Shown one piece after another: positions 1 to 64,000 of a stretch of DNA of 64,000 nt. The translations under genes were made by a program, and so were the position numbers. The notes under the pieces are model-generated. The model was not told the origin of the DNA and did no database searches. It worked only from the letters and a program-made list of their open reading frames with translations. Origin of the DNA: Actinacidiphila epipremni (GTDB lineage Bacteria > Actinomycetota > Actinomycetes > Streptomycetales > Streptomycetaceae); contig NZ_JAATEJ010000038.1 of NCBI RefSeq assembly GCF_012034175.1, forward strand, positions 1 through 64,000. Reading direction: 5' to 3'. Each line of letters begins with the position of its first letter. Position 1 is the first letter of the stretch.

Positions 1-150
1 GTCACCGGAATCACCCGCAAACCGGATGATCACACGATCCAGCCGCTTGGTCTCCTTGGCCGGTGTGCGCTGCTCGCCGAGCACATCGACGGCGACGGGC
101 GTCTCCTGCGCGGTGCCCGTGGGCATGGGGCTGCTGACCTGGCTGGTCAC
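1..150 (-). CDS. korA: 2-oxoglutarate:ferredoxin oxidoreductase alpha subunit, N-terminal part (partial)
   Basis: Only the first 50 codons lie in the window; the gene runs off the left edge. It starts at a GTG (150-148) behind a very good ribosome binding site, AAGGAGGT, about eight bases upstream. The visible protein has a flexible threonine/proline-rich leader and then enters the first conserved block of KorA-type oxidoreductases (DRVIIRFAGDSGD, residues 38-50), the start of the pyruvate/2-oxoglutarate:ferredoxin oxidoreductase gamma-like domain. The enzyme oxidatively decarboxylates 2-oxoglutarate to succinyl-CoA and passes electrons to ferredoxin, together with a KorB subunit expected just outside the window. 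Its closeness to a complex I operon without NADH-oxidising subunits is noted in the findings. Confidence 0.8.
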   Translation of the reverse strand, partial: MTSQVSSPMPTGTAQETPVAVDVLGEQRTPAKETKRLDRVIIRFAGDSGD

Positions 151-313
151 GGATACGGACCTCCTTCGAGGGCGCGGCTCACCGGTCATCGTACGGCGGT
201 AAGGTTCCCCTTCCCCGGACGTCCCGCCATTCGGGAAACACGCGTGTGACCTACCGTCCCGCATGCCGAGACGGCGTATCGTCACTCGGGACGAAAGCGC
301 CGGTGGAAGCCCT

Positions 314-334
314 GTACCTCAGGAGTTGAGGTAC
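314..334. terminator. Small inverted repeat over the response-regulator stop codon
   Basis: A perfect 8-base inverted repeat (GTACCTCA / TGAGGTAC) with a 5-base loop overlaps the TGA stop of the response regulator gene. There is no U tract. It may be a weak terminator or simply a local palindrome. The remaining bases between korA and this point (151-313) hold the korA ribosome binding site and no promoter I can defend. Confidence 0.3.
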
Positions 335-978
335 GTGAGCACTGCAAGCACCCGACGGTGATCCCCGTCACTCGGGGCCAGTCCGAGCTTCAGGAAAATG
401 TTGCTGACGTGCTTCTCCACCGCTCCGTCGCTCACCACGAGCTGCCGCGCGACCGCCGAGTTCGTCCGCCCCTCCGCCATCAGGCCCAGGACCTCCCTTT
501 CTCGCGGAGTGAGACTGGCGAGCACGTCCTGCTTACGGCTGCGGCCCAGCAGCTGGGCCACCACCTCGGGGTCCAGCGCGGTACCGCCCTCGGCCACCCT
601 GACCACGGCGTCCACGAACTCGCGGACATCGGCGACCCGGTCCTTGAGCAGATAGCCGACCCCGCGGCTGCTGCCGGCGATCAGCTCCGTCGCATACTGC
701 TCTTCCACATACTGAGACAGGACCAGTACCCCGACGCCCGGATGGTCGCGGCGCAGCTGCACCGCCGCCCGTACGCCCTCGTCGGTGTGCGTCGGCGGCA
801 TCCGCACGTCGGCCACCACGACGTCCGGCGCCGCGCCCGCCGCCGCGAGGTCGTCGACCGCCTTGAGCAGGCCGACCGCGTCGCCGACGCCCGCGACCAC
901 GTCATGGCCGCGGTCGGTCAGCAGCCGGGTCAGGCCCTCCCGCAGCAGTACCGAATCCTCGGCGATGACCACTCGCAC
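319..978 (-). CDS. NarL/FixJ-family response regulator
   Basis: A 219-residue two-component response regulator. The receiver domain (about residues 1-125) has the acidic pocket near the N-terminus (VVIAEDS) and the likely phosphoacceptor Asp57 in VVADVRM. The LuxR-type helix-turn-helix follows (about 150-200: LTPREREVL, then [13 protein letters not shown]). The GTG at 978-976 is chosen because GGAGG lies five bases upstream (984-988); a GTG at 990 and an ATG at 1038 are also in frame. The likely partners are the two sensor kinases at 2234-3580 and 3681-4907 on the same strand, with only a divergent oxidoreductase gene between. The target genes are unknown. Confidence 0.88.
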
Positions 979-1145
979 CTTGTCCTCCACCGTTCGCGCT
1001 GCCCCGTGTCCGACTGACCTGGCCCAGCATCCCAGCAACGGCGGCCCGATGGGGAATACGGTGTGCCGTGGGCAAGGTTGCGCCCCCGGTAACCGGGTGG
1101 GTGGCCCGCCGCGACCGGTCGCGGCGGCCAGGGAGAGGAGTGCGT

Positions 1146-2123
1146 GTGCGCGCGGTCGGATTCGACGTCAACGGCGGCCCCGAGGTGCTGCGTCCCGTGG
1201 AGCTGCCGACGCCGGTGCCGGGCCCCGGCCAGGTGCTCCTCCAGGTCGCGTACGCGGGCGTCAACTACGGGGAGCTCCAGCACACCCTCGGCGACTTCGG
1301 CCCGCCGTCCGGCCCCGGCGGCGTCGACGTGCCGGGCCTGGAGGCCTCCGGCGTGGTCGCCGCCCTCGGCCCGGGCGTGACCGGCCTCGCGGTCGGCGAC
1401 CCGGTCGCCGCGTACCTGCCGGACGGCGGCGGCTACGCCGAGTACGCCCTCGCGCCCGCCGAGTTCGCCTTCCCGCTGGACGGGATCACGCTGCGGGACG
1501 GCGGCGGCGCCGCGCTCGTGCTCACCACCGCCTACGGCGTGCTGACCGGCGCCGCCCGGCTGCGGGCCGGCGACACCGTGCTGATCCACGCCGCGGCCGG
1601 CGGTGTCGGCTCGGTCGCCGCGCAGATCGCCCGGGCGCTCGGCGCCGCCGCCGTCTTCGGCACGGTGGGCTCCGCCGAGAAGGCCGCGTACGCCAAGCGC
1701 TTCGGCTACGACGCGGTGCACCTGCGGGACGGCTTCGCCGACCGGCTGCGCGACCTGGACGTCATCCTCGACCCGGTCGGCGGCCAGACCCGGCTGCGCA
1801 GCCTCGCACTGCTCGCCCCCTTCGGCCGGCTCGCGGTCTACGGCGAGGCCGCGCGCGAGAGCGACCTCACGCTGCCGGTGCTGCCGTTCTGGAAGAGCAA
1901 CCGCTCGCTGACCGGCTACAACATCGGCGACCTCGCCCGCCGCGCCCCGCGCACCGTACGCGGCCACGGCCTGTCGGCCTTCGCGCTGCTCGCCTCGGGC
2001 ACGATCCGCCTCGACGTCTCCGCCGAGCTGCCGCTGGAGCGCGCGGCCGAGGCGCACGAGGTGATGCGGGCGGGCCGCAACATCGGCAAGACCCTGCTCG
2101 CGGTCGACCCGCGGCTGAGCTGA
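1146..2123 (+). CDS. Zinc-independent quinone oxidoreductase-like MDR protein
   Basis: A 325-residue medium-chain dehydrogenase/reductase of the NADPH:quinone oxidoreductase type. The N-terminal GroES-like domain contains [23 protein letters not shown]-type sequence. A nucleotide-binding domain follows with the glycine-rich motif [19 protein letters not shown]. The cysteine/histidine zinc ligands of true alcohol dehydrogenases are absent, which fits the zinc-independent quinone reductase branch. The GTG at 1146 is preferred because GGAGAGGAG lies five bases upstream; a second GTG at 1140 is possible. The gene is convergent with the neighbouring kinase gene and divergent from the response regulator. 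The substrate cannot be told from sequence. Confidence 0.85.
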
Positions 2124-2233
2124 GCGGCACCCCCCCGGCCACCCCCGCCACCCCCGCCGCCCTGCCCGCCGCACGCACCGCACCCCCCGCCCCGGGAAGG
2201 GGCAGGGGGTGCGGTGCGCGAGGACGGGCCGGC

Positions 2234-3580
2234 TCAGGCCCGCCAGGGCAGCTCCGCCGTGATCCGGGTCGGGCCGCCCGCGGGGGAGTCCACCGCGAGC
2301 ACGCCGTCCACCGAGTCCAGCCGCTCGGCCAGCCCCGCAAGGCCCGACCCCGCGGCCAGGTCCGCGCCGCCGCGCCCGTTGTCCGACACATGCAGCAGCA
2401 GCCGGTCCTCGACCTGCCACACGTCCACCGCCGCCCGCGACGCCCCGCTGTGCTTGGAGACGTTCTGCAGCAGCTCGGAGACCGTGAAGTACGCGATGCC
2501 CTCGATCGCCGGCACCGGCCGCGCCGGCAGCTCCACCGTCACCGTCACCGGGACCGTGCAGCGCGCCGCCACCGCCGACAGCGCCGGGCCGAGCCCCCGG
2601 TCGGTCAGGATCGCCGGATGGATGCCCCGGGCCAGATCCCGCAGCTCCTGCAGGGCGATCTTCACCTCGCCGTGCGCCTCCTCCACCATCGCCGCCCCCG
2701 CCCGCGGGTCCTCCAGCAGCTTCTCCTTCGCCAGCCCCAGGTCCATCGCGAGCGCCACCAGCCGGGCCTGCGCCCCGTCGTGCAGGTCCCGCTCGATCCG
2801 CCGCAGGTCCGCCGCCGCCGTGTCGAACACCACCCCGCGGTCCGACTCCAGCTCGGTGAGCCGGTCGTCCAGCCGGGAAGGACCCAGCAGCCCGGCCACC
2901 AGCATCCGGTCCACATGCGCCATCGCGCGGATCACCCACGGCCAGGCCAGCACCACCAGCGCCCCGACCACCACACTCAGCAGCAGGTCCGCCGGGGTGT
3001 GCAGCTGCCACCCGCCGTCGCCGCCGTCACCGTAGATCTGCAGGCCCTTCATGTCGGTGTAGGCCGGGAAGACCCACTGCCACAGCGGGTACGTCAGCAG
3101 CCCCCAGCCGTACGTGAACAGGCTCACCGAGACCGAGAAGCTGACGATGCCCCACGGGAAGTGCAGCAGCGCGTACATCACGTGCCGCCAGTTCACCCCG
3201 CTGCCCAGCTGCGCCCCGACCCGGGCCAGGAAGCCCTTGCCCTTGGTACGCGCCGGCCCCGGCTCGTCCACCTCCAGCCACAGCAGCGCCCGGGCCCTGG
3301 CCCGCTCGGTACGGCCGATCGCCCGGCAGCCCAGCAGCGTGAACACCAGCAGCGGCAGCCCGATGAACGTGACCAGCAGACCCGCGCTCACCGAGAGCAT
3401 CGTCACGGTCCACACGAAACCGATGATCCCCATCGGCAGGTTCACCAGCGCATAGCCGAACTCCCGCCACGTCCGGGCCTCGAACGGCGCACGCAGCGCC
3501 TGCGGGACGCGGTGCGCGTCCGTCTGCGACGGGTAGTCGTACGCCATGGTGGGGACCGTCCTTTCCGCTCTCGTCGTCAT
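2234..3580 (-). CDS. Membrane sensor histidine kinase (NarL/DesK type), copy 1
   Basis: A sensor kinase of about 448 residues. The N-terminal half is a membrane sensor with several hydrophobic segments (about 44-90, 135-175 and 198-218). The HisKA_3 dimerisation block follows, with phosphoacceptor His267 in RIERDLHDGAQ. The C-terminal HATPase domain shows the N box (SELLQNVSKHSG) and the ATP-lid glycines (DNGRGGAD, GSGLAGLAERL). ATG 3580 has an AAGGTGGAGG-like site upstream; ATG 3547 is a possible shorter start. From the linker helix onward it is nearly identical to copy 2, whereas the sensor halves have diverged. It probably phosphorylates the regulator at 319-978; the stimulus is unknown. 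Confidence 0.88.
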   Translation of the reverse strand: MTTRAERTVPTMAYDYPSQTDAHRVPQALRAPFEARTWREFGYALVNLPMGIIGFVWTVTMLSVSAGLLVTFIGLPLLVFTLLGCRAIGRTERARARALLWLEVDEPGPARTKGKGFLARVGAQLGSGVNWRHVMYALLHFPWGIVSFSVSVSLFTYGWGLLTYPLWQWVFPAYTDMKGLQIYGDGGDGGWQLHTPADLLLSVVVGALVVLAWPWVIRAMAHVDRMLVAGLLGPSRLDDRLTELESDRGVVFDTAAADLRRIERDLHDGAQARLVALAMDLGLAKEKLLEDPRAGAAMVEEAHGEVKIALQELRDLARGIHPAILTDRGLGPALSAVAARCTVPVTVTVELPARPVPAIEGIAYFTVSELLQNVSKHSGASRAAVDVWQVEDRLLLHVSDNGRGGADLAAGSGLAGLAERLDSVDGVLAVDSPAGGPTRITAELPWRA

Positions 3581-3638
3581 GCCTCCACCTTCGCCTGCCG
3601 CGGCCCGCCGGCCCATGGTGCGGATCGGTCTGTCCGAG

Positions 3639-3655
3639 GTGGGGCTAGCCCTACC
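3639..3655. promoter_or_regulatory. Palindromic motif upstream of kinase copy 1
   Basis: GTGGGGCTAGCCCTACC lies 59 bases upstream of the start of the copy 1 kinase gene, in the 100-base gap between the two kinases. It shares GTGGGG-Y-TA-K-CCC with a second site at 4967-4983 in front of copy 2. A binding site for the cognate response regulator is inferred from this placement only. Confidence 0.4.
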
Positions 3656-3680
3656 GGGGCCCGCCGCGGCCCCACCGGCC

Positions 3681-4907
3681 CTACCTGGCGTTCTGCCGGG
3701 CCCCGCCCGCCGCCGGCGCGCGGTCGCGCCACGGCAGCTCGGCCGTCACCAGCGTCGGCCCGCCGGCGGGGGAGTCCACGACGAACAGCCCGTCCACCGA
3801 GTCCAGCCGCTCGGTCAGCCCCGCGAGCCCCGAGCCCGCCGACACGTCCGCCCCGCCGCGGCCGTCGTCACGCACCTGGATCATCAGCCGGTCCGCACTG
3901 CGCCACACCTCCACCCAGGCGCGGGACGCCCGGCTGTGCTTGGAGACGTTCTGCAGCAGCTCGGAGACCGTGAAGTACGCGATGCCCTCGATCGCCTCCG
4001 CCGGCCGCGCCGGCAGGTCCACGGTGACCTCCACCGGGACCGTGCAGCGCGTCGCCACCGACGACAGCGCCGCGTCCAGCCCGCGGTCGGTCAGGATCGC
4101 CGGGTGGATGCCGCGCGCGAGGTCCCGCAGCTCCTGGAGGGCGATCTTCACCTCGCCGTGCGCCTCGTCCACCATCTTCGCCGCCGCCTCCGGGTCCTCC
4201 AGCAGCTTCTCCCGCGCCAGGCCCAGATCCATCGCGAGCGCCACCAGCCGGGCCTGCGCCCCGTCGTGCAGATCCCGCTCGATCCGCCGCAGGTCCGCCG
4301 CCGCGGTGTCCACCACGACCCCGCGGTCCGACTCCAGCTCCGCGATCCGCCGCTCCAGCTCGTCCGACGGCTGCAGCAGCCCGCGCACCAGCGCCCGGTC
4401 CACCGACGACAGGCCGCGGGCCAGGAACGGCAGCACCGGCCACGCCACGAACAGCGACGTCAGCGTCACCGAGAAGGTGAAGATCCCCCACGGCAGCCGG
4501 ATGAACAGATACAGCGCCGACCGCCACGCCACCGGGTCCTTCAGCGCCACCCACAGCCACTGCATGAAGCCGAACGTGCTCGGCCGCAGCGGACGCGGCG
4601 TTTCCACCCGCACCCCCAGCAGCGACCGCGCCAGCGCCCGCTCCGCCGAGCCCACGAGCCGGCAGCCGACCAGCCCGAACGCCAGCAGCGGCAACCCGAC
4701 CACGGTCACCGTCAGCCCCGCGCCGAGCGACAGCGTCGTCACCACGTAGACGAATCCGATGATCCCCATCGGGAGGTTGAGCAGCAGGAAGAGGATCTCC
4801 TTCCACGTCGCGGCGCCGAAGGCGAAGCGCGGCGGGGGAAGGGGGGCGCTGTCGGCCGGCGGGACGCGGCCGGCGGCACCGGTCGCGGAGTGTGGCGAGG
4901 CATTCAT
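3681..4907 (-). CDS. Membrane sensor histidine kinase (NarL/DesK type), copy 2
   Basis: A 408-residue paralogue of the kinase at 2234-3580. The sensor half (hydrophobic segments near residues 37-80 and 130-172) is about 50 residues shorter than in copy 1. The phosphoacceptor is His214 in RIERDLHDGAQ; the HATPase domain has SELLQNVSKHSR, DDGRGGAD and GSGLAGLTERL. ATG 4907 is chosen because a GGCTGGGGG stretch precedes it and the longer reading is proline/arginine-rich and unlike a protein. The tandem arrangement with near-identical catalytic halves indicates duplication, possibly kept alike by gene conversion. Both kinases may report to one regulator. Confidence 0.86.
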   Translation of the reverse strand: MNASPHSATGAAGRVPPADSAPLPPPRFAFGAATWKEILFLLLNLPMGIIGFVYVVTTLSLGAGLTVTVVGLPLLAFGLVGCRLVGSAERALARSLLGVRVETPRPLRPSTFGFMQWLWVALKDPVAWRSALYLFIRLPWGIFTFSVTLTSLFVAWPVLPFLARGLSSVDRALVRGLLQPSDELERRIAELESDRGVVVDTAAADLRRIERDLHDGAQARLVALAMDLGLAREKLLEDPEAAAKMVDEAHGEVKIALQELRDLARGIHPAILTDRGLDAALSSVATRCTVPVEVTVDLPARPAEAIEGIAYFTVSELLQNVSKHSRASRAWVEVWRSADRLMIQVRDDGRGGADVSAGSGLAGLTERLDSVDGLFVVDSPAGGPTLVTAELPWRDRAPAAGGARQNAR

Positions 4908-4966
4908 GCCCCCAGCCTGCCGGGCCGGTGGCCGGTCGCGCCATGGGGAAGGTGGGCCCGGCCGGG

Positions 4967-4983
4967 GTGGGGTTATCCCCCGC
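4967..4983. promoter_or_regulatory. Palindromic motif upstream of kinase copy 2
   Basis: GTGGGGTTATCCCCCGC contains the perfect GGGG-TTAT-CCCC palindrome 60 bases upstream of the copy 2 kinase start. It matches the site at 3639-3655 in GTGGGG-Y-TA-K-CCC and sits at almost the same distance from its gene. It also lies about 150 bases upstream of the divergent nuoA gene, so it could affect both. Confidence 0.4.
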
Positions 4984-5130
4984 TGTCCGGCAGGTGGGAT
5001 CCGGCGGGAGGTGCAGAACAAGCCAGGGCCTAGACTCCCTCCGTATAGATCGGCTAAAGATCCCCCGGATCGCTGGACAGCACCGGCCGATGAGTGAACG
5101 AGTGGACGAGGAAACGAGGGGCGGACGGAC

Positions 5131-5499
5131 GTGGACTACTTCCACGGCTACTCGGTCGTCGGCCTGGTCGCGGTCGTCGGTGTGCTCTTCGTCTCCGTCG
5201 CCTTCGCGTCCGGCCGCCTGCTGCGGCCGGTCGTGCCGACGCCGGAGAAGATGCTCACCTACGAGTGCGGGGTCGACCCGGTCGGCGGCGACTGGGCGCA
5301 CACCCAGATCCGGTACTACGTGTACGCGTTCCTCTATGTGATCTTCGCCGTGGACGCGATCTTCCTCTTCCCCTGGGCGACGGTCTTCGACGCCCCCGGC
5401 TTCGGCGCGACGACGCTCGTGGAGATGTTCGTCTTCATCGGCTTCCTGGCGGTCGGGCTGCTCTACGCGTGGAAGAAGGGCGTCCTCGAATGGACCTGA
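5131..5499 (+). CDS. nuoA: NADH-quinone oxidoreductase subunit A-like (second nuo operon)
   Basis: A 122-residue membrane protein with three hydrophobic segments (about 7-30, 62-82 and 92-113) and the hallmark NuoA loop containing YECGVDP and the following acidic/aromatic stretch before [15 protein letters not shown]. It is the first gene of a ten-gene operon. The GTG start at 5131 is behind a GAGGGGCGG site. The stop overlaps the nuoB start by ten bases, so translation is coupled. In complex I this subunit helps form the quinone channel beside NuoH. A TAGACT -10-like sequence occurs at 5031-5036, but no convincing -35 accompanies it. Confidence 0.92.
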
Positions 5500-6140
5500 C
5501 CCCGCCGCCGTCCGAGGGCGCCGCCACCGAGGCAGCCGGGGCCGCCGGGGCCGCCGGGGCTCCCGAGGCCCCGCAGCGCCTGCCCGAGCCGCGCCGGCTC
5601 GGCCCGCTCGCCCGGCTCGCGCCCGAGCCCATGAAGGTCGTCCTCAACTGGGGCCGCCGCTACAGCCTGTGGGTCTTCAACTTCGGCCTGGCCTGCTGCG
5701 CCATCGAGTTCATCGCCGCGTCCATGGCCCGGCACGACTTCATCCGCCTCGGCGTGATCCCCTTCGCGCCGGGTCCGCGGCAGGCCGACCTCATGGTCGT
5801 CTCCGGCACCGTGACCGACAAGATGGCGCCGGCCGTCAAGCGGCTGTACGAGCAGATGCCCGAGCCGAAGTACGTCATCTCCTTCGGCGCCTGCTCCAAC
5901 TGCGGCGGGCCCTACTGGGACTCGTACTCCGTCACCAAGGGCGTCGACCAGATCATCCCGGTGGACGTCTACGTGCCCGGCTGCCCGCCGCGGCCCGAGG
6001 CGCTGCTCCAGGGCATCCTCAAGCTCCAGGAGAAGATCGCCCGCGAGTCGACGAGCGAGCGGTACGCGCCCGCCAGGCCGTCCGCCCGCGCGCTGACCGG
6101 CGGGCTCGTGACGCCGCCGGCTGCCGACGGTGACCGGTGA
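5490..6140 (+). CDS. nuoB: NADH-quinone oxidoreductase subunit B-like (second nuo operon)
   Basis: A 216-residue NuoB homologue that would carry iron-sulfur cluster N2. The expected ligands are present: the cysteine pair Cys69-Cys70 (LACCAIE), Cys135 (GACSNCGGP) and Cys165 (PGCPPRPE), with normal spacing. An alanine-rich N-terminal extension of about 45 residues precedes the conserved core. The gene overlaps nuoA by ten bases and nuoC by four (GTGA). In complex I, NuoB forms the quinone pocket with NuoD, yet this operon has no nuoD. The subunit must therefore borrow NuoD from the main operon or work in a reduced complex. Confidence 0.93.
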
Positions 6141-7042
6141 CCGGGTGGCTGCCGCGGGAGGCCGCGGAGATCTTCGGCGAGGGCGCGACCGCCGAGGAGG
6201 CGTACGACCTGCTCACCGTGGACGTGCCCGCGTCCGCGTGGGTCGCGGCGCTCACCGCCGCCCGTGACGGGCTCGGCTGCACCTTCTTCGACTGGCTGAG
6301 CGCCGTCGACGAGCCCGGCACCGGCTTCCGGGTGTGCGCGCACCTGGTCTCGCTGTGCGACGGCCCGTACGGCGGGCCCGTCAAGCGGCTGCTGCTGCGG
6401 ACGACCGTGCCGCACGAGGCGCCCGCGCTGGACAGCGCGACCGGCGTCTTCGCCGGCGCGGCCTGGCACGAGCGCGAGACCCACGAGATGTTCGGCGTCG
6501 CCTTCACCGGGCACCCCGGCCTCGCACCGCTGCTGCTGCCCGTGGAGTTCGAGGGGCACCCGCTGCGCAAGGACTTCGTGCTGGCCGCCCGGGTCGCCAA
6601 GGCGTGGCCCGGCGCGAAGGAGCCGGGCGAGTCGCACGACGGCGGGCCCAAGCGGCGCCAGATGCTGCCGCCGGGGGTGCCGGACCCGAACGAGTGGGGC
6701 CCGCTCAAGGGCCAGCTCCCGCCGGCCCCCGCCCGCCCGGCCCGCCCGGCCCGCACCCCGCGCGCCGCGGGCCCGGCCGGCGAGCGCCCGCCGCGCCGCA
6801 CCCGCAGCGCGAGCGACGGCTCCGCGAGCCAGACCCGCCCGGCCCCCACCACCCCGGACGCCCCCTGGCAACGCCCGACCCCGGAACCGCCGGCCGAGCC
6901 TCCTGCCGAGCCGAAACCGCCGACTGAGCCGAAGCCGCCGGCCGCCGAGCCCCCCGCCGAGCCGAAGCCGGCCGCGGAGCCGAAGCCGCAGGACCCGCCC
7001 GTACCGAACGACCCGCCCGCGGAAGGAGGCGACGAGACGTGA
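6137..7042 (+). CDS. nuoC: NADH-quinone oxidoreductase subunit C-like with proline-rich tail
   Basis: A 301-residue protein. The first 170 or so residues are a NuoC (30 kDa) domain, recognised by [18 protein letters not shown] and [11 protein letters not shown]. The last 110 residues are a low-complexity proline/glutamate/lysine tail with repeated EPKP units, absent from ordinary NuoC. It starts at GTG 6137, overlapping the nuoB stop by four bases, and ends four bases into nuoH. NuoC normally docks NuoD, or is fused to it, at the base of the peripheral arm; no NuoD sequence follows here. The tail may serve as a docking arm, but that is only a guess. Confidence 0.85.
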
Positions 7043-8001
7043 ACGACGCGCTCGACGTCGTGCTGCGGCTGGTCGCCGTCCTCGTCGTCTTCCTGGTCTT
7101 CCCGCTGCTGGTCGGGCAGACCGAGCACAAGGTCATGGCGCACATGCAGGGCCGGCTCGGCCCGATGTACGCCGGCGGCTTCCACGGCTGGGCCCAGCTC
7201 GTCGCGGACGGCGTGAAGTTCGCCCAGAAAGAGGACATCGTCCCGGCCGACGCCGACCGCCGGGTCTTCCAGCTCGCCCCCGCGGTCGCGCTGCTGCCCT
7301 ACCTGCTGGTGCTCATCGCCATCCCGGTCGGCCCGCGCGGCTTCGTCGGCGAGACCGTCGACGCCGGCCTGATCTTCGTGCTCGCCGTCATGGGCATCGG
7401 CGTCCTCGGCTCGCTCATGGCCGGCTGGGCCTCGGCCAACAAGTTCTCCCTGCTCGGCGGCCTGCGCACCGCCGCCCAGCTGATGGCGTACGAGCTGCCC
7501 ATGCTGCTCGCCGCCGCCTCCGTCGCGATGGCCGCCGGCACCCTGTCGCTGCCCGGCATCGTCGCGGGCTACCACTGGTGGTGGACGCTGTGGCAGCTCG
7601 TCGGCGGCCTGGTCTTCTTCACCGCCGGCCTCGCCGAACTCCAGCGCCCGCCCTTCGACATGCCGGTCGCCGACTCCGAGATCATCTTCGGCGCCTACAC
7701 CGAATACACCGGGCTGCGCTTCGCGCTGTTCCTGCTCGCCGAATACGCCGGGATCGTCGTGCTGTGCGCGCTGACCACGGTCCTCTTCCTCGGCGGCTGG
7801 CACGGCCCCTGGTCCGGCAGCGCCGGCTGGGTGTGGACGCTGCTCAAGACCGCCGTCCTCGCCTTCGTCGTCATCTGGCTGCGGGTCAGCTACCCGCGGC
7901 TGCGCGAGGACCAGCTGCAGAAGCTCGCCTGGACCGTCCTGATCCCGCTCGCCCTCGCCCAGATCGCCCTGACCGGCGTCGTGAAGGTGGTGACCTCCTA
8001 A
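7039..8001 (+). CDS. nuoH: NADH-quinone oxidoreductase subunit H-like (second nuo operon)
   Basis: A 320-residue membrane protein with about eight transmembrane segments and the NuoH signatures GRLGPMYAGGFHGWAQLVADGVK near the N-terminus and ELQRPPFDMPVADSEIIFGAYTEY in the quinone-facing loop. The acidic residues of that loop are retained. In complex I this subunit links the quinone site to the proton-pumping chain. The GTG start overlaps the nuoC stop by four bases; a GGAAGGAGG site lies about ten bases upstream. Length is close to that of NuoH from other bacteria. Confidence 0.94.
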   Translation: MNDALDVVLRLVAVLVVFLVFPLLVGQTEHKVMAHMQGRLGPMYAGGFHGWAQLVADGVKFAQKEDIVPADADRRVFQLAPAVALLPYLLVLIAIPVGPRGFVGETVDAGLIFVLAVMGIGVLGSLMAGWASANKFSLLGGLRTAAQLMAYELPMLLAAASVAMAAGTLSLPGIVAGYHWWWTLWQLVGGLVFFTAGLAELQRPPFDMPVADSEIIFGAYTEYTGLRFALFLLAEYAGIVVLCALTTVLFLGGWHGPWSGSAGWVWTLLKTAVLAFVVIWLRVSYPRLREDQLQKLAWTVLIPLALAQIALTGVVKVVTS

Positions 8002-8004
8002 GCC

Positions 8005-8598
8005 ATGGCACCCTCCGTCGGCATCCCCGGCTCCGGCCTCGCCAAAGGACTGGCCGTCACCTTGCGCACCATGACCCGGCGCTCGGTCACCGCGCAGTAT
8101 CCGGACGCGCAGCCCGACTTGCCGCCGCGCAGCCGCGGCGTCATCGCGCTGTTCGAGGAGAACTGCACGGTGTGCATGCTGTGCGCCCGCGAGTGCCCCG
8201 ACTGGTGCATCTACATCGACTCCCACAAGGAGACCGCCCCGCCGGCCGCCCCTGGTGGCCGCGAGCGCAGCCGGAACGTCCTGGACCGTTTCGCCATCGA
8301 CTTCTCCCTGTGCTTGTACTGCGGTATCTGTATCGAGGTGTGCCCCTTCGACGCGCTGTTCTGGTCCCCGGAGTTCGAGTACGCGGAAACGGACATCCTG
8401 GACCTGACGCACGAGCGCGACAAGCTCCGCGAGTGGATGTGGACCGTCCCCCCGCCGCCCGCCCTCGACCCCGCGGCGGAGGAGCCCAAGGAGCTCGCCG
8501 CCGCCCGCAAGGCCGCCGAGAAGGCCGCCCGCGAGGCAGGTCCGGGCCCCGGCCCCGCCGCCGCGGGTCCCGACTCCCCGGGCGGGGCCGGCGCGTGA
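8005..8598 (+). CDS. nuoI: NADH-quinone oxidoreductase subunit I-like ferredoxin protein
   Basis: A 197-residue protein with two [4Fe-4S] ferredoxin motifs. The first uses Cys54, 57, 60 and 64; the second uses Cys103, 106, 109 and 113. This is the NuoI arrangement that carries electrons through clusters N6a/N6b to N2. The C-terminus is a charged, then alanine/glycine/proline-rich tail of about 40 residues. It starts at ATG 8005, three bases after nuoH, and overlaps nuoJ by four bases. Without NuoEFG in this operon it is the most likely entry point for electrons from a soluble ferredoxin, by analogy with ferredoxin-type complex I. Confidence 0.93.
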
Positions 8599-9254
8599 AC
8601 GTTGCCGCCGCTCACCCCGGCTTCCTGTCCCCGACCGGCGTGGAGATCACCTTCGTGCTCGTCGGCCTCGCCACCCTCGGCGCGGCCGTGCTGACCGTCA
8701 CCACCCGGCAGCTCGTGCACGCCGCCCTGTGGCTGGTCGTCGCGCTCGGCGGCCTGGCCGTGGAGTATCTGCTGCTCACCGCGGAGTTCATCGCGTGGGT
8801 GCAGGTGCTGATCTACGTCGGCTCCGTCGTCGTGCTCCTGCTGTTCGGCCTGATGCTCACCAAGGCGCCCATCGGCCGCTCGCCCGACGCCGATTCGGAG
8901 AACCGCCCGGTCGCCCTGGCCGTCGCGGTCGTCGCCGCGGCGGCCCTGGTCTGGGTCGTCGTGGATGCCTTCCGCACCACCTGGATCAACCTGCACGGCG
9001 CCGTCCAGGGCTCCTCCCGCGCCACCGGCGAAAGCCTCTTCCGGCACTGGGTGCTGCCCTTCGAGGCGCTGTCGGTGCTGCTGCTGGCCGCGCTGGTCGG
9101 CGCGATCGTCCTCTCCCGCCGCGAAACCGCGGAGCCCGCGCAGACCGCAGAGCCCGCGCAGACCACCGGGAGCGCTGGCGCCGCCCGGCCCGGCGGCGGC
9201 ACCGGCACCGGCCCCACCCGCGCCGCAGGCGCCGCCGGCAAGGAGCGCGACTGA
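8595..9254 (+). CDS. nuoJ: NADH-quinone oxidoreductase subunit J-like (second nuo operon)
   Basis: A 219-residue membrane protein with five likely transmembrane segments. It carries the NuoJ core around [21 protein letters not shown], where helix 3 contains the pi-bulge region important for coupling. The C-terminal 40 residues are alanine/threonine/glycine-rich and contain a short repeat ([14 protein letters not shown]). It starts at GTG 8595 overlapping the nuoI stop and ends with one base shared with nuoK. The alignment to this family is clear, though NuoJ is generally poorly conserved. Confidence 0.91.
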
Positions 9255-9655
9255 TGCACCTCGCCTATCCCGCCGTCCTGGCCGCCCTCCTGTTCTGCGT
9301 CGGCCTGTACGGCGTACTCGCCCGGCGCAACGCGATCCTCGTCCTGATGTCCGTCGAGCTGATGCTCAACGCCGTCAACCTCAACCTGGTCGCCTTCGAC
9401 GTGTGGCTGCGCGACTCGCTGCACGCCGGCCAGGCCCTCACCCTCTTCACCATCACCATCGCCGCCGCCGAGATCGGCCTGGGCCTGGCCATCGTGCTGC
9501 TGGTCTTCCGGCACCGCGGCAGCTCCGACATCGACCGGCTCACCGGCCTCGCCGAACCCCGCCCCGGCGCGGGACCGCAGCCGCCCGACGCTTCGTCCCA
9601 GGCCGCCGTACCGCCCCAGGGCGGCGGCGACGAGAAGGCAGAGGCCACCGCGTGA
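9254..9655 (+). CDS. nuoK: NADH-quinone oxidoreductase subunit K-like (second nuo operon)
   Basis: A 133-residue protein with the three transmembrane segments of NuoK. The two conserved membrane glutamates appear in the [16 protein letters not shown] and [16 protein letters not shown] segments. NuoK is about 100 residues in most bacteria; here a hydrophilic tail of some 35 residues (glycine, proline, alanine, ending in charged residues) is added. ATG 9254 shares one base with the nuoJ stop, and the stop overlaps the nuoL start (GTGA). It is part of the antiporter-like proton channel of complex I. Confidence 0.93.
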
Positions 9656-11640
9656 CCCTGACCGCCCTTGCCGCGCTCGTCCCCCTGCTGCCCTTCCTGG
9701 GCGCGGTCGCCGGACTGCTGCTCGGCCGGCGCGCCCCCGGCTTCGTCCGCCCGCTCGCCGTGCTGCCGACCGCGACGTCCTTCGTGCTCGCCGCCGTCAC
9801 CGCCGCCCGGCAGGGCACCGGCGCCCCGACCGACGCCGCGCACCGGCTGACCCCGACCGGCTCCGTACCGATCGACATCGCCCTGCACCTGGACGGCTTC
9901 GCCGTCCTGATCGCCGTCCTCGTCGGCCTCGTCGCGACCTGCGTGCAGCTCTACTCCGTCTCCTATCTGCGCCACGACCCGCGCTACCCCTCGTACGCGG
10001 CCCTGGTGTCGCTGTTCACCTCGGCGATGCTGCTGGTCGTCTACAGCGGCGACCTCATGGTGCTGCTCGTCGGCTGGGAAGTGATGGGCATCTGCTCCTA
10101 CTTCCTGGTCGGCCACTACTGGGAGACCGAGACCGCCCGCGCCGCCTCGATCAAGGCGTTCCTGGTCACCAAGCTCGGCGACGTCCCCTTCCTGATCGGG
10201 ATCTTCGCGCTCGCCCACGACGCGCACACCTTCCGGATCGACGGCATCCTCGACGCCGCCGCCCACGGGCAGCTGCACCACCCGACCGTCACCGCGCTGC
10301 TGCTGCTCGCCGGCGTCGCCGGCAAGTCCGCGCAGTTCCCGCTGCACACCTGGCTGCCCGACGCGATGGCCGGCCCCACCCCCGTCTCCGCCCTGATCCA
10401 CGCCGCCACCATGGTCGCGGCCGGCATCTACCTGGTGGCGCGGCTGCTGCCGGTCTTCACCGCCTCCGCCGCCGCGCTCGCGGTGCTCGCCGCGATGGCC
10501 GCCGTGACGATGGTCGGCTCGGGCCTGGCCGCCCTCGCCCAGGACGACATCAAGCGCGTGCTCGCCTACTCCACGATCGGCCAGCTCGGCTACATGGCCG
10601 GCGCCCTGGCCGTCGGCAACCGCGACGCCGCCGTCTTCCACCTGCTCTCGCACGGCGCCTTCAAGGCGCTGCTGTTCCTCGGCGCCGGCGTCGTCATCCA
10701 CGCCGCCGGCACCAACTCGCTCACCGCGATGTCCCGCATGGGCTCGCTCGCCAAGCGCGTCCCCGACGCCCTGTGGACGATGGGCCTGGCGCTCGCCGCG
10801 CTCGCCGCCCTGCCGCCGCTTTCCGGCTTCTTCTCCAAGGAGTCGGTGCTGCGCGCCGCCGAGCACGCCGCCTCCGGCGACACCGCGCACGTCCCCTCCG
10901 CCGTCGGCTGGACGGTGCTCGCCGCCGGCCTGCTCACCGCGCTGCTCACCGCCGGATACGCCACCCGGCTCTTCCTGCTGGCCTTCCGCGGCAGCGGCCC
11001 CGACACCCCCGACCACGGCCGCCAGCCCGCCGCCATGACCGGCGTGCTGTGGGTGCTGGCCGTCCCCACCGTCGCCTTCGGCGGCCTGGCCTACCGCGAG
11101 CTGCCCGACTGGTTCGGCGGCGCCCCGCTCGGCCCGACCCTGCTCACCTCCGTGCTCGGCACCGCCCTGGCCCTCGCCGGCGTCGCGATCACCTACGCCG
11201 TCTGGTCCGCGGGCACCGCGACCCGGCGGGCCGTACCCGCCGGGGCCGTCGTCTCCACCGAGCCCGGCATCGAGCCCGCGCTCGTCGAGGCCGAGACGAT
11301 CGCCGGGCACGAGGAGATCTACGGCGACATCGGCGCCGCCGACGACCCCGCCGACCCCGGCCGGAGACTGCTGGGCCCGCTGCACCCGCTCGCCGCGCAC
11401 GGCTTCCGCCTCGACGCCCTCTACGCCGCGCTCTTCGTCCGCCCGGTCCTCGCCGCCGCCTCCCTCGTCCGCCTGCTGGACCGCGACGTCATCGAGACAT
11501 ACGTCCGCGGCGCGGCCGGCGCCCCCGGGCTGCTCGGCGCCGCCGTCCGCCGGGCCCAGAACGGCAACGTCCAGACCTACCTCAGCGCGCTGCTGGCCGG
11601 TGCCGTGGTGCTCGCCGTCCTCGTCGCCGTCGGAGGCTGA
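9652..11640 (+). CDS. nuoL: NADH-quinone oxidoreductase subunit L-like proton pump (second nuo operon)
   Basis: A 662-residue antiporter-like subunit with many transmembrane helices. The NuoL landmarks are present: [18 protein letters not shown] with the membrane glutamate, [31 protein letters not shown], and the key lysine segment [18 protein letters not shown]. The long C-terminal part (residues about 540-662) includes the region that forms the lateral helix in other species. It starts at GTG 9652, overlapping nuoK by four bases. It should translocate protons as part of the membrane arm. Confidence 0.94.
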
Positions 11641-11647
11641 GAACCCA

Positions 11648-13213
11648 GTGAACGACACCGCACTCCAGTACGTCCTCGCGGCGACCGTCGCGCTGCCGCT
11701 GCTCGGCGCGGCCGGCGCTCTGCTGCCCGCGCCCCCGGGACTGCGGGGCCGCAGCCCCGACCAGGCCGTCCTGCGGCACGGCGTCACCGTCACCGGCGCC
11801 GTGCTGATCCTCGCGATCGTGCTGGCGGCCGGCTTCGACCACGACCACCCCGCGCGGATGCAGGGCACCACGGACCTGAGCTGGATCCCCGCGCTGCGGA
11901 TCCACCTCCACCTCGGCGTCGACGGCATCTCGCTCCCCCTTCTCGTGCTGACCGCGCTGCTGACGTTCCTGTGCGCGCTCTACTCGTACTTCCACCTGCC
12001 GGCCGGCGGCTCGGCGAAGAGCTTCGTGGCGCTGCTGCTCCTGCTGGAGACGGGCACGCTCGCCACCTTCGCCGTCCTCGACCTGATGCTGTTCTTCCTG
12101 GCCTTCGAGACCGTGCTGATCCCGATGTACTTCCTGATCGCCCGCTGGGGCGGCGGCGACCGGGAACGCTCGGCCCTGCGCTTCATCGTCTACACACTCC
12201 TCGGCTCCGTGGTCATGCTGCTCGGCCTGCTCCTGATCGGGATCAAAGCGGGCACATTCGACATGGTGGCACTCGCCACTGACAACGGGTCACACCTCGG
12301 TCACTCCACGCAGCTGATCGCGGTCCTCGCCATCGGCCTGGGCCTGGCCGTCAAGGCCCCGATGTGGCCGCTGCACAGCTGGCTCCCCGACGCCCACACC
12401 GCCGCCCCCACCGCCGGATCGGTGCTGCTCGCGGGCGTCCTGCTGAAGATGGGCACCTACGGCCTGGTCCGCATCGTGCTGCCCGACACGCCGGACGGCA
12501 TACAGACCTTCGCGCCCTACCTCGCCGCCTTCGCCGTCGTCGGGATCGTCTACGGGTCGCTCGCCTGCCTCCAGCTCGCCCGGCAGGGCAACGGCGGCGA
12601 CCTCAAGCGCCTCATCGCCTACTCCTCCGTCGGCCACATGGGCTTCGTGCTGCTCGGCATCGCCTCCCTCAACCCCACCGGCGTCAACGGCGCCCTGTTC
12701 GCCAACATCGCGCACGGCCTGATCACCGGCCTGCTCTTCTTCCTCGTCGGCGCCGTCAAGGACCGCTACGGCTCCTCCGACCTCGACCAGCTCGCCGGCC
12801 GCACCGGCGCCGCCCTCTACGGCCGCGCCCCGCGCCTGGGCGGCCTGCTCGCCTTCGCCGCCGTCGCCTCCCTCGGCCTGCCGGGCCTGGCCGGCTTCTG
12901 GGGCGAGATGCTCGCGATGTTCGGCTCCTTCGACCCCGCCGCCGGCCTCAGCCGCCCCGCGTACCTGACCTTCACCGCCGTCGCCGCCTTCGGCACCCTG
13001 CTGACCGCCGGCTACCTGCTCACCGTCGTCCGCCGGATCTGCATGGGCGACAAGGACACCGCCGAGCTCACCCCCGCGCTCCCCGACGTGCGCGGATACG
13101 AGTTCGCCGCCTGGACGCCGCTGGCCGCCCTCACCGTCGTGGCCGGCCTGTGGCCCGCGGCCCTGCTCGGGCTCACCGACCCCGCCGTACGCTCCCTGCT
13201 CGGAGGCCACTGA
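11648..13213 (+). CDS. nuoM: NADH-quinone oxidoreductase subunit M-like proton pump (second nuo operon)
   Basis: A 521-residue antiporter-like subunit. Conserved elements include the membrane glutamate in FFLAFETVLIPMYFLIARWG, the VKAPMWPLHSWLPDAHTAAPTAGSV loop, the DLKRLIAYSSVGHMGFV lysine segment, and LPGLAGFWGEML near the C-terminus. GTG 11648 starts seven bases after the nuoL stop, and the stop shares one base with nuoN. It is a normal length for NuoM. It works as one of the three antiporter-like proton pumps of the membrane arm. Confidence 0.94.
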   Translation: MNDTALQYVLAATVALPLLGAAGALLPAPPGLRGRSPDQAVLRHGVTVTGAVLILAIVLAAGFDHDHPARMQGTTDLSWIPALRIHLHLGVDGISLPLLVLTALLTFLCALYSYFHLPAGGSAKSFVALLLLLETGTLATFAVLDLMLFFLAFETVLIPMYFLIARWGGGDRERSALRFIVYTLLGSVVMLLGLLLIGIKAGTFDMVALATDNGSHLGHSTQLIAVLAIGLGLAVKAPMWPLHSWLPDAHTAAPTAGSVLLAGVLLKMGTYGLVRIVLPDTPDGIQTFAPYLAAFAVVGIVYGSLACLQLARQGNGGDLKRLIAYSSVGHMGFVLLGIASLNPTGVNGALFANIAHGLITGLLFFLVGAVKDRYGSSDLDQLAGRTGAALYGRAPRLGGLLAFAAVASLGLPGLAGFWGEMLAMFGSFDPAAGLSRPAYLTFTAVAAFGTLLTAGYLLTVVRRICMGDKDTAELTPALPDVRGYEFAAWTPLAALTVVAGLWPAALLGLTDPAVRSLLGGH

Positions 13214-14775
13214 TGGCAGCCGCCACGCCGCCCGCCGCCCTCCCGCAGGCCGCGGCGCTCACGCAGTCCGTCGACTGGGTCGCGCTCACCCCCGTCGTCA
13301 TCCCGGCCGCGCTCGCCGTCGCCGTGCTGGTCGCCGACCTCTTCCTGCCGCGCGGCAGGAAGGTGCTGCTCGGCTGGCTCAGCGCCGCCGGGCTGCTCGC
13401 CGCCGCGCTCACCCTCATCCCGCTGCGCGACGGCCACCGCAGCACCTTCTGCCAGAAGGCGGGCGGCTGCTCCTACGCCGCCGACCACTTCACCCTCGTC
13501 GTCCAGGCCCTCGTGCTCGGCGGCGCGCTGCTGACCGTCCTGCTGTCCATCAGCGCCGTCGGCGGGACGGACGAGGGGGCCGGGCGCATGCCGGCCGGCG
13601 AATACTGGTTCCTGCTGCTGTCGTCCGCCGCCGGCGCCGCCCTGCTGCCCGCCTCCCGCGACCTTGCCACGCTGATCGTCGCCCTGGAGGTGACGACGCT
13701 GCCCGCCTTCGCGCTCGTCGGCCTGCGCCGCGAGGACCGGCTCTCCAGCGAGGCCGCCCTCAAGTTCTTCCTCACCTCGGTGACCGCCACCGCCGTCTCC
13801 CTGCTCGGCATCAGCTTCGTCTACGCGGCCACCGGCACCCTCAACCTCTCCCAGGTCGCCGCCGGCCTCACCCACACCCCCGACCAGCTGCACACCCTCG
13901 CCAAGGCGGGCGTCGCCCTGACCCTCGTCGGCTTCGCCTTCAAGCTCGCCGTCGCGCCCTTCCACTTCTGGGTGCCCGACACGTACGCGGGCGCGCCGCT
14001 GCCGGTCGCCGCGTACCTGTCCGTCGTCGGCAAGGCCGCGGGCTTCTCCGGGCTTATCCTCGTGACCGTCGTCGCGTTCCGCCCGTACACCCACGTGTGG
14101 GGCCCGGCGATCGGGGTGCTGGCCGCGCTCACCATGACCGTCGGCAACGTCGGCGCCCTGCGGCAGCGGCCCGGCGTGCCCCGCGGCGCCGTACGCCTGC
14201 TGGCGTGGTCCTCGATCGGCCAGGCGGGCTACCTGCTGGTCCCGATGGCCGCCGCCGCGTCCGCCGGCGACCCGGCGCACGAGATCGGCACGACGGTCGC
14301 GTACGCGCTGATGTACGCCGTGGTGAACCTCGGCGCGTTCGCCGCCGTCGCCCTCGTCGAGCGCACCGCCCCGCACAGCCGGCTCGCCGACTACCGCGGC
14401 CTGTACGCCCGCCGGCCGGCCGCCGCGCTCGCCCTCGCCTTCTTCCTGCTGTGCCTGGCCGGGCTGCCGCCCGGCGTCATCGGGCTGTTCGCGAAGGTCG
14501 CCGTCTTCTCCTCCGCGGTGGGGGAGCAGCACGGCTGGCTCGCGGTGATCATGGCCGTCAACGTCGTCGTCGCGCTCGTGTACTACCTGCGCTGGACGGC
14601 GCTGCTCTTCGCCCGCGCACCCGAGGGCGCCCAGGCGCCGGACGCCGCCGGCGCCGCCGCGGCCCGTACCCCGCTCGCCCTGACCGCCGCCCTGGCGCTG
14701 ACCGCCGCGGCCGGCGTCGCGCTGTCCGGCGCCCCGCAGCTCGTGCTGCGCTACGCCCAGGGCACGCTGCTCTGA
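13213..14775 (+). CDS. nuoN: NADH-quinone oxidoreductase subunit N-like proton pump (second nuo operon)
   Basis: A 520-residue antiporter-like subunit and the last gene of the operon. Diagnostic pieces are IVALEVTTLPAFALVGLRR, FAFKLAVAPFHFWVPDTYAGAPLPVAAYLSV and VRLLAWSSIGQAGYLLVPM. The final 16 bases, including the stop codon, are duplicated directly downstream (14776-14791). No clear terminator follows in the 200 bases before the next gene. It completes a membrane arm (A, H, J, K, L, M, N) with all three pump subunits, so the complex is probably energy-conserving. Confidence 0.94.
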   Translation: MAAATPPAALPQAAALTQSVDWVALTPVVIPAALAVAVLVADLFLPRGRKVLLGWLSAAGLLAAALTLIPLRDGHRSTFCQKAGGCSYAADHFTLVVQALVLGGALLTVLLSISAVGGTDEGAGRMPAGEYWFLLLSSAAGAALLPASRDLATLIVALEVTTLPAFALVGLRREDRLSSEAALKFFLTSVTATAVSLLGISFVYAATGTLNLSQVAAGLTHTPDQLHTLAKAGVALTLVGFAFKLAVAPFHFWVPDTYAGAPLPVAAYLSVVGKAAGFSGLILVTVVAFRPYTHVWGPAIGVLAALTMTVGNVGALRQRPGVPRGAVRLLAWSSIGQAGYLLVPMAAAASAGDPAHEIGTTVAYALMYAVVNLGAFAAVALVERTAPHSRLADYRGLYARRPAAALALAFFLLCLAGLPPGVIGLFAKVAVFSSAVGEQHGWLAVIMAVNVVVALVYYLRWTALLFARAPEGAQAPDAAGAAAARTPLALTAALALTAAAGVALSGAPQLVLRYAQGTLL

Positions 14776-14791
14776 GGGCACCCTGCTCTGA
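14760..14791 (+). repeat. 16-base tandem duplication at the end of nuoN
   Basis: GGGCACGCTGCTCTGA (14760-14775, including the nuoN stop) is followed at once by GGGCACCCTGCTCTGA (14776-14791), differing at one base. It looks like a slippage duplication. The rest of the 200-base gap up to 14979 shows no gene. Confidence 0.8.
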
Positions 14792-14978
14792 CACCGGCCG
14801 GCCACCCGCCTGACGCGCGCACGTACGCGTAGCGGGGCCGGGCGCGGGTAATTGCACAAGGGAACTAGCGCCGCCCCGGTGGCGTTGAGCAGCACAGAAG
14901 GATTTCCTGAGGGGAAAGGAATCCCTGGGCACACGGGACGGTTTCCCCACGGCAGACAGCAGATTCTGGAGGGCGCAC

Positions 14979-15836
14979 GTGCACCGCCGGCACAACGGGT
15001 TGAAGACGGCCGTACTCCTCGGCGGTCTGTCCGCACTCATCCTGGTCATCGGCAGCTTCTTCGGCCGGACGGGTCTCATCGTGGCGCTCGTCATCGCCGT
15101 GGGCACCAACGCGTACGCGTACTGGAACAGCGACAAGCTGGCGTTGCGCTCGATGCGCGCCCGCCCGGTCAGCGAGATCGAGGCGCCGGCGCTCTACCGC
15201 ATCGTCCGCGAGCTGTCGACGACGGCCCGCCAGCCCATGCCGCGGCTGTACATCTCGCCGACCGAGGCGCCCAACGCCTTCGCGACCGGCCGCAACCCGC
15301 GCAACGCGGCGGTGTGCTGCACCGAGGGCATCATGCAGATCCTCGACGAGCGCGAGCTGCGCGGCGTCATCGGCCACGAGCTGAGCCATGTCTACAACCG
15401 CGACATCCTCATCTCCTCGGTGGCCGGCGCGCTCGCCTCCGTGGTGATGTTCCTGGTCAACTTCGCGTGGCTGATCCCCGTCGGCCGCTCCGACGACGAC
15501 GAGGGCCCCGGCATCATCGGCCTGCTGCTCACGATGATCCTCGGCCCGCTCGCCGCCTCCCTCATCCAGCTGGCCGTCTCCCGCTCCCGCGAGTACGAGG
15601 CCGACGCGTCCGGCGCCCGCCTCACCGGCGACCCGCTCGCCCTCGCCTCGGCGCTGCGCAAGCTCGACGCGGGCACCAAGCAGCTGCCGCTGCGGCCCGA
15701 GCCGCGGCTGGAGACCACCAGCCACCTGATGATCGCCAACCCCTTCCGGCCGCAGGACGCGTCGAAGCTGTTCTCCACGCACCCGCCCATGGCGCAGCGC
15801 ATCGCGCGCCTGGAGGAGATGGCCGGCGGGCGCTGA
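14979..15836 (+). CDS. htpX: HtpX-type M48 membrane zinc metalloprotease
   Basis: A 285-residue membrane protease. Two hydrophobic segments at the N-terminus (about 9-45) are followed by the catalytic domain with the zinc motif HELSH (His133, Glu134, His137). The third ligand is probably Glu205 in [13 protein letters not shown]. Two more membrane segments (about 143-168 and 178-200) separate these motifs. In E. coli HtpX degrades damaged membrane proteins. The GTG start at 14979 has TGGAGGG a few bases upstream. The C-terminal [17 protein letters not shown] is the usual end of this family. Confidence 0.92.
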
Positions 15837-15874
15837 GCGCTGCCGCCGCAGGTTCGTGGGGGCCCGGGAGGGCG

Positions 15875-16279
15875 TCAGCGCAGGGCGAAGTCGCCCTCGT
15901 CGGACGGCACGATCTCGCGGCCCAGCGGCATCAGGGAGATCGGGATGAGCTTGAGGTTCGCCCAGCCGAACGGGATGCCGATGATCGACAGGAACAGCGG
16001 GATGCTCGTGACGAGGTGCCCGAGCGCCAGCCACACCCCCGCGAAGACCAGCCAGATCACATTGCCGACCAGCGACGGCGCCCCGGCGTCCGCCCGCTGC
16101 ACCGTCGTCCGCCCGAAGGGCCACAGCACGTACCCCGCGATCCGCAGCGAGGCGATGCCGAAGGGGATCGTGACGATCAGCACGAAGCAGATCAGGGCCG
16201 CCACGACGTAGGCGAGGGCCATCCAGATCCCGACGAAGACCAGCCACAGCACGTTCAGTACGAGTCGCAACACATCCAT
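15875..16279 (-). CDS. YccF-domain membrane protein
   Basis: A 134-residue protein made of two tandem YccF repeats (each about 50 residues), each beginning with a strongly hydrophobic NVxWLVFxGxWxALxxxV helix and ending in IPFG. At least four membrane segments are predicted. ATG 16279 is preferred because GGAAAGG sits eight bases upstream; a GTG at 16288 is too close to that site. It is convergent with htpX. The family occurs widely in bacteria without a known biochemical function. The 317-base gap to the next divergent gene contains direct repeats of GGTGGCTGG near 16430-16450 but no clear promoter. Confidence 0.85.
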   Translation of the reverse strand: MDVLRLVLNVLWLVFVGIWMALAYVVAALICFVLIVTIPFGIASLRIAGYVLWPFGRTTVQRADAGAPSLVGNVIWLVFAGVWLALGHLVTSIPLFLSIIGIPFGWANLKLIPISLMPLGREIVPSDEGDFALR

Positions 16280-16596
16280 GGCCTGCACCTTTCCAGGTCC
16301 GCCCGGCTCCGCGCCCTGTGCGCCTGTGCACCCTCTGCGTCCAGTATCGGGCCGCCGCCCGGCCGGGGGAAACGGGCGCGGGACGGCTGCCCCGGCCCTG
16401 CGTACAGGGCGGCTGGCGTGGTGGCCGCAGGTGGCTGGTGGGGTGGCTGGTTCCTGGCGGTCGTGGAGTGGTACGGCCGCGGCGCCCGCAGCGCGCCGGT
16501 GGGCCGTACGACGGGCGTCGTCACCCCACTGTGACCGGTCCGGGCCCTGGTCAGGCGGCTGGCGACTGCTACCCTCGCGTGCGGAGGTGCACGGTT

Positions 16597-17571
16597 GTGA
16601 AGGGTCACGCGCTCAGCAGCCAGGCCGCGGGCGCGGGAATGCCCCCCGGCCTCGCCGGCTACGCCGCGTATCTGCTCCGCCGCGCCTATGTGCTGGCCAA
16701 CCGCTGCGCACCGGACTTCGACGAGGCCGCGGAGGGCGCCGGCAGCGCCCGCGACTTCCAGGTCCTCGACGCGCTCGGCGAGCCCGGGGCCGCGTACTCC
16801 CAGCAGGACCTCGGCGACCGGCTCGGCATCAACCGCACCACCATGGTCAAGCTCATCGACCGCTTCGAGGCCGCCGGCCAGGTCGTCAGGACCCGCAACC
16901 CCGACGACCGGCGCTCGTACCTGCTGGCGCTCACCGAGGAGGGCCGGGCCGCCCTCAAGGCGATGGATCCGGCCATCTCGGCGGCCGACGACAAGCTCAC
17001 GGCGGGCCTGAGCCCGGCCGAGCGGGAACGCCTCGGCGTGCTGCTGGCGGCGCTGCTCGGCCGCACTGCCCCGCCGGGGGCTGCATCGGGGGCGTCCGGG
17101 CCCGCAGCCGCCCCCGCGCCGGACCTCGCCGCCCCCGCGCCGGACGCCGCCGTGCCGGGCCCGTACCGGCGTACCGGCGCGCTCATCACGCAGGCCCACC
17201 ACCTCGTACGCCACCGTATCGAGGCCGCCCTCGCCGACAGCGGCCTGCAGGCCCGGCACTTCGGCGCCCTGACGGTGCTGGCCGAGGGCGCCTGCTCGCA
17301 GCAGCAGCTCGCCCGGCGGCTGGCCATCAGCGAGCAGGCCGTGCTCCAGGTGGTCGACGACCTGGAGCACGCCGGCCATGTCGCGCGCGACCGCGACCCC
17401 GCCGACCGCCGCCGCTACGCCCTGCGGATCACCGACCGCGGCCACGCCGCCCTGCGCTCGGCCCGCGCGGTCGTCGAGGCGACGGAGGCGGAGCTGGGCA
17501 CGACGCTGGGCGAGCAGGGCCGGGCGGAACTTGCCGGGCTGCTGGGGACGTTGCTGGCGACCGCGCCGTAG
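16597..17571 (+). CDS. Double MarR-type transcriptional regulator (two fused domains)
   Basis: A 324-residue protein with two MarR-like winged-helix domains in one chain. The first (about residues 20-150) has SQQDLGDRLGINRTTMVKLI and the wing NPDDRRSYLLALT. The second (about 188-324) has SQQQLARRLAISEQAVLQVV and the wing DPADRRRYALRIT. A linker of about 35 residues rich in alanine and proline joins them. MarR proteins normally dimerise to bind DNA, so this could act as a covalent pseudo-dimer. GTG 16597 has GGAGGTG at good spacing. A peroxiredoxin gene follows 39 bases downstream, so regulation of oxidative-stress genes is possible. Confidence 0.85.
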   Translation: MKGHALSSQAAGAGMPPGLAGYAAYLLRRAYVLANRCAPDFDEAAEGAGSARDFQVLDALGEPGAAYSQQDLGDRLGINRTTMVKLIDRFEAAGQVVRTRNPDDRRSYLLALTEEGRAALKAMDPAISAADDKLTAGLSPAERERLGVLLAALLGRTAPPGAASGASGPAAAPAPDLAAPAPDAAVPGPYRRTGALITQAHHLVRHRIEAALADSGLQARHFGALTVLAEGACSQQQLARRLAISEQAVLQVVDDLEHAGHVARDRDPADRRRYALRITDRGHAALRSARAVVEATEAELGTTLGEQGRAELAGLLGTLLATAP

Positions 17572-17610
17572 CATTCGGCCCAACGCAGCCGAGACGTCAA
17601 GGAGACGGCC

Positions 17611-18072
17611 ATGGGCACTCTGCAGGTCGGCGACAAGGCACCGGACTTCACGCTCCCGGACCAGACGGGGAAGAAGGTCACCCTCAGCGAGGTCCTGGCC
17701 GAGAAGGTCGTGGTCCTCTACTTCTACCCCAAGGACAACACGCGCGGCTGCACCGCCGAGGCGTGCAGCTTCCGCGACTCCTACGAGAACTTCGCCGACG
17801 CCGGCGCCGAGGTGATCGGCGTCAGCTCCGACACCGTCGCCTCCCACGAGACGTTCGCCGGCCGCAACGCGCTGCCGTTCGTCCTGTTGTCGGACGCCGG
17901 CCGGGTGGTGCGCCGCCAGTACGGCGCCGCGTCGCTGGGCCTGGTGCCGGGCCGGGTCACCTTCGTGATCGACCGCGACGGCACCGTCCGGCACGTCTTC
18001 TCCTCGGTGCTCAACATCGGCCCGCACATCGAGGAGGCGCTGAAGGTCGTACGCGAGCTGCACGCCGCGTGA
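17611..18072 (+). CDS. bcp: Peroxiredoxin, BCP/PrxQ type
   Basis: A 153-residue thiol peroxidase of the bacterioferritin-comigratory-protein class. The active-site motif PKDNTRGC gives Pro40, Thr44 and peroxidatic Cys47. A second cysteine, Cys52, lies five residues later, as in atypical two-cysteine members of this class. It reduces hydrogen and organic peroxides using thioredoxin-type donors in the cytoplasm. AAGGAGA lies about seven bases before ATG 17611. It is probably co-transcribed with the double MarR gene upstream. Confidence 0.93.
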   Translation: MGTLQVGDKAPDFTLPDQTGKKVTLSEVLAEKVVVLYFYPKDNTRGCTAEACSFRDSYENFADAGAEVIGVSSDTVASHETFAGRNALPFVLLSDAGRVVRRQYGAASLGLVPGRVTFVIDRDGTVRHVFSSVLNIGPHIEEALKVVRELHAA

Positions 18073-18138
18073 GGCGGCGGAGTGAAGCGGTGGAGTGAAG
18101 CGCCCGCAAAGAGTTGCTAAGGGCAACGCATACGCCGA

Positions 18139-18167
18139 TTGACGGTTAAAGAGGCTGACGATACGGT
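18139..18167 (+). promoter_or_regulatory. Housekeeping-type promoter for the hemerythrin-like gene
   Basis: TTGACG (18139-18144), a 17-base spacer and TACGGT (18162-18167) match the vegetative sigma-factor consensus of streptomycetes. The start of transcription would be near 18174, about 58 bases before the next ATG. Confidence 0.6.
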
Positions 18168-18231
18168 CGACGCGATGGTCCACGCCGGGCGCGGTGCGTG
18201 CCCGGGCTGCCTGTGATGAGGGAGATGTGTG

Positions 18232-18900
18232 ATGACCACACCGCGTCAGCCGAGTGAGAGCGGCGATCTGCTGATGATGTACGCCTTCCACGACGGACTG
18301 CGGCGCGATGTGGCCGCCGTCGCCAAGTCCGCCGCCGTCGCCGGTGACGACCCGCAGCGCCTGACCGTCACCCACTTCGGCTGGGACCTCTTCAAGCGCT
18401 TCCTCGTCATCCACCACACCGCCGAGGACGAGATCCTCTGGCCCCGGATGCGCGAACTCCTCGACGGCGACCGCTCCGGCGACCTGGAGCTGCTCGACGC
18501 CATGGAGGAGGAGCACGACACCATCGACCCGCTGATCGCCGCGATCGACGCCGCGCTCGCCGACGTCGAGGGCGGCCACGCCGGCCTCGGCGACACGGTG
18601 GACGCCTTCGCGACCGCCCTCAACGCCCACCTCTCGCACGAGGAGGGCGACGCTCTGCCGCTGATGTCCCGCGAACTGCCCAGGACCGACTGGCTCCGGT
18701 TCGCCGACTCCCAGCGCAACGGCGTCGGCCAGGGCCTCGCCCCGCGCTACGTCCCCTGGCTCCTGGACGGCGCGACCCCCGAACGGACGGACCAGATCCT
18801 CGGACTCTTCCCTCCGCCGGTGGTCGCGCAGTACCGCAACGCCTGGGGCAAGCAGTACGCGGAGCTCAACCCCTGGGCGACCGGCTACGGCAGGGCCTGA
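18232..18900 (+). CDS. Hemerythrin-like domain protein
   Basis: A 222-residue soluble protein. The first 150 or so residues form a hemerythrin-type four-helix bundle with histidines and acids in the expected order: AFHDGLR, VIHHTAEDEILWP, EEEHDTIDP and LNAHLSHEEGDALP. Such domains bind a non-heme di-iron site and sense or carry oxygen or NO-related species. The C-terminal 75 residues lack a recognised domain. ATG 18232 has AGGGAGA at good spacing; an overlapping GTG at 18229 is possible. A good promoter lies upstream and a strong hairpin downstream, so it is probably a single-gene unit. Confidence 0.85.
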   Translation: MTTPRQPSESGDLLMMYAFHDGLRRDVAAVAKSAAVAGDDPQRLTVTHFGWDLFKRFLVIHHTAEDEILWPRMRELLDGDRSGDLELLDAMEEEHDTIDPLIAAIDAALADVEGGHAGLGDTVDAFATALNAHLSHEEGDALPLMSRELPRTDWLRFADSQRNGVGQGLAPRYVPWLLDGATPERTDQILGLFPPPVVAQYRNAWGKQYAELNPWATGYGRA

Positions 18901-18924
18901 GCCCCTGCCGTCCGCCCGACGCGA

Positions 18925-18963
18925 GAGGGCCGGCCGAGGTGCCCGCGCACCCGGCCGGCCCTC
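18925..18963. terminator. Strong hairpin between convergent genes
   Basis: A perfect 12-base stem (GAGGGCCGGCCG with its complement) and a 15-base loop lie between the convergent hemerythrin-like gene and yajQ. It can serve both strands. There is no U tract, as is common in actinomycetes. Confidence 0.75.
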
Positions 18964-18996
18964 CCGCGGTATCCGCCCCCGCGCCCCGTACGCCGT

Positions 18997-19485
18997 TCAG
19001 CGGTAGTTGACGAACTGCAGCGCGAAGTCCAGGTCCTTTCCCTTCAGCAGCGCCTGCACCGCCTGGAGGTCGTCCCGGCTCTTCGACGTCACCCGCAGCT
19101 CGTCCCCCTGCACCTGCGCCTTGACGCCCTTGGGCCCCTCGTCCCGGATGATCTTCGCGACCTTCTTGGCGTTGTCCTGCGAGATCCCCTCCTGGAGCGA
19201 GGCGAAGATCTTGTACTCCTTGCCGGACGGCTGGGGCTCCCCCGCGTCCAGCGCCTTGAGCGAGATCCCGCGCTTGACCAGCTTCGTCTCGAAGACGTCC
19301 AGGATCGCCTTGACGCGCTCCTCGGAGTTCGCCTCCATGAGGACCTTGTCCCCCGACCAGGAGATCGACGCCCCGACGTTCTTGAAGTCGTAGCGCTGCT
19401 GGATCTCCTTCGCGGCCTGGTTGAGGGCGTTGTCGACCTCCTGCCGCTCGACCTTCGAGACGATGTCGAAACTGGAGTCGGCCAT
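18997..19485 (-). CDS. yajQ: YajQ-family nucleotide/cyclic-di-GMP-binding protein
   Basis: A 162-residue YajQ protein, recognised from end to end ([20 protein letters not shown]..., [43 protein letters not shown]). The fold is two RRM/ferredoxin-like domains. A homologue in Xanthomonas binds cyclic di-GMP; the role in actinomycetes is not settled. AAGGAGCCC lies just before ATG 19485. It is convergent with the hemerythrin-like gene. Confidence 0.93.
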
Positions 19486-19724
19486 CTTCAGTGGGCTCCT
19501 TGGTGTGTTCCATCGGCGTTCGACCGGCGTTCGACCGGTCTCTCACTTCTCCACGGCCCGTCACCGAACCGTCCGCCACCAAGCCTAGCCACCGCCCCCC
19601 ACCCGCCGCGCCGACCAATCCCCTGATCAATCCGGTGGCGAACCACCCCCACGCATCAGGTATCGTTTACGTCGTCGCCCCGGCCCCCCGCCTCCCGCGG
19701 ACCGAGCCCACGGCGTCATCCCAT

Positions 19725-19806
19725 GGCGGTATGCCCGAGTGGCCAATGGGAGCGGACTGTAAATCCGTCGGCTTAGCCTACCGTGGTTCGAATCCACGTG
19801 CCGCCA
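19725..19806 (+). tRNA. tRNA-Tyr (GTA)
   Basis: An 82-base class II tRNA with a long variable arm. The acceptor stem GGCGGTA pairs with TGCCGCC, the anticodon loop contains GTA, and the T arm GTGGTTCGAATCCAC is intact. The discriminator base is A; CCA is not encoded. A strong terminator follows directly. Confidence 0.96.
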
Positions 19807-19813
19807 CATGGTG

Positions 19814-19855
19814 AAGGGCCCCTGACCAGCGCTTATGCTGGGCAGGGGCCCTTTC
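19814..19855 (+). terminator. Terminator of tRNA-Tyr
   Basis: A perfect 11-base stem (AAGGGCCCCTG / CAGGGGCCCTT), extended inside by CCAGC/GCTGG, ends in TTTCTGGTT eight bases after the tRNA. Confidence 0.85.
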
Positions 19856-20033
19856 TGGTTGTGTGGGGCGGTGGTTGTGTCGGCGCCGCCGGACGCTGCT
19901 CTTTGAAGTGGGCGGCCGGGGTTGCCGGGGCCGGAGCTTCGCCGGCAGCGCGGGGCTTCGATGTGAGCTGGTGCCGACTCGGCCTCGTCCTGCTGCATGG
20001 TACGAGCACGCCGCCGGGCGGGCGGTGCCCGCC

Positions 20034-20234
20034 ATGGCGCTGTGGGACCTGTTCGCCCTCGCCAACTTCCACCACTCCGTGGAGACATGGCTCCCGAACC
20101 ACCACGACCTCGGCTGGACCGACGCTCGCCTCGGGGCACCGGTCCGCAGCGAGGGCACCCGGCGCGGCCTAGGACCGGGGGACCGGGTGGTTACGGCTGA
20201 GGTCCGAGGTGGTGGGCGGGGCGGATGCCGATAG
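20034..20234 (+). CDS. Doubtful short ORF in the gap after tRNA-Tyr
   Basis: The 385 bases between the tRNA terminator and the MFS gene contain no recognised gene. One possible reading begins at ATG 20034 and gives 66 residues with a protein-like first half (MALWDLFALANFHHSVETW) and an arginine/glycine-rich second half that looks non-coding. No good ribosome binding site precedes it. It may be a gene remnant or chance. Confidence 0.2.
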   Translation: MALWDLFALANFHHSVETWLPNHHDLGWTDARLGAPVRSEGTRRGLGPGDRVVTAEVRGGGRGGCR

Positions 20235-20241
20235 TGGGGGG

Positions 20242-21521
20242 ATGCGTTCTTCAGCGGCCCGCGTGAGCCGGGCGGTACCTGGCGGGGCGGCGTATCTGGC
20301 CGCGCTGTTCGTCGACGCGCTCGGGTCGGGGCTGTACCTGCCGCTGACGCTGGTGTTCATCCGGGACGTCACCGGGCTGTCCGCGACGGCGGTCGGGCTC
20401 GGCGTCACCGTCGCGGCCGGCGTCGGGCTCGCGGCGAACCCGGTGGCCGGCGTCCTCGTCGACCGCTTCGGGGCCCGTACGGTTCTGGTCGGGACGTACG
20501 TGCTTCGCGCGGTCGGCTTCGCGCTCTACCCCGTCGTCGGGAGCTTCGCCGCACTCGTCGCCGTCGCCGCGCTGATCGCGGTCGGCGACCGCGCGTACTA
20601 CCCGGCCGCCTCCGGCTACACCGCCGCCGTCGCCGAGGGAGCGGAACGCGACCGGCTCTACGCGCTCGTCGCCATGGCCCGCAACGTCGGCTTCGGCGCC
20701 GGCGGGCTGCTGTCGGCGGCGGCACTCGCGCTGGCCGGCACGCACGGCTTCGGGCTGCTGGCCGCCGTCAACGCCGCGAGCTTCCTCGCCGCCGCCGGGT
20801 GCCTCGCCCTCGCCGCGCCAAGTACCGCCGTGCCCCCGCGCGCGCCCACCGTGAAGAAGCCCGCCGCCGCGCCGCGCGGCGGCTACCGGGCCGTCCTCGC
20901 CGACCGGCCCTTCCTCTCCCTCGTCGCCGCCGAACAGGCCTTCACCCTCGCCCACTCCGTGCTCCCGGTCGCCCTGCCCCTCTACGCCGTGACCGTCCTC
21001 GACGCCCCGCCGGCCGTCCTCGGCATCCTCTACACCCTCACACCGCACTGCTCGTCGTGACCCAGCTCCCCGTCCGCCGCCTCCAGGCCGGGGCCCGCCG
21101 CACCCACGCGCTGGCCCTCGGCGGCGCCGTCTTCGCGCTGTCCTGCGGCGCGTACGCGGCCGTCGCCCGGCTGCCGCACGGGGCCTGGCAGATCGCCGGC
21201 CTGGTCGCCGCGACCCTCGTCTACACCGCCGGCGAGCTCCTGCACACCGCCCCGTCCGCCGCGCTCGCCGCCTCCGCCGCGCCGGCCCACATCCGCGGAC
21301 GCTACCTCGCCGTCCACCAGCTGACCTGGGCCGTCGCCGCGATCATCGCCCCGGCCGGCTTCTCCGCCCTCCTCGACACCGCCGGCTGGCTCCTCTGGGC
21401 CGCCCTCGGCGCCCTCCTGCTCCTGGCCTGCGCCGCGGTCCTCCGCCTCGCCGGCCGGCTGCCCACCGAAGCGGTCTCCCCGGCTGCCCGCCCCCGCCGG
21501 CCGGTGGCCGACCCGGTGTGA
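20242..21521 (+). pseudogene. MFS transporter interrupted by a one-base frameshift
   Basis: Two reading frames together encode one MFS transporter of about 426 residues. Frame 1 runs from ATG 20242 to a stop at 21060 and covers the N-terminal six membrane segments, including LVDRFGARTVLV, the family loop 2-3 motif, and the start of the second half. The second frame continues the same protein from about 21039 (TALLVVTQLPVRRLQAG) to 21521. Restoring one A in CTC-ACACC near 21040 joins them as YTLNTALLVV. The coding quality on both sides is normal, so the lesion is very recent or a sequencing error. The drug or solute exported is unknown. Confidence 0.8.
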
Positions 21522-21551
21522 GCGCGCGGCTGCGCCCGGCGCCCAGGAGAG

Positions 21552-21770
21552 TCAGAAGAGCCGGGCCGGCGGGTCGTCGTCGAGGTCGGGAAGGGTGTCC
21601 TGCCAGGCGTCGGCTTCGGAGAGCGGCATCTGGCGCATGCTGCCCGGGCACAGCACGAGGGAGCGGCGGTCCGTCTTGTGGTCGTGGACGACGCCGTAGC
21701 CGGAGCGGCGCGTCGGCACGAGGGCGACGGGACGGCCGCAGCTCGGGCAGTGGATTCTCGGGGCGCGCAT
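21552..21770 (-). CDS. Small CxxC protein, function unknown
   Basis: A 72-residue protein with one CPSCGRP motif near the N-terminus (residues 8-11), a basic middle and an acidic C-terminus (LPDLDDDPPARLF). The single CxxC pair plus a later cysteine (LVLCPGS) suggests half of a zinc ribbon. The short length, clean start at ATG 21770 and normal codon use support a real gene. It has no recognised family that I can name. It is convergent with the frameshifted MFS gene. Confidence 0.6.
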   Translation of the reverse strand: MRAPRIHCPSCGRPVALVPTRRSGYGVVHDHKTDRRSLVLCPGSMRQMPLSEADAWQDTLPDLDDDPPARLF

Positions 21771-21818
21771 ATTTACCAGGGTGCCTGAGATCGGCGGGGA
21801 GAGGCGTGCGGCCCCGCT

Positions 21819-21872
21819 ATATGCGCAGCCTTGCGACTCGCGGCCATATGCAGAGCCTCGCGGCTCGCGCGG
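21819..21872. repeat. Imperfect 27-base tandem repeat
   Basis: Two adjacent 27-base units beginning ATATGC (21819-21845 and 21846-21872) agree at about 20 of 27 positions. They lie in the 130-base gap between two genes on the minus strand, upstream of the small CxxC gene. Confidence 0.55.
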
Positions 21873-21900
21873 CAGGTACGGAGCACGGCGGGGGAGCCTT

Positions 21901-22503
21901 TCAGCCGAGGTCGGGGTCAGGGTCGGCGTCGGCGTCGGGGGAGCCGTCAGTGTCAGCGCCGGGGCCGCCGTGGGTACGCGCGAAGTCCGCGAGGGCTTCG
22001 AAGTCGCCGTCACGCAACCCCACACGCGGATCCACGTGGTGCAGCAGCGCAGGCCCGGCATGGTGAGCGGCCACATACGCGTGGTCGAGCGCGCTCTGCT
22101 CGTCGTCCACCCAGGCGAAGGGGCGACCGCCCGCGTACGCGACGATCGCCGTCGTCTTCCAGTGCACGCCGTCCGGCCGCTCCCGCAGCAGCGCCTCGCC
22201 GAAGTCGACGAACGGCAGCCGCGGGAGGTCCAGGACCGGGGCGATCCAGCGGTTGGCGTCGTCCATCCACGTCGTCGCCCACACCAGGGCGCAGCCGAGG
22301 CCGAGCAGGGCGGGCCCGTGCGCCGGGTTGAGCCACACGCGCAGCATGCGCGCCCGGCCGAGCGGGCCCTCGTCCCGCCCGAACGGCACCCTGATCGTCG
22401 TGTAGCCGGCGGGCCGCCGCTCCGGCTGGGCCGCGTACGGATTGAGCGGCCCGTCCACGTCCAGGAAGAGCAGCGGCGCGCCTGCGACCTCTCCGCTGTC
22501 CAT
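21901..22503 (-). CDS. HAD-like hydrolase-related protein
   Basis: A 200-residue protein starting with LLFLDVDGPLNPYA, a HAD motif I (DxD) as in the HAD domains of the Swiss-army-knife RNA-repair type group. A later WVDDE could be the metal-binding motif IV (about residue 130). A central lysine-containing motif is not obvious. The C-terminal 25 residues are low complexity (glycine, aspartate, proline). Phosphatase activity is plausible but unproven. It begins at ATG 22503. Confidence 0.7.
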   Translation of the reverse strand: MDSGEVAGAPLLFLDVDGPLNPYAAQPERRPAGYTTIRVPFGRDEGPLGRARMLRVWLNPAHGPALLGLGCALVWATTWMDDANRWIAPVLDLPRLPFVDFGEALLRERPDGVHWKTTAIVAYAGGRPFAWVDDEQSALDHAYVAAHHAGPALLHHVDPRVGLRDGDFEALADFARTHGGPGADTDGSPDADADPDPDLG

Positions 22504-22558
22504 GCCCCGAGCATCGCACCCGGGTACGACAACCCGGCCCGGGCCGCCCGCGCAGGGC

Positions 22559-23215
22559 TCAGCGCAGGCCGGCCACCGCCGAGGCGATCTCGGTGTCGCC
22601 GGAGACCAGCTCCAGCGTCAGGCCCGCCGTTGCCGGTGTCTCCAGCAGCTCGACCAGCACCGCCGCCACGTCGTCCCGCGGGACCGTTCCGCGGCCGGTG
22701 GACCCGGCGGAGATCCGGACCCGGCCCGTACCGGCGTCGTTCGTCAGGGAGCCGGGGCGCAGGATCGTCCAGTCCAGGGTCGTCCGCGCCCGTACGGCGT
22801 CGTCGGCGGCGCCCTTGGCGCGCAGATACGCCTGGAAGACCGGGTCGTCGTTCGTCGCCTCGGCGTCCGCGCCCATCGACGACACGACCAGGAAGCGGCG
22901 CACGCCCGCGCGTTCGGCGGCGTCGGCGAGCAGGACGGCCGCGTCGCGGTCGACGGTCTGCTTGCGGTCCACGCCGCTGCCGGCCCCGGCGCCCGCCGCG
23001 AACACGGCGGCGTCCGCGCCCGCCAGCACGGTCGCCAGGGACTCTGCGGGCGTGGCCTCCAGGTCGAGTACGAAGGGCTGCGCGCCCGTCGCCCGTACGT
23101 CGTCGGCCTGGTCGGGGTTGCGGATGAGGCCGACCGCCACGTCGCCCCGGGCGGACAGGAGGCGTGCCAGGCGCTGTGCGACCTGCCCGTGGCCGCCGGC
23201 GATTACGATGCGCAT
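22559..23215 (-). CDS. NAD(P)-binding atypical short-chain dehydrogenase
   Basis: A 218-residue Rossmann-fold protein of the NmrA/atypical SDR type. The dinucleotide-binding motif is IAGGHGQVAQRLARLL (residues 5-20). VSSMGAD follows, and the YLRAKGAAD segment holds the tyrosine-to-lysine region of the family. A DWTILRPGSL motif leads to a short substrate-binding region. These proteins act as NAD(P)H-dependent reductases or redox sensors; the substrate is unknown. ATG 23215. Confidence 0.85.
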   Translation of the reverse strand: MRIVIAGGHGQVAQRLARLLSARGDVAVGLIRNPDQADDVRATGAQPFVLDLEATPAESLATVLAGADAAVFAAGAGAGSGVDRKQTVDRDAAVLLADAAERAGVRRFLVVSSMGADAEATNDDPVFQAYLRAKGAADDAVRARTTLDWTILRPGSLTNDAGTGRVRISAGSTGRGTVPRDDVAAVLVELLETPATAGLTLELVSGDTEIASAVAGLR

Positions 23216-23331
23216 GCCGCGACGTTACGTGCTGCCGCCGCCGTACGCCGCGGGGCGCGCCGGACGCAGGCCCATGACGGCACGTCAGCCCCGAGCAGCC
23301 GCCAGCCCCTAAGCAGCCCCCGGAGGGCCGC

Positions 23332-24597
23332 TCACCCCTCCCGGTGCGACTGCCGCGGCAGGTCCAGCGCCGGATCCCCCGCGGTGTCGCAGTATTCGCG
23401 CACCGCGCTCGTACGGGACACCACCCGCCCCTGGTGGATGACGACCCGGCTGTACGCCAGCGACAGGATGCCCTCCACCGACTCCCCGCGCACCGCCAGC
23501 AGTTCCGCCGGGAAGCCGGCCTCGACCCGCACCGCCGGAAGCCCCAGCACCGCACGCGCCCGGGTGCTGATCAGCTCGTACGACCGCAGCGGATCGCACT
23601 CACCGTACGAGGCGAGGAGGAACGCGGCCTCCAGCGGATCGCCCCGCCCCACCGGATTGGCCAGGTCCGACAGCGCCCCGCTCCCCGCGGCGACCGGCAC
23701 CCCGGCGCGGCGCAGCAGCCGTACCGGGGTGTGCAGCCCCGCGGCGCCCCGGCGCACCGTCTCCAGGCCGCCGCAGCCCCCCGCCGGCAGCGTCACGACA
23801 CGGACGCCCGCGGCGGCGAGGTGCTCGGCTGCGCGTACTGCCACGTCACGCGGCAATGTGCCGAGCCCGTGGCAAGGGCCGAGGGTGACGCCCGGGCGCA
23901 GCCCGCCGGTCATCGCGGCGAGCCGGGCCAGGCGCACCGGGTCGTCGGCGGCGGTGTGCAGGTCCACCGGCACGCCGAACTCCGCGGCGAGCGCGACCAC
24001 CGCCTCGGCGTGCCCACTGGGGTCGGGGTCGAGGTCCGGGCAGCCGCCCACCGCCGAGGCGCCCATCTTCAGCGCGTCCCGCAATACGCCGAGCCCGTCC
24101 GCGCCCGCCGCCCCCGTCAGCAGCCGCGGCACCGCGACCACCTGTACGTCCACCAGCCCGCGCAGCGCCCGCCTGGCCTGGAGCACCGCCTCAAGTGCCC
24201 GCAGCCCGTGCACGTCACCGACCCGCACATGGCTGCGTACGGCCGTCGCCCCGTGGCCGAGTTGCAGCAGCGCGGCCTCGGTCGCCCGGCGCTGCACATC
24301 TGCCACGGCGTTGTCGGGCGGGCCCGTGCAGCCGGCGGTCAGGGCGAGGTCGAGGTGGGCGTGCGGTTCGGCGGGCGCGGGCAGCAGCAGATAGCCGCGC
24401 AGGTCGATACGCGTCCCCGCGCCCTGCCGGGCCGTGCCCGCGGAACCGCCGGGGGTGCCGAGGCTGCCCGCCGTGCCGACGGCCTCGATGCGCGGGCCGC
24501 TCAGCCGTACGTCGACGGTCCGCCCGTCGGTGAGGCGGGCGCCGCACAGCAGCAGGGTGGCGGTCTCGGCGGCGGTACCGCGCGGGCTGTCGGTCAT
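23332..24597 (-). CDS. Amidohydrolase of the cytosine-deaminase type with altered active site
   Basis: A 421-residue amidohydrolase-superfamily protein with the usual N-terminal beta-sandwich part and TIM-barrel core. The metal motif HxH is present (His79, His81 in EPHAHLD), as are His214 (DLHTAADD) and His243 (PCHGLGTL). By my reading against E. coli cytosine deaminase, the catalytic Glu following the third histidine is Ala217, and the Asp of the GHDD motif is replaced (GSGALSD, with Asp311 nearby as the only candidate). It may act on another substrate or be a non-catalytic relative. ATG 24597. Confidence 0.72.
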   Translation of the reverse strand: MTDSPRGTAAETATLLLCGARLTDGRTVDVRLSGPRIEAVGTAGSLGTPGGSAGTARQGAGTRIDLRGYLLLPAPAEPHAHLDLALTAGCTGPPDNAVADVQRRATEAALLQLGHGATAVRSHVRVGDVHGLRALEAVLQARRALRGLVDVQVVAVPRLLTGAAGADGLGVLRDALKMGASAVGGCPDLDPDPSGHAEAVVALAAEFGVPVDLHTAADDPVRLARLAAMTGGLRPGVTLGPCHGLGTLPRDVAVRAAEHLAAAGVRVVTLPAGGCGGLETVRRGAAGLHTPVRLLRRAGVPVAAGSGALSDLANPVGRGDPLEAAFLLASYGECDPLRSYELISTRARAVLGLPAVRVEAGFPAELLAVRGESVEGILSLAYSRVVIHQGRVVSRTSAVREYCDTAGDPALDLPRQSHREG

Positions 24598-24818
24598 CGC
24601 GCTCCTCCGGTGCTGGGTGGCTCCCGCCGGGTGACGGGGCAGCGGGGCGGACGATCACGCATGGTCGAGCCTAGGGCCAGGCCGCTCGCACGGCCGGTAA
24701 GCAGCCGCAGGACACCCGCCAGGGGTGTATTAGTCGTACAGTCGGACGGCGTTCGGCCGGGTGCTCGCACCGGCGGCGACCTGTCCGCTGAGCCCGATGT
24801 GCCCCTCCGGATACGGAT

Positions 24819-24847
24819 TTCACGTATCGCAGCGGACCGTGTAATGT
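24819..24847 (+). promoter_or_regulatory. Promoter of the tRNA-Thr/tRNA-Met unit
   Basis: TTCACG (24819-24824), a 17-base spacer and TAATGT (24842-24847) lie just upstream of the tRNA-Thr gene, which begins 12 bases after the -10 box. Confidence 0.6.
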
Positions 24848-24858
24848 CTTCCTCGCTC

Positions 24859-24931
24859 GCCCCAATAGCTCAGTCGGTAGAGCGTCTCCATGGTAAGGAG
24901 AAGGTCTACGGTTCGATTCCGTATTGGGGCT
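24859..24931 (+). tRNA. tRNA-Thr (GGT)
   Basis: A 73-base tRNA. Acceptor GCCCCAA pairs with TTGGGGC, the anticodon stem TCTCC/GGAGA encloses the loop ATGGTAA (anticodon GGT), and the T arm CGGTTCGATTCCG is intact. It shares a likely transcript with tRNA-Met 46 bases downstream. Confidence 0.96.
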
Positions 24932-24977
24932 CTGGTGGATCGGGTCCCCGCCGTGCAGGCGGGGTTCGGTTCATCGA

Positions 24978-25050
24978 AGCGGCGTAGCTCAGTCGGTAGA
25001 GCAAGCGGCTCATAATCGCTGTGTCACCGGTTCAAGTCCGGTCGCCGCTA
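24978..25050 (+). tRNA. tRNA-Met (CAT), elongator
   Basis: A 73-base tRNA. Acceptor AGCGGCG pairs with CGCCGCT, and the anticodon loop CTCATAA gives CAT. The paired first acceptor position indicates an elongator rather than an initiator tRNA. rpmG follows after a terminator-like hairpin. Confidence 0.93.
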
Positions 25051-25056
25051 CTTTGC

Positions 25057-25092
25057 GTAGCCGATTGTGGGATCGGTTCCCCAATCGGCTAC
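25057..25092 (+). terminator. Hairpin after tRNA-Met
   Basis: A perfect 11-base stem (GTAGCCGATTG / CAATCGGCTAC) with a 14-base loop is followed by TCTTCCTGTGTT. It probably ends the tRNA transcript before rpmG. Confidence 0.75.
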
Positions 25093-25133
25093 TCTTCCTG
25101 TGTTGTCATACCCGTTCGTCAAGGAGCACTCAC

Positions 25134-25298
25134 GTGGCCGCCACCGACGTCCGCCCGAAGATCACGCTGGCCTGCGTGGAGTGCAAGGAGCGGAACTACA
25201 TCACCAAGAAGAACCGGCGTAACGACCCGGACCGTCTTGAGATCAAGAAGCACTGCCCGCGTTGCAACGCGCACACCGCGCACCGCGAGACGCGCTGA
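25134..25298 (+). CDS. rpmG: 50S ribosomal protein L33, cysteine-containing form
   Basis: A 54-residue L33 with two CxxC pairs (Cys14/Cys17 and Cys41/Cys44) that form a zinc ribbon. This is the zinc-binding paralogue; many actinomycetes also have a cysteine-free copy used when zinc is scarce. GTG 25134 follows CAAGGAGCACTCAC. The position beside the MaoC pair and upstream of secE-nusG is conserved in actinomycetes. A strong terminator follows at 25338-25381. Confidence 0.97.
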
Positions 25299-25337
25299 CC
25301 CCGCTCGCCGGCATCCGCCGCGCACCAGGCCGTAACA

Positions 25338-25381
25338 CCGCGAGGCCGTCCCCGTAGCAGAACCGGGGGACGGCCTCGCGG
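25338..25381 (+). terminator. Terminator of rpmG
   Basis: A perfect 16-base stem (CCGCGAGGCCGTCCCC and its complement) with a 12-base loop lies 40 bases after the rpmG stop. No U tract. Confidence 0.85.
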
Positions 25382-25452
25382 CATGCAACCCGTGTGATCC
25401 GCCGACGTATCCGCGGGCAGACTCGTGACCCGCCGCACACCCTGAGGTGCCG

Positions 25453-25956
25453 ATGGCTCTGGACCAGTCGTTCGTCGGGCGGGCCTACCCGCCCACCGCC
25501 CCCTACGAGGTCGGCCGGGAGAAGATCCGCGAGTTCGCCGAGGCGATCGGCGACCCGAACCCGGCCTATGTGGACCCCGACGCCGCGAAGGCGCTCGGCC
25601 ACCCCGACGTGATCGCGCCGCCCACCTTCGCCTTCGCCATCACGTACAAGGCGGCGGGCATCGTGATCGCCGACCCCGAACTCGGCCTGGACTACAGCCG
25701 GGTCGTGCACGGGGACCAGAAGTTCGCCTATACGCGCCCGCTGCGGGCCGGCGACCGGTTGACGGTGAGCTCCACGATCGAGTCGGTCAAGACGCTCGCC
25801 GGCAACGACATCCTGGACGTCCGCGGCGAGGTCCACGACGAGACCGGCGCCCACGTCGTCACCGCCTGGACCAAGCTCGTCGCCCGCGCGCTCGACGCCG
25901 ACGCCGGGCAGGGCACCGAGGAAGGCGCCCAGGGCGCCCAGGACGGGGGCGCGTGA
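25453..25956 (+). CDS. MaoC-like FAS1-type dehydratase N-terminal subunit (HadA-like)
   Basis: A 167-residue single hot-dog protein of the family containing mycobacterial HadA. It has DQSFVGRAYPPTAPYEVGREKIREFAEAIGDPNPAY and the VIAPPTFAFAI segment, but not the catalytic Asp/His hydratase motif, which is supplied by its partner. In mycobacteria HadA-HadB is a (3R)-hydroxyacyl-ACP dehydratase; here the substrate is unknown. ATG 25453 follows GAGGTG closely; a GTG at 25447 is possible. The stop shares one base with the next ATG, so the two subunits are coupled. The C-terminal 20 residues are low complexity. Confidence 0.88.
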   Translation: MALDQSFVGRAYPPTAPYEVGREKIREFAEAIGDPNPAYVDPDAAKALGHPDVIAPPTFAFAITYKAAGIVIADPELGLDYSRVVHGDQKFAYTRPLRAGDRLTVSSTIESVKTLAGNDILDVRGEVHDETGAHVVTAWTKLVARALDADAGQGTEEGAQGAQDGGA

Positions 25957-26384
25957 TGGCGGCGAGCATTTCCTACGACGACGTCGAGGTCGGCACCGAG
26001 CTGCCCGCGCAGAGCTTCCCGGTCACCAGGGCGACGCTGGTGCGGTACGCGGGCGCGTCCGGCGACTTCAACCCGATCCACTGGAACGAGAAGTTCGCCC
26101 GCGAGGTCGGGCTGCCGGACGTGATCGCGCACGGCATGTTCACCATGGCCTCCGCGGCCCGGGTGGTCACCGACTGGGCCGGCGACCCGGCGGCCGTCGT
26201 GGAGTACGGCGTGCGCTTCACCAAGCCGGTCGTGGTGCCCAACGACGACAAGGGCGCGCTGATCGAGGTCTCCGCCAAGGTCGCCGTCAAGCTCGACGAC
26301 AAGCGGGTCCGCGTCGACCTCGTCGCGACCTCCGCCGGGCAGAAGGTGCTGGGCATGGCCCGCGCGGTCGTCCAGCTCAGCTGA
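25956..26384 (+). CDS. MaoC-like hydratase/dehydratase catalytic subunit (HadB-like)
   Basis: A 142-residue hot-dog protein with the complete MaoC hydratase motif YAGASGDFNPIHWNE (about residues 30-44), where the Asp and His are catalytic, followed by the GLPDVIAHGMFTM loop. With the upstream HadA-like protein it should form a heterodimeric (3R)-hydroxyacyl thioester dehydratase. ATG 25956 shares one base with the previous stop; a GTG three bases upstream overlaps it by three. There is no third HadC-like gene, unlike the mycobacterial cluster. Confidence 0.9.
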   Translation: MAASISYDDVEVGTELPAQSFPVTRATLVRYAGASGDFNPIHWNEKFAREVGLPDVIAHGMFTMASAARVVTDWAGDPAAVVEYGVRFTKPVVVPNDDKGALIEVSAKVAVKLDDKRVRVDLVATSAGQKVLGMARAVVQLS

Positions 26385-26510
26385 GCCGCCACCGGACCCG
26401 CGCCCGGGCGTGACCCGCGACCGGACCCGCGGCCAGGCGTGACCCATGGCCGAGCCCGACCCGTACCCGGGCACCCATGGCCACGCGCCCGCAACCCTGC
26501 GCCCATAGCC

Positions 26511-26553
26511 ACGTGTAAGGACCGCCCGCCCATGGCAGGCGGTCCTTACACGT
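26511..26553. terminator. Perfect 16-base inverted repeat after the dehydratase pair
   Basis: ACGTGTAAGGACCGCC (26511-26526) is exactly complementary to 26538-26553, with an 11-base loop. It lies between the dehydratase operon and the TetR promoter and is probably their transcription boundary. The preceding 120 bases contain diverged direct repeats of GACCGGACCCGCG-like and CCATGGCCACG-like units and no gene. Confidence 0.7.
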
Positions 26554-26610
26554 TCCCCGGCCCGTGCCCCGCCCCGTTCCCCGCCGCCGAGAAGAACCCC
26601 CCGCCCCCAC

Positions 26611-26640
26611 TTGACTCAGGTAGTGATTGGCCACTAACTT
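26611..26640 (+). promoter_or_regulatory. Promoter of the TetR gene, probably giving a leaderless mRNA
   Basis: TTGACT (26611-26616), an 18-base spacer and TAACTT (26635-26640) form a good vegetative promoter. The ATG at 26648 is seven bases beyond the -10 box, about where transcription should start, so the mRNA is probably leaderless. Confidence 0.65.
26621..26637. promoter_or_regulatory. Probable TetR operator 1 (autoregulation)
   Basis: TAGTGATTGGCCACTAA lies inside the spacer and reaches the -10 box of the TetR promoter. Read on the minus strand it is TTAGTGGCCAATCACTA, matching the site at 27307 in TTAGT-NNN-CAAT-N-ACTA. Its TAGTG/CACTA arms are inverted. Bound repressor would block RNA polymerase. 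Confidence 0.6.
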
Positions 26641-26647
26641 AAGACCC

Positions 26648-27202
26648 ATGGTCAGGATGAGCGCAGAAGAGCGGCGCGAGAGCGTCATCCGCGCGGCGAT
26701 GAGCGAGTTCGCCCACGGCGGCTACAACGGCACGTCGACCGAGGCGATCGCCCGCCGTGTCGGCGTCTCGCAGCCGTACCTCTTCCGGCTCTTCCCGAAC
26801 AAGCAGGCCATCTTCCTGGCCGCCTCGCGGCACTGCATCGAGACCACCGCCCGGCTCTTCGAGGAGTGCGCCACCGGCCTCGCCCCCGAGGAGCGGCTGC
26901 CGGCGATGGCCAGGGCGTACCAGAAGATGATCCACGACGACCCCGAGCGGCTGCTGATGCAGATGCAGACATACGTCGCGGTCGCCTCCGCGGAGGCCGC
27001 CGGGGACCACGCCTTCGGCGAGGCGGTCCGCACCGCGTGGGAGGGCCTGTGGGACACCATCAGCGCGCAGCTCGGCGCGGACGTCGACGAGACCACGCAG
27101 TTCCTCGCCTACGGGATGCTCATCAACACCCTGGTGTCGATGGGCTTCCCCGCCGGCCACCGGATCTGGGAGGGCTTCTACGAAGCGGGCCGGCCGCAAT
27201 GA
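26648..27202 (+). CDS. TetR-family transcriptional repressor
   Basis: A 184-residue TetR regulator. The N-terminal helix-turn-helix is typical (EERRESVIRAAMSEFAHGGYNGTSTEAIARRVGVSQPYLFRLFPNKQAIF, about residues 6-55); the remaining all-helical part should bind an inducer. ATG 26648 is chosen because the promoter places the transcript start there. It sits directly upstream of a drug-efflux type MFS gene, and both promoters carry the same inverted-repeat motif. The simplest model is repression of its own gene and the efflux gene until a toxic ligand binds. The ligand is unknown. Confidence 0.92.
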   Translation: MVRMSAEERRESVIRAAMSEFAHGGYNGTSTEAIARRVGVSQPYLFRLFPNKQAIFLAASRHCIETTARLFEECATGLAPEERLPAMARAYQKMIHDDPERLLMQMQTYVAVASAEAAGDHAFGEAVRTAWEGLWDTISAQLGADVDETTQFLAYGMLINTLVSMGFPAGHRIWEGFYEAGRPQ

Positions 27203-27214
27203 CCGGCCGCCGAC

Positions 27215-27259
27215 CGCACCCATCGCACCCATCGCACCCATCGCACCGGTCGCACCGGC
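27215..27259. repeat. Five 9-base tandem repeats after the TetR gene
   Basis: CGCACCCAT occurs three times in a row, followed by the variants CGCACCGGT and CGCACCGGC. A run of eight T residues follows at 27288-27295. No gene lies in the 184 bases between the TetR and MFS genes. Confidence 0.75.
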
Positions 27260-27306
27260 CGGCGGCTCGCACCGCACCCTCCCGGCATTTTTTTTGCCCC
27301 TCAAAC

Positions 27307-27324
27307 TTAGTCATCAATTACTAA
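27307..27324. promoter_or_regulatory. Probable TetR operator 2 (efflux gene)
   Basis: TTAGTCATCAATTACTAA is an inverted repeat (TTAGT/ACTAA) 62 bases upstream of the MFS start. It agrees with operator 1 at 13 of 17 positions. A possible -35 (TTGCCC, 27294) lies just upstream, so the site would overlap the promoter. Confidence 0.6.
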
Positions 27325-27386
27325 CCGCCACCTCCGGCGGAACCGCCCGAAGCCATCCCGACAGGGGAGCGAAGGAGACACAGGGC

Positions 27387-28859
27387 ATGGAAGCCACCGC
27401 CACCAGCACCGACACCGCGGCCCCCGCGCCGCGCGGCCGAGCCACCGCAGGCTGGGCGCTGCTCATCACCAGCGTCGCCGGTTTCATGGCCGCGCTCGAC
27501 AACCTCGTCGTCACCACCGCCCTGCCGTCCATCCGCAAGGACCTCGGCGGCGCGCTGTCCGACCTCGAATGGACGGTGAACGCCTACACGCTCACCTTCG
27601 CCGTCCTGCTGATGTTCGGCGCCTCGCTCGGCGACCGCTTCGGCCGCCGCAAGCTCTTCATCACCGGTCTGACCATCTTCACCGGGGCCTCCGCCGCAGC
27701 CGCCATGGCACCCGGCATCAACGAGCTCATCGCCTTCCGGGCCGTCCAGGGCGTCGGCGCGGCCATCATGATGCCGCTCACCCTCACCCTGCTGTCCGCG
27801 GCCGTGCCGGCCGAGCGCCGGGGGGCCGCCTTCGGCATCTGGGGCGCGGTCAACGGCCTGGCCGTCGCGTCCGGGCCGCTCATCGGCGGCAGCCTCACCG
27901 AGCACATCTCCTGGCAGTGGATCTTCTGGCTGAACGTCCCGCTCGGCCTGCTGCTCCTCCCGCTGGCCCGGATGCGCCTGGCCGAGTCCACGGCGCCCGG
28001 CGCCCGCCTCGACGGCCGCGGCACCGTACTGATCAGCCTCGGCCTGTTCGGCATCGTCTTCGGCCTGGTCAACGCCACCTCGCACGGCTGGACCAGCGCC
28101 CGCGTCCTCACCGGCCTGATCGCCGGCGGCATCCTGGTGGCCGCGTTCGTCCGGCACGGCATGACCGCCCGGCACCCCATGCTGCCGATGCGGCTCTTCC
28201 GTGGCCGCGCCTTCACCGCGATCAACGCCTCCGCCGCGCTGATGTTCACCGGCATGTTCGGCGCGATCTTCCTGCTCAGCCAGTTCCTGCAGACCGTCGT
28301 CGGCTACACGCCCACTGAGGCGGGCCTGCGGATGCTGCCCTGGACCGGCATGCCCATGATCGTCGCGCCGATCGCCGGCTTCCTCACCGACCGCATCGGC
28401 GGCAAGCCCGTCGTCGCCGCGGGCCTGGCCCTCCAGGCGATCGGCCTCGGCTGGTTCGCGCTGATCATCTCGCCCGACGTCTCCTACGCCGCGCAGCTGC
28501 CCGCGCTGATCCTGTCCGGCACCGGCATGGCTCTCTTCATCGCCCCGGCCACCAGCCTGGTGATGTCCAGCGTCGTCCCCGCCGAGCAGGGCATCGCCTC
28601 CGGCGCGAACAACGCCCTGCGCGAGGTCGGCGGCGCGCTCGGCATCGCCCTCCTCGGCTCGATCTTCGCCGCGCAGGGCGGTTACGAGTCCGCGGCCTCG
28701 TACGTCGACGGCCTGGTCCCCGCGCTGTGGGTCGGCGCGGCGATCCTGACCGCCGGCTTCCTCGCGGCGCTGCTGCTGCCCCACCGCCGCCCCGCCCGCG
28801 GCCCGGTCGCCGGCAACCTGGCGGACGCCCCGGGGGACCGGCTCCAGAAGGTCGGCTGA
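27387..28859 (+). CDS. MFS drug efflux transporter, DHA2 (14-helix) type
   Basis: A 490-residue transporter of the EmrB/QacA group with about 14 membrane segments. Motif A appears as GASLGDRFGRRKLF. Motif C-like sequence occurs in helix 5 (AVNGLAVASGPLIGGSL), which is typical of proton-driven exporters. DNLVVTTALPSIRKDLG in helix 1 is the DHA2 signature region with the membrane Asp. ATG 27387 has GAAGGAG at a good distance. A strong terminator lies directly downstream. It is probably controlled by the adjacent TetR protein through the operator at 27307. The exported compound is unknown. Confidence 0.93.
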   Translation: MEATATSTDTAAPAPRGRATAGWALLITSVAGFMAALDNLVVTTALPSIRKDLGGALSDLEWTVNAYTLTFAVLLMFGASLGDRFGRRKLFITGLTIFTGASAAAAMAPGINELIAFRAVQGVGAAIMMPLTLTLLSAAVPAERRGAAFGIWGAVNGLAVASGPLIGGSLTEHISWQWIFWLNVPLGLLLLPLARMRLAESTAPGARLDGRGTVLISLGLFGIVFGLVNATSHGWTSARVLTGLIAGGILVAAFVRHGMTARHPMLPMRLFRGRAFTAINASAALMFTGMFGAIFLLSQFLQTVVGYTPTEAGLRMLPWTGMPMIVAPIAGFLTDRIGGKPVVAAGLALQAIGLGWFALIISPDVSYAAQLPALILSGTGMALFIAPATSLVMSSVVPAEQGIASGANNALREVGGALGIALLGSIFAAQGGYESAASYVDGLVPALWVGAAILTAGFLAALLLPHRRPARGPVAGNLADAPGDRLQKVG

Positions 28860-28872
28860 ACGCCCGCGGTGC

Positions 28873-28907
28873 GAAGGGGGCGGCCGGGTGGACCGGCCGC
28901 CCCCTTC
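28873..28907 (+). terminator. Terminator of the efflux gene
   Basis: A perfect 15-base stem (GAAGGGGGCGGCCGG and its complement) with a 5-base loop, 13 bases after the MFS stop. Confidence 0.85.
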
Positions 28908-28958
28908 GGCGTCCGCTCACATGGCCAAAACCGCCTCCCACCACGTACGATCCGCCGC

Positions 28959-29708
28959 ATGCTCGCGGCGCGCTCCCCGGAGCGGCTTGCCGCCCTCGCG
29001 GCGGACGTACGGCCGCCGAGGCCGCACGAATACGACTCCCACCCGCCGATCGCCGAACGCGTCGCGCTCCTCCTGCAACTCCCCGCGGACGCGGACGCCG
29101 ACGCTGGGCCCGACGCCGGCCCCGCGACCGTGGCCGCCTCCGCCTCGGCCTCCGCCGACGCGCCGGCGATCACCCTCCTGCGCGAGGCCGACGCGGTCTT
29201 CGCCGCCCTGGAGCCCGGCACCCTCACCGCGCAGGGGGCGCGCCTGCCCCGTACCACCTGGGACGCGATGGTACGAGCGCACGTCGTCGCCGAGGCGGAG
29301 GCGTTCTCGCAGCCGCTGCGGCTGGCGGTCGCCCGCGCGACGGGCGCCTCGCGGGACCGGCTCCCCGACCTCGGAGAGGTGCTGGCCGCGTTCGACGCGG
29401 GCCTGCTCTGGACGGACATCGCCGGCCGCCTCCCCAAGCCCCCGCAGGCCGCCCGCCTCACCGGCGCGTCCGCCCGCAACTTCATCCGCCCCGCCGTCTT
29501 CGACGCCCTCGCCGGCCTCATCCACCTCCACCTCCTCGCCTCCGGCGAGGCCACCCCCACCATCGCCTGGCCCACCCGCCCCGGCCTCACCCTCCCCCCG
29601 CACTGGGAGTCCACCATGGACGCCGCCCTCGACGCGGCCACCTCCGACACCCCCGACACCACTCCCCTCCGCACCCTCCTCGCCACGACAACGCCAGCCC
29701 CGGCATAG
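28959..29708 (+). pseudogene. Possible C-terminal remnant of an M48-type metallopeptidase
   Basis: A 249-residue reading from ATG 28959. It begins directly in a segment resembling the end of M48 peptidase domains (RSPERLAALAADVRPPRPHEYDSHPPIAERVALL, read in pieces), including SHPPIAERV, and then continues as an alanine-rich helical region. No HExxH motif, no membrane segments and no good ribosome binding site are present. Most of the catalytic part of such a protease is therefore missing, which suggests a 5' deletion. Alternatively it is an independent gene of unknown role. It stands alone behind the efflux-gene terminator. Confidence 0.5.
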
Positions 29709-29990
29709 GCGTTTTCCCCCGGCCCCTTCTCCCGCCAGGGGGGCGACGCTCGCCGAGCAAGAACAGACGTAACGGCGTAGACCGCCCCCGAATCCGCCCC
29801 CCACAACGCACCCGGCCGGGGCCCGGCAAAGGGGAACGGCCACCGCTGTACCGGAAGTCAACCGGCGATCGGGTACGGCCCGGCAACCGGCACGGTCGTG
29901 CGGCAAAGACGGCACAGACAGTCAGCCCCACCGGCAGGGGCGGCCGTAGCCACCGGCGGAAAGGGGGGGACAGTCGGCCGGCCGCGGGGG
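29709..29990. other. Non-coding gap between the remnant and murB
   Basis: 282 bases without a defendable gene, RNA or repeat. It separates two convergent genes. Confidence 0.6.
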
Positions 29991-31043
29991 CTAGAGCTCG
30001 ACCCCCACCATCACCGGCTCGTTCGTCAAGGTCACGCCGAAGGTGTGCTGGACGCCGGTGCGGATGGTGCGGGCGAGGGTGAGGAGGTCTTGGGTGGTGG
30101 CGGGGCCGCGGTTGGTGAGGGCGAGGGTGTGTTTGGTGGAGATGCGGGCCGGGCCCGTGCCGTAGCCCTTGGGGAAGCCGGCCTTGTCGATGAGCCAGGC
30201 CGCGCTGGTCTTCGTACGGTCGTCGCCGGCGCCCGAGGGGTACGCGGGCGGGGTGGTGTCGGGGCCGAGGTGGTCGTGGACGCGGTCGAGGAAGGCGGCG
30301 TACTCCGCCGGCGTCAGGACGGGGTTGGTGAAGAAGGAGCCGGCCGACCAGGTGTCGTGGTCGGACTCGTCCAGGACCATGCCCTTGCCCGCGCGCAGGG
30401 CGAGGACCGTCGCGCCGGCCTTCTCCAGCGGGACCCGCTCACCCACCTCGACGCCCAGCGCCCGCGCGGTCTCCGCGTACTTCAGCGGCGCGGACATGCC
30501 CGCGGCGTCCTCCAGCGCGAACCGCACCCGCAGCACGACAAAGCGGGACGGGTCCTCCTTGAAGCGGCTGCCGCGGTACGAGAAGGCGCACTCCTCCCGC
30601 GCGAGGGTGACCGTCTCGCCGGACCGCCGGTCGTACGCCACGACCTCCGTGATCGTGCCGGCGACCTCCTGCCCGTACGCCCCGACGTTCTGGATCGGCG
30701 TGGCGCCGGCGGAGCCGGGGATACCGGCGAGGCATTCCACCCCCGCGAGCCCGGCCCGTACGGTCGCGGCGACGGCCTCGCTCCAGTTCTCGCCGGCGGC
30801 CAGCTCAAGGGCGGTGCCCCGCAGCGAGACCCCCTGCGTGGCGATACGGATCGCCGTACCCGGGAAGCCGTCGTCCGAGATGACCAGGTTGGACCCGCCG
30901 CCCAGCAGCAGCACGGGCTCACCGCGGCGGTCCGCGTCCCGTACCGCGGCGACGAGCTCCGCGTCGGTGCGGGCCGTCAGCAGACGGTCGGCGGGGCCGC
31001 CGAGGCGGAGGGTCGTGTACGGGGCGAGCGCGTTCGGGTGCAC
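29991..31043 (-). CDS. murB: UDP-N-acetylenolpyruvoylglucosamine reductase
   Basis: A 350-residue MurB that reduces UDP-GlcNAc-enolpyruvate to UDP-MurNAc with NADPH and FAD in peptidoglycan precursor synthesis. The FAD-binding segment LLLGGGSNLVISD is at about residues 45-57, and IPGSAGATPIQNVGAYGQEV at about 108-127 forms the second flavin contact. The catalytic serine is Ser236 in TWSAGSFFTNPV. A C-terminal domain with the type I tyrosine-containing loop fits the E. coli class. The GTG start at 31043 is the only good one. Upstream, between this gene and add, is copy A of the dispersed palindrome. Confidence 0.96.
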   Translation of the reverse strand: MHPNALAPYTTLRLGGPADRLLTARTDAELVAAVRDADRRGEPVLLLGGGSNLVISDDGFPGTAIRIATQGVSLRGTALELAAGENWSEAVAATVRAGLAGVECLAGIPGSAGATPIQNVGAYGQEVAGTITEVVAYDRRSGETVTLAREECAFSYRGSRFKEDPSRFVVLRVRFALEDAAGMSAPLKYAETARALGVEVGERVPLEKAGATVLALRAGKGMVLDESDHDTWSAGSFFTNPVLTPAEYAAFLDRVHDHLGPDTTPPAYPSGAGDDRTKTSAAWLIDKAGFPKGYGTGPARISTKHTLALTNRGPATTQDLLTLARTIRTGVQHTFGVTLTNEPVMVGVEL

Positions 31044-31113
31044 GACTTCAGCTTATGGCGCCGCCGGCGTACCGCCCGCGTACCGGCACCCGCCGACGGC
31101 GCCAGGAGGGGAG

Positions 31114-31220
31114 GATCCGGGGGGTGCCCCCGCAGGACTGCGCACACAGGGCGGCACCGGATACGTAAGACGTCATGTGCGCAGTCCGAGGAGGTACCCC
31201 CCGGAGCGTCCCCGACCCCA
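31114..31220 (-). repeat. Dispersed palindromic repeat, copy A
   Basis: A 107-base element 70 bases upstream of murB and 53 bases after add. It matches copy B (53009-53118) almost completely outside the central 20 bases. It contains an 11-base inner inverted repeat (GGACTGCGCAC/GTGCGCAGTCC) and outer CCGGGGGG arms, so it can fold into a long hairpin. Its orientation is given by the transcription direction of add and murB and equals that of copy B relative to its genes. Confidence 0.85.
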
Positions 31221-31273
31221 CCCCCCGAACAGAAGGCGCACCCCCGAAAAGCCGCACCGCACACCAACCAGGC

Positions 31274-32314
31274 TCACTCCGCCAGCCACGCCTCGATCCC
31301 GCCGAGCAGCCGCTCCCGCACCTCCCCGGGCGCCCGCGACGCCCGCACCGACTGCCGCGCCAGCTCCGCCAGCTCCTCGTCCGTGAAGCCGTGCACATCC
31401 CGCGCGATCTCGTACTGCGCCGCCAGCCGCGACCCGAAGAGCAGCGGATCGTCCGCCCCGAGCGCCATCGGCACGCCGGCCTCGTAGAGATGCCGCAGGG
31501 GTACGTCCTCGGGCTTGTCGTACACCCCGAGGGCGACATTCGACGCCGGGCACACCTCGCACGTCACCCCGCTGTCCGCGAGCCGGCGGATCAGCCGCGG
31601 GTCCTCCGCCGCGCGCACCCCGTGCCCGACCCGCTCCGCGTGCAGGTCGTCCAGGCAGTCCCGCACGCTCGCCGGCCCCGCCAGCTCGCCCCCGTGCGGC
31701 GCGGCCAGCAGCCCGCCGTCCCGCGCGATCGCGAACGCCCGGTCGAAGTCCCGCGCGAGCCCGCGCCGTTCGTCGTTGGACAGGCCGAACCCGATCACCC
31801 CCTGGTCGGCGTACCGCACGGCGAGCCGGGCCAGCGTACGGGCGTCCAGCGGGTGCTTCATGCGGTTCGCCGCGACGATCACCGCCATCCCGACGCCCGT
31901 GTCCTGCGCGGCGCCGCGCACCGCGTCGAGGATCAGCTCCAACGTGGGGATGAGCCCGCCGAGCCGGGGAGCGTACGACGTCGGGTCGACCTGGATCTCC
32001 AGCCAGCCGGAGCCGTCCGCCGCGTCCTCCTGCGCGGCCTCGCGCACGAGCCGGTAGATGTCCTCGGGCGTGCGCAGGCAGCTGCGGGCGGCGTCGTAGA
32101 GCCGCTGGAAGCGGAACCAGCCGCGCTCGTCGGTGGCCCGCAGCTTCGGCGGCTCGCCGGAGGTCAGCGCCTCGGGCAGGTGGACGCCGTGCCGGTCGGC
32201 CAGCTCAAGGAGCGTGGTGGGCCGCATGGAGCCGGTGAAATGCAGGTGCAGGTGGGCCTTGGGGAGCTTGCGGATGTCCCGGCCGCCGGACTCCGTACGT
32301 ACATCGCGTGCCAT
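31274..32314 (-). CDS. add: Adenosine deaminase
   Basis: A 346-residue zinc-dependent deaminase converting adenosine to inosine (purine salvage, cytosol). Zinc ligands and catalytic motifs are in order: HLHLHFTGS (His23, His25), PHGGE with the catalytic Glu, VGHGVR, and the metal Asp in ALGADDPLLF. It starts at ATG 32314 and is transcribed in the same direction as aspC upstream and murB downstream. Length and motifs are normal for bacterial Add proteins. The dispersed palindrome lies immediately downstream. Confidence 0.95.
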   Translation of the reverse strand: MARDVRTESGGRDIRKLPKAHLHLHFTGSMRPTTLLELADRHGVHLPEALTSGEPPKLRATDERGWFRFQRLYDAARSCLRTPEDIYRLVREAAQEDAADGSGWLEIQVDPTSYAPRLGGLIPTLELILDAVRGAAQDTGVGMAVIVAANRMKHPLDARTLARLAVRYADQGVIGFGLSNDERRGLARDFDRAFAIARDGGLLAAPHGGELAGPASVRDCLDDLHAERVGHGVRAAEDPRLIRRLADSGVTCEVCPASNVALGVYDKPEDVPLRHLYEAGVPMALGADDPLLFGSRLAAQYEIARDVHGFTDEELAELARQSVRASRAPGEVRERLLGGIEAWLAE

Positions 32315-32459
32315 CCCAAGATCCTGCTATAAGCGAGCCCCCGCTCGGAACCGGATTCTCCGAACGGGGGCTTGCCCGAATGCGTGACCGCCGTCACGGC
32401 CGGCGTAAGCCTGACGCATGAAGCAGCACCACGCCGCGGCGTAAGCCCGCAGCCGGACC

Positions 32460-33713
<1,254 letters not shown>

Positions 33714-33809
33714 ACGTGCATGGTCCCAGACGCACACCCCGCCGGGCACCGGGGTTTGACGGCATCGGCCGCCCGGACAACGCGTTCGGAGGCTTTCCGC
33801 AGCAAGGCG

Positions 33810-33839
33810 TTCGACGAGATGCCTCCGAGCACGTACACT
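33810..33839 (+). promoter_or_regulatory. Promoter of the tRNA-Trp / secE unit
   Basis: TTCGAC (33810-33815), an 18-base spacer and TACACT (33834-33839). The -10 box is excellent, the -35 fair. Transcription would start about 53 bases before the tRNA. Confidence 0.5.
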
Positions 33840-33898
33840 CAACCGTCGATGGCTCTCCCGGCGGTTGCCGCCTGCGGTACGTTGGGAGCGTCCGTCGA

Positions 33899-33971
33899 AG
33901 GGTCGTAGCTCAATTGGTAGAGCACTGGTCTCCAAAACCAGCGGTTGGGGGTTCAAGTCCCTCCGGCCCTG
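33899..33971 (+). tRNA. tRNA-Trp (CCA)
   Basis: A 73-base tRNA. Acceptor AGGGTCG pairs with CGGCCCT (one G-U pair), the anticodon stem CTGGT/ACCAG encloses CTCCAAA (anticodon CCA), and the T arm GGGTTCAAGTCCC is intact. Its position just upstream of secE-nusG is conserved across actinomycetes. Confidence 0.97.
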
Positions 33972-34077
33972 CTCCACACGTCCTCCCCGGACGTGGGCAG
34001 GCAGATGCAGGCATAGGCACTCGCCGTACCGCGCGACGGGCGCGGCACGGCCACGACCCGGAGTCAGGTGAGGACGA

Positions 34078-34371
34078 GTGACTGAGATCACGGACTCCAT
34101 CGAGGTCCCTGAGCCTGACGCGTCTCAGGACGACAAGGACACCGAGAAGAAGCCCCGCCGCGGTGGCAAGCGCGGCAAGAAGGGCCCGCTGGGCCGTCTC
34201 GGGCTCTTCTACCGGCAGATCATCGCGGAGCTCCGCAAGGTCGTCTGGCCCACGCGCAACGACCTCACCACGTACACCACTGTGGTGATTGTCTTCGTTG
34301 TGGTCGTCATCGCCTTCGTGAGCGTGGTTGACTGGGGTTTCAGCAAGCTCGTTTCCGCCGTTTTCGGCTGA
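34078..34371 (+). CDS. secE: Preprotein translocase subunit SecE
   Basis: A 97-residue SecE. A charged, lysine/arginine-rich N-terminal tail precedes the conserved amphipathic segment [20 protein letters not shown] and one transmembrane helix (about 67-90). SecE clamps the SecY channel of the protein-export machinery. The GTG start at 34078 follows GTGAGGACGA. nusG begins 125 bases downstream on the same strand, as in most bacteria. Confidence 0.97.
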
Positions 34372-34496
34372 GCCTTCCGCTCCGGCCGAGCCGGTCTCGG
34401 GCCGGGTTCCGCGTCCCGCCTGTCCGCGCGGAGGGCGCAGGGCGCTGGTCGCCCCGCCCGCAGTGCCACCTTTGAAGTCAGGAAGAAGCAGTCACC

Positions 34497-35420
34497 GTGT
34501 CTGACCCGAACGTGTACGACGACGCCGACGAAACCGTCGAGGGCGAAGAAGCGCTCGATGTCGTCGAGGCCGCCGACGGCGATGAGGACCAGGCGGCTGC
34601 GGCCGGCCTGGCCGCGGGTGAAACCGCCGGGGCCGACGTCCACGTCGAGGAGGAGTCCGAGGCTGCGGGCGAGGACGAGGCGGAGGACGCCTCGGAGTCC
34701 GCGGAGAGCGCCGAGGGCGAGTCCGCGGAGGGCGCCGAGGCTGCCGAGGGCGAGTCCGGTGAGCCCGCCGAGGACGAGTCCGCCGAGGGCGAGGAGCCGG
34801 CCGCTCCCGTCGACCCGGTGGCCGCGTTCCGCGAGGAGCTGCGCACCCTGCCCGGCGAGTGGTACGTGATCCACACCTACGCCGGCTACGAGAACCGGGT
34901 GAAGTCCAACCTGGAGCAGCGTGCCGTCTCGCTGAACGTCGAGGAGTACATCTACCAGGCCGAGGTCCCGCAGGAGGAAGTCGTTCAGATCAAGAACGGC
35001 GACCGCAAGACCATCCGGCAGAACAAGCTCCCCGGCTACGTCCTGGTCCGCATGGACCTGACGAACGAGTCCTGGGGCGTCGTCCGCAACACCCCCGGCG
35101 TCACCGGCTTCGTCGGCAACGCGTACGACCCGTACCCGCTGACCCTCGACGAGATCGTCAAGATGCTCGCCCCCGAGGTCGAGGCCGCCGCCGAAGCCGC
35201 CGCGATCGCCGAGGGCACCGCCGTCCCCCGCAAGGTCGAGGTCCAGGTCCTGGACTTCGAGGTCGGCGACTCGGTCACCGTCACCGACGGCCCCTTCGCC
35301 ACCCTCCAGGCGACGATCAACGAGATCAACCCCGACTCGAAGAAGGTCAAGGGCCTCGTGGAGATCTTCGGCCGCGAGACCCCGGTCGAGCTCAGCTTCG
35401 ACCAGATCCAGAAGAACTAG
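34497..35420 (+). CDS. nusG: Transcription elongation/termination factor NusG with long acidic N-terminus
   Basis: A 307-residue NusG. The first 118 or so residues are a highly acidic, alanine/glutamate-rich low-complexity region, an extension typical of Streptomyces NusG. The NGN domain follows ([19 protein letters not shown] from about 121, then [12 protein letters not shown]-type sequence), and the KOW domain is at about 255-307 ([16 protein letters not shown]). It binds RNA polymerase and couples transcription with Rho or ribosomes. GTG 34497 is used. A very strong terminator follows, so it is not co-transcribed with rplK here. Confidence 0.96.
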
Positions 35421-35429
35421 CTCCGCCCG

Positions 35430-35493
35430 CACGCATACGCCTGAGCCCCTGCCTACTCCGCGGAGAGGGCAGGGGCTCAGGCGTGTGCGTGCG
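35430..35493 (+). terminator. Long terminator hairpin after nusG
   Basis: A 25-base stem with a single mismatch (beginning GCACGCATACGCCTGAGCC) and a 14-base loop starts ten bases after the nusG stop. It also lies just beyond the 3' end of the convergent lipase gene and can serve both. Confidence 0.9.
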
Positions 35494-35505
35494 GGGTGGG
35501 GCCGG

Positions 35506-36306
35506 TCAGTCGTTGGCGTTCAGGACCGGGAGGTAGCCCGCGGAGTGGCCGGTGGCCGTGGGGTGGTAGGACTCCCAGCTCGGCGAGATGACGAGGGAGT
35601 GCAGGTAGTCGTCACCGGAGCAGAGCTCGTGGCCCTTGAAGGTGGGGCGGACGTCGCCGAAGACGAAGCCATGGGCGGCTGCGACCGAGGCGGTGGTGGA
35701 GTCGAGGACGTCGGCCGCCTCGTCGATCTTCTGGTGCTTGGTGTCGCTGAGGCCGATGCAGAACCAGGCCGACAGGTCGTACATGTCCGGGTAGCCGAGG
35801 ACGACGACCCGCGCGTTGGGCGCCTTCGCGCGGATGGCGTTGTAGACCGTGTTGAGCCGCCCGGGCAGGGTGTTGCGGACGAAGGTCTCCGCCTGGTTGA
35901 CCCGGTTGACGCACGTGCTGTCGGAGCCGGTCACGCAGGTCGTCATGACGTCGGAGAAGCCCGCGTCGTTGCCGCCGATGGTGAGCGTGACCAGGCCGGT
36001 GGAGGAGTTCAGCCCGCCGAGCTGGCTTGCCGTCACATCGCTGGTCACTGCGCCCGAGCAGGCCGCGAAGGTGAACGAGGACGGGCTGTGGGCACTGGCC
36101 CACAACGCCGGGTACGCGCTGTTGCTGCGGTGACAGTCACCGCTGGAGCTGATGTAGTTCCCGGCGCCGTTCCCTGCCGAGTACGAGTCCCCGAGCGCGA
36201 CATACGCCGGCCCGGCGGCCTGCGCCGTCGTACCGGTGAGCACCAGCGCCGCCGTCAGGGCGGACGCCAGCGCGACAAGCGCGGTCAAAGGCCTGGTCAG
36301 TCTCAC
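35506..36306 (-). CDS. Secreted SGNH/GDSL lipase
   Basis: A 266-residue secreted esterase. A signal peptide with a basic start, a hydrophobic core and a likely cleavage after AQA at residue 30 leads into the first SGNH block (VALGDSYSAG, catalytic Ser41). GGND at about 111-114 holds the oxyanion glycine and asparagine, and ESYHPTATGH holds the catalytic histidine (His248). Six cysteines are consistent with three disulfides, as in Streptomyces coelicolor SGNH lipases. GTG 36306 follows GGAGG. It is inserted between nusG and rplK, which are usually adjacent. It would act on ester substrates outside the cell. Confidence 0.93.
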   Translation of the reverse strand: MRLTRPLTALVALASALTAALVLTGTTAQAAGPAYVALGDSYSAGNGAGNYISSSGDCHRSNSAYPALWASAHSPSSFTFAACSGAVTSDVTASQLGGLNSSTGLVTLTIGGNDAGFSDVMTTCVTGSDSTCVNRVNQAETFVRNTLPGRLNTVYNAIRAKAPNARVVVLGYPDMYDLSAWFCIGLSDTKHQKIDEAADVLDSTTASVAAAHGFVFGDVRPTFKGHELCSGDDYLHSLVISPSWESYHPTATGHSAGYLPVLNAND

Positions 36307-36707
36307 GGAACCTCCAGGGGGGAGAGATGCTGCCAGACTTTGGTACCAGCCAGTAGGTATCCCCGGGAAGTGTCCATGCCAAGAATTCTCCCCGCGTAGA
36401 CCGGAATTTCAGCAACACCCCCTGCGACACATGAGCCCCAGGGTGACTTCTGGGGCCCGCAGTTGACCGCCCGTCACCTGACGGGATGTCGCCTGACGCC
36501 TCCTCGCGCGGGCGCCGGCCGCCGCGGTGTCACCGGATGGTGGTGACCATAAGTCGCGGTGCGTGAGCACAGTGCTACCGCACCAGGTCGTGGAAACGGA
36601 AGCCGGGAAGCCGTCGATTTCGGTGGGCGTCGCTGTACCCGCTATCGTGGTGCGGTATGCCTGCTCGCAGGCATGGAAAAAACTCTCAACAGGACCCGGA
36701 GAGAGCA
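36307..36707 (+). promoter_or_regulatory. Upstream region of rplK, with possible promoter at 36619-36648
   Basis: This 401-base gap separates the divergent lipase and rplK genes. A plausible promoter is TTCGGT (36619), an 18-base spacer and TATCGT (36643-36648). It is followed by the perfect inverted repeat ATGCCTGC/GCAGGCAT at about 36657-36674, inside the predicted leader. A GGAGAGAG site precedes rplK. No gene is seen in the gap. Confidence 0.45.
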
Positions 36708-37142
36708 ATGCCTCCCAAGAAGAAGAAGGTCACGGGGCTGATCAAGCTCCAGATCAACGCCGGTGCGGCCAACCCGGCGCCGCCGGTCGGCCCGGCGCTG
36801 GGCCAGCACGGCGTGAACATCATGGAGTTCTGCAAGGCCTACAACGCGGCCACCGAGTCGCAGCGCGGCATGGTGATCCCGGTGGAGATCACGGTCTACG
36901 AGGACCGCTCCTTCACCTTCGTCACCAAGACGCCGCCGGCGGCCAAGCTGATCCTCAAGGCCGCGGGTGTCGACAAGGGCTCCGGCACCCCGCACACCAA
37001 GAAGGTCGCCAAGCTCACCCGCGACCAGGTGCGCGAGATCGCCACGACCAAGCTGCCCGACCTCAACGCGAACGACCTGGACGCCGCGGAGAAGATCATC
37101 GCGGGGACGGCTCGTTCTATGGGTATTACCGTCGAGGGCTGA
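36708..37142 (+). CDS. rplK: 50S ribosomal protein L11
   Basis: A 144-residue L11, full length, with the proline-rich N-terminal domain ([20 protein letters not shown]) and the RNA-binding C-terminal domain ([20 protein letters not shown]). It forms the GTPase-associated centre of the large subunit and is the target region of thiostrepton. ATG 36708 follows GGAGAGAG. It is co-transcribed with rplA, 85 bases downstream. Confidence 0.98.
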
Positions 37143-37226
37143 TTCCAGCCCTCGCAGAAGCACCACAGTGGGAGGGCCTGCTCGGCCCGGACCACGACTC
37201 CATTCGAAGAACGTAGGAGCACACAC

Positions 37227-37952
37227 GTGAGCAAGCGCAGCAAGTCTCTCCGCGCTGCGGACGCCAAGATCGACCGGGAGCGGCTGTACGCGCCCCTGGA
37301 GGCCGTCCGGCTGGCCAAGGAGACCGCGAGCACGAAGTTCGACTCGACCGTCGAGGTCGCCTTCCGCCTGGGTGTGGACCCGCGCAAGGCCGACCAGATG
37401 GTCCGCGGCACCGTGAACCTCCCGCACGGCACCGGCAAGACCGCCCGGGTCCTGGTCTTCGCGACCGGTGACCGTGCTGCAGCCGCGGAGGCCGCGGGGG
37501 CCGACATCGTCGGCTCCGACGAACTGATCGACGAGGTGGCGAAGGGCCGGCTGGACTTCGACGCCGTCGTCGCCACCCCGGACCTCATGGGCAAGGTCGG
37601 CCGGCTCGGCCGGGTCCTCGGCCCGCGCGGTCTGATGCCGAACCCGAAGACCGGCACCGTGACGCCCGACGTGGCCAAGGCCGTGACGGACATCAAGGGC
37701 GGCAAGATCGAGTTCCGCGTCGACAAGCACTCCAACCTCCACTTCATCATCGGCAAGGTGTCCTTCGACGACACCCAGCTCGTGGAGAACTACGCGGCGG
37801 CCCTGGACGAGATCCTGCGGCTGAAGCCGTCCGCCGCGAAGGGGCGCTACCTGAAGAAGGGTGCCGTGTCCACGACCATGGGCCCCGGCATCCAGATCGA
37901 CCCCAACCGCACCCGCAACCTCCTCGTCGAGGAGGACCCGGCCTCGGTCTGA
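37227..37952 (+). CDS. rplA: 50S ribosomal protein L1
   Basis: A 241-residue L1 with the family block [25 protein letters not shown] at about 130-155. L1 binds 23S rRNA at the E site and can repress its own operon. GTG 37227 follows GTAGGAGCACAC. In many bacteria rplJ follows directly, but here a lipoprotein gene lies between. A terminator-like hairpin occurs at 38003-38049. Confidence 0.98.
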
Positions 37953-38002
37953 CCCCGCAGGGTCCCCCCGGGGCCCCGCACGGTCGCACCGGTCGCATCC
38001 GG

Positions 38003-38049
38003 CGAACGCCCCGTACCCCCGGCTCACCCCGGGCGGTGCGGGGCGTTCG
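38003..38049 (+). terminator. Hairpin after rplA
   Basis: CGAACGCCCCG and its perfect complement CGGGGCGTTCG (11-base stem) enclose a 25-base loop about 50 bases after the rplA stop. Confidence 0.65.
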
Positions 38050-38139
38050 GCGTGCGCCCCGCCCCGGGGGTTGTCCGAGCGGTGCGTTAGTGTTCCGCTG
38101 GTTCCCGGGGGCATGGCGCCCCCGTGAGGGGGGTGCGGG

Positions 38140-39105
38140 ATGTACGGGTTCACAGCACGGCGCACGGCGGGCGCGCTGCTCGCCGGCGGGGCGCTCGTCG
38201 CGGTCGCGGCGTGCGGGCCGCTCGGGTCGTCGGCATCGGGGGAGAAGAACGGCACGGACGGTACGGGCGCGAAGGCCGCCGCGTCGCCCTCGGCCACCGG
38301 CGGGGACTCCGCGCTCAGCGGCGCGGCGCACGCCGTGCAGGCGCTGGACCTGGTCAAGAAGGCCGCCTCCGGCGTGCACTCGGCCAAGGTCGAGTCGACC
38401 GTCTCCATCGGGACGACGATGTCGATCGACTACAAGGGCGCCATCGACTGGGGCACCGGCATGCGCGGCGAGATGACCGCCACGTACACCGGCGGCGCGG
38501 TGGCCGAGCAGCTCAAGGACGCGGGGCTGCCGCCCAGCATGGTGGGGCGCTACCTGCCGGACGCCTACTACGTGAACATGGGCGACGCGATGGCCGCCCA
38601 GCTCGGCGGCAAGCACTGGATCAAGTACACCTACGACGACTTCGCCAAGCTCACCGGCGGCGCCGGCTCCTTCCTGAAGGACGCCGTCAAGAACAACGAC
38701 CCGGTCAAGAGCGTGGACGCCGCCCTGGCCGCGCCGAACACCGCCAACCTGGGCGCCGACACCGTCCGCGGCGTGCCGGCCACGCACTACCGCGCCACGC
38801 TCACCGCCCAGGAGCTGACGGGCAAGGCGGCCGGCAACCTGACCGCCGCGGACCGGCAGGCGCTCAAGGAGACGCTGGACAAGTCCGGGATCACCACCGA
38901 GACGATCGACCTGTGGGTGTCCAAGGACAACCTGCCGGTGGAGACCTCGGTGACGGCGACCGCCACCTCCGGCGCCACCCCGGGCGTGATCAAGACGCAG
39001 ACGTTCTACTCGGACTTCGGTGTCGCCGTCTCGGTGAAGGCGCCGAGCGCCTTCGACACCACCGACTTCGCCGACCTCCTCAAGCAGGGCCAGCAGTCGA
39101 GCTGA
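38140..39105 (+). CDS. Secreted lipoprotein, possibly LppX/LprAFG-like
   Basis: A 321-residue lipoprotein. The signal peptide has a basic N-terminus, a hydrophobic core and the lipobox VAAC, so Cys25 should be acylated after cleavage. A serine/alanine/glycine-rich linker (about 26-60) leads to a globular domain of alternating strands (residues about 65-315). The overall shape recalls actinobacterial lipoproteins of the LppX/LprAFG fold that carry lipids; this is inference from architecture. A GAGGGGGGTG site precedes ATG 38140. Its place between rplA and rplJ is shared with Streptomyces. Confidence 0.8.
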   Translation: MYGFTARRTAGALLAGGALVAVAACGPLGSSASGEKNGTDGTGAKAAASPSATGGDSALSGAAHAVQALDLVKKAASGVHSAKVESTVSIGTTMSIDYKGAIDWGTGMRGEMTATYTGGAVAEQLKDAGLPPSMVGRYLPDAYYVNMGDAMAAQLGGKHWIKYTYDDFAKLTGGAGSFLKDAVKNNDPVKSVDAALAAPNTANLGADTVRGVPATHYRATLTAQELTGKAAGNLTAADRQALKETLDKSGITTETIDLWVSKDNLPVETSVTATATSGATPGVIKTQTFYSDFGVAVSVKAPSAFDTTDFADLLKQGQQSS

Positions 39106-39171
39106 CACCCGGCTGACACCAGGGCCGGAGACACCCGGCCGGAGAGGCCCGTACGCGGCCCCGAGGGCGAT

Positions 39172-39201
39172 TTGCCCCGCGGGGCCGCGGCAGCGTACGC
39201 T
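39172..39201 (+). promoter_or_regulatory. Promoter of the rplJ-rplL operon
   Basis: TTGCCC (39172-39177), an 18-base spacer and TACGCT (39196-39201). Transcription would start near 39208, leaving a leader of about 260 bases before rplJ. Confidence 0.6.
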
Positions 39202-39207
39202 TCGACG

Positions 39208-39467
39208 CGAAGCCAAAGACCGCTGGTTGCCGTCCTGCCCGCCTCAACCCCGGGTGGTACGGCCGAAGGATCCGCTCGATGCGGACGGCCCGCGCAGGTG
39301 ATCGTGGATGGACTCCGAGGCCCGCACGGGGAGACCCGTGGTGGATCACGTCGAGTCACGCCCCGTGCGCCTGCGCCGGGGCGTTCGTTTTGCCCGGGGT
39401 CCGGAGCACATTGTTCCGTCCTTCGTTCCGCGCGGTCCGCAATCACCCCGGAAGGAGGCCGAGACTC
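39208..39467 (+). ncRNA. Probable L10 leader (autoregulatory 5' UTR of rplJ-rplL)
   Basis: The 260 bases between the promoter and rplJ contain no ORF with a start and stop that I can support. They have several GC-rich pairing segments, e.g. GCACGGGG (39324) with CCCCGTGC (39361). A leader here is expected to bind the L10-L12 complex and repress translation. The assignment rests on position and length; a covariance search with the L10 leader model would decide it. Confidence 0.55.
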
Positions 39468-40004
39468 ATGGCGAGGCCTGACAAGGCTGCCTCGGTTGCC
39501 GAGTTGACGGATCAGTTCCGTTCCTCGAACGCCGCTGTGCTGACCGAGTACCGCGGTCTCACCGTCGCGCAGCTCAAGACGCTGCGCCGTTCGCTCGGTG
39601 AGAACGCCACGTACGCCGTGGTGAAGAACACGCTGACCAAGATCGCGGCCAACGAGGCCGGGATCAACCAGCTCGACGACCTGTTCGCGGGTCCGTCGGC
39701 TGTCGCCTTCGTCACCGGTGACCCGGTGGAGGCGGCGAAGGGTCTGCGCGACTTCGCCAAGGACAACCCCGCTCTCGTCATCAAGGGCGGTGTCCTTGAC
39801 GGCAAGGCGCTGTCCGCCGACGAGATCAAGAAGCTTGCGGACCTCGAGTCCCGCGAGGTTCTGCTCGCCAAGCTGGCGGGTGCCATGAAGGCCAAGCAGT
39901 CCCAGGCTGCCGCGCTCTTCCAGGCGCTCCCGTCGAAGTTCGTCCGCACCGCGGAGGCGCTTCGGGTCAAGCTGGCCGAAGGCGAGCAGGGCGGTGCCGA
40001 GTAA
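39468..40004 (+). CDS. rplJ: 50S ribosomal protein L10
   Basis: A 178-residue L10, the base of the ribosomal stalk. The N-terminal rRNA-binding part is typical ([40 protein letters not shown]), and a C-terminal helix (residues about 130-175) binds L7/L12 dimers. GGAAGGAGG lies just upstream of ATG 39468. rplL follows after 164 bases. It probably represses its own operon through the upstream leader. Confidence 0.98.
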
Positions 40005-40168
40005 CTCGGCTCGCACGATGACCGTGGCGTGAGCCCCGGTCAGGGGCCGGCGCGCCACGTATCCGGCATCGGGTACGCGACAGCGCTCCGGCCGACGCGG
40101 GCCGACCGTACGCCCGCCGACTTGTACGACATCCGGCACCAGCCGATTTAGTGGAAGGACCCGCCATC

Positions 40169-40555
40169 ATGGCGAAGCTCACCCAGGACGAACTGCTCGC
40201 CCAGTTCGAGGAGCTCACCCTCATCGAGCTCTCCGAGTTCGTGAAGGCGTTCGAGGAGAAGTTCGACGTCACCGCCGCCGCCCCCGTCGCGGTCGCCGCG
40301 GGTGCGGGCGTCCCCGGCGCCCCGGCCGAGGCCGTCGAGGAGAAGGACGAGTTCGACGTCATCCTCACCGGCGCCGGCGAGAAGAAGATCCAGGTCATCA
40401 AGGTCGTGCGCGAGCTGACCTCGCTGGGTCTGAAGGAGGCCAAGGACCTCGTGGACGGCGCCCCGAAGCCCGTCCTGGAGAAGGTCAACAAGGAGGCCGC
40501 GGACAAGGCCGCCGAGTCCCTCAAGGGCGCCGGCGCCTCGGTCGAGGTCAAGTAG
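40169..40555 (+). CDS. rplL: 50S ribosomal protein L7/L12
   Basis: A 128-residue L12. The N-terminal dimerisation domain ([21 protein letters not shown]) is followed by an alanine/valine-rich hinge and the C-terminal factor-binding domain ([29 protein letters not shown]). It recruits translation GTPases. ATG 40169 follows GTGGAAGGACC. A strong hairpin 90 bases downstream separates it from rpoB. Confidence 0.98.
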
Positions 40556-40644
40556 CACCCCGCGTAACACCCCGCGCGCGAGCGCACCCCGCGCGGCAGC
40601 GCACCCGGCGTCCGGCGCCCGGTGCGCCCGGGCACCCACGCCGT

Positions 40645-40674
40645 AGGGCGGTCACCCACCAGGGTGACCGCCCT
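40645..40674 (+). terminator. Terminator/attenuator between rplL and rpoB
   Basis: A perfect 13-base stem (AGGGCGGTCACCC / GGGTGACCGCCCT) with a 4-base loop lies 90 bases after rplL. In bacteria where rpoB depends on the rplJ promoter, a hairpin here acts as an attenuator. In this genome rpoB also has a promoter of its own. Confidence 0.85.
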
Positions 40675-41031
40675 CGGTCGTTCGTACGGTCCGCGGCGGG
40701 CCGTACCGGCGTTGTCACACCCGCCCGGTAAGGTGATCCCTCCTGCTGGGAGCATGTCCTCGGGCATGTGTGCGGGGCCGGGGCCTTGACGTTTGGCACG
40801 CGGCGCGCAATTCTCAGGACGCGCCACGATGTTGGTCGCGGGGCCGGTCACGGCCTCGGACCGATCCGGGCATGATCGGTGCATGATCCGATGCATGGAT
40901 CGGCGGCGATGCGGGAATGCATGGCTATGCAGCAGGGCGGCAGGGTTGACGGATGCGGGGTCCCGGTTCCGAGGCGGGGACCCGCGAGACGGGCGGAGGG
41001 GGCGACGATTCGGTACTCCGAATCTCAGCTC
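40675..41031. other. Non-coding region upstream of the rpoB promoter
   Basis: No gene is supported. From about 40871 to 40925 there are repeated GCATGATC/GATGCATG/GCATGGATC-type palindromic words, which could be protein-binding sites. TTGACG at 40948 has no good -10 partner. Confidence 0.5.
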
Positions 41032-41060
41032 TGGACATCAGTGTGCCAAGTGGCTACACT
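41032..41060 (+). promoter_or_regulatory. Strong promoter of rpoB-rpoC
   Basis: TGGACA (41032-41037), a 17-base spacer and TACACT (41055-41060) give a near-consensus vegetative promoter. Transcription would start near 41067, about 153 bases before rpoB. Confidence 0.75.
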
Positions 41061-41066
41061 GACCCT

Positions 41067-41219
41067 TTGCGCTGCCTGTTAGCTGCTGCCTGGCCCGTCA
41101 CCAGGAGCATGCCCACGTCTGAGAGCTGCTGAGAAGGCCCGTCATCAGGGTTTTCTTCTGGTCCTCAGGGGCGGACCGGTACGCGCGTAGTGAGTCCGAG
41201 CCCTCGGAAGGACCCCCTC
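41067..41219 (+). promoter_or_regulatory. rpoB 5' leader
   Basis: The predicted leader begins with TTTGCGCTGCCTGTTAGCTG (41065-41084), which I recall as conserved upstream of rpoB in other actinobacteria. GGAAGGACC precedes the TTG start. Base pairing such as GGACC(41171)/GGTCC(41159) is possible. Its function is not known to me. Confidence 0.45.
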
Positions 41220-44705
<3,486 letters not shown>

Positions 44706-44810
44706 CGGGTTCCGCCGGCCCCGGTCGTACGCCTGTACGGCCGGGCCCGGCGGCCCCCACGACCCGTTCAGACCATTTGAGAATCAACCCTGAGAGGGAT
44801 TGACGACACA

Positions 44811-48710
<3,900 letters not shown>

Positions 48711-48746
48711 GGTCGCGTCCCTCCGCGGAACGCGTCAACGCGTCAA

Positions 48747-48784
48747 CGCAGGGCGGTCACCCCTTCGGGGGTGGCCGCCCTGCG
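48747..48784 (+). terminator. Terminator of rpoBC
   Basis: A 17-base stem with one G-U pair (starting CGCAGGGCGG) and a TTCG tetraloop lies about 37 bases after rpoC and is followed by GCTTTC. It also lies just past the end of the convergent gene. Confidence 0.92.
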
Positions 48785-48795
48785 GCTTTCACGGG

Positions 48796-50205
48796 TCAGG
48801 TCTGGCGCATCGGCACGTACTCCTCCGGGGAGAGGCCGAACGTCCAGGCGACGCCCTCGCGGGCGGTGCGGGTGGTCGGCGGGACGCGCAGCCAGTACGT
48901 GCGCGTCGTGCCGTCCGGCTCCGGCGTGGAGTTCAGCACCTCGACCATGACGGTGTCCTCGTCGCCGGTCATGGCGATACGCCACAGCACACCGGTCTCG
49001 TCCCGGTGCTGGGGGACGGCGCCGGACTCGGCGAGGTAGCGGTCGTAGCCGTAGTGCTCCAGCATCACCCGGCGCAGCTCGGCATTCTCCTCGGTGCGGA
49101 TGCGCTCGGGCGTGAGCGTGGCCAGCTCCGCCAGGAACTCGCCGGGCACGGGCATGCCGCGCCACGAGCAGAGGGCGAAGCCGTCCCGGAAGGCCAGCGC
49201 GGGACCGTCCGACCGGTCGAGCCGCCCCGCCTCGTCCCGGTGCAGCTCCGCCGGCCGGTCGCACAGCACGGCCAGCCGCTCGTACGGCCACCACCAGCCG
49301 GCGGCCCGGGCGACCGCGGCGATCCCTTCCAGGGGGCTGCCGGGACCGGCGTCGAAGGCGCTCAGCCAGGCCGCGTCCTGCTGCCCGTGCACGGCGTCGA
49401 GCAGCAGCACCCGGGCAGCACTACGCCGCCGGCCGGCACCCGATCCGCTGGTGGGCGGGGCGCTGATGGCCGATCCGTCGGCGGGCGGGGCGCTGGTGGG
49501 CGATCCGCTCGTGGGCGACCCGTCGGCCCCCGACCCGTCGGTGGGCGGGGTGTCTGTGGCGCTCGGCCAGGGGCCGTTCGCGGGGCGGGGCGCGGGGGCG
49601 GTCGCGGTCGCGTACGCCTCCACCACGCCGGCGGCTATCCGCGAGCTCAGCAACTGCGTGACCTCCCACAGCCGCCCGCCGGTCGCCCCCCAGCGGGCCG
49701 CCCAGCCGAGCGGCCCCAACTCGCCGTGCAGCCGCGCCCGCTCGGCCGCCCACGCCCGGTCCCGCACCTGCTCCCGCACACTCCGCCCCCGCCGCTCGGC
49801 GCCCTCCGCACCGCTGAGCAGCACAAGCGCCCCGAGCGGCGACCCCACCCACACGATCCGCTCCGGCTCCGCGAGCCCCGCCTGCCGGTACGCCAACCGC
49901 ACCCCGGCCTCGGCGGCGCCCCGATCCGCCGCCGCGGTCTCGGCCACGGCGAGCCGCCACTGCTCGACGGGGTCGTGGTCGGAGGCGGCGCCGCCCGGGC
50001 CGGCGCCTGCCGCGGGGTGCGCGCCTGCGGCGCCGGCACCGCCCGCAGGGCGGTCGCCGGTCGCCGGGACTGTGCCGTCGGCACCGCTGCCGCCCGCAGG
50101 GCCGGCGCCGGTCGCGGGGTGCGCGCCCGCAGCGCCGTCCGCCGGGCTCGCGGCGCTTGCGCCCGCGTGGTCGCTGGCGACCACTTCCGTGATGACCTTG
50201 CTCAT
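48796..50205 (-). CDS. DUF6745-like protein with repeat-rich linkers
   Basis: A 469-residue protein of unknown function. The N-terminal 75 residues are glycine/alanine/proline repeats (GAHPATGAGPAG-type). A conserved block follows (DPVEQWRLAVAETAAADR..., RIVWVGSPLGAL), then a second repeat-rich linker (GSPTSGSPTSAPPADGS, about 220-265). The C-terminal half is the best preserved: WPYERLAVLCDRPAELHRDEAGRLDRSDGPALAF and VMLEHYGYDRYL, which resemble the DUF6745 family. No catalytic motif or signal peptide is apparent. It is transcribed in the same direction as the small gene at 50268-50594 and opposite to the STM401x genes. Confidence 0.75.
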   Translation of the reverse strand: MSKVITEVVASDHAGASAASPADGAAGAHPATGAGPAGGSGADGTVPATGDRPAGGAGAAGAHPAAGAGPGGAASDHDPVEQWRLAVAETAAADRGAAEAGVRLAYRQAGLAEPERIVWVGSPLGALVLLSGAEGAERRGRSVREQVRDRAWAAERARLHGELGPLGWAARWGATGGRLWEVTQLLSSRIAAGVVEAYATATAPAPRPANGPWPSATDTPPTDGSGADGSPTSGSPTSAPPADGSAISAPPTSGSGAGRRRSAARVLLLDAVHGQQDAAWLSAFDAGPGSPLEGIAAVARAAGWWWPYERLAVLCDRPAELHRDEAGRLDRSDGPALAFRDGFALCSWRGMPVPGEFLAELATLTPERIRTEENAELRRVMLEHYGYDRYLAESGAVPQHRDETGVLWRIAMTGDEDTVMVEVLNSTPEPDGTTRTYWLRVPPTTRTAREGVAWTFGLSPEEYVPMRQT

Positions 50206-50267
50206 CCGTGCCTATCCCCTCTGTTGCCTGGCCTTTTCCCCCTTGCCGGGCGGAGCCCGGCCACCCC

Positions 50268-50594
50268 TCAGTCCGCGACGATGCGCACCGAGCCAGGCAC
50301 GTACTCGCGTTGGCGGATCACCCGGTACCAACCCTTCGGCAGGGATATCGGGCCGTGCTCCTCGTGGACGACGCGGGCGCCGTCCGGGGTGTGGAGAAGG
50401 GCCGTGCCCGAGGGGCCGGACTCGCGCAGGAGGCGGCCGGGGCCGACCACCGCGTGGGCGTGGCCGGTGACCTCGCCGAGGGCCAGGACCATACGGCCGC
50501 GGCCGTCGCGCGGCTCGGCCGGCAGGTCCTCGTGGCCCGGCGGCAGCGCGGACTCCTCGATCGGCACGATCAGCACATCCCCCTGCCGGTACAC
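50268..50594 (-). CDS. Small conserved protein, function unknown
   Basis: A 108-residue protein beginning VYRQGDVLIVPI, with GEVTGHAHAV in the middle and HEEHGPISLPKGWYRVIRQREY near the end. The several histidines (HAHA, HEEH) suggest a metal site on a small beta-rich fold. GTG 50594 is preceded by GGGAAGGGAG. It lies 62 bases upstream of the DUF6745-like gene and is divergent from the STM4015 gene (228 bases between). It probably forms a pair with the DUF6745-like gene. I cannot assign a function. Confidence 0.72.
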   Translation of the reverse strand: MYRQGDVLIVPIEESALPPGHEDLPAEPRDGRGRMVLALGEVTGHAHAVVGPGRLLRESGPSGTALLHTPDGARVVHEEHGPISLPKGWYRVIRQREYVPGSVRIVAD

Positions 50595-50822
50595 GGCACT
50601 CCCTTCCCGCGATGCCCTGCGCACCGCCGTCGTCACCGACCGTAGGGCCACCCTCTGACAATCGCCCCGACCTGCGGCGATCCCCGTCCGCCCGGGGCTG
50701 CGGGGGCGCTGTCGTACCCCCTTGGTAGAACTGGCCCCATCACATCGGCCCCGCGGCCGGTCCGGGGGGAAGGCGCGTCCGGCGACCAGGGGCATTCCGA
50801 CGCGTCTGGAGCGGGGCAGGAC

Positions 50823-51794
50823 ATGATTTTCTCGGACGGCGACCACCTCAAGGAGTTCGGCGGACTGCCGGTCGTCGACTGGCCGTCGGCGGCGGAGCAG
50901 CAGAAGAAGCAGCCCACCGCCGCGCCCGGCGCCGCCGCCTGGCGGCTGACCGCGGGCACCTGGCAGAACGAGGAGAGCTGGCCCGAGGCGTTCGCCCGGT
51001 TCGCCGCGGCCGTCGACCTCCGCGAGGTCCGGGCGATCGTCGTGGGCGCGTGGCCGGAGGCGTACGACGACGGGCCCGGCGCCGTCGTCGAGGCGCTGCT
51101 CGGCGCCCGCGAGCACCTCACCTCGCTGCGCTCGCTCTTCCTCGGGGACATGATCTCCGAGGAGTGCGAGATCTCCTGGATCCACCAGGGTGACGTCACG
51201 CCGCTGCTCACCGGCTTCCCCGAGCTGGAGCGGCTCGGCATACGCGGCAGCGTGGACCTGGAGCTCCAGCCGGTGCGGCACGAGAGCCTGCGCGAGCTCG
51301 TCATCCAGAGCGGTGGGCTGCCCGCCGAGGTCGTGCGCGCGGTCGCCGCATGCGACTTCCCCGCGCTCACGACGCTCGATCTGTGGCTCGGCACCCCCGA
51401 CTACGGCGGCGACAGCGAGATCGGCGACCTCGCCCCGATCATGGCGGGCACCCGGCTGCCGGCGCTGCGCCATCTGGGCCTGCGCAACAGCGAGATCGAG
51501 GACGAGGTGGCGTCCGCGCTCGCCGCCGCGCCCGTGGTGGCCCGGCTCGATGTGCTGGACCTGTCCATGGGCGTGCTCACCGACGACGGCGCCGTCGCGC
51601 TGCTCGGCGGCCAGCCGCTCACCCACCTCAAGGCGCTGGACCTGCACCACAACTACCTCACGGCGGGCGTCGCCCAGCGGCTGCGGGAGGCGCTGGAGCC
51701 GGCCGGGGTCCGGCTCGAACTCGACAAGGACGACGCGGAGGAGGACACCGACGAGGACGGCTCCGCCTGGCGGTATGTGGCCGTCGGCGAATAG
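50823..51794 (+). CDS. STM4015-family leucine-rich repeat protein
   Basis: A 323-residue protein and the first gene of the STM4015-STM4011 cassette. After an N-terminal domain (about 1-100, with LPVVDWP) come irregular leucine-rich repeats (LERLGIRGSVDLEL, LTTLDLWLG, LRHLGLRNSEI, LDVLDLSMGVL, LKALDLHHNYL). The end is acidic (DKDDAEEDTDEDG). No signal peptide, so it is cytoplasmic. LRR proteins usually bind other proteins; here it may hold a substrate or assemble the enzymes, which is inference. The next gene starts 31 bases downstream behind GGAGGGGAGGGG. Confidence 0.85.
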   Translation: MIFSDGDHLKEFGGLPVVDWPSAAEQQKKQPTAAPGAAAWRLTAGTWQNEESWPEAFARFAAAVDLREVRAIVVGAWPEAYDDGPGAVVEALLGAREHLTSLRSLFLGDMISEECEISWIHQGDVTPLLTGFPELERLGIRGSVDLELQPVRHESLRELVIQSGGLPAEVVRAVAACDFPALTTLDLWLGTPDYGGDSEIGDLAPIMAGTRLPALRHLGLRNSEIEDEVASALAAAPVVARLDVLDLSMGVLTDDGAVALLGGQPLTHLKALDLHHNYLTAGVAQRLREALEPAGVRLELDKDDAEEDTDEDGSAWRYVAVGE

Positions 51795-51825
51795 CCCATA
51801 GGGGGAGTTGGAGGGGAGGGGCGGC

Positions 51826-52971
51826 ATGGGGGAGTACGGGGACGTGCGGGGGCTGCGGCTCGCCGTGGTCGGCAACCCGGACAACCGCCGGGTGCGGCTG
51901 TTCGCGCAGGCGGCGGTCGGTGCGGGGTTCGCGGCGCCGCGGATCGTGCCGTGGCTGGACGTGCTGCGGGGCGGCGGCGCGGACTTCGCGCCCGGGGAGG
52001 TCGTACGGCTCGACTCGCCGGGCGAGCATCCCGAGGTGGACCGGCTGCTGCGCGGCACGGACGACCCGACGCGGGTCGAGGGCGGCGCCCGCTGGTACTC
52101 CGGCTTCACCGCGGCGGTACGGACGCTGCGGGGCGGGGTGCGGCTGGACGACCCGGACGAGCTCGCCGTGCTCTTCGACAAGCGGCGCTGCCATGCGGTG
52201 CTGGAGCGGGCCGGTGTGCCCGTGCCGCAGTCGCCGACCGGCGGCGGGGCGGTGGCGGCGGTGGCGGTGGCGGCGGTGGCGGTGCGCGGCTGGGCGCATC
52301 TGCGGGAGCTGATGCGTGAGCATGGTATGCCGCGGGTTTTCGTCAAGCCGGCGCATGGTTCGTCCGCGTCGGGGGTGGTGGCGCTGGAGACCGCGGGGGG
52401 TGGGCGGTTGCGGGCGACGACGTCGGTGGAGTCCGTGGGTGGGCGGCTCTTCAACTCCCTGCGGGTGCGGCGGATCGGCGCGGAGGCGGAGGTCGCGGCG
52501 TTGGTGGATGCGCTGGCGCCGGACGGGTTGCACGTGGAGCGGTGGCTGCCGAAGGCGTCGGTGGACGGGCGGGTGGTGGACCTGCGGGTGCTGGTGGTGG
52601 CGGGGAGGGCGACGCATGCGGTGGTACGCGGTAGTCGCTGGCCCATGACGAATCTGCACCTCGGCGGTGTTCGTGGGGACTTGGCGGCGGTGCGGGCGGC
52701 GGCGGGGCCTGCGGGGTGGGGGGCGGCGCTGCGGGTGTGCGAGCAGGCCGCGGCGTGCTTTCCCGGCACGCTCGCGGTCGGCGTCGACCTGCTGCCGGCG
52801 CCGGGCTGGCGGGACTTCGCGGTCGCCGAGGTCAACGCTTTCGGGGACCTGCTGCCGCGGTTGGCGGGGCTGCCCGAGGGGCCGGCGGCGGGGCTCGACA
52901 CGTACCAGGCGCAGCTCGCCGCGCTTTCCTCGGCCCGAGCGGTGAGGGGGCAGCGTCATGCGTCGCTCTGA
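51826..52971 (+). CDS. STM4014-family ATP-grasp protein
   Basis: A 381-residue protein of the STM4014 family. The N-terminal part (VVGNPDNRRVRLF, residues about 12-24) resembles a pre-ATP-grasp domain. The ATP-grasp core shows the nucleotide-binding lysine loop VFVKPAHGSSASGVVAL, and the C-terminal EVNAFGDLLPRL should hold the magnesium-binding Glu and Asn. Such enzymes ligate a carboxylate to an amine or thiol through an acyl phosphate. The substrate here is unknown; no tubulin-ligase or RimK-specific features were recognised. ATG 51826. The dispersed palindrome copy B follows 37 bases after the stop. Confidence 0.85.
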   Translation: MGEYGDVRGLRLAVVGNPDNRRVRLFAQAAVGAGFAAPRIVPWLDVLRGGGADFAPGEVVRLDSPGEHPEVDRLLRGTDDPTRVEGGARWYSGFTAAVRTLRGGVRLDDPDELAVLFDKRRCHAVLERAGVPVPQSPTGGGAVAAVAVAAVAVRGWAHLRELMREHGMPRVFVKPAHGSSASGVVALETAGGGRLRATTSVESVGGRLFNSLRVRRIGAEAEVAALVDALAPDGLHVERWLPKASVDGRVVDLRVLVVAGRATHAVVRGSRWPMTNLHLGGVRGDLAAVRAAAGPAGWGAALRVCEQAAACFPGTLAVGVDLLPAPGWRDFAVAEVNAFGDLLPRLAGLPEGPAAGLDTYQAQLAALSSARAVRGQRHASL

Positions 52972-53008
52972 CCTCGTCACTTCGGCCTCGGGGCGTGGAG
53001 CCCTGGCG

Positions 53009-53118
53009 TGGGGTCGGGGCCGCTCCGGGGGGCACCTCCTCGGACTGCGCACATTGACCTCGTCCCTGATCCGGTACCGCCCTGTCGTGCGCAGTCCTGC
53101 GGGGGCACCCCCCGGATC
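53009..53118 (+). repeat. Dispersed palindromic repeat, copy B
   Basis: A 110-base element between the STM4014 and STM4013 genes. It is nearly identical to copy A (31114-31220) except for the central 20 bases, and it reads the same way relative to transcription. It contains GGACTGCGCAC/GTGCGCAGTCC and CCGGGGGG terminal arms. It breaks the tight spacing seen among the other cassette genes. Confidence 0.85.
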
Positions 53119-53197
53119 AGCCCCTTCGGCCGTCACCAACGCGCCGGTCGTGGGCCTTGAGGTCGCGGACGACACAAGACCAGGACCCGAGCCCGAC

Positions 53198-54049
53198 ATG
53201 AACGAGGTCGTCGGGCGGGATGATCTGCTGTTCGTCGTGCTCGACACGCTGCGGTATGACGTCGCCCAGGAGCTTGCCGCCGAGGGGCGGTTGCCGAATC
53301 TCGGGGCGTATTTGCCCGGGGGGCGGTGGGAGCGGCGGCATGCGCCGGGGAGTTTTACGTATGCCTCGCACCAGGCGATGTTCGCCGGGTTCCTGCCGAC
53401 GCCCGCGGCTCCGGGGCCGCATCCGCGGTTGTTCGCGGCGCGGTTCGAGGGGAGTGAGAGCACCGCGGAGGGGACGTGGGTCTTTGACGCGCCCGACCTG
53501 GTCGGGGGGCTGGGGGCGGCCGGCTATCACACCGTGTGCATCGGGGGCGTCGGGTTCTTCAACAAGCGGGGGGCCCTCGGGGGCGTTCTGCCGGGGCTGT
53601 TCGCCGAGAGCCACTGGGAGCCCGGCTTCGGTGTCGCCTCGCCGACGTCGTTCGAGGCGCAGGTGGCCCGGGCGGAGGAGGTCGTCGCGGGGCTGCCGCC
53701 CGAGCGGCGGTTGTTCCTGTACGTCAATGTCGCCGCGCTGCACCAGCCCAACTGGTTCTATCTGCCGGGCGCGACCAAGGCCGCCGGCGACAGCCGGGAG
53801 ACGCACCGGGCCGCGCTGGAGTATGTCGACCGGCACATCGGGCGGCTGTTCGCCGCCGCTCGTTCGCGGCGCCGCTGCTTCACGATCGTCTGCTCCGACC
53901 ACGGCACCGCCTACGGGGACGACGGCTGGACCGGGCACCGCATCGGCCACGAGGCCGTGTGGACCGTGCCCTACGCCCACTTCTTCCTGGAGCCCTTGGA
54001 TTCCCTAGACCATTCTGATTCCTCGGACCACTCGGAGCCTGCCGTATGA
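53198..54049 (+). CDS. STM4013-family alkaline-phosphatase/sulfatase-like hydrolase
   Basis: A 283-residue protein of the STM4013/SEN3800 family within the alkaline phosphatase superfamily. The first metal site is DDLLFVVLDTLRYDVA (Asp16). The nucleophile region is GSFTYASHQAMFAGFLP (about 51-67), similar to the HPSHASMFTG-type motif of sulfatases. The C-terminal metal site is VCSDHGTAYGDDGWTGHRIGHE. No signal peptide is seen, so it should act in the cytoplasm. ATG 53198 is chosen because it opens the conserved region; the frame stays open upstream through the palindrome. The stop overlaps the STM4012 start (ATGA). Confidence 0.82.
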   Translation: MNEVVGRDDLLFVVLDTLRYDVAQELAAEGRLPNLGAYLPGGRWERRHAPGSFTYASHQAMFAGFLPTPAAPGPHPRLFAARFEGSESTAEGTWVFDAPDLVGGLGAAGYHTVCIGGVGFFNKRGALGGVLPGLFAESHWEPGFGVASPTSFEAQVARAEEVVAGLPPERRLFLYVNVAALHQPNWFYLPGATKAAGDSRETHRAALEYVDRHIGRLFAAARSRRRCFTIVCSDHGTAYGDDGWTGHRIGHEAVWTVPYAHFFLEPLDSLDHSDSSDHSEPAV

Positions 54050-55407
54050 GCACTGCCCTTGCCCCCGTCACCCCGGCCGCCAAGGCCCCGGTGCGTCCGT
54101 ATCAGGACTACGTCTACGCCTATCCGCACAAGACCGCCTACCGCCCGCTCCCCGACCGGCCCGCGTTGCGTGACCTGTGGCGGGCGGAGCCCAAGGGTGC
54201 GCTGGCGCTGTATGCGCACATTCCGTTCTGCGAGGTGCGGTGCGGGTTCTGCAACCTCTTCACGCGGGTGGGGGCTCCGGGTGATCTGACGACGCGGTAT
54301 CTGGACGCCCTGGATCGGCAGGCGGTGGCCGTGCGGGAGGCGTTGGGTGGGGAGGAGCCGGTGCGGTTCGGGGCGGCGGCGTTCGGGGGTGGGACGCCGA
54401 CGTTTTTGGAGGCCGGGGAGTTGGAGCGGTTGTGTGACATCGCCGAGCGCCGGATGGGCGCGCCGCTCGGGGCGATTCCGCTGTCGGTCGAGGCGAGTCC
54501 CGCGACCGCGACGGGTGACCGGCTGGACGTGCTGGTGGCGCGGGGTGCGACCCGGATCAGCCTGGGGGTGCAGAGCTTCGTCGAGGACGAGGCTCGGGCG
54601 GCGGTGCGCCCGCAGCGGCGGGCCGATGTGGAGGCCGCGCTCGGGCGGATCCGGGAGGCCGGGGTGCCGGTGCTCAATATCGACCTCATCTACGGTATCG
54701 ACGGCCAGACGCCGGCCAGTTGGCGCGCCTCCCTGGACGCGGCGCTGGCGTGGCGGCCCGAGGAGCTGTACCTCTATCCCTTGTACGCGCGCCCGAAGAC
54801 GCCGCTGCACACCCGTACGGCGGTCGACGACCCGGCGTGGGACGCGCAGCGGCTCGCCCTGTACCGGCAGGGGCGCGACCACCTCCTGGCGAGCGGCTAC
54901 GAGCAGACGTCGATGCGGATGTTCCGCCGCGCGGGCGCCCCGGTGCAGGGGCCCGACGACCATGCGTGCCAGAGCGACGGCATGATCGGCCTCGGCTGCG
55001 GCGCGCGCTCCTACACCTCGGGGCTGCACTATTCGTTCGACTACGCGGTCGGCGCGCCCCAGGTGCGGTCGATCATCGACGCGTACGTGGCCACCGGGGA
55101 CTTCAGCCGGGCTGTGCACGGGCGGCGTATCGAGGGGGACGAGCCGCGCCGCCGGTATCTGCTCCAGTCGCTGCTCCAGGCGGCCGGCATGCCCACCGCC
55201 GACTACGCGGCCCGCTTCGGCAGCACGCCGGAGGCGGACTTCCCCGCAGAGCTCGGCGACTTCGCCGCCCGCGGCTGGCTCGACGAGGCGGCGGGGCCGG
55301 CGTGCCTGCGGCTGAGTCCCGAGGGCCTGGCGCATTCCGACGCGGTCGGCCCCGCGCTGTTCTCCGCGGCGGTCCGGGCCGCGATGGCCGCCTACGAGGC
55401 GAAGTGA
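54046..55407 (+). CDS. STM4012-family radical SAM protein (HemN-like)
   Basis: A 453-residue radical S-adenosylmethionine enzyme. The cluster motif is CEVRCGFC (Cys62, Cys66, Cys69), preceded by YAHIPF as in HemN/HemW proteins. AAFGGGTPTFL, SVEASPATAT, RISLGVQSF and NIDLIYGIDGQT are the following HemN-type blocks. Despite this similarity it belongs to the STM4012 family, not to coproporphyrinogen oxidases. It overlaps STM4013 by four bases and STM4011 by four, implying co-translation. The reaction is unknown. Confidence 0.88.
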   Translation: MSTALAPVTPAAKAPVRPYQDYVYAYPHKTAYRPLPDRPALRDLWRAEPKGALALYAHIPFCEVRCGFCNLFTRVGAPGDLTTRYLDALDRQAVAVREALGGEEPVRFGAAAFGGGTPTFLEAGELERLCDIAERRMGAPLGAIPLSVEASPATATGDRLDVLVARGATRISLGVQSFVEDEARAAVRPQRRADVEAALGRIREAGVPVLNIDLIYGIDGQTPASWRASLDAALAWRPEELYLYPLYARPKTPLHTRTAVDDPAWDAQRLALYRQGRDHLLASGYEQTSMRMFRRAGAPVQGPDDHACQSDGMIGLGCGARSYTSGLHYSFDYAVGAPQVRSIIDAYVATGDFSRAVHGRRIEGDEPRRRYLLQSLLQAAGMPTADYAARFGSTPEADFPAELGDFAARGWLDEAAGPACLRLSPEGLAHSDAVGPALFSAAVRAAMAAYEAK

Positions 55408-56342
55408 CCCGGCCCGTGGACGCCCCCGCCGACCTCACCCTGCTCTACCGCGGCCCCCTCGCGTCCTGCGACTACGACTGCCCCTACTGCCCGTTCGCCA
55501 AGCGGCGCGACACCCCGGAGCAGCTGCGCGCCGACCGGGCCGCCCTGGAGCGCTTCACGGCCTGGGTGCGGGAGCAGCGGGCCGGCTCCCTCGCGGTGCT
55601 CTTCACCCCGTGGGGTGAGGCGCTGACCCGGTCCTGGTACCGGGAGGCGATCGTGCGGCTGTCGCATCTGCCGCAGGTGCGCCGGGTCGCGATCCAGACC
55701 AATCTGAGCGCCCGCACCGGCTGGCTCGCCGCCGCCGACCGCGGCAAGGCGGCCCTGTGGTGCACCTTCCACCCGGGCCAGACGCCGTACGACCGCTTCC
55801 TCGCCCGCACGCGGGAGCTGGCGGCGCTCGGCGTGCGCTTCAGCGTCGGCGTGGTGGGCCTGCCCGAGCACCTGGCGGCGGCCCGGCGGCTGCGGGCGGA
55901 GCTGCCCCGGGAGCACTACCTGTGGGTCAACGCGGCGGAGGGCCGTACCTACACCGACGAGGAGGCCGCGCGGTGGACCGCGCTCGACCCGCTCTTCCCC
56001 TTCAGCCGGCACCCGCACCGCTCGGCGGGGCTGCCGTGCCGCACGGGGGAGTCGGTGGTGTCGGTCGACGGTGAGGGGACGGTGCGGCGCTGCCACTTCG
56101 TGCCGGCGCCGCTCGGCAACCTCTACGACGGCTCGTTCCGCGCCGCCCTGGCCCCGCGGCCGTGCCCGCTCGCGGTGTGCGACTGCCACATCGGGTACGT
56201 CCACCTGGAGTCGCTGCCGCTCTACGACGTCTTCGCCGGCGGTGTCCTGGAGCGCGTCCCGGCCGTGATCACGCCGCCGGGGCCGGCGGACGCGCCACAT
56301 ACCGGCGGCGAGATCCCCGTAAAGCCGTTCCAGCGGGCATGA
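55404..56342 (+). CDS. STM4011-family radical SAM protein
   Basis: A 312-residue radical SAM enzyme with the cluster motif CDYDCPYC (Cys22, Cys26, Cys29). [16 protein letters not shown] and IQTNLSAR follow. The C-terminal part carries additional cysteines ([26 protein letters not shown]) that could bind an auxiliary cluster, as in SPASM-type enzymes that modify peptides; this is inference. The GTG start at 55404 overlaps the preceding stop. It is the last cassette gene, with a DUF1707 gene eight bases downstream. Confidence 0.87.
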
Positions 56343-56349
56343 TAGGAGC

Positions 56350-56811
56350 ATGCTCGCCGGGGATGCGGATCGGGAGAGGGCGGTGAGCGTCCTGAAGGAC
56401 GCGTTCACCGAGGGGCGGCTCACGCAGCCGGAGTACGAGGACCGGGTCGGCCGTGCGTACGGCGCGCGCACGTACGAGCAGCTGGACGCCGTGACGGCGG
56501 ACATCCCGCCGCGCGTGGTGCCGCCGCAGGCGATGGTGCCCTACCCGCCGCCGCCCTACGGGATGATGGCGCCGGCGGTGCGCAGCACCAACGGGCAGGC
56601 GGTCGCGTCGCTGGTGTGCGGGATAGGCGGCCTGATGACGGTGGGCCTGAGCTCGGTGCCGGCGGTCGTGCTGGGCCACATGGCCAAGAGCCGGATCCGG
56701 CAGACGGGGCAGGACGGCGACGGGCTCGCGACCGCGGGGCTGGTGCTCGGCTACATGGCCATCGCCGGCTGGGTGCTGCTGATCCTGCTGGGTGTCGCGG
56801 TCGGCGGCTGA
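56350..56811 (+). CDS. DUF1707 and DUF4190 domain membrane protein
   Basis: A 153-residue protein. The N-terminal DUF1707 domain (about 1-52: [51 protein letters not shown], in pieces) is followed by a proline/tyrosine-rich linker and a C-terminal DUF4190-type region with two membrane helices (about 84-110 and 128-152). Such proteins are common in actinomycetes without known function. Its ATG lies eight bases after the STM4011 stop, so it may be in the same transcript, though it is not a regular part of that cassette. Confidence 0.88.
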
Positions 56812-56863
56812 CGGCCGCGGAGGGGCCTGTGAGCAGCCGGAATCCGGTCGGTATGCAGGTGTT

Positions 56864-56892
56864 TTGACCGCAGCCGATGCGGTAGGTACGCT
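56864..56892 (+). promoter_or_regulatory. Promoter of the str operon (rpsL)
   Basis: TTGACC (56864-56869), a 17-base spacer and TACGCT (56887-56892) form an excellent promoter. The start would be near 56899, leaving a leader of about 190 bases with no ORF but with several GC-rich pairings (for example CCCGACC... around 57025-57045). Confidence 0.75.
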
Positions 56893-57088
56893 CTGACCTT
56901 GTGCCTGGGGTGTGCCCGGGTTCCTGCGCGTGCCATGCGACCGTGCGGGGACACCGAGGCCGCGGCACCCGCTATCACGCACTGCTCACCCTTTGAGGGG
57001 TACGTGCGGGGTCCGCGACACACCCGACCGCGTGGGTCGGGGCCCAGGTTAGTTTTATCGTGATCGGCACAGAGAAACCGGAGATACG

Positions 57089-57460
57089 GTGCCTACGATC
57101 CAGCAGCTGGTCCGCAAGGGCCGGCAGGACAAGGTCGAGAAGAACAAGACGCCCGCGCTGAAGGGTTCCCCGCAGCGGCGTGGCGTCTGCACGCGTGTGT
57201 ACACGACCACCCCGAAGAAGCCGAACTCGGCGCTCCGTAAGGTCGCGCGTGTGCGCCTTACCAGCGGCATCGAGGTCACCGCTTACATCCCGGGTGAGGG
57301 CCACAACCTGCAGGAGCACTCGATCGTGCTCGTGCGCGGCGGTCGTGTGAAGGACCTGCCGGGTGTTCGCTACAAGATCATCCGTGGCTCTCTCGACACG
57401 CAGGGCGTCAAGAACCGCAAGCAGGCTCGCAGCCGCTACGGCGCCAAGAAGGAGAAGTAA
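57089..57460 (+). CDS. rpsL: 30S ribosomal protein S12
   Basis: A 123-residue S12. The streptomycin-site lysines Lys43 ([10 protein letters not shown]) and Lys88 ([12 protein letters not shown]) are wild type, so the ribosome should be streptomycin sensitive. It is a decoding-site protein of the small subunit. The GTG start at 57089 follows GGAGATAC. It is the first gene of the str operon; rpsG starts three bases after its stop codon. Confidence 0.98.
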
Positions 57461-57462
57461 GA

Positions 57463-57933
57463 ATGCCTCGTAAGGGCCCCGCCCCGAAGCGCCCGGTCAT
57501 CATCGACCCGGTTTACGGCTCCCCTCTGGTGACGTCCCTCGTCAACAAGATCCTCCTGCACGGCAAGCGCTCCACCGCCGAGCGCATCGTGTACGGCGCC
57601 CTGGAGGGCCTGCGCGAGAAGGCCGGGGTCGACCCGGTCATCACGCTCAAGCGCGCTCTGGAGAACATCAAGCCGACCCTGGAGGTCAAGTCCCGCCGCG
57701 TCGGCGGTGCGACCTACCAGGTGCCGGTCGAGGTCCGCCCGGGCCGGCAGAACACCCTGGCGCTGCGCTGGCTGGTCGGGTACTCCCGCGCCCGCCGCGA
57801 GAAGACCATGACCGAGCGGCTCATGAACGAGATCCTCGACGCCAGCAACGGCCTCGGGGCGTCCGTGAAGCGCCGTGAGGACACGCACAAGATGGCCGAG
57901 TCCAACAAGGCCTTCGCGCACTACCGCTGGTAG
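57463..57933 (+). CDS. rpsG: 30S ribosomal protein S7
   Basis: A 156-residue S7 with normal length and the family blocks [30 protein letters not shown] and LAGR-like [19 protein letters not shown]. It nucleates the 30S head by binding 16S rRNA. AAGGAGAAGTAAG at the end of rpsL serves as its ribosome binding site, so the two are translationally coupled. Confidence 0.98.
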
Positions 57934-57972
57934 TCGCAACCCCCATCGAGAACCGAGAGAAGACTGAGCCAC

Positions 57973-60099
<2,127 letters not shown>

Positions 60100-60182
60100 C
60101 TCCGCCGTAGGCTTGACACCCAGCAAAGATCACCTGGCGCCGATGAAGCAAGGCGTACAGATCCATCCCCAGGAGGAACCCA

Positions 60183-61376
<1,194 letters not shown>

Positions 61377-61428
61377 CCTGAGGCCGCGCGGGGTCCGGCT
61401 CCGCGAGGAGCCGGACGCCATACGCGGG

Positions 61429-61460
61429 AGGTCCCGCATCCCCTCGGGGGTGCGGGACCT
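61429..61460 (+). terminator. Terminator of the str operon
   Basis: AGGTCCCGCATCCCC pairs with GGGGGTGCGGGACCT (15-base stem with one G-U pair), a tight hairpin 53 bases after tuf. Confidence 0.85.
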
Positions 61461-61543
61461 CTGCGTTGGGGGGCACGTGTCGTTGCGGGTTACGTGTCCG
61501 GTCGGTGGCCGGAGCGCTGGTACGTGCCCCGTCGGCGGTGGGT

Positions 61544-63553
61544 TCAGTGGCGGATGAGGCGGTCGGACATGCCGGCCGCGAGCGCCGCCAGCGCCGCCGT
61601 CACGGCCACCGCGGTCAGCACCGCCTGGGCCGGGGCCGCGGCGAGCGCCAGGGTCAGCGCGGTGACCGCGAGCAGCGGGCCGGCCGCGTACCAGGCCAGG
61701 TAGATCAGCGGGCCTGGCCCGCCGACCGGCGAGCCGCCGCCGAGGAAGAGCAGCTGCGTACGGGCCGGGCCGCGGGCCGCCGAGACCAGCGCGGCGGCGG
61801 TGAAGGGCGGCGCGCACAGCGGGATGAGCAGCAGCGCGACCGGATGCCCGGCCACCGCGAACGGCACGGCCGCCAGCAGCCCCAGGCCCACGCCGAAGAC
61901 CGCCGGCACGATGCCGTGGTGCAGCATCACCGTACGGAAGCGGTACGGGGCCCAGGCGGCCCGCCGTACGTCGTCGGTCTCCAGGCGGGCGGGCTCGGCG
62001 AGCGTGCCGACCGCGAAGTAGCCCAGCAGCAGGCCGACGACCAGGCCCACCCAGCGCCGCTCGCCGCCCAGGTCCGCGCCGAGCGCGGCGATCCCGGCGC
62101 CGCACGCCGTCCACACCGCGGCCTTGCCGAGCCGCCCGGGGGCGCGCAGCAGCGTGAGCAGGTCCCGCCAGACGACGACGAGGTGCCGCCCGAGGCGGCC
62201 GTGCGGGGGCCGCAGCCTGAGCCGGACCCCGCTGTCGCCTTCCGTGCCGGCCATGATCGCGAGCTTGGCGGCGCGCAGCTCCAGGGACCACGCGACGGAG
62301 GAGACCGTCGCGGCGGTGGCCGCGCGCTCCCGCAGCCGGGCGGTGGGCACCCGGCCGGCGTCGCGGTGGGCGAGGGTGAGGGCGGCGGCGGTCATCGCGA
62401 CCAGCAGCGCGACGGCCGCGGGCCAGGCGGGCGCGGCGGGTCCGGCCGCCCCGCCGGTGGTGACGGTGGAGGTGACGACGACGCGCACGCCGGTGGTGGG
62501 GACGGGCGTCGTGGGGTGCGTCAGCGCGGTGGCGGCGTGCGCCGCCGGGACGGCCGCGCTGTGGACGGCGTGGACGACCGGCTGCGCGGCCCAGCCCCAG
62601 GGGCCGCTCCACAGCTCGACCTGCTCGACCGCCGGCGAGCGGTGGCCGTGGGCGGCGAGCACGGTCTGGGCGGCGAGCGCCGCGAGCAGCAGCACGGTGG
62701 GGGCGGTCCAGCGGCGTACCGCCCGGGCCCAGCCCGGCCGCCGCTCCACCGCCATGGCCAGCGCGACCGCCAGCAGCGGCAGGCATACGGCCGCGGGCAG
62801 CGCGGCGAGCATGGCCTTGCCGAGCGGCGCCAGGTCGGTGACCCGCAGCACCGCGGCCCCCGCGAGCCCGCCCAGTACCCCCACGGCGAGCGCGAGCCCG
62901 GCGGTGAGCCGGAACCACGGCCGCAGGATGCGCTCCCGCCTGACCGGCTGCGCCAGCAGCCACCCGGCGGTGGGCCCCGGTACGACGACGGGCCCGCGCC
63001 ACAGGGCGTCCCGGGCCGCGACGACGCCGAGCGCGAGCGCGCCGAAGGCGAAGAGGGCCGGCATCCCGGCGCTGAGGTCGCGCGCGGCGTCGGCGTAACC
63101 GGAGCCGTCGCGCAGGCCGCGGAAGAAGCTCACGACGAAGCTGCTGCCGTAGCCGGCGAGGGCGATCACGACGGTGTACGCCACGACCGCCATCTCGCGC
63201 CCGCGCGCCCGCCGGTGCGCGCGCCGCCGGCGGCGCAGCCACGCGAGCGTCTCGTCGGTCCGGTCGTCGTCCTCCTCGGACCAGGGGGCGTCGTCGGGGT
63301 CGGTGTCGGGGTCGGGGCCGGGGTCGTCTTTGCCGTCGCCCTCGCCGGGGGCGTCGGGGTCCGGGCCGGGGCTGTCCGCGTCGTCCGGGGTTTCGGGGGC
63401 GGCGCCGGCGCCGGGGTCGGTGCCGGGTGTGGCGTGCGGTGCGGGCTGGGTGCCGTCGTCGTCCTCGGCGCGCGGGCCGGTGCCGGGCCCGGGGCCGGTG
63501 CCGGTGTCGGCCGGGTTCGCGTCGGGGCGGGTGGGGCGGCGGCGGTCAGTCAT
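61544..63553 (-). CDS. Large multispanning membrane protein, ABC transporter partner
   Basis: A 669-residue membrane protein. The first 105 residues are a hydrophilic, acidic, proline/aspartate-rich region ([18 protein letters not shown]) followed by a very basic patch ([15 protein letters not shown]). About twelve hydrophobic segments follow. Its ATG (63553) overlaps the end of the ABC ATPase gene by eight bases, so it is probably the permease of that system. The pattern resembles actinomycete proteins annotated as DUF6297, but I am not certain. The substrate is unknown. It is convergent with tuf. Confidence 0.75.
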
Positions 63554-64000
63554 GGCGGACGCCCAGTTCTGCCAGCACCGCCGCCGGGGGGCCGTCGGCG
63601 ACGACGTGGCCGTCCTCCAGGGCGACGAGGCGGTCCGCGACCGCCAGCGCCAGCTCCGCCTGGTGCGTGGCCAGCAGCACCGCGTTGCCGTCCTGCTTCT
63701 CCGTGACCAGCAGCTCCGCGAGCCGTACCCGGGCGGCCGGGTCCAGCCGCTGCTCCGGTTCGTCGAGGATGAGCAGGTCACGCGGCCGTACCAGCGCCGC
63801 CGCCAGCAGCAGGGACTGGAGCTGGCCGGAGGACAGGGATCCGGGCAGGGCCCGGGCGTGGTCGGTGAGCCGGCGGTCGGCGAGGACCTGGTCGATCCAG
63901 GCGTCCGCGTCGTCCACCGCGTGCGCGACCGTCACCAGCTCCAGGTGCTCGCGCACGGTCAGGTCCGGGTAACAGGAGATGGCGTCCCCGACGACCGCGA
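63546..64000 (-). CDS. ABC transporter ATP-binding protein (partial, C-terminal part)
   Basis: The last 150 or so codons of an ABC ATPase whose start lies beyond the right edge. The visible part has CYPDLTVREHLELV, the signature LSSGQLQSLLLAAALV, Walker B DLLILDEPEQRLD, and the H-loop LATHQAEL. Walker A must lie outside the window. The final residues overlap the membrane-protein gene by eight bases, implying a two-gene exporter or lipid/peptide transporter. The direction of transport is not known. Confidence 0.9.
   Translation of the reverse strand, partial: AVVGDAISCYPDLTVREHLELVTVAHAVDDADAWIDQVLADRRLTDHARALPGSLSSGQLQSLLLAAALVRPRDLLILDEPEQRLDPAARVRLAELLVTEKQDGNAVLLATHQAELALAVADRLVALEDGHVVADGPPAAVLAELGVRHD

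Follow-up and report, generated by a model that had tools for sequence, protein, structure and literature searches.

A conserved C-terminal glutamate in the leucine-rich-repeat protein STM4015, candidate carrier of the STM4011-STM4015 cassette

Introduction

What do the five genes of the STM4011-STM4015 cassette make or modify, and why does the cassette lie between rpoC and rpsL in Actinacidiphila epipremni? The NCBIfam entries and the solved structure 2RA8 represent identical families to those found here, but they offer names or 'uncharacterized protein' only. Within the open-access literature, preprints being outside this scope, we found no description of cassette function; STM4015 occupies one table row, a passing mention, in the excerpts of PMC2784778, a sigma-54 site at STM4013.S is mentioned in passing in those of PMC3844500, and neither 2RA8 nor Q64V53 is mentioned among the matches listed. 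None of the terms looked for occurs in a paper on an ATP-grasp clade (PMC4431377), and the excerpts of a graspetide paper (PMC8939145) leave LRR and STM40 unmentioned. A preliminary description of the window, the whole 64,000-nucleotide stretch analysed, had recognised a complete cassette of five genes inserted between rpoC and rpsL, and had proposed a modification pathway that includes a repeat-type binding protein.

Results

Five adjacent plus-strand open reading frames in the order STM4015-4014-4013-4012-4011 occupy the locus, each protein scoring well above its own NCBIfam cut-off (Table 1), and with both flanking genes identified, the complete cassette and its location are as originally described. 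The starts of STM4014 (ATG 51826) and STM4013 (ATG 53198) were refined from the sequence. Four-base overlaps, previously attributed to the last three genes, are present between STM4013 and STM4012 (54046-54049) and between STM4012 and STM4011 (55404-55407), and there is none at the STM4015/STM4014 and STM4014/STM4013 junctions. The inserted unit, however, has seven genes rather than five, since it includes a divergent pair encoding a DUF6745 protein and a 108-residue protein. A consensus scan of the stretch between the two arms gave no sigma-70-type or terminator-like site.

Table 1. Features of the rpoC-rpsL interval and their identification
Feature	Position	Strand	Evidence or remark
rpoC	44811-48710		flanks the cassette
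DUF6745 protein, 469 aa	48796-50205	-	PF20530, 381 bits; divergent arm of the inserted unit, accessory gene
108-aa conserved protein (sml)	50268-50594	-	alignment, 25 invariant columns in 18 sequences
Intergenic stretch between divergent arms	50595-50822		probable control region
STM4015 leucine-rich-repeat protein	50823-51794	+	NF038076, 389 bits (curated cut-off 275); proposed carrier/substrate
Acidic linker of STM4015, DKDDAEEDTDEDGSA	51723-51767	+	length and sequence vary between homologues
C-terminal tail of STM4015, WRYVAVGE	51768-51791	+	conserved; last codon (51789-51791) is the near-invariant Glu, proposed ligation site
STM4014 ATP-grasp ligase	51826-52971	+	NF038074, 440 bits (cut-off 175); best predicted-fold matches LysX/ArgX/RimK
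STM4013 alkaline-phosphatase-superfamily hydrolase	53198-54049	+	NF038075, 421 bits (cut-off 250)
STM4012 HemN-like radical SAM protein (CEVRCGFC)	54046-55407	+	NF006067, 617 bits (cut-off 380)
STM4011 radical SAM protein (CDYDCPYC)	55404-56342	+	NF038073, 411 bits (cut-off 200); SPASM-like C-terminal cysteines
DUF1707/DUF4190 gene	56350-56811		between cassette and rpsL
rpsL	57089-57460		flanks the cassette

Among 14 congeners, rpoC and rpsL are separated by 0.8-1.0 kb in nine, where the DUF1707 gene is present and all seven unit genes are missing; one congener has the same seven genes at this place. The placement of the unit is a local insertion shared with this one congener of the 14, and the position within the conserved rpoC-rpsL block, to which the preliminary description drew attention, is true of this genome but is not a trait of the system.

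The families themselves occur in at least eight phyla, with members in Salmonella and many Clostridia, and they co-occur in a mostly fixed order, as had been supposed: the arrangement STM4015-4014-4013-4012-4011 was seen in all 26 Streptomycetaceae loci, eight of ten plasmid loci and 56 of 78 genome loci. Among 61 genomes of the host family, STM4015 is present in all 27 that are STM4014-positive, and where the operon is split (L166 and L170) STM4015 stays together with STM4014. Four of the 78 loci have no STM4015; two begin at a contig end (L149, L158), one is short upstream (L119) and one consists of STM4013 only (L148). Between two and six STM4015 genes are present in 22 of 120 loci.

Several other origins and affiliations were considered. 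For a known anti-phage defence system, a PADLOC scan of the seven unit proteins yielded a single weak 22-bit partial match (STM4012). Phage origin is disfavoured, in that among six proteins scanned against PHROGs only the DUF6745 and 108-residue proteins match, to families of unknown function; in a phage collection STM4015 matches five records labelled Salmonella or E. coli, none of which covers 80% of STM4015. E. coli does not appear to be the source, as the Salmonella cassette is found at 80% in none of 5426 E. coli genomes by megablast, which more diverged copies would escape; short matches occur in 94 E. coli genomes, and among the matches listed all lie in a HAD hydrolase gene.

STM4015 proteins are roughly 280-350 residues long and share a C-terminal layout in which an acidic linker is followed by a short tail and a terminal glutamate. 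This Glu ends 156 of 157 closed STM4015 open reading frames from eight phyla (loci L051-L177), the sole exception (L081) ending in Val, and 119 of 120 when one copy per locus is counted. It also ends all 91 copies from loci L098-L177, which were picked through STM4013 and not through STM4015. The profile alignments of 17 copies stop at least six residues before the C-terminus, so that their tails gave no help in detection, and 16 of these 17 end in Glu. The last residues of STM4014, STM4013, STM4012 and STM4011 are variable. We reject the idea that the terminal Glu is a by-product of gene overlap: 78 of the codons are GAA and 78 are GAG, all three stops are in use, and 82 of the 157 frames have no possible four-base start/stop overlap. 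It is the amino acid that is constrained, and neither its codon nor the stop behind it. None of the 157 copies has an extension behind the tail, and the fusions that were found lie elsewhere, as open-frame STM4014-STM4013 and STM4013-STM4012 fusions, STM4011 joined to a HAD domain, and an N-terminal WGR domain on STM4015.

The tail can be recognised across clades. When a tail matrix was trained on two clade groups and scored on the third with a threshold of 6 bits, it recovered 53 of 55, 58 of 60 and 34 of 42 held-out tails, compared with 7, 2 and 4 of 16006 other open reading frames. A separate small precursor peptide is not needed: with a matrix built from the very tails of STM4015, the 16006 non-STM4015 frames of at least 60 residues gave two tails of at least 8 bits, of which tblastn identifies one (L070) as a C-terminal fragment of STM4015 while the other (L063) reads like such a fragment, and no separate small precursor is present among the annotated genes of six records. 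The preliminary description had suggested looking for a small conserved peptide near the cassette, and STM4015 supplies one at its own C-terminal end. The solved relative 2RA8 (Bacteroides fragilis Q64V53; profile E 7e-102) aligns as far as YSYPMITE, ending at residue 354 of 362, and the eight residues outside the alignment are probably a tag.

For STM4014, an AF2 model (pLDDT 91.1) has as its best structural matches ligases that act on a protein C-terminal Glu, namely ArgX and LysX (with LysW) and RimK. The first seven Foldseek ranks are filled by ArgX-LysW, LysX, LysX/ArgX-LysW, RimK-RpsF and ArgX structures, and the seven top rows of VIA-align are all LysX, ArgX or RimK, led by ArgX-LysW at Z 23.4. 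Glutathione synthetase follows at Z 21.5, D-cycloserine synthetase and carboxyaminoimidazole ribonucleotide synthase at 21.4 each, and D-Ala-D-Ala ligases at 20.8, less than 3 below the top row; because these other ATP-grasp ligases are within Z 2-3 of the best, the fold by itself does not point specifically to a protein Glu as the acceptor. Invariant residues of STM4014 include K240, R251 and R265. A PDB search with a profile of 47 STM4014 proteins gives a similarly close ranking, with RimK (3.9e-5) and LysX (1e-4) on top and D-Ala-D-Ala ligase at 1.1e-4. The RimK Pfam family (PF08443) matches 11 of the 47 at E ≤ 0.1 (best 1.8e-5) and does not match the A. epipremni protein at that level, the commonest partial matches being ATPgrasp_ST (40 of 47) and YheCD rather than RimK.

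STM4013 has Sulfatase and Phosphodiest Pfam matches barely above cut-off, and its PDB relatives are of the nucleotide pyrophosphatase/sulfatase type. Those of STM4012 are HemN (1olt) and the methyltransferase NocN (9p2u), which belongs to a RiPP pathway. True HemN, named in the preliminary description as a competing identity, fails, as STM4012 scores 116 bits against TIGR00538 (cut-off 325); over HemN, HemW and HutW the scores are 116-133 bits against cut-offs of 205-400, compared with 617 in its own family. STM4011 homologues match the SPASM Pfam family to different degrees, above cut-off in L098, below it in L102 and not at all in L159, and in some Bacillota and Bacteroidota STM4011 is fused to a HAD phosphatase.

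The divergent pair is an accessory module of the seven-gene unit. Of 26 Streptomycetaceae regions, 17 have a DUF6745 gene near the cassette, as do five of 78 genome-scan loci; the gene is not an obligate part, since it occurs without the cassette and many cassettes have none nearby. Its product has a low-complexity middle part, and the model (pLDDT 80, pTM 0.59) has no PDB match at E ≤ 0.001. The 108-residue protein carries the pattern GExTGHxH...HEEH...QREYxP and, judging by its sequence, is a probable small metal-binding domain; it has no Pfam match at E ≤ 0.01 and matches PHROG 27831, a family of unknown function. The 108-residue protein ends in Asp in all 27 copies and the DUF6745 protein in Thr in 24 of 27, both over fewer lineages than STM4015, so conservation of a last residue can also arise for other reasons.

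Discussion

A modification pathway, as proposed in the preliminary description, is still the best reading of the cassette, but the role given there to STM4015 as a mere repeat-type binding protein is not the one that we favor. The conservation of its terminal Glu across eight phyla makes STM4015 likelier to be a substrate or carrier, and we consider it reasonably probable that it is a leucine-rich-repeat carrier to whose C-terminal Glu STM4014 joins an amine, the other enzymes reworking the product. The earlier observation is confirmed, and its interpretation is supported in part. The repeat domain would serve as a handle recognised by the cassette enzymes, and the acidic linker would present the short tail, whose terminal Glu, with its free carboxyl end, would be the chemical acceptor. 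As a LysX/RimK-type enzyme, STM4014 would use ATP to phosphorylate a carboxyl of this Glu, to which a small molecule, an amino acid or some other amine, would be joined through its amino group. STM4011, STM4012 and STM4013, together with the fused HAD phosphatase where there is one, may then work on the tail or on what is attached to it, leaving the repeat protein permanently modified or yielding a small molecule that is released later.

The closest parallel is the LysW-LysX/ArgX system, in which LysW is joined via the gamma-carboxyl of its C-terminal Glu, according to the excerpts of PMC10433800 and PMC9303977, the latter also citing a Streptomyces secondary-metabolite variant. Common to both are a carrier with a C-terminal extension, an acidic stretch and a free C-terminal Glu, an ATP-grasp ligase fold that is the best match of STM4014 (at fold level, with others within Z 2-3), and, as proposed for the cassette, later enzymes working on the attached group. 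LysW, however, is small with a zinc-binding cysteine domain, whereas STM4015 is a leucine-rich-repeat protein with two radical SAM proteins and an alkaline-phosphatase-type hydrolase as partners, and the EDWGE motif of LysW is absent from WRYVAVGE and from every STM4015 tail listed. RimK, with an STM4014-like ATP-grasp fold, modifies the C-terminus of ribosomal protein S6 (RpsF), but in the cassette the target would be a dedicated repeat protein encoded in the operon of the ligase, alongside radical SAM enzymes. In pearlin pathways, one of which has a radical SAM step, a small molecule is assembled at the C-terminal end of a carrier peptide (excerpts of PMC9303977), which resembles the role proposed for STM4015; the ligase there is a tRNA-dependent PEARL enzyme, and no such Pfam match at E ≤ 0.01 is present in the seven unit genes.

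There are other plausible roles for the tail. STM4015 could be a docking or scaffold protein whose Glu tail is an unmodified tag binding an enzyme, protease or partner, with a free metabolite as the substrate. Partner binding is usual for leucine-rich-repeat domains, a variable linker with a short linear motif resembles a docking tail, ligases for small acids have the STM4014 fold too, and three of the 30 STM4015-positive genomes have no STM4014 above cut-off, which counts against a carrier. We nonetheless judge docking to be rather unlikely, both because the best matches of the same-operon ligase work on a protein C-terminal Glu and because only the last tail residue is near-invariant while the rest drift, which suits a reacting group more than a binding motif.

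A second proposal, which we regard as improbable, is that the tail is a RiPP-like core: its aromatic residues would be crosslinked or alkylated by the two radical SAM enzymes, and STM4014 would use the Glu side chain to form a macrolactam or lactone, in the manner of graspetide ligases. Aromatic residues are indeed frequent, with Trp or Tyr at position -8 in 101 of 157 tails and Tyr, Phe or Trp at -6 in 114, but they are not invariant, position -8 being Gly, Ser or Asp in 44. The relationship of STM4012 to NocN fits this proposal, as does the eighth Foldseek rank of the graspetide ligase PsnB (7dro) for STM4014. Graspetide loci also combine ATP-grasp and SPASM-type radical SAM enzymes with a ribosomal product containing acidic residues (excerpts of PMC8939145). 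Their precursors, however, are short with side-chain links, whereas STM4015 is a large folded domain in which the conserved feature is the free C-terminal end, beyond the Glu side chain alone; Glu is fixed only at the very end of the tail, no fixed Lys, Ser or Thr partner accompanies it (small residues at -2 aside), and the five-gene set is without a transporter or protease. It is least probable, and we think very unlikely, that the Glu is kept for structure, as a metal ligand or repeat-domain cap, while STM4014 has some unrelated small acid as its substrate, for although a solved relative exists and several near fold matches of STM4014 use small acids, the Glu persists across variable linker lengths and in C-terminal fragments of 63-103 residues.

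Should STM4015 accept the amine on its terminal Glu, as we favor, a single mass-spectrometry experiment on the C-terminal peptide of this one protein would address what the cassette does, and carrier-protein chemistry would widen from small zinc proteins such as LysW to leucine-rich-repeat proteins and radical SAM enzymes. More tentatively, and with doubts that outweigh our confidence, leucine-rich-repeat proteins may form a class of dedicated carriers, in some genomes as arrays of two to six tandem variants and as stand-alone paralogues elsewhere, that share the same Glu tail and are served by one LysX/RimK-type ligase and a pair of radical SAM enzymes. Each repeat domain would in that case give the shared chemical group an address of its own, a bacterial scheme for placing a modified tail on many recognition proteins, and families that are widespread yet still named by locus tag alone would represent a previously undescribed class of biosynthesis or protein modification.

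The STM4015-4011 cassette

On one strand of the window, flanked by rpoC and rpsL, lie five consecutive genes whose products match the families STM4015, STM4014, STM4013, STM4012 and STM4011, each far above its own NCBIfam cut-off, and the five-gene set named in the preliminary description thus stands. The four-base overlaps that it placed among the last three genes are present at 4013/4012 and at 4012/4011.

Coordinates of the cassette, its neighbors and related features in other genomes
Feature	Sequence	Positions	Orientation and remarks
STM4015-4014-4013-4012-4011	Window	50823-56342	Forward strand
DUF6745 protein gene	Window	48796-50205	Precedes the cassette, divergent from it
108-aa protein gene	Window	50268-50594	Precedes the cassette, divergent from it
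Degenerate short repeats spaced at 15-30 bp and 102 bp	Window	49446-50137	Low-complexity stretch, mid DUF6745 gene
Stretch with lone STM4013-like hydrolase	L089, Streptomyces albidoflavus plasmid	8720-10883	45% identity
Divergent STM4012-like radical SAM protein	L085, genome G033	8971-10554	Nearly full-length; 263 bits, below cut-off
Sigma-factor-like ORF	L066	14401-15099	Between STM4013 and STM4012; C-terminal helix-turn-helix, read by eye
Sigma-factor-like ORF	L067	13978-14598	Between STM4013 and STM4012; C-terminal helix-turn-helix, read by eye
STM4015 with N-terminal WGR domain (PF05406)	L094, Bacteroides	6876-7946	Plasmid copy with STM4013 and STM4012 broken

The STM4015 tail

In an alignment of 12 STM4015 proteins from distant phyla, the only invariant residue behind the repeat domain is the last, a glutamate. 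The same residue ends 156 of the 157 closed STM4015 ORFs at loci L051-L177, the sole departure being a drifted copy (L081), and it is found in 91/91 copies at the loci selected with STM4013. The tail is preceded by an acidic linker of variable length; counting back from the C-terminal end, 145/157 copies have Thr, Ser, Ala or Gly at -2, 149/157 have Val, Leu or Ile at -3, 101/157 have Trp or Tyr at -8, and 0/157 are extended behind the tail. When one copy per locus is counted, Glu is terminal in 119/120 and pairwise identity at the other seven tail positions is 0.24-0.41. Terminal Glu is also seen in stand-alone copies (L055, L057, L072, L075-L080) and in short C-terminal pieces (L063, L069, L070, L083).

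Several controls bear on this pattern. The last residues of STM4014, 4013, 4012 and 4011 are variable, and tail matrices built with one group held out recover 53/55, 58/60 and 34/42 tails of the unseen group, with 7, 2 and 4 matches among 16006 other ORFs. Across the 157 genes the two Glu codons are used equally (78 vs 78), all stop codons are in use, and a 4-base overlap at the stop is impossible in 82. However, the ends of the 108-aa and DUF6745 proteins are likewise fixed, albeit in fewer lineages.

Two to six STM4015 copies are present at 22 of 120 STM4015-bearing loci, with arrays of six consecutive copies in genome G001 and five in G029; the loci with the largest arrays, L066 and L067, are those with the sigma-factor-like ORF. 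Three Nostoc loci (L162, L163, L168) have four STM4015-like genes apiece, most with strongly diverged repeat domains and all with ends of the form RYxxxxE.

STM4014, and STM4015 as a probable carrier or substrate

When a profile of 47 STM4014 proteins is searched against PDB, RimK and LysX come first, at E 3.9e-5 to 2.4e-4, and D-Ala-D-Ala ligases (1.1e-4) fall among them. An AlphaFold2 model from 49 sequences (pLDDT 91.1, pTM 0.91) has as its first seven Foldseek matches ArgX with LysW, LysX, LysX/ArgX with LysW, RimK with RpsF, and ArgX, and as its eighth the graspetide ligase PsnB. VIA-align gives ArgX-LysW a Z of 23.4 (rmsd 2.8, 269 aligned), LysX/ArgX 5k2m 22.7, LysX 22.6 and RimK 21.4-22.2; glutathione synthetase scores 21.5, and D-cycloserine synthetase and carboxyaminoimidazole ribonucleotide synthase 21.4. 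Invariant in 49/49 sequences are R19, K116, F169, K171, S176, G180, A183, N207, E235, W237, K240, D249, R251, R265, T272-L276, D318, N334, G337 and D338.

As an excerpt of PMC10433800 describes, the amine in known LysW systems is joined to the gamma-carboxyl of the C-terminal Glu of the carrier. The best explanation, and a probable one, is that STM4015 is a carrier or substrate, and ligation would take place on its terminal Glu. Because other ATP-grasp ligases match STM4014 nearly equally well, the odds of this reading are slightly reduced. Although STM4015 and STM4014 are proposed to work as LysW and LysX do, STM4015 has neither EDWGE nor a zinc domain, and the cassette is therefore not a member of the LysW-LysX system.

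The other cassette enzymes

STM4011 has CxxxCxxC and additional conserved C-terminal cysteines; among its homologues, a SPASM match is above the cut-off in L098, below it in L102 and absent in L159. Long Bacillota/Bacteroidota homologues are fused to a HAD phosphatase (PF08282; 3/3 chosen for test), other Bacillota homologues are short, and in Salmonella STM4011 is followed immediately by a Cof-type HAD gene that is separate from it. The nearest PDB relatives of STM4012 are HemN (6.5e-28) and NocN (2.4e-16), and those of STM4013 are nucleotide pyrophosphatases and sulfatases. Single open frames join 4014 to 4013 in L109 and 4013 to 4012 in L116 and L122.

The neighbors of the L089 hydrolase are a NUDIX gene and one with the annotation lasso peptide biosynthesis B2, which hints that STM4013-type hydrolases also serve a RiPP pathway. 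An unannotated Kitasatospora plasmid (L093) has three STM4013-like places, with no partner genes near the one read, and in the 19 kb around the STM4012-like gene of L085 no other cassette gene was found.

Distribution and gene order

The co-occurrence and order implied by the earlier recognition of a conserved set are largely borne out over many genomes. STM4015 is present in 30 of 61 family genomes, and all 27 with STM4014 above the cut-off are STM4015-positive (27/27); three (G006, G023, G059) have STM4015 without STM4014 above the cut-off. The order 4015-4014-4013-4012-4011 is found at 26/26 Streptomycetaceae loci, at 8/10 plasmid-collection loci (the other two being STM4013 alone, and one of the eight having STM4013 and STM4012 broken) and at 56/78 loci of a genome scan made with STM4013 (best 80 of 563 relatives, mostly Clostridia), while the remainder either run off a contig end or are split, incomplete or rearranged. 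At L166 and L170, STM4015 and STM4014 are adjacent on the opposite strand, separate from 4013-4012-4011. By taxonomy lines, record titles and reading of organism names, many records being metagenome bins, the cassette occurs in Actinomycetota, Pseudomonadota, Bacillota, Bacteroidota, Deinococcota, Cyanobacteriota, Verrucomicrobiota and Planctomycetota. STM4012 exceeds its cut-off in 5 of 198 sampled Actinomycetota genomes, all five from the family of the window.

The DUF6745/108-aa pair is accessory to the cassette. It is near 17/26 Streptomycetaceae cassettes, adjoins the cassette in Methylobacterium, in Nonomuraea and in three Deinococcus records, is present in 5/78 genome-scan loci, and is found without the cassette too. 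DUF6745 exceeds its cut-off in 25/61 family genomes, 23 of them STM4015-positive. Six stretches lacking cassette genes (L203-L206, L209, L210) have a two-gene module of DUF6745 and a relative of the 108-aa protein; Microcystis phages such as LMM01 also carry relatives of this protein.

The rpoC-rpsL interval

Measured as the distance between tblastn matches in 14 congeners, the rpoC-rpsL interval is 0.77-1.0 kb in nine, where the DUF1707 gene is present and all seven genes of the cassette and the pair are missing, and 3.3 kb in one; in another (G256, L179) the same seven genes occupy an interval of 9.06 kb, and in three no rpoC was reached within about 10 kb. Genomes G055 and G047 have a short interval and the cassette elsewhere, and the 37 Streptomycetaceae stretches retrieved, of 16-19 kb apart from one of 13.5 kb, show neither rpoC nor rpsL. 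Since congener intervals are mostly short, the cassette lies elsewhere in two of these congeners, and the retrieved stretches are without rpoC and rpsL, the position between these genes is a local insertion; the location first described is confirmed, and the unit at the site comprises seven genes, not five. Among the congener intervals at L178, L181, L188 and L182, three show phage-tail-like ORFs, as judged by eye, upstream of rpsL in the expected place of rpoC, and one has an MFS-transporter-like ORF. In Streptomyces, insertions may thus occur repeatedly in the rpoC-rpsL gap.
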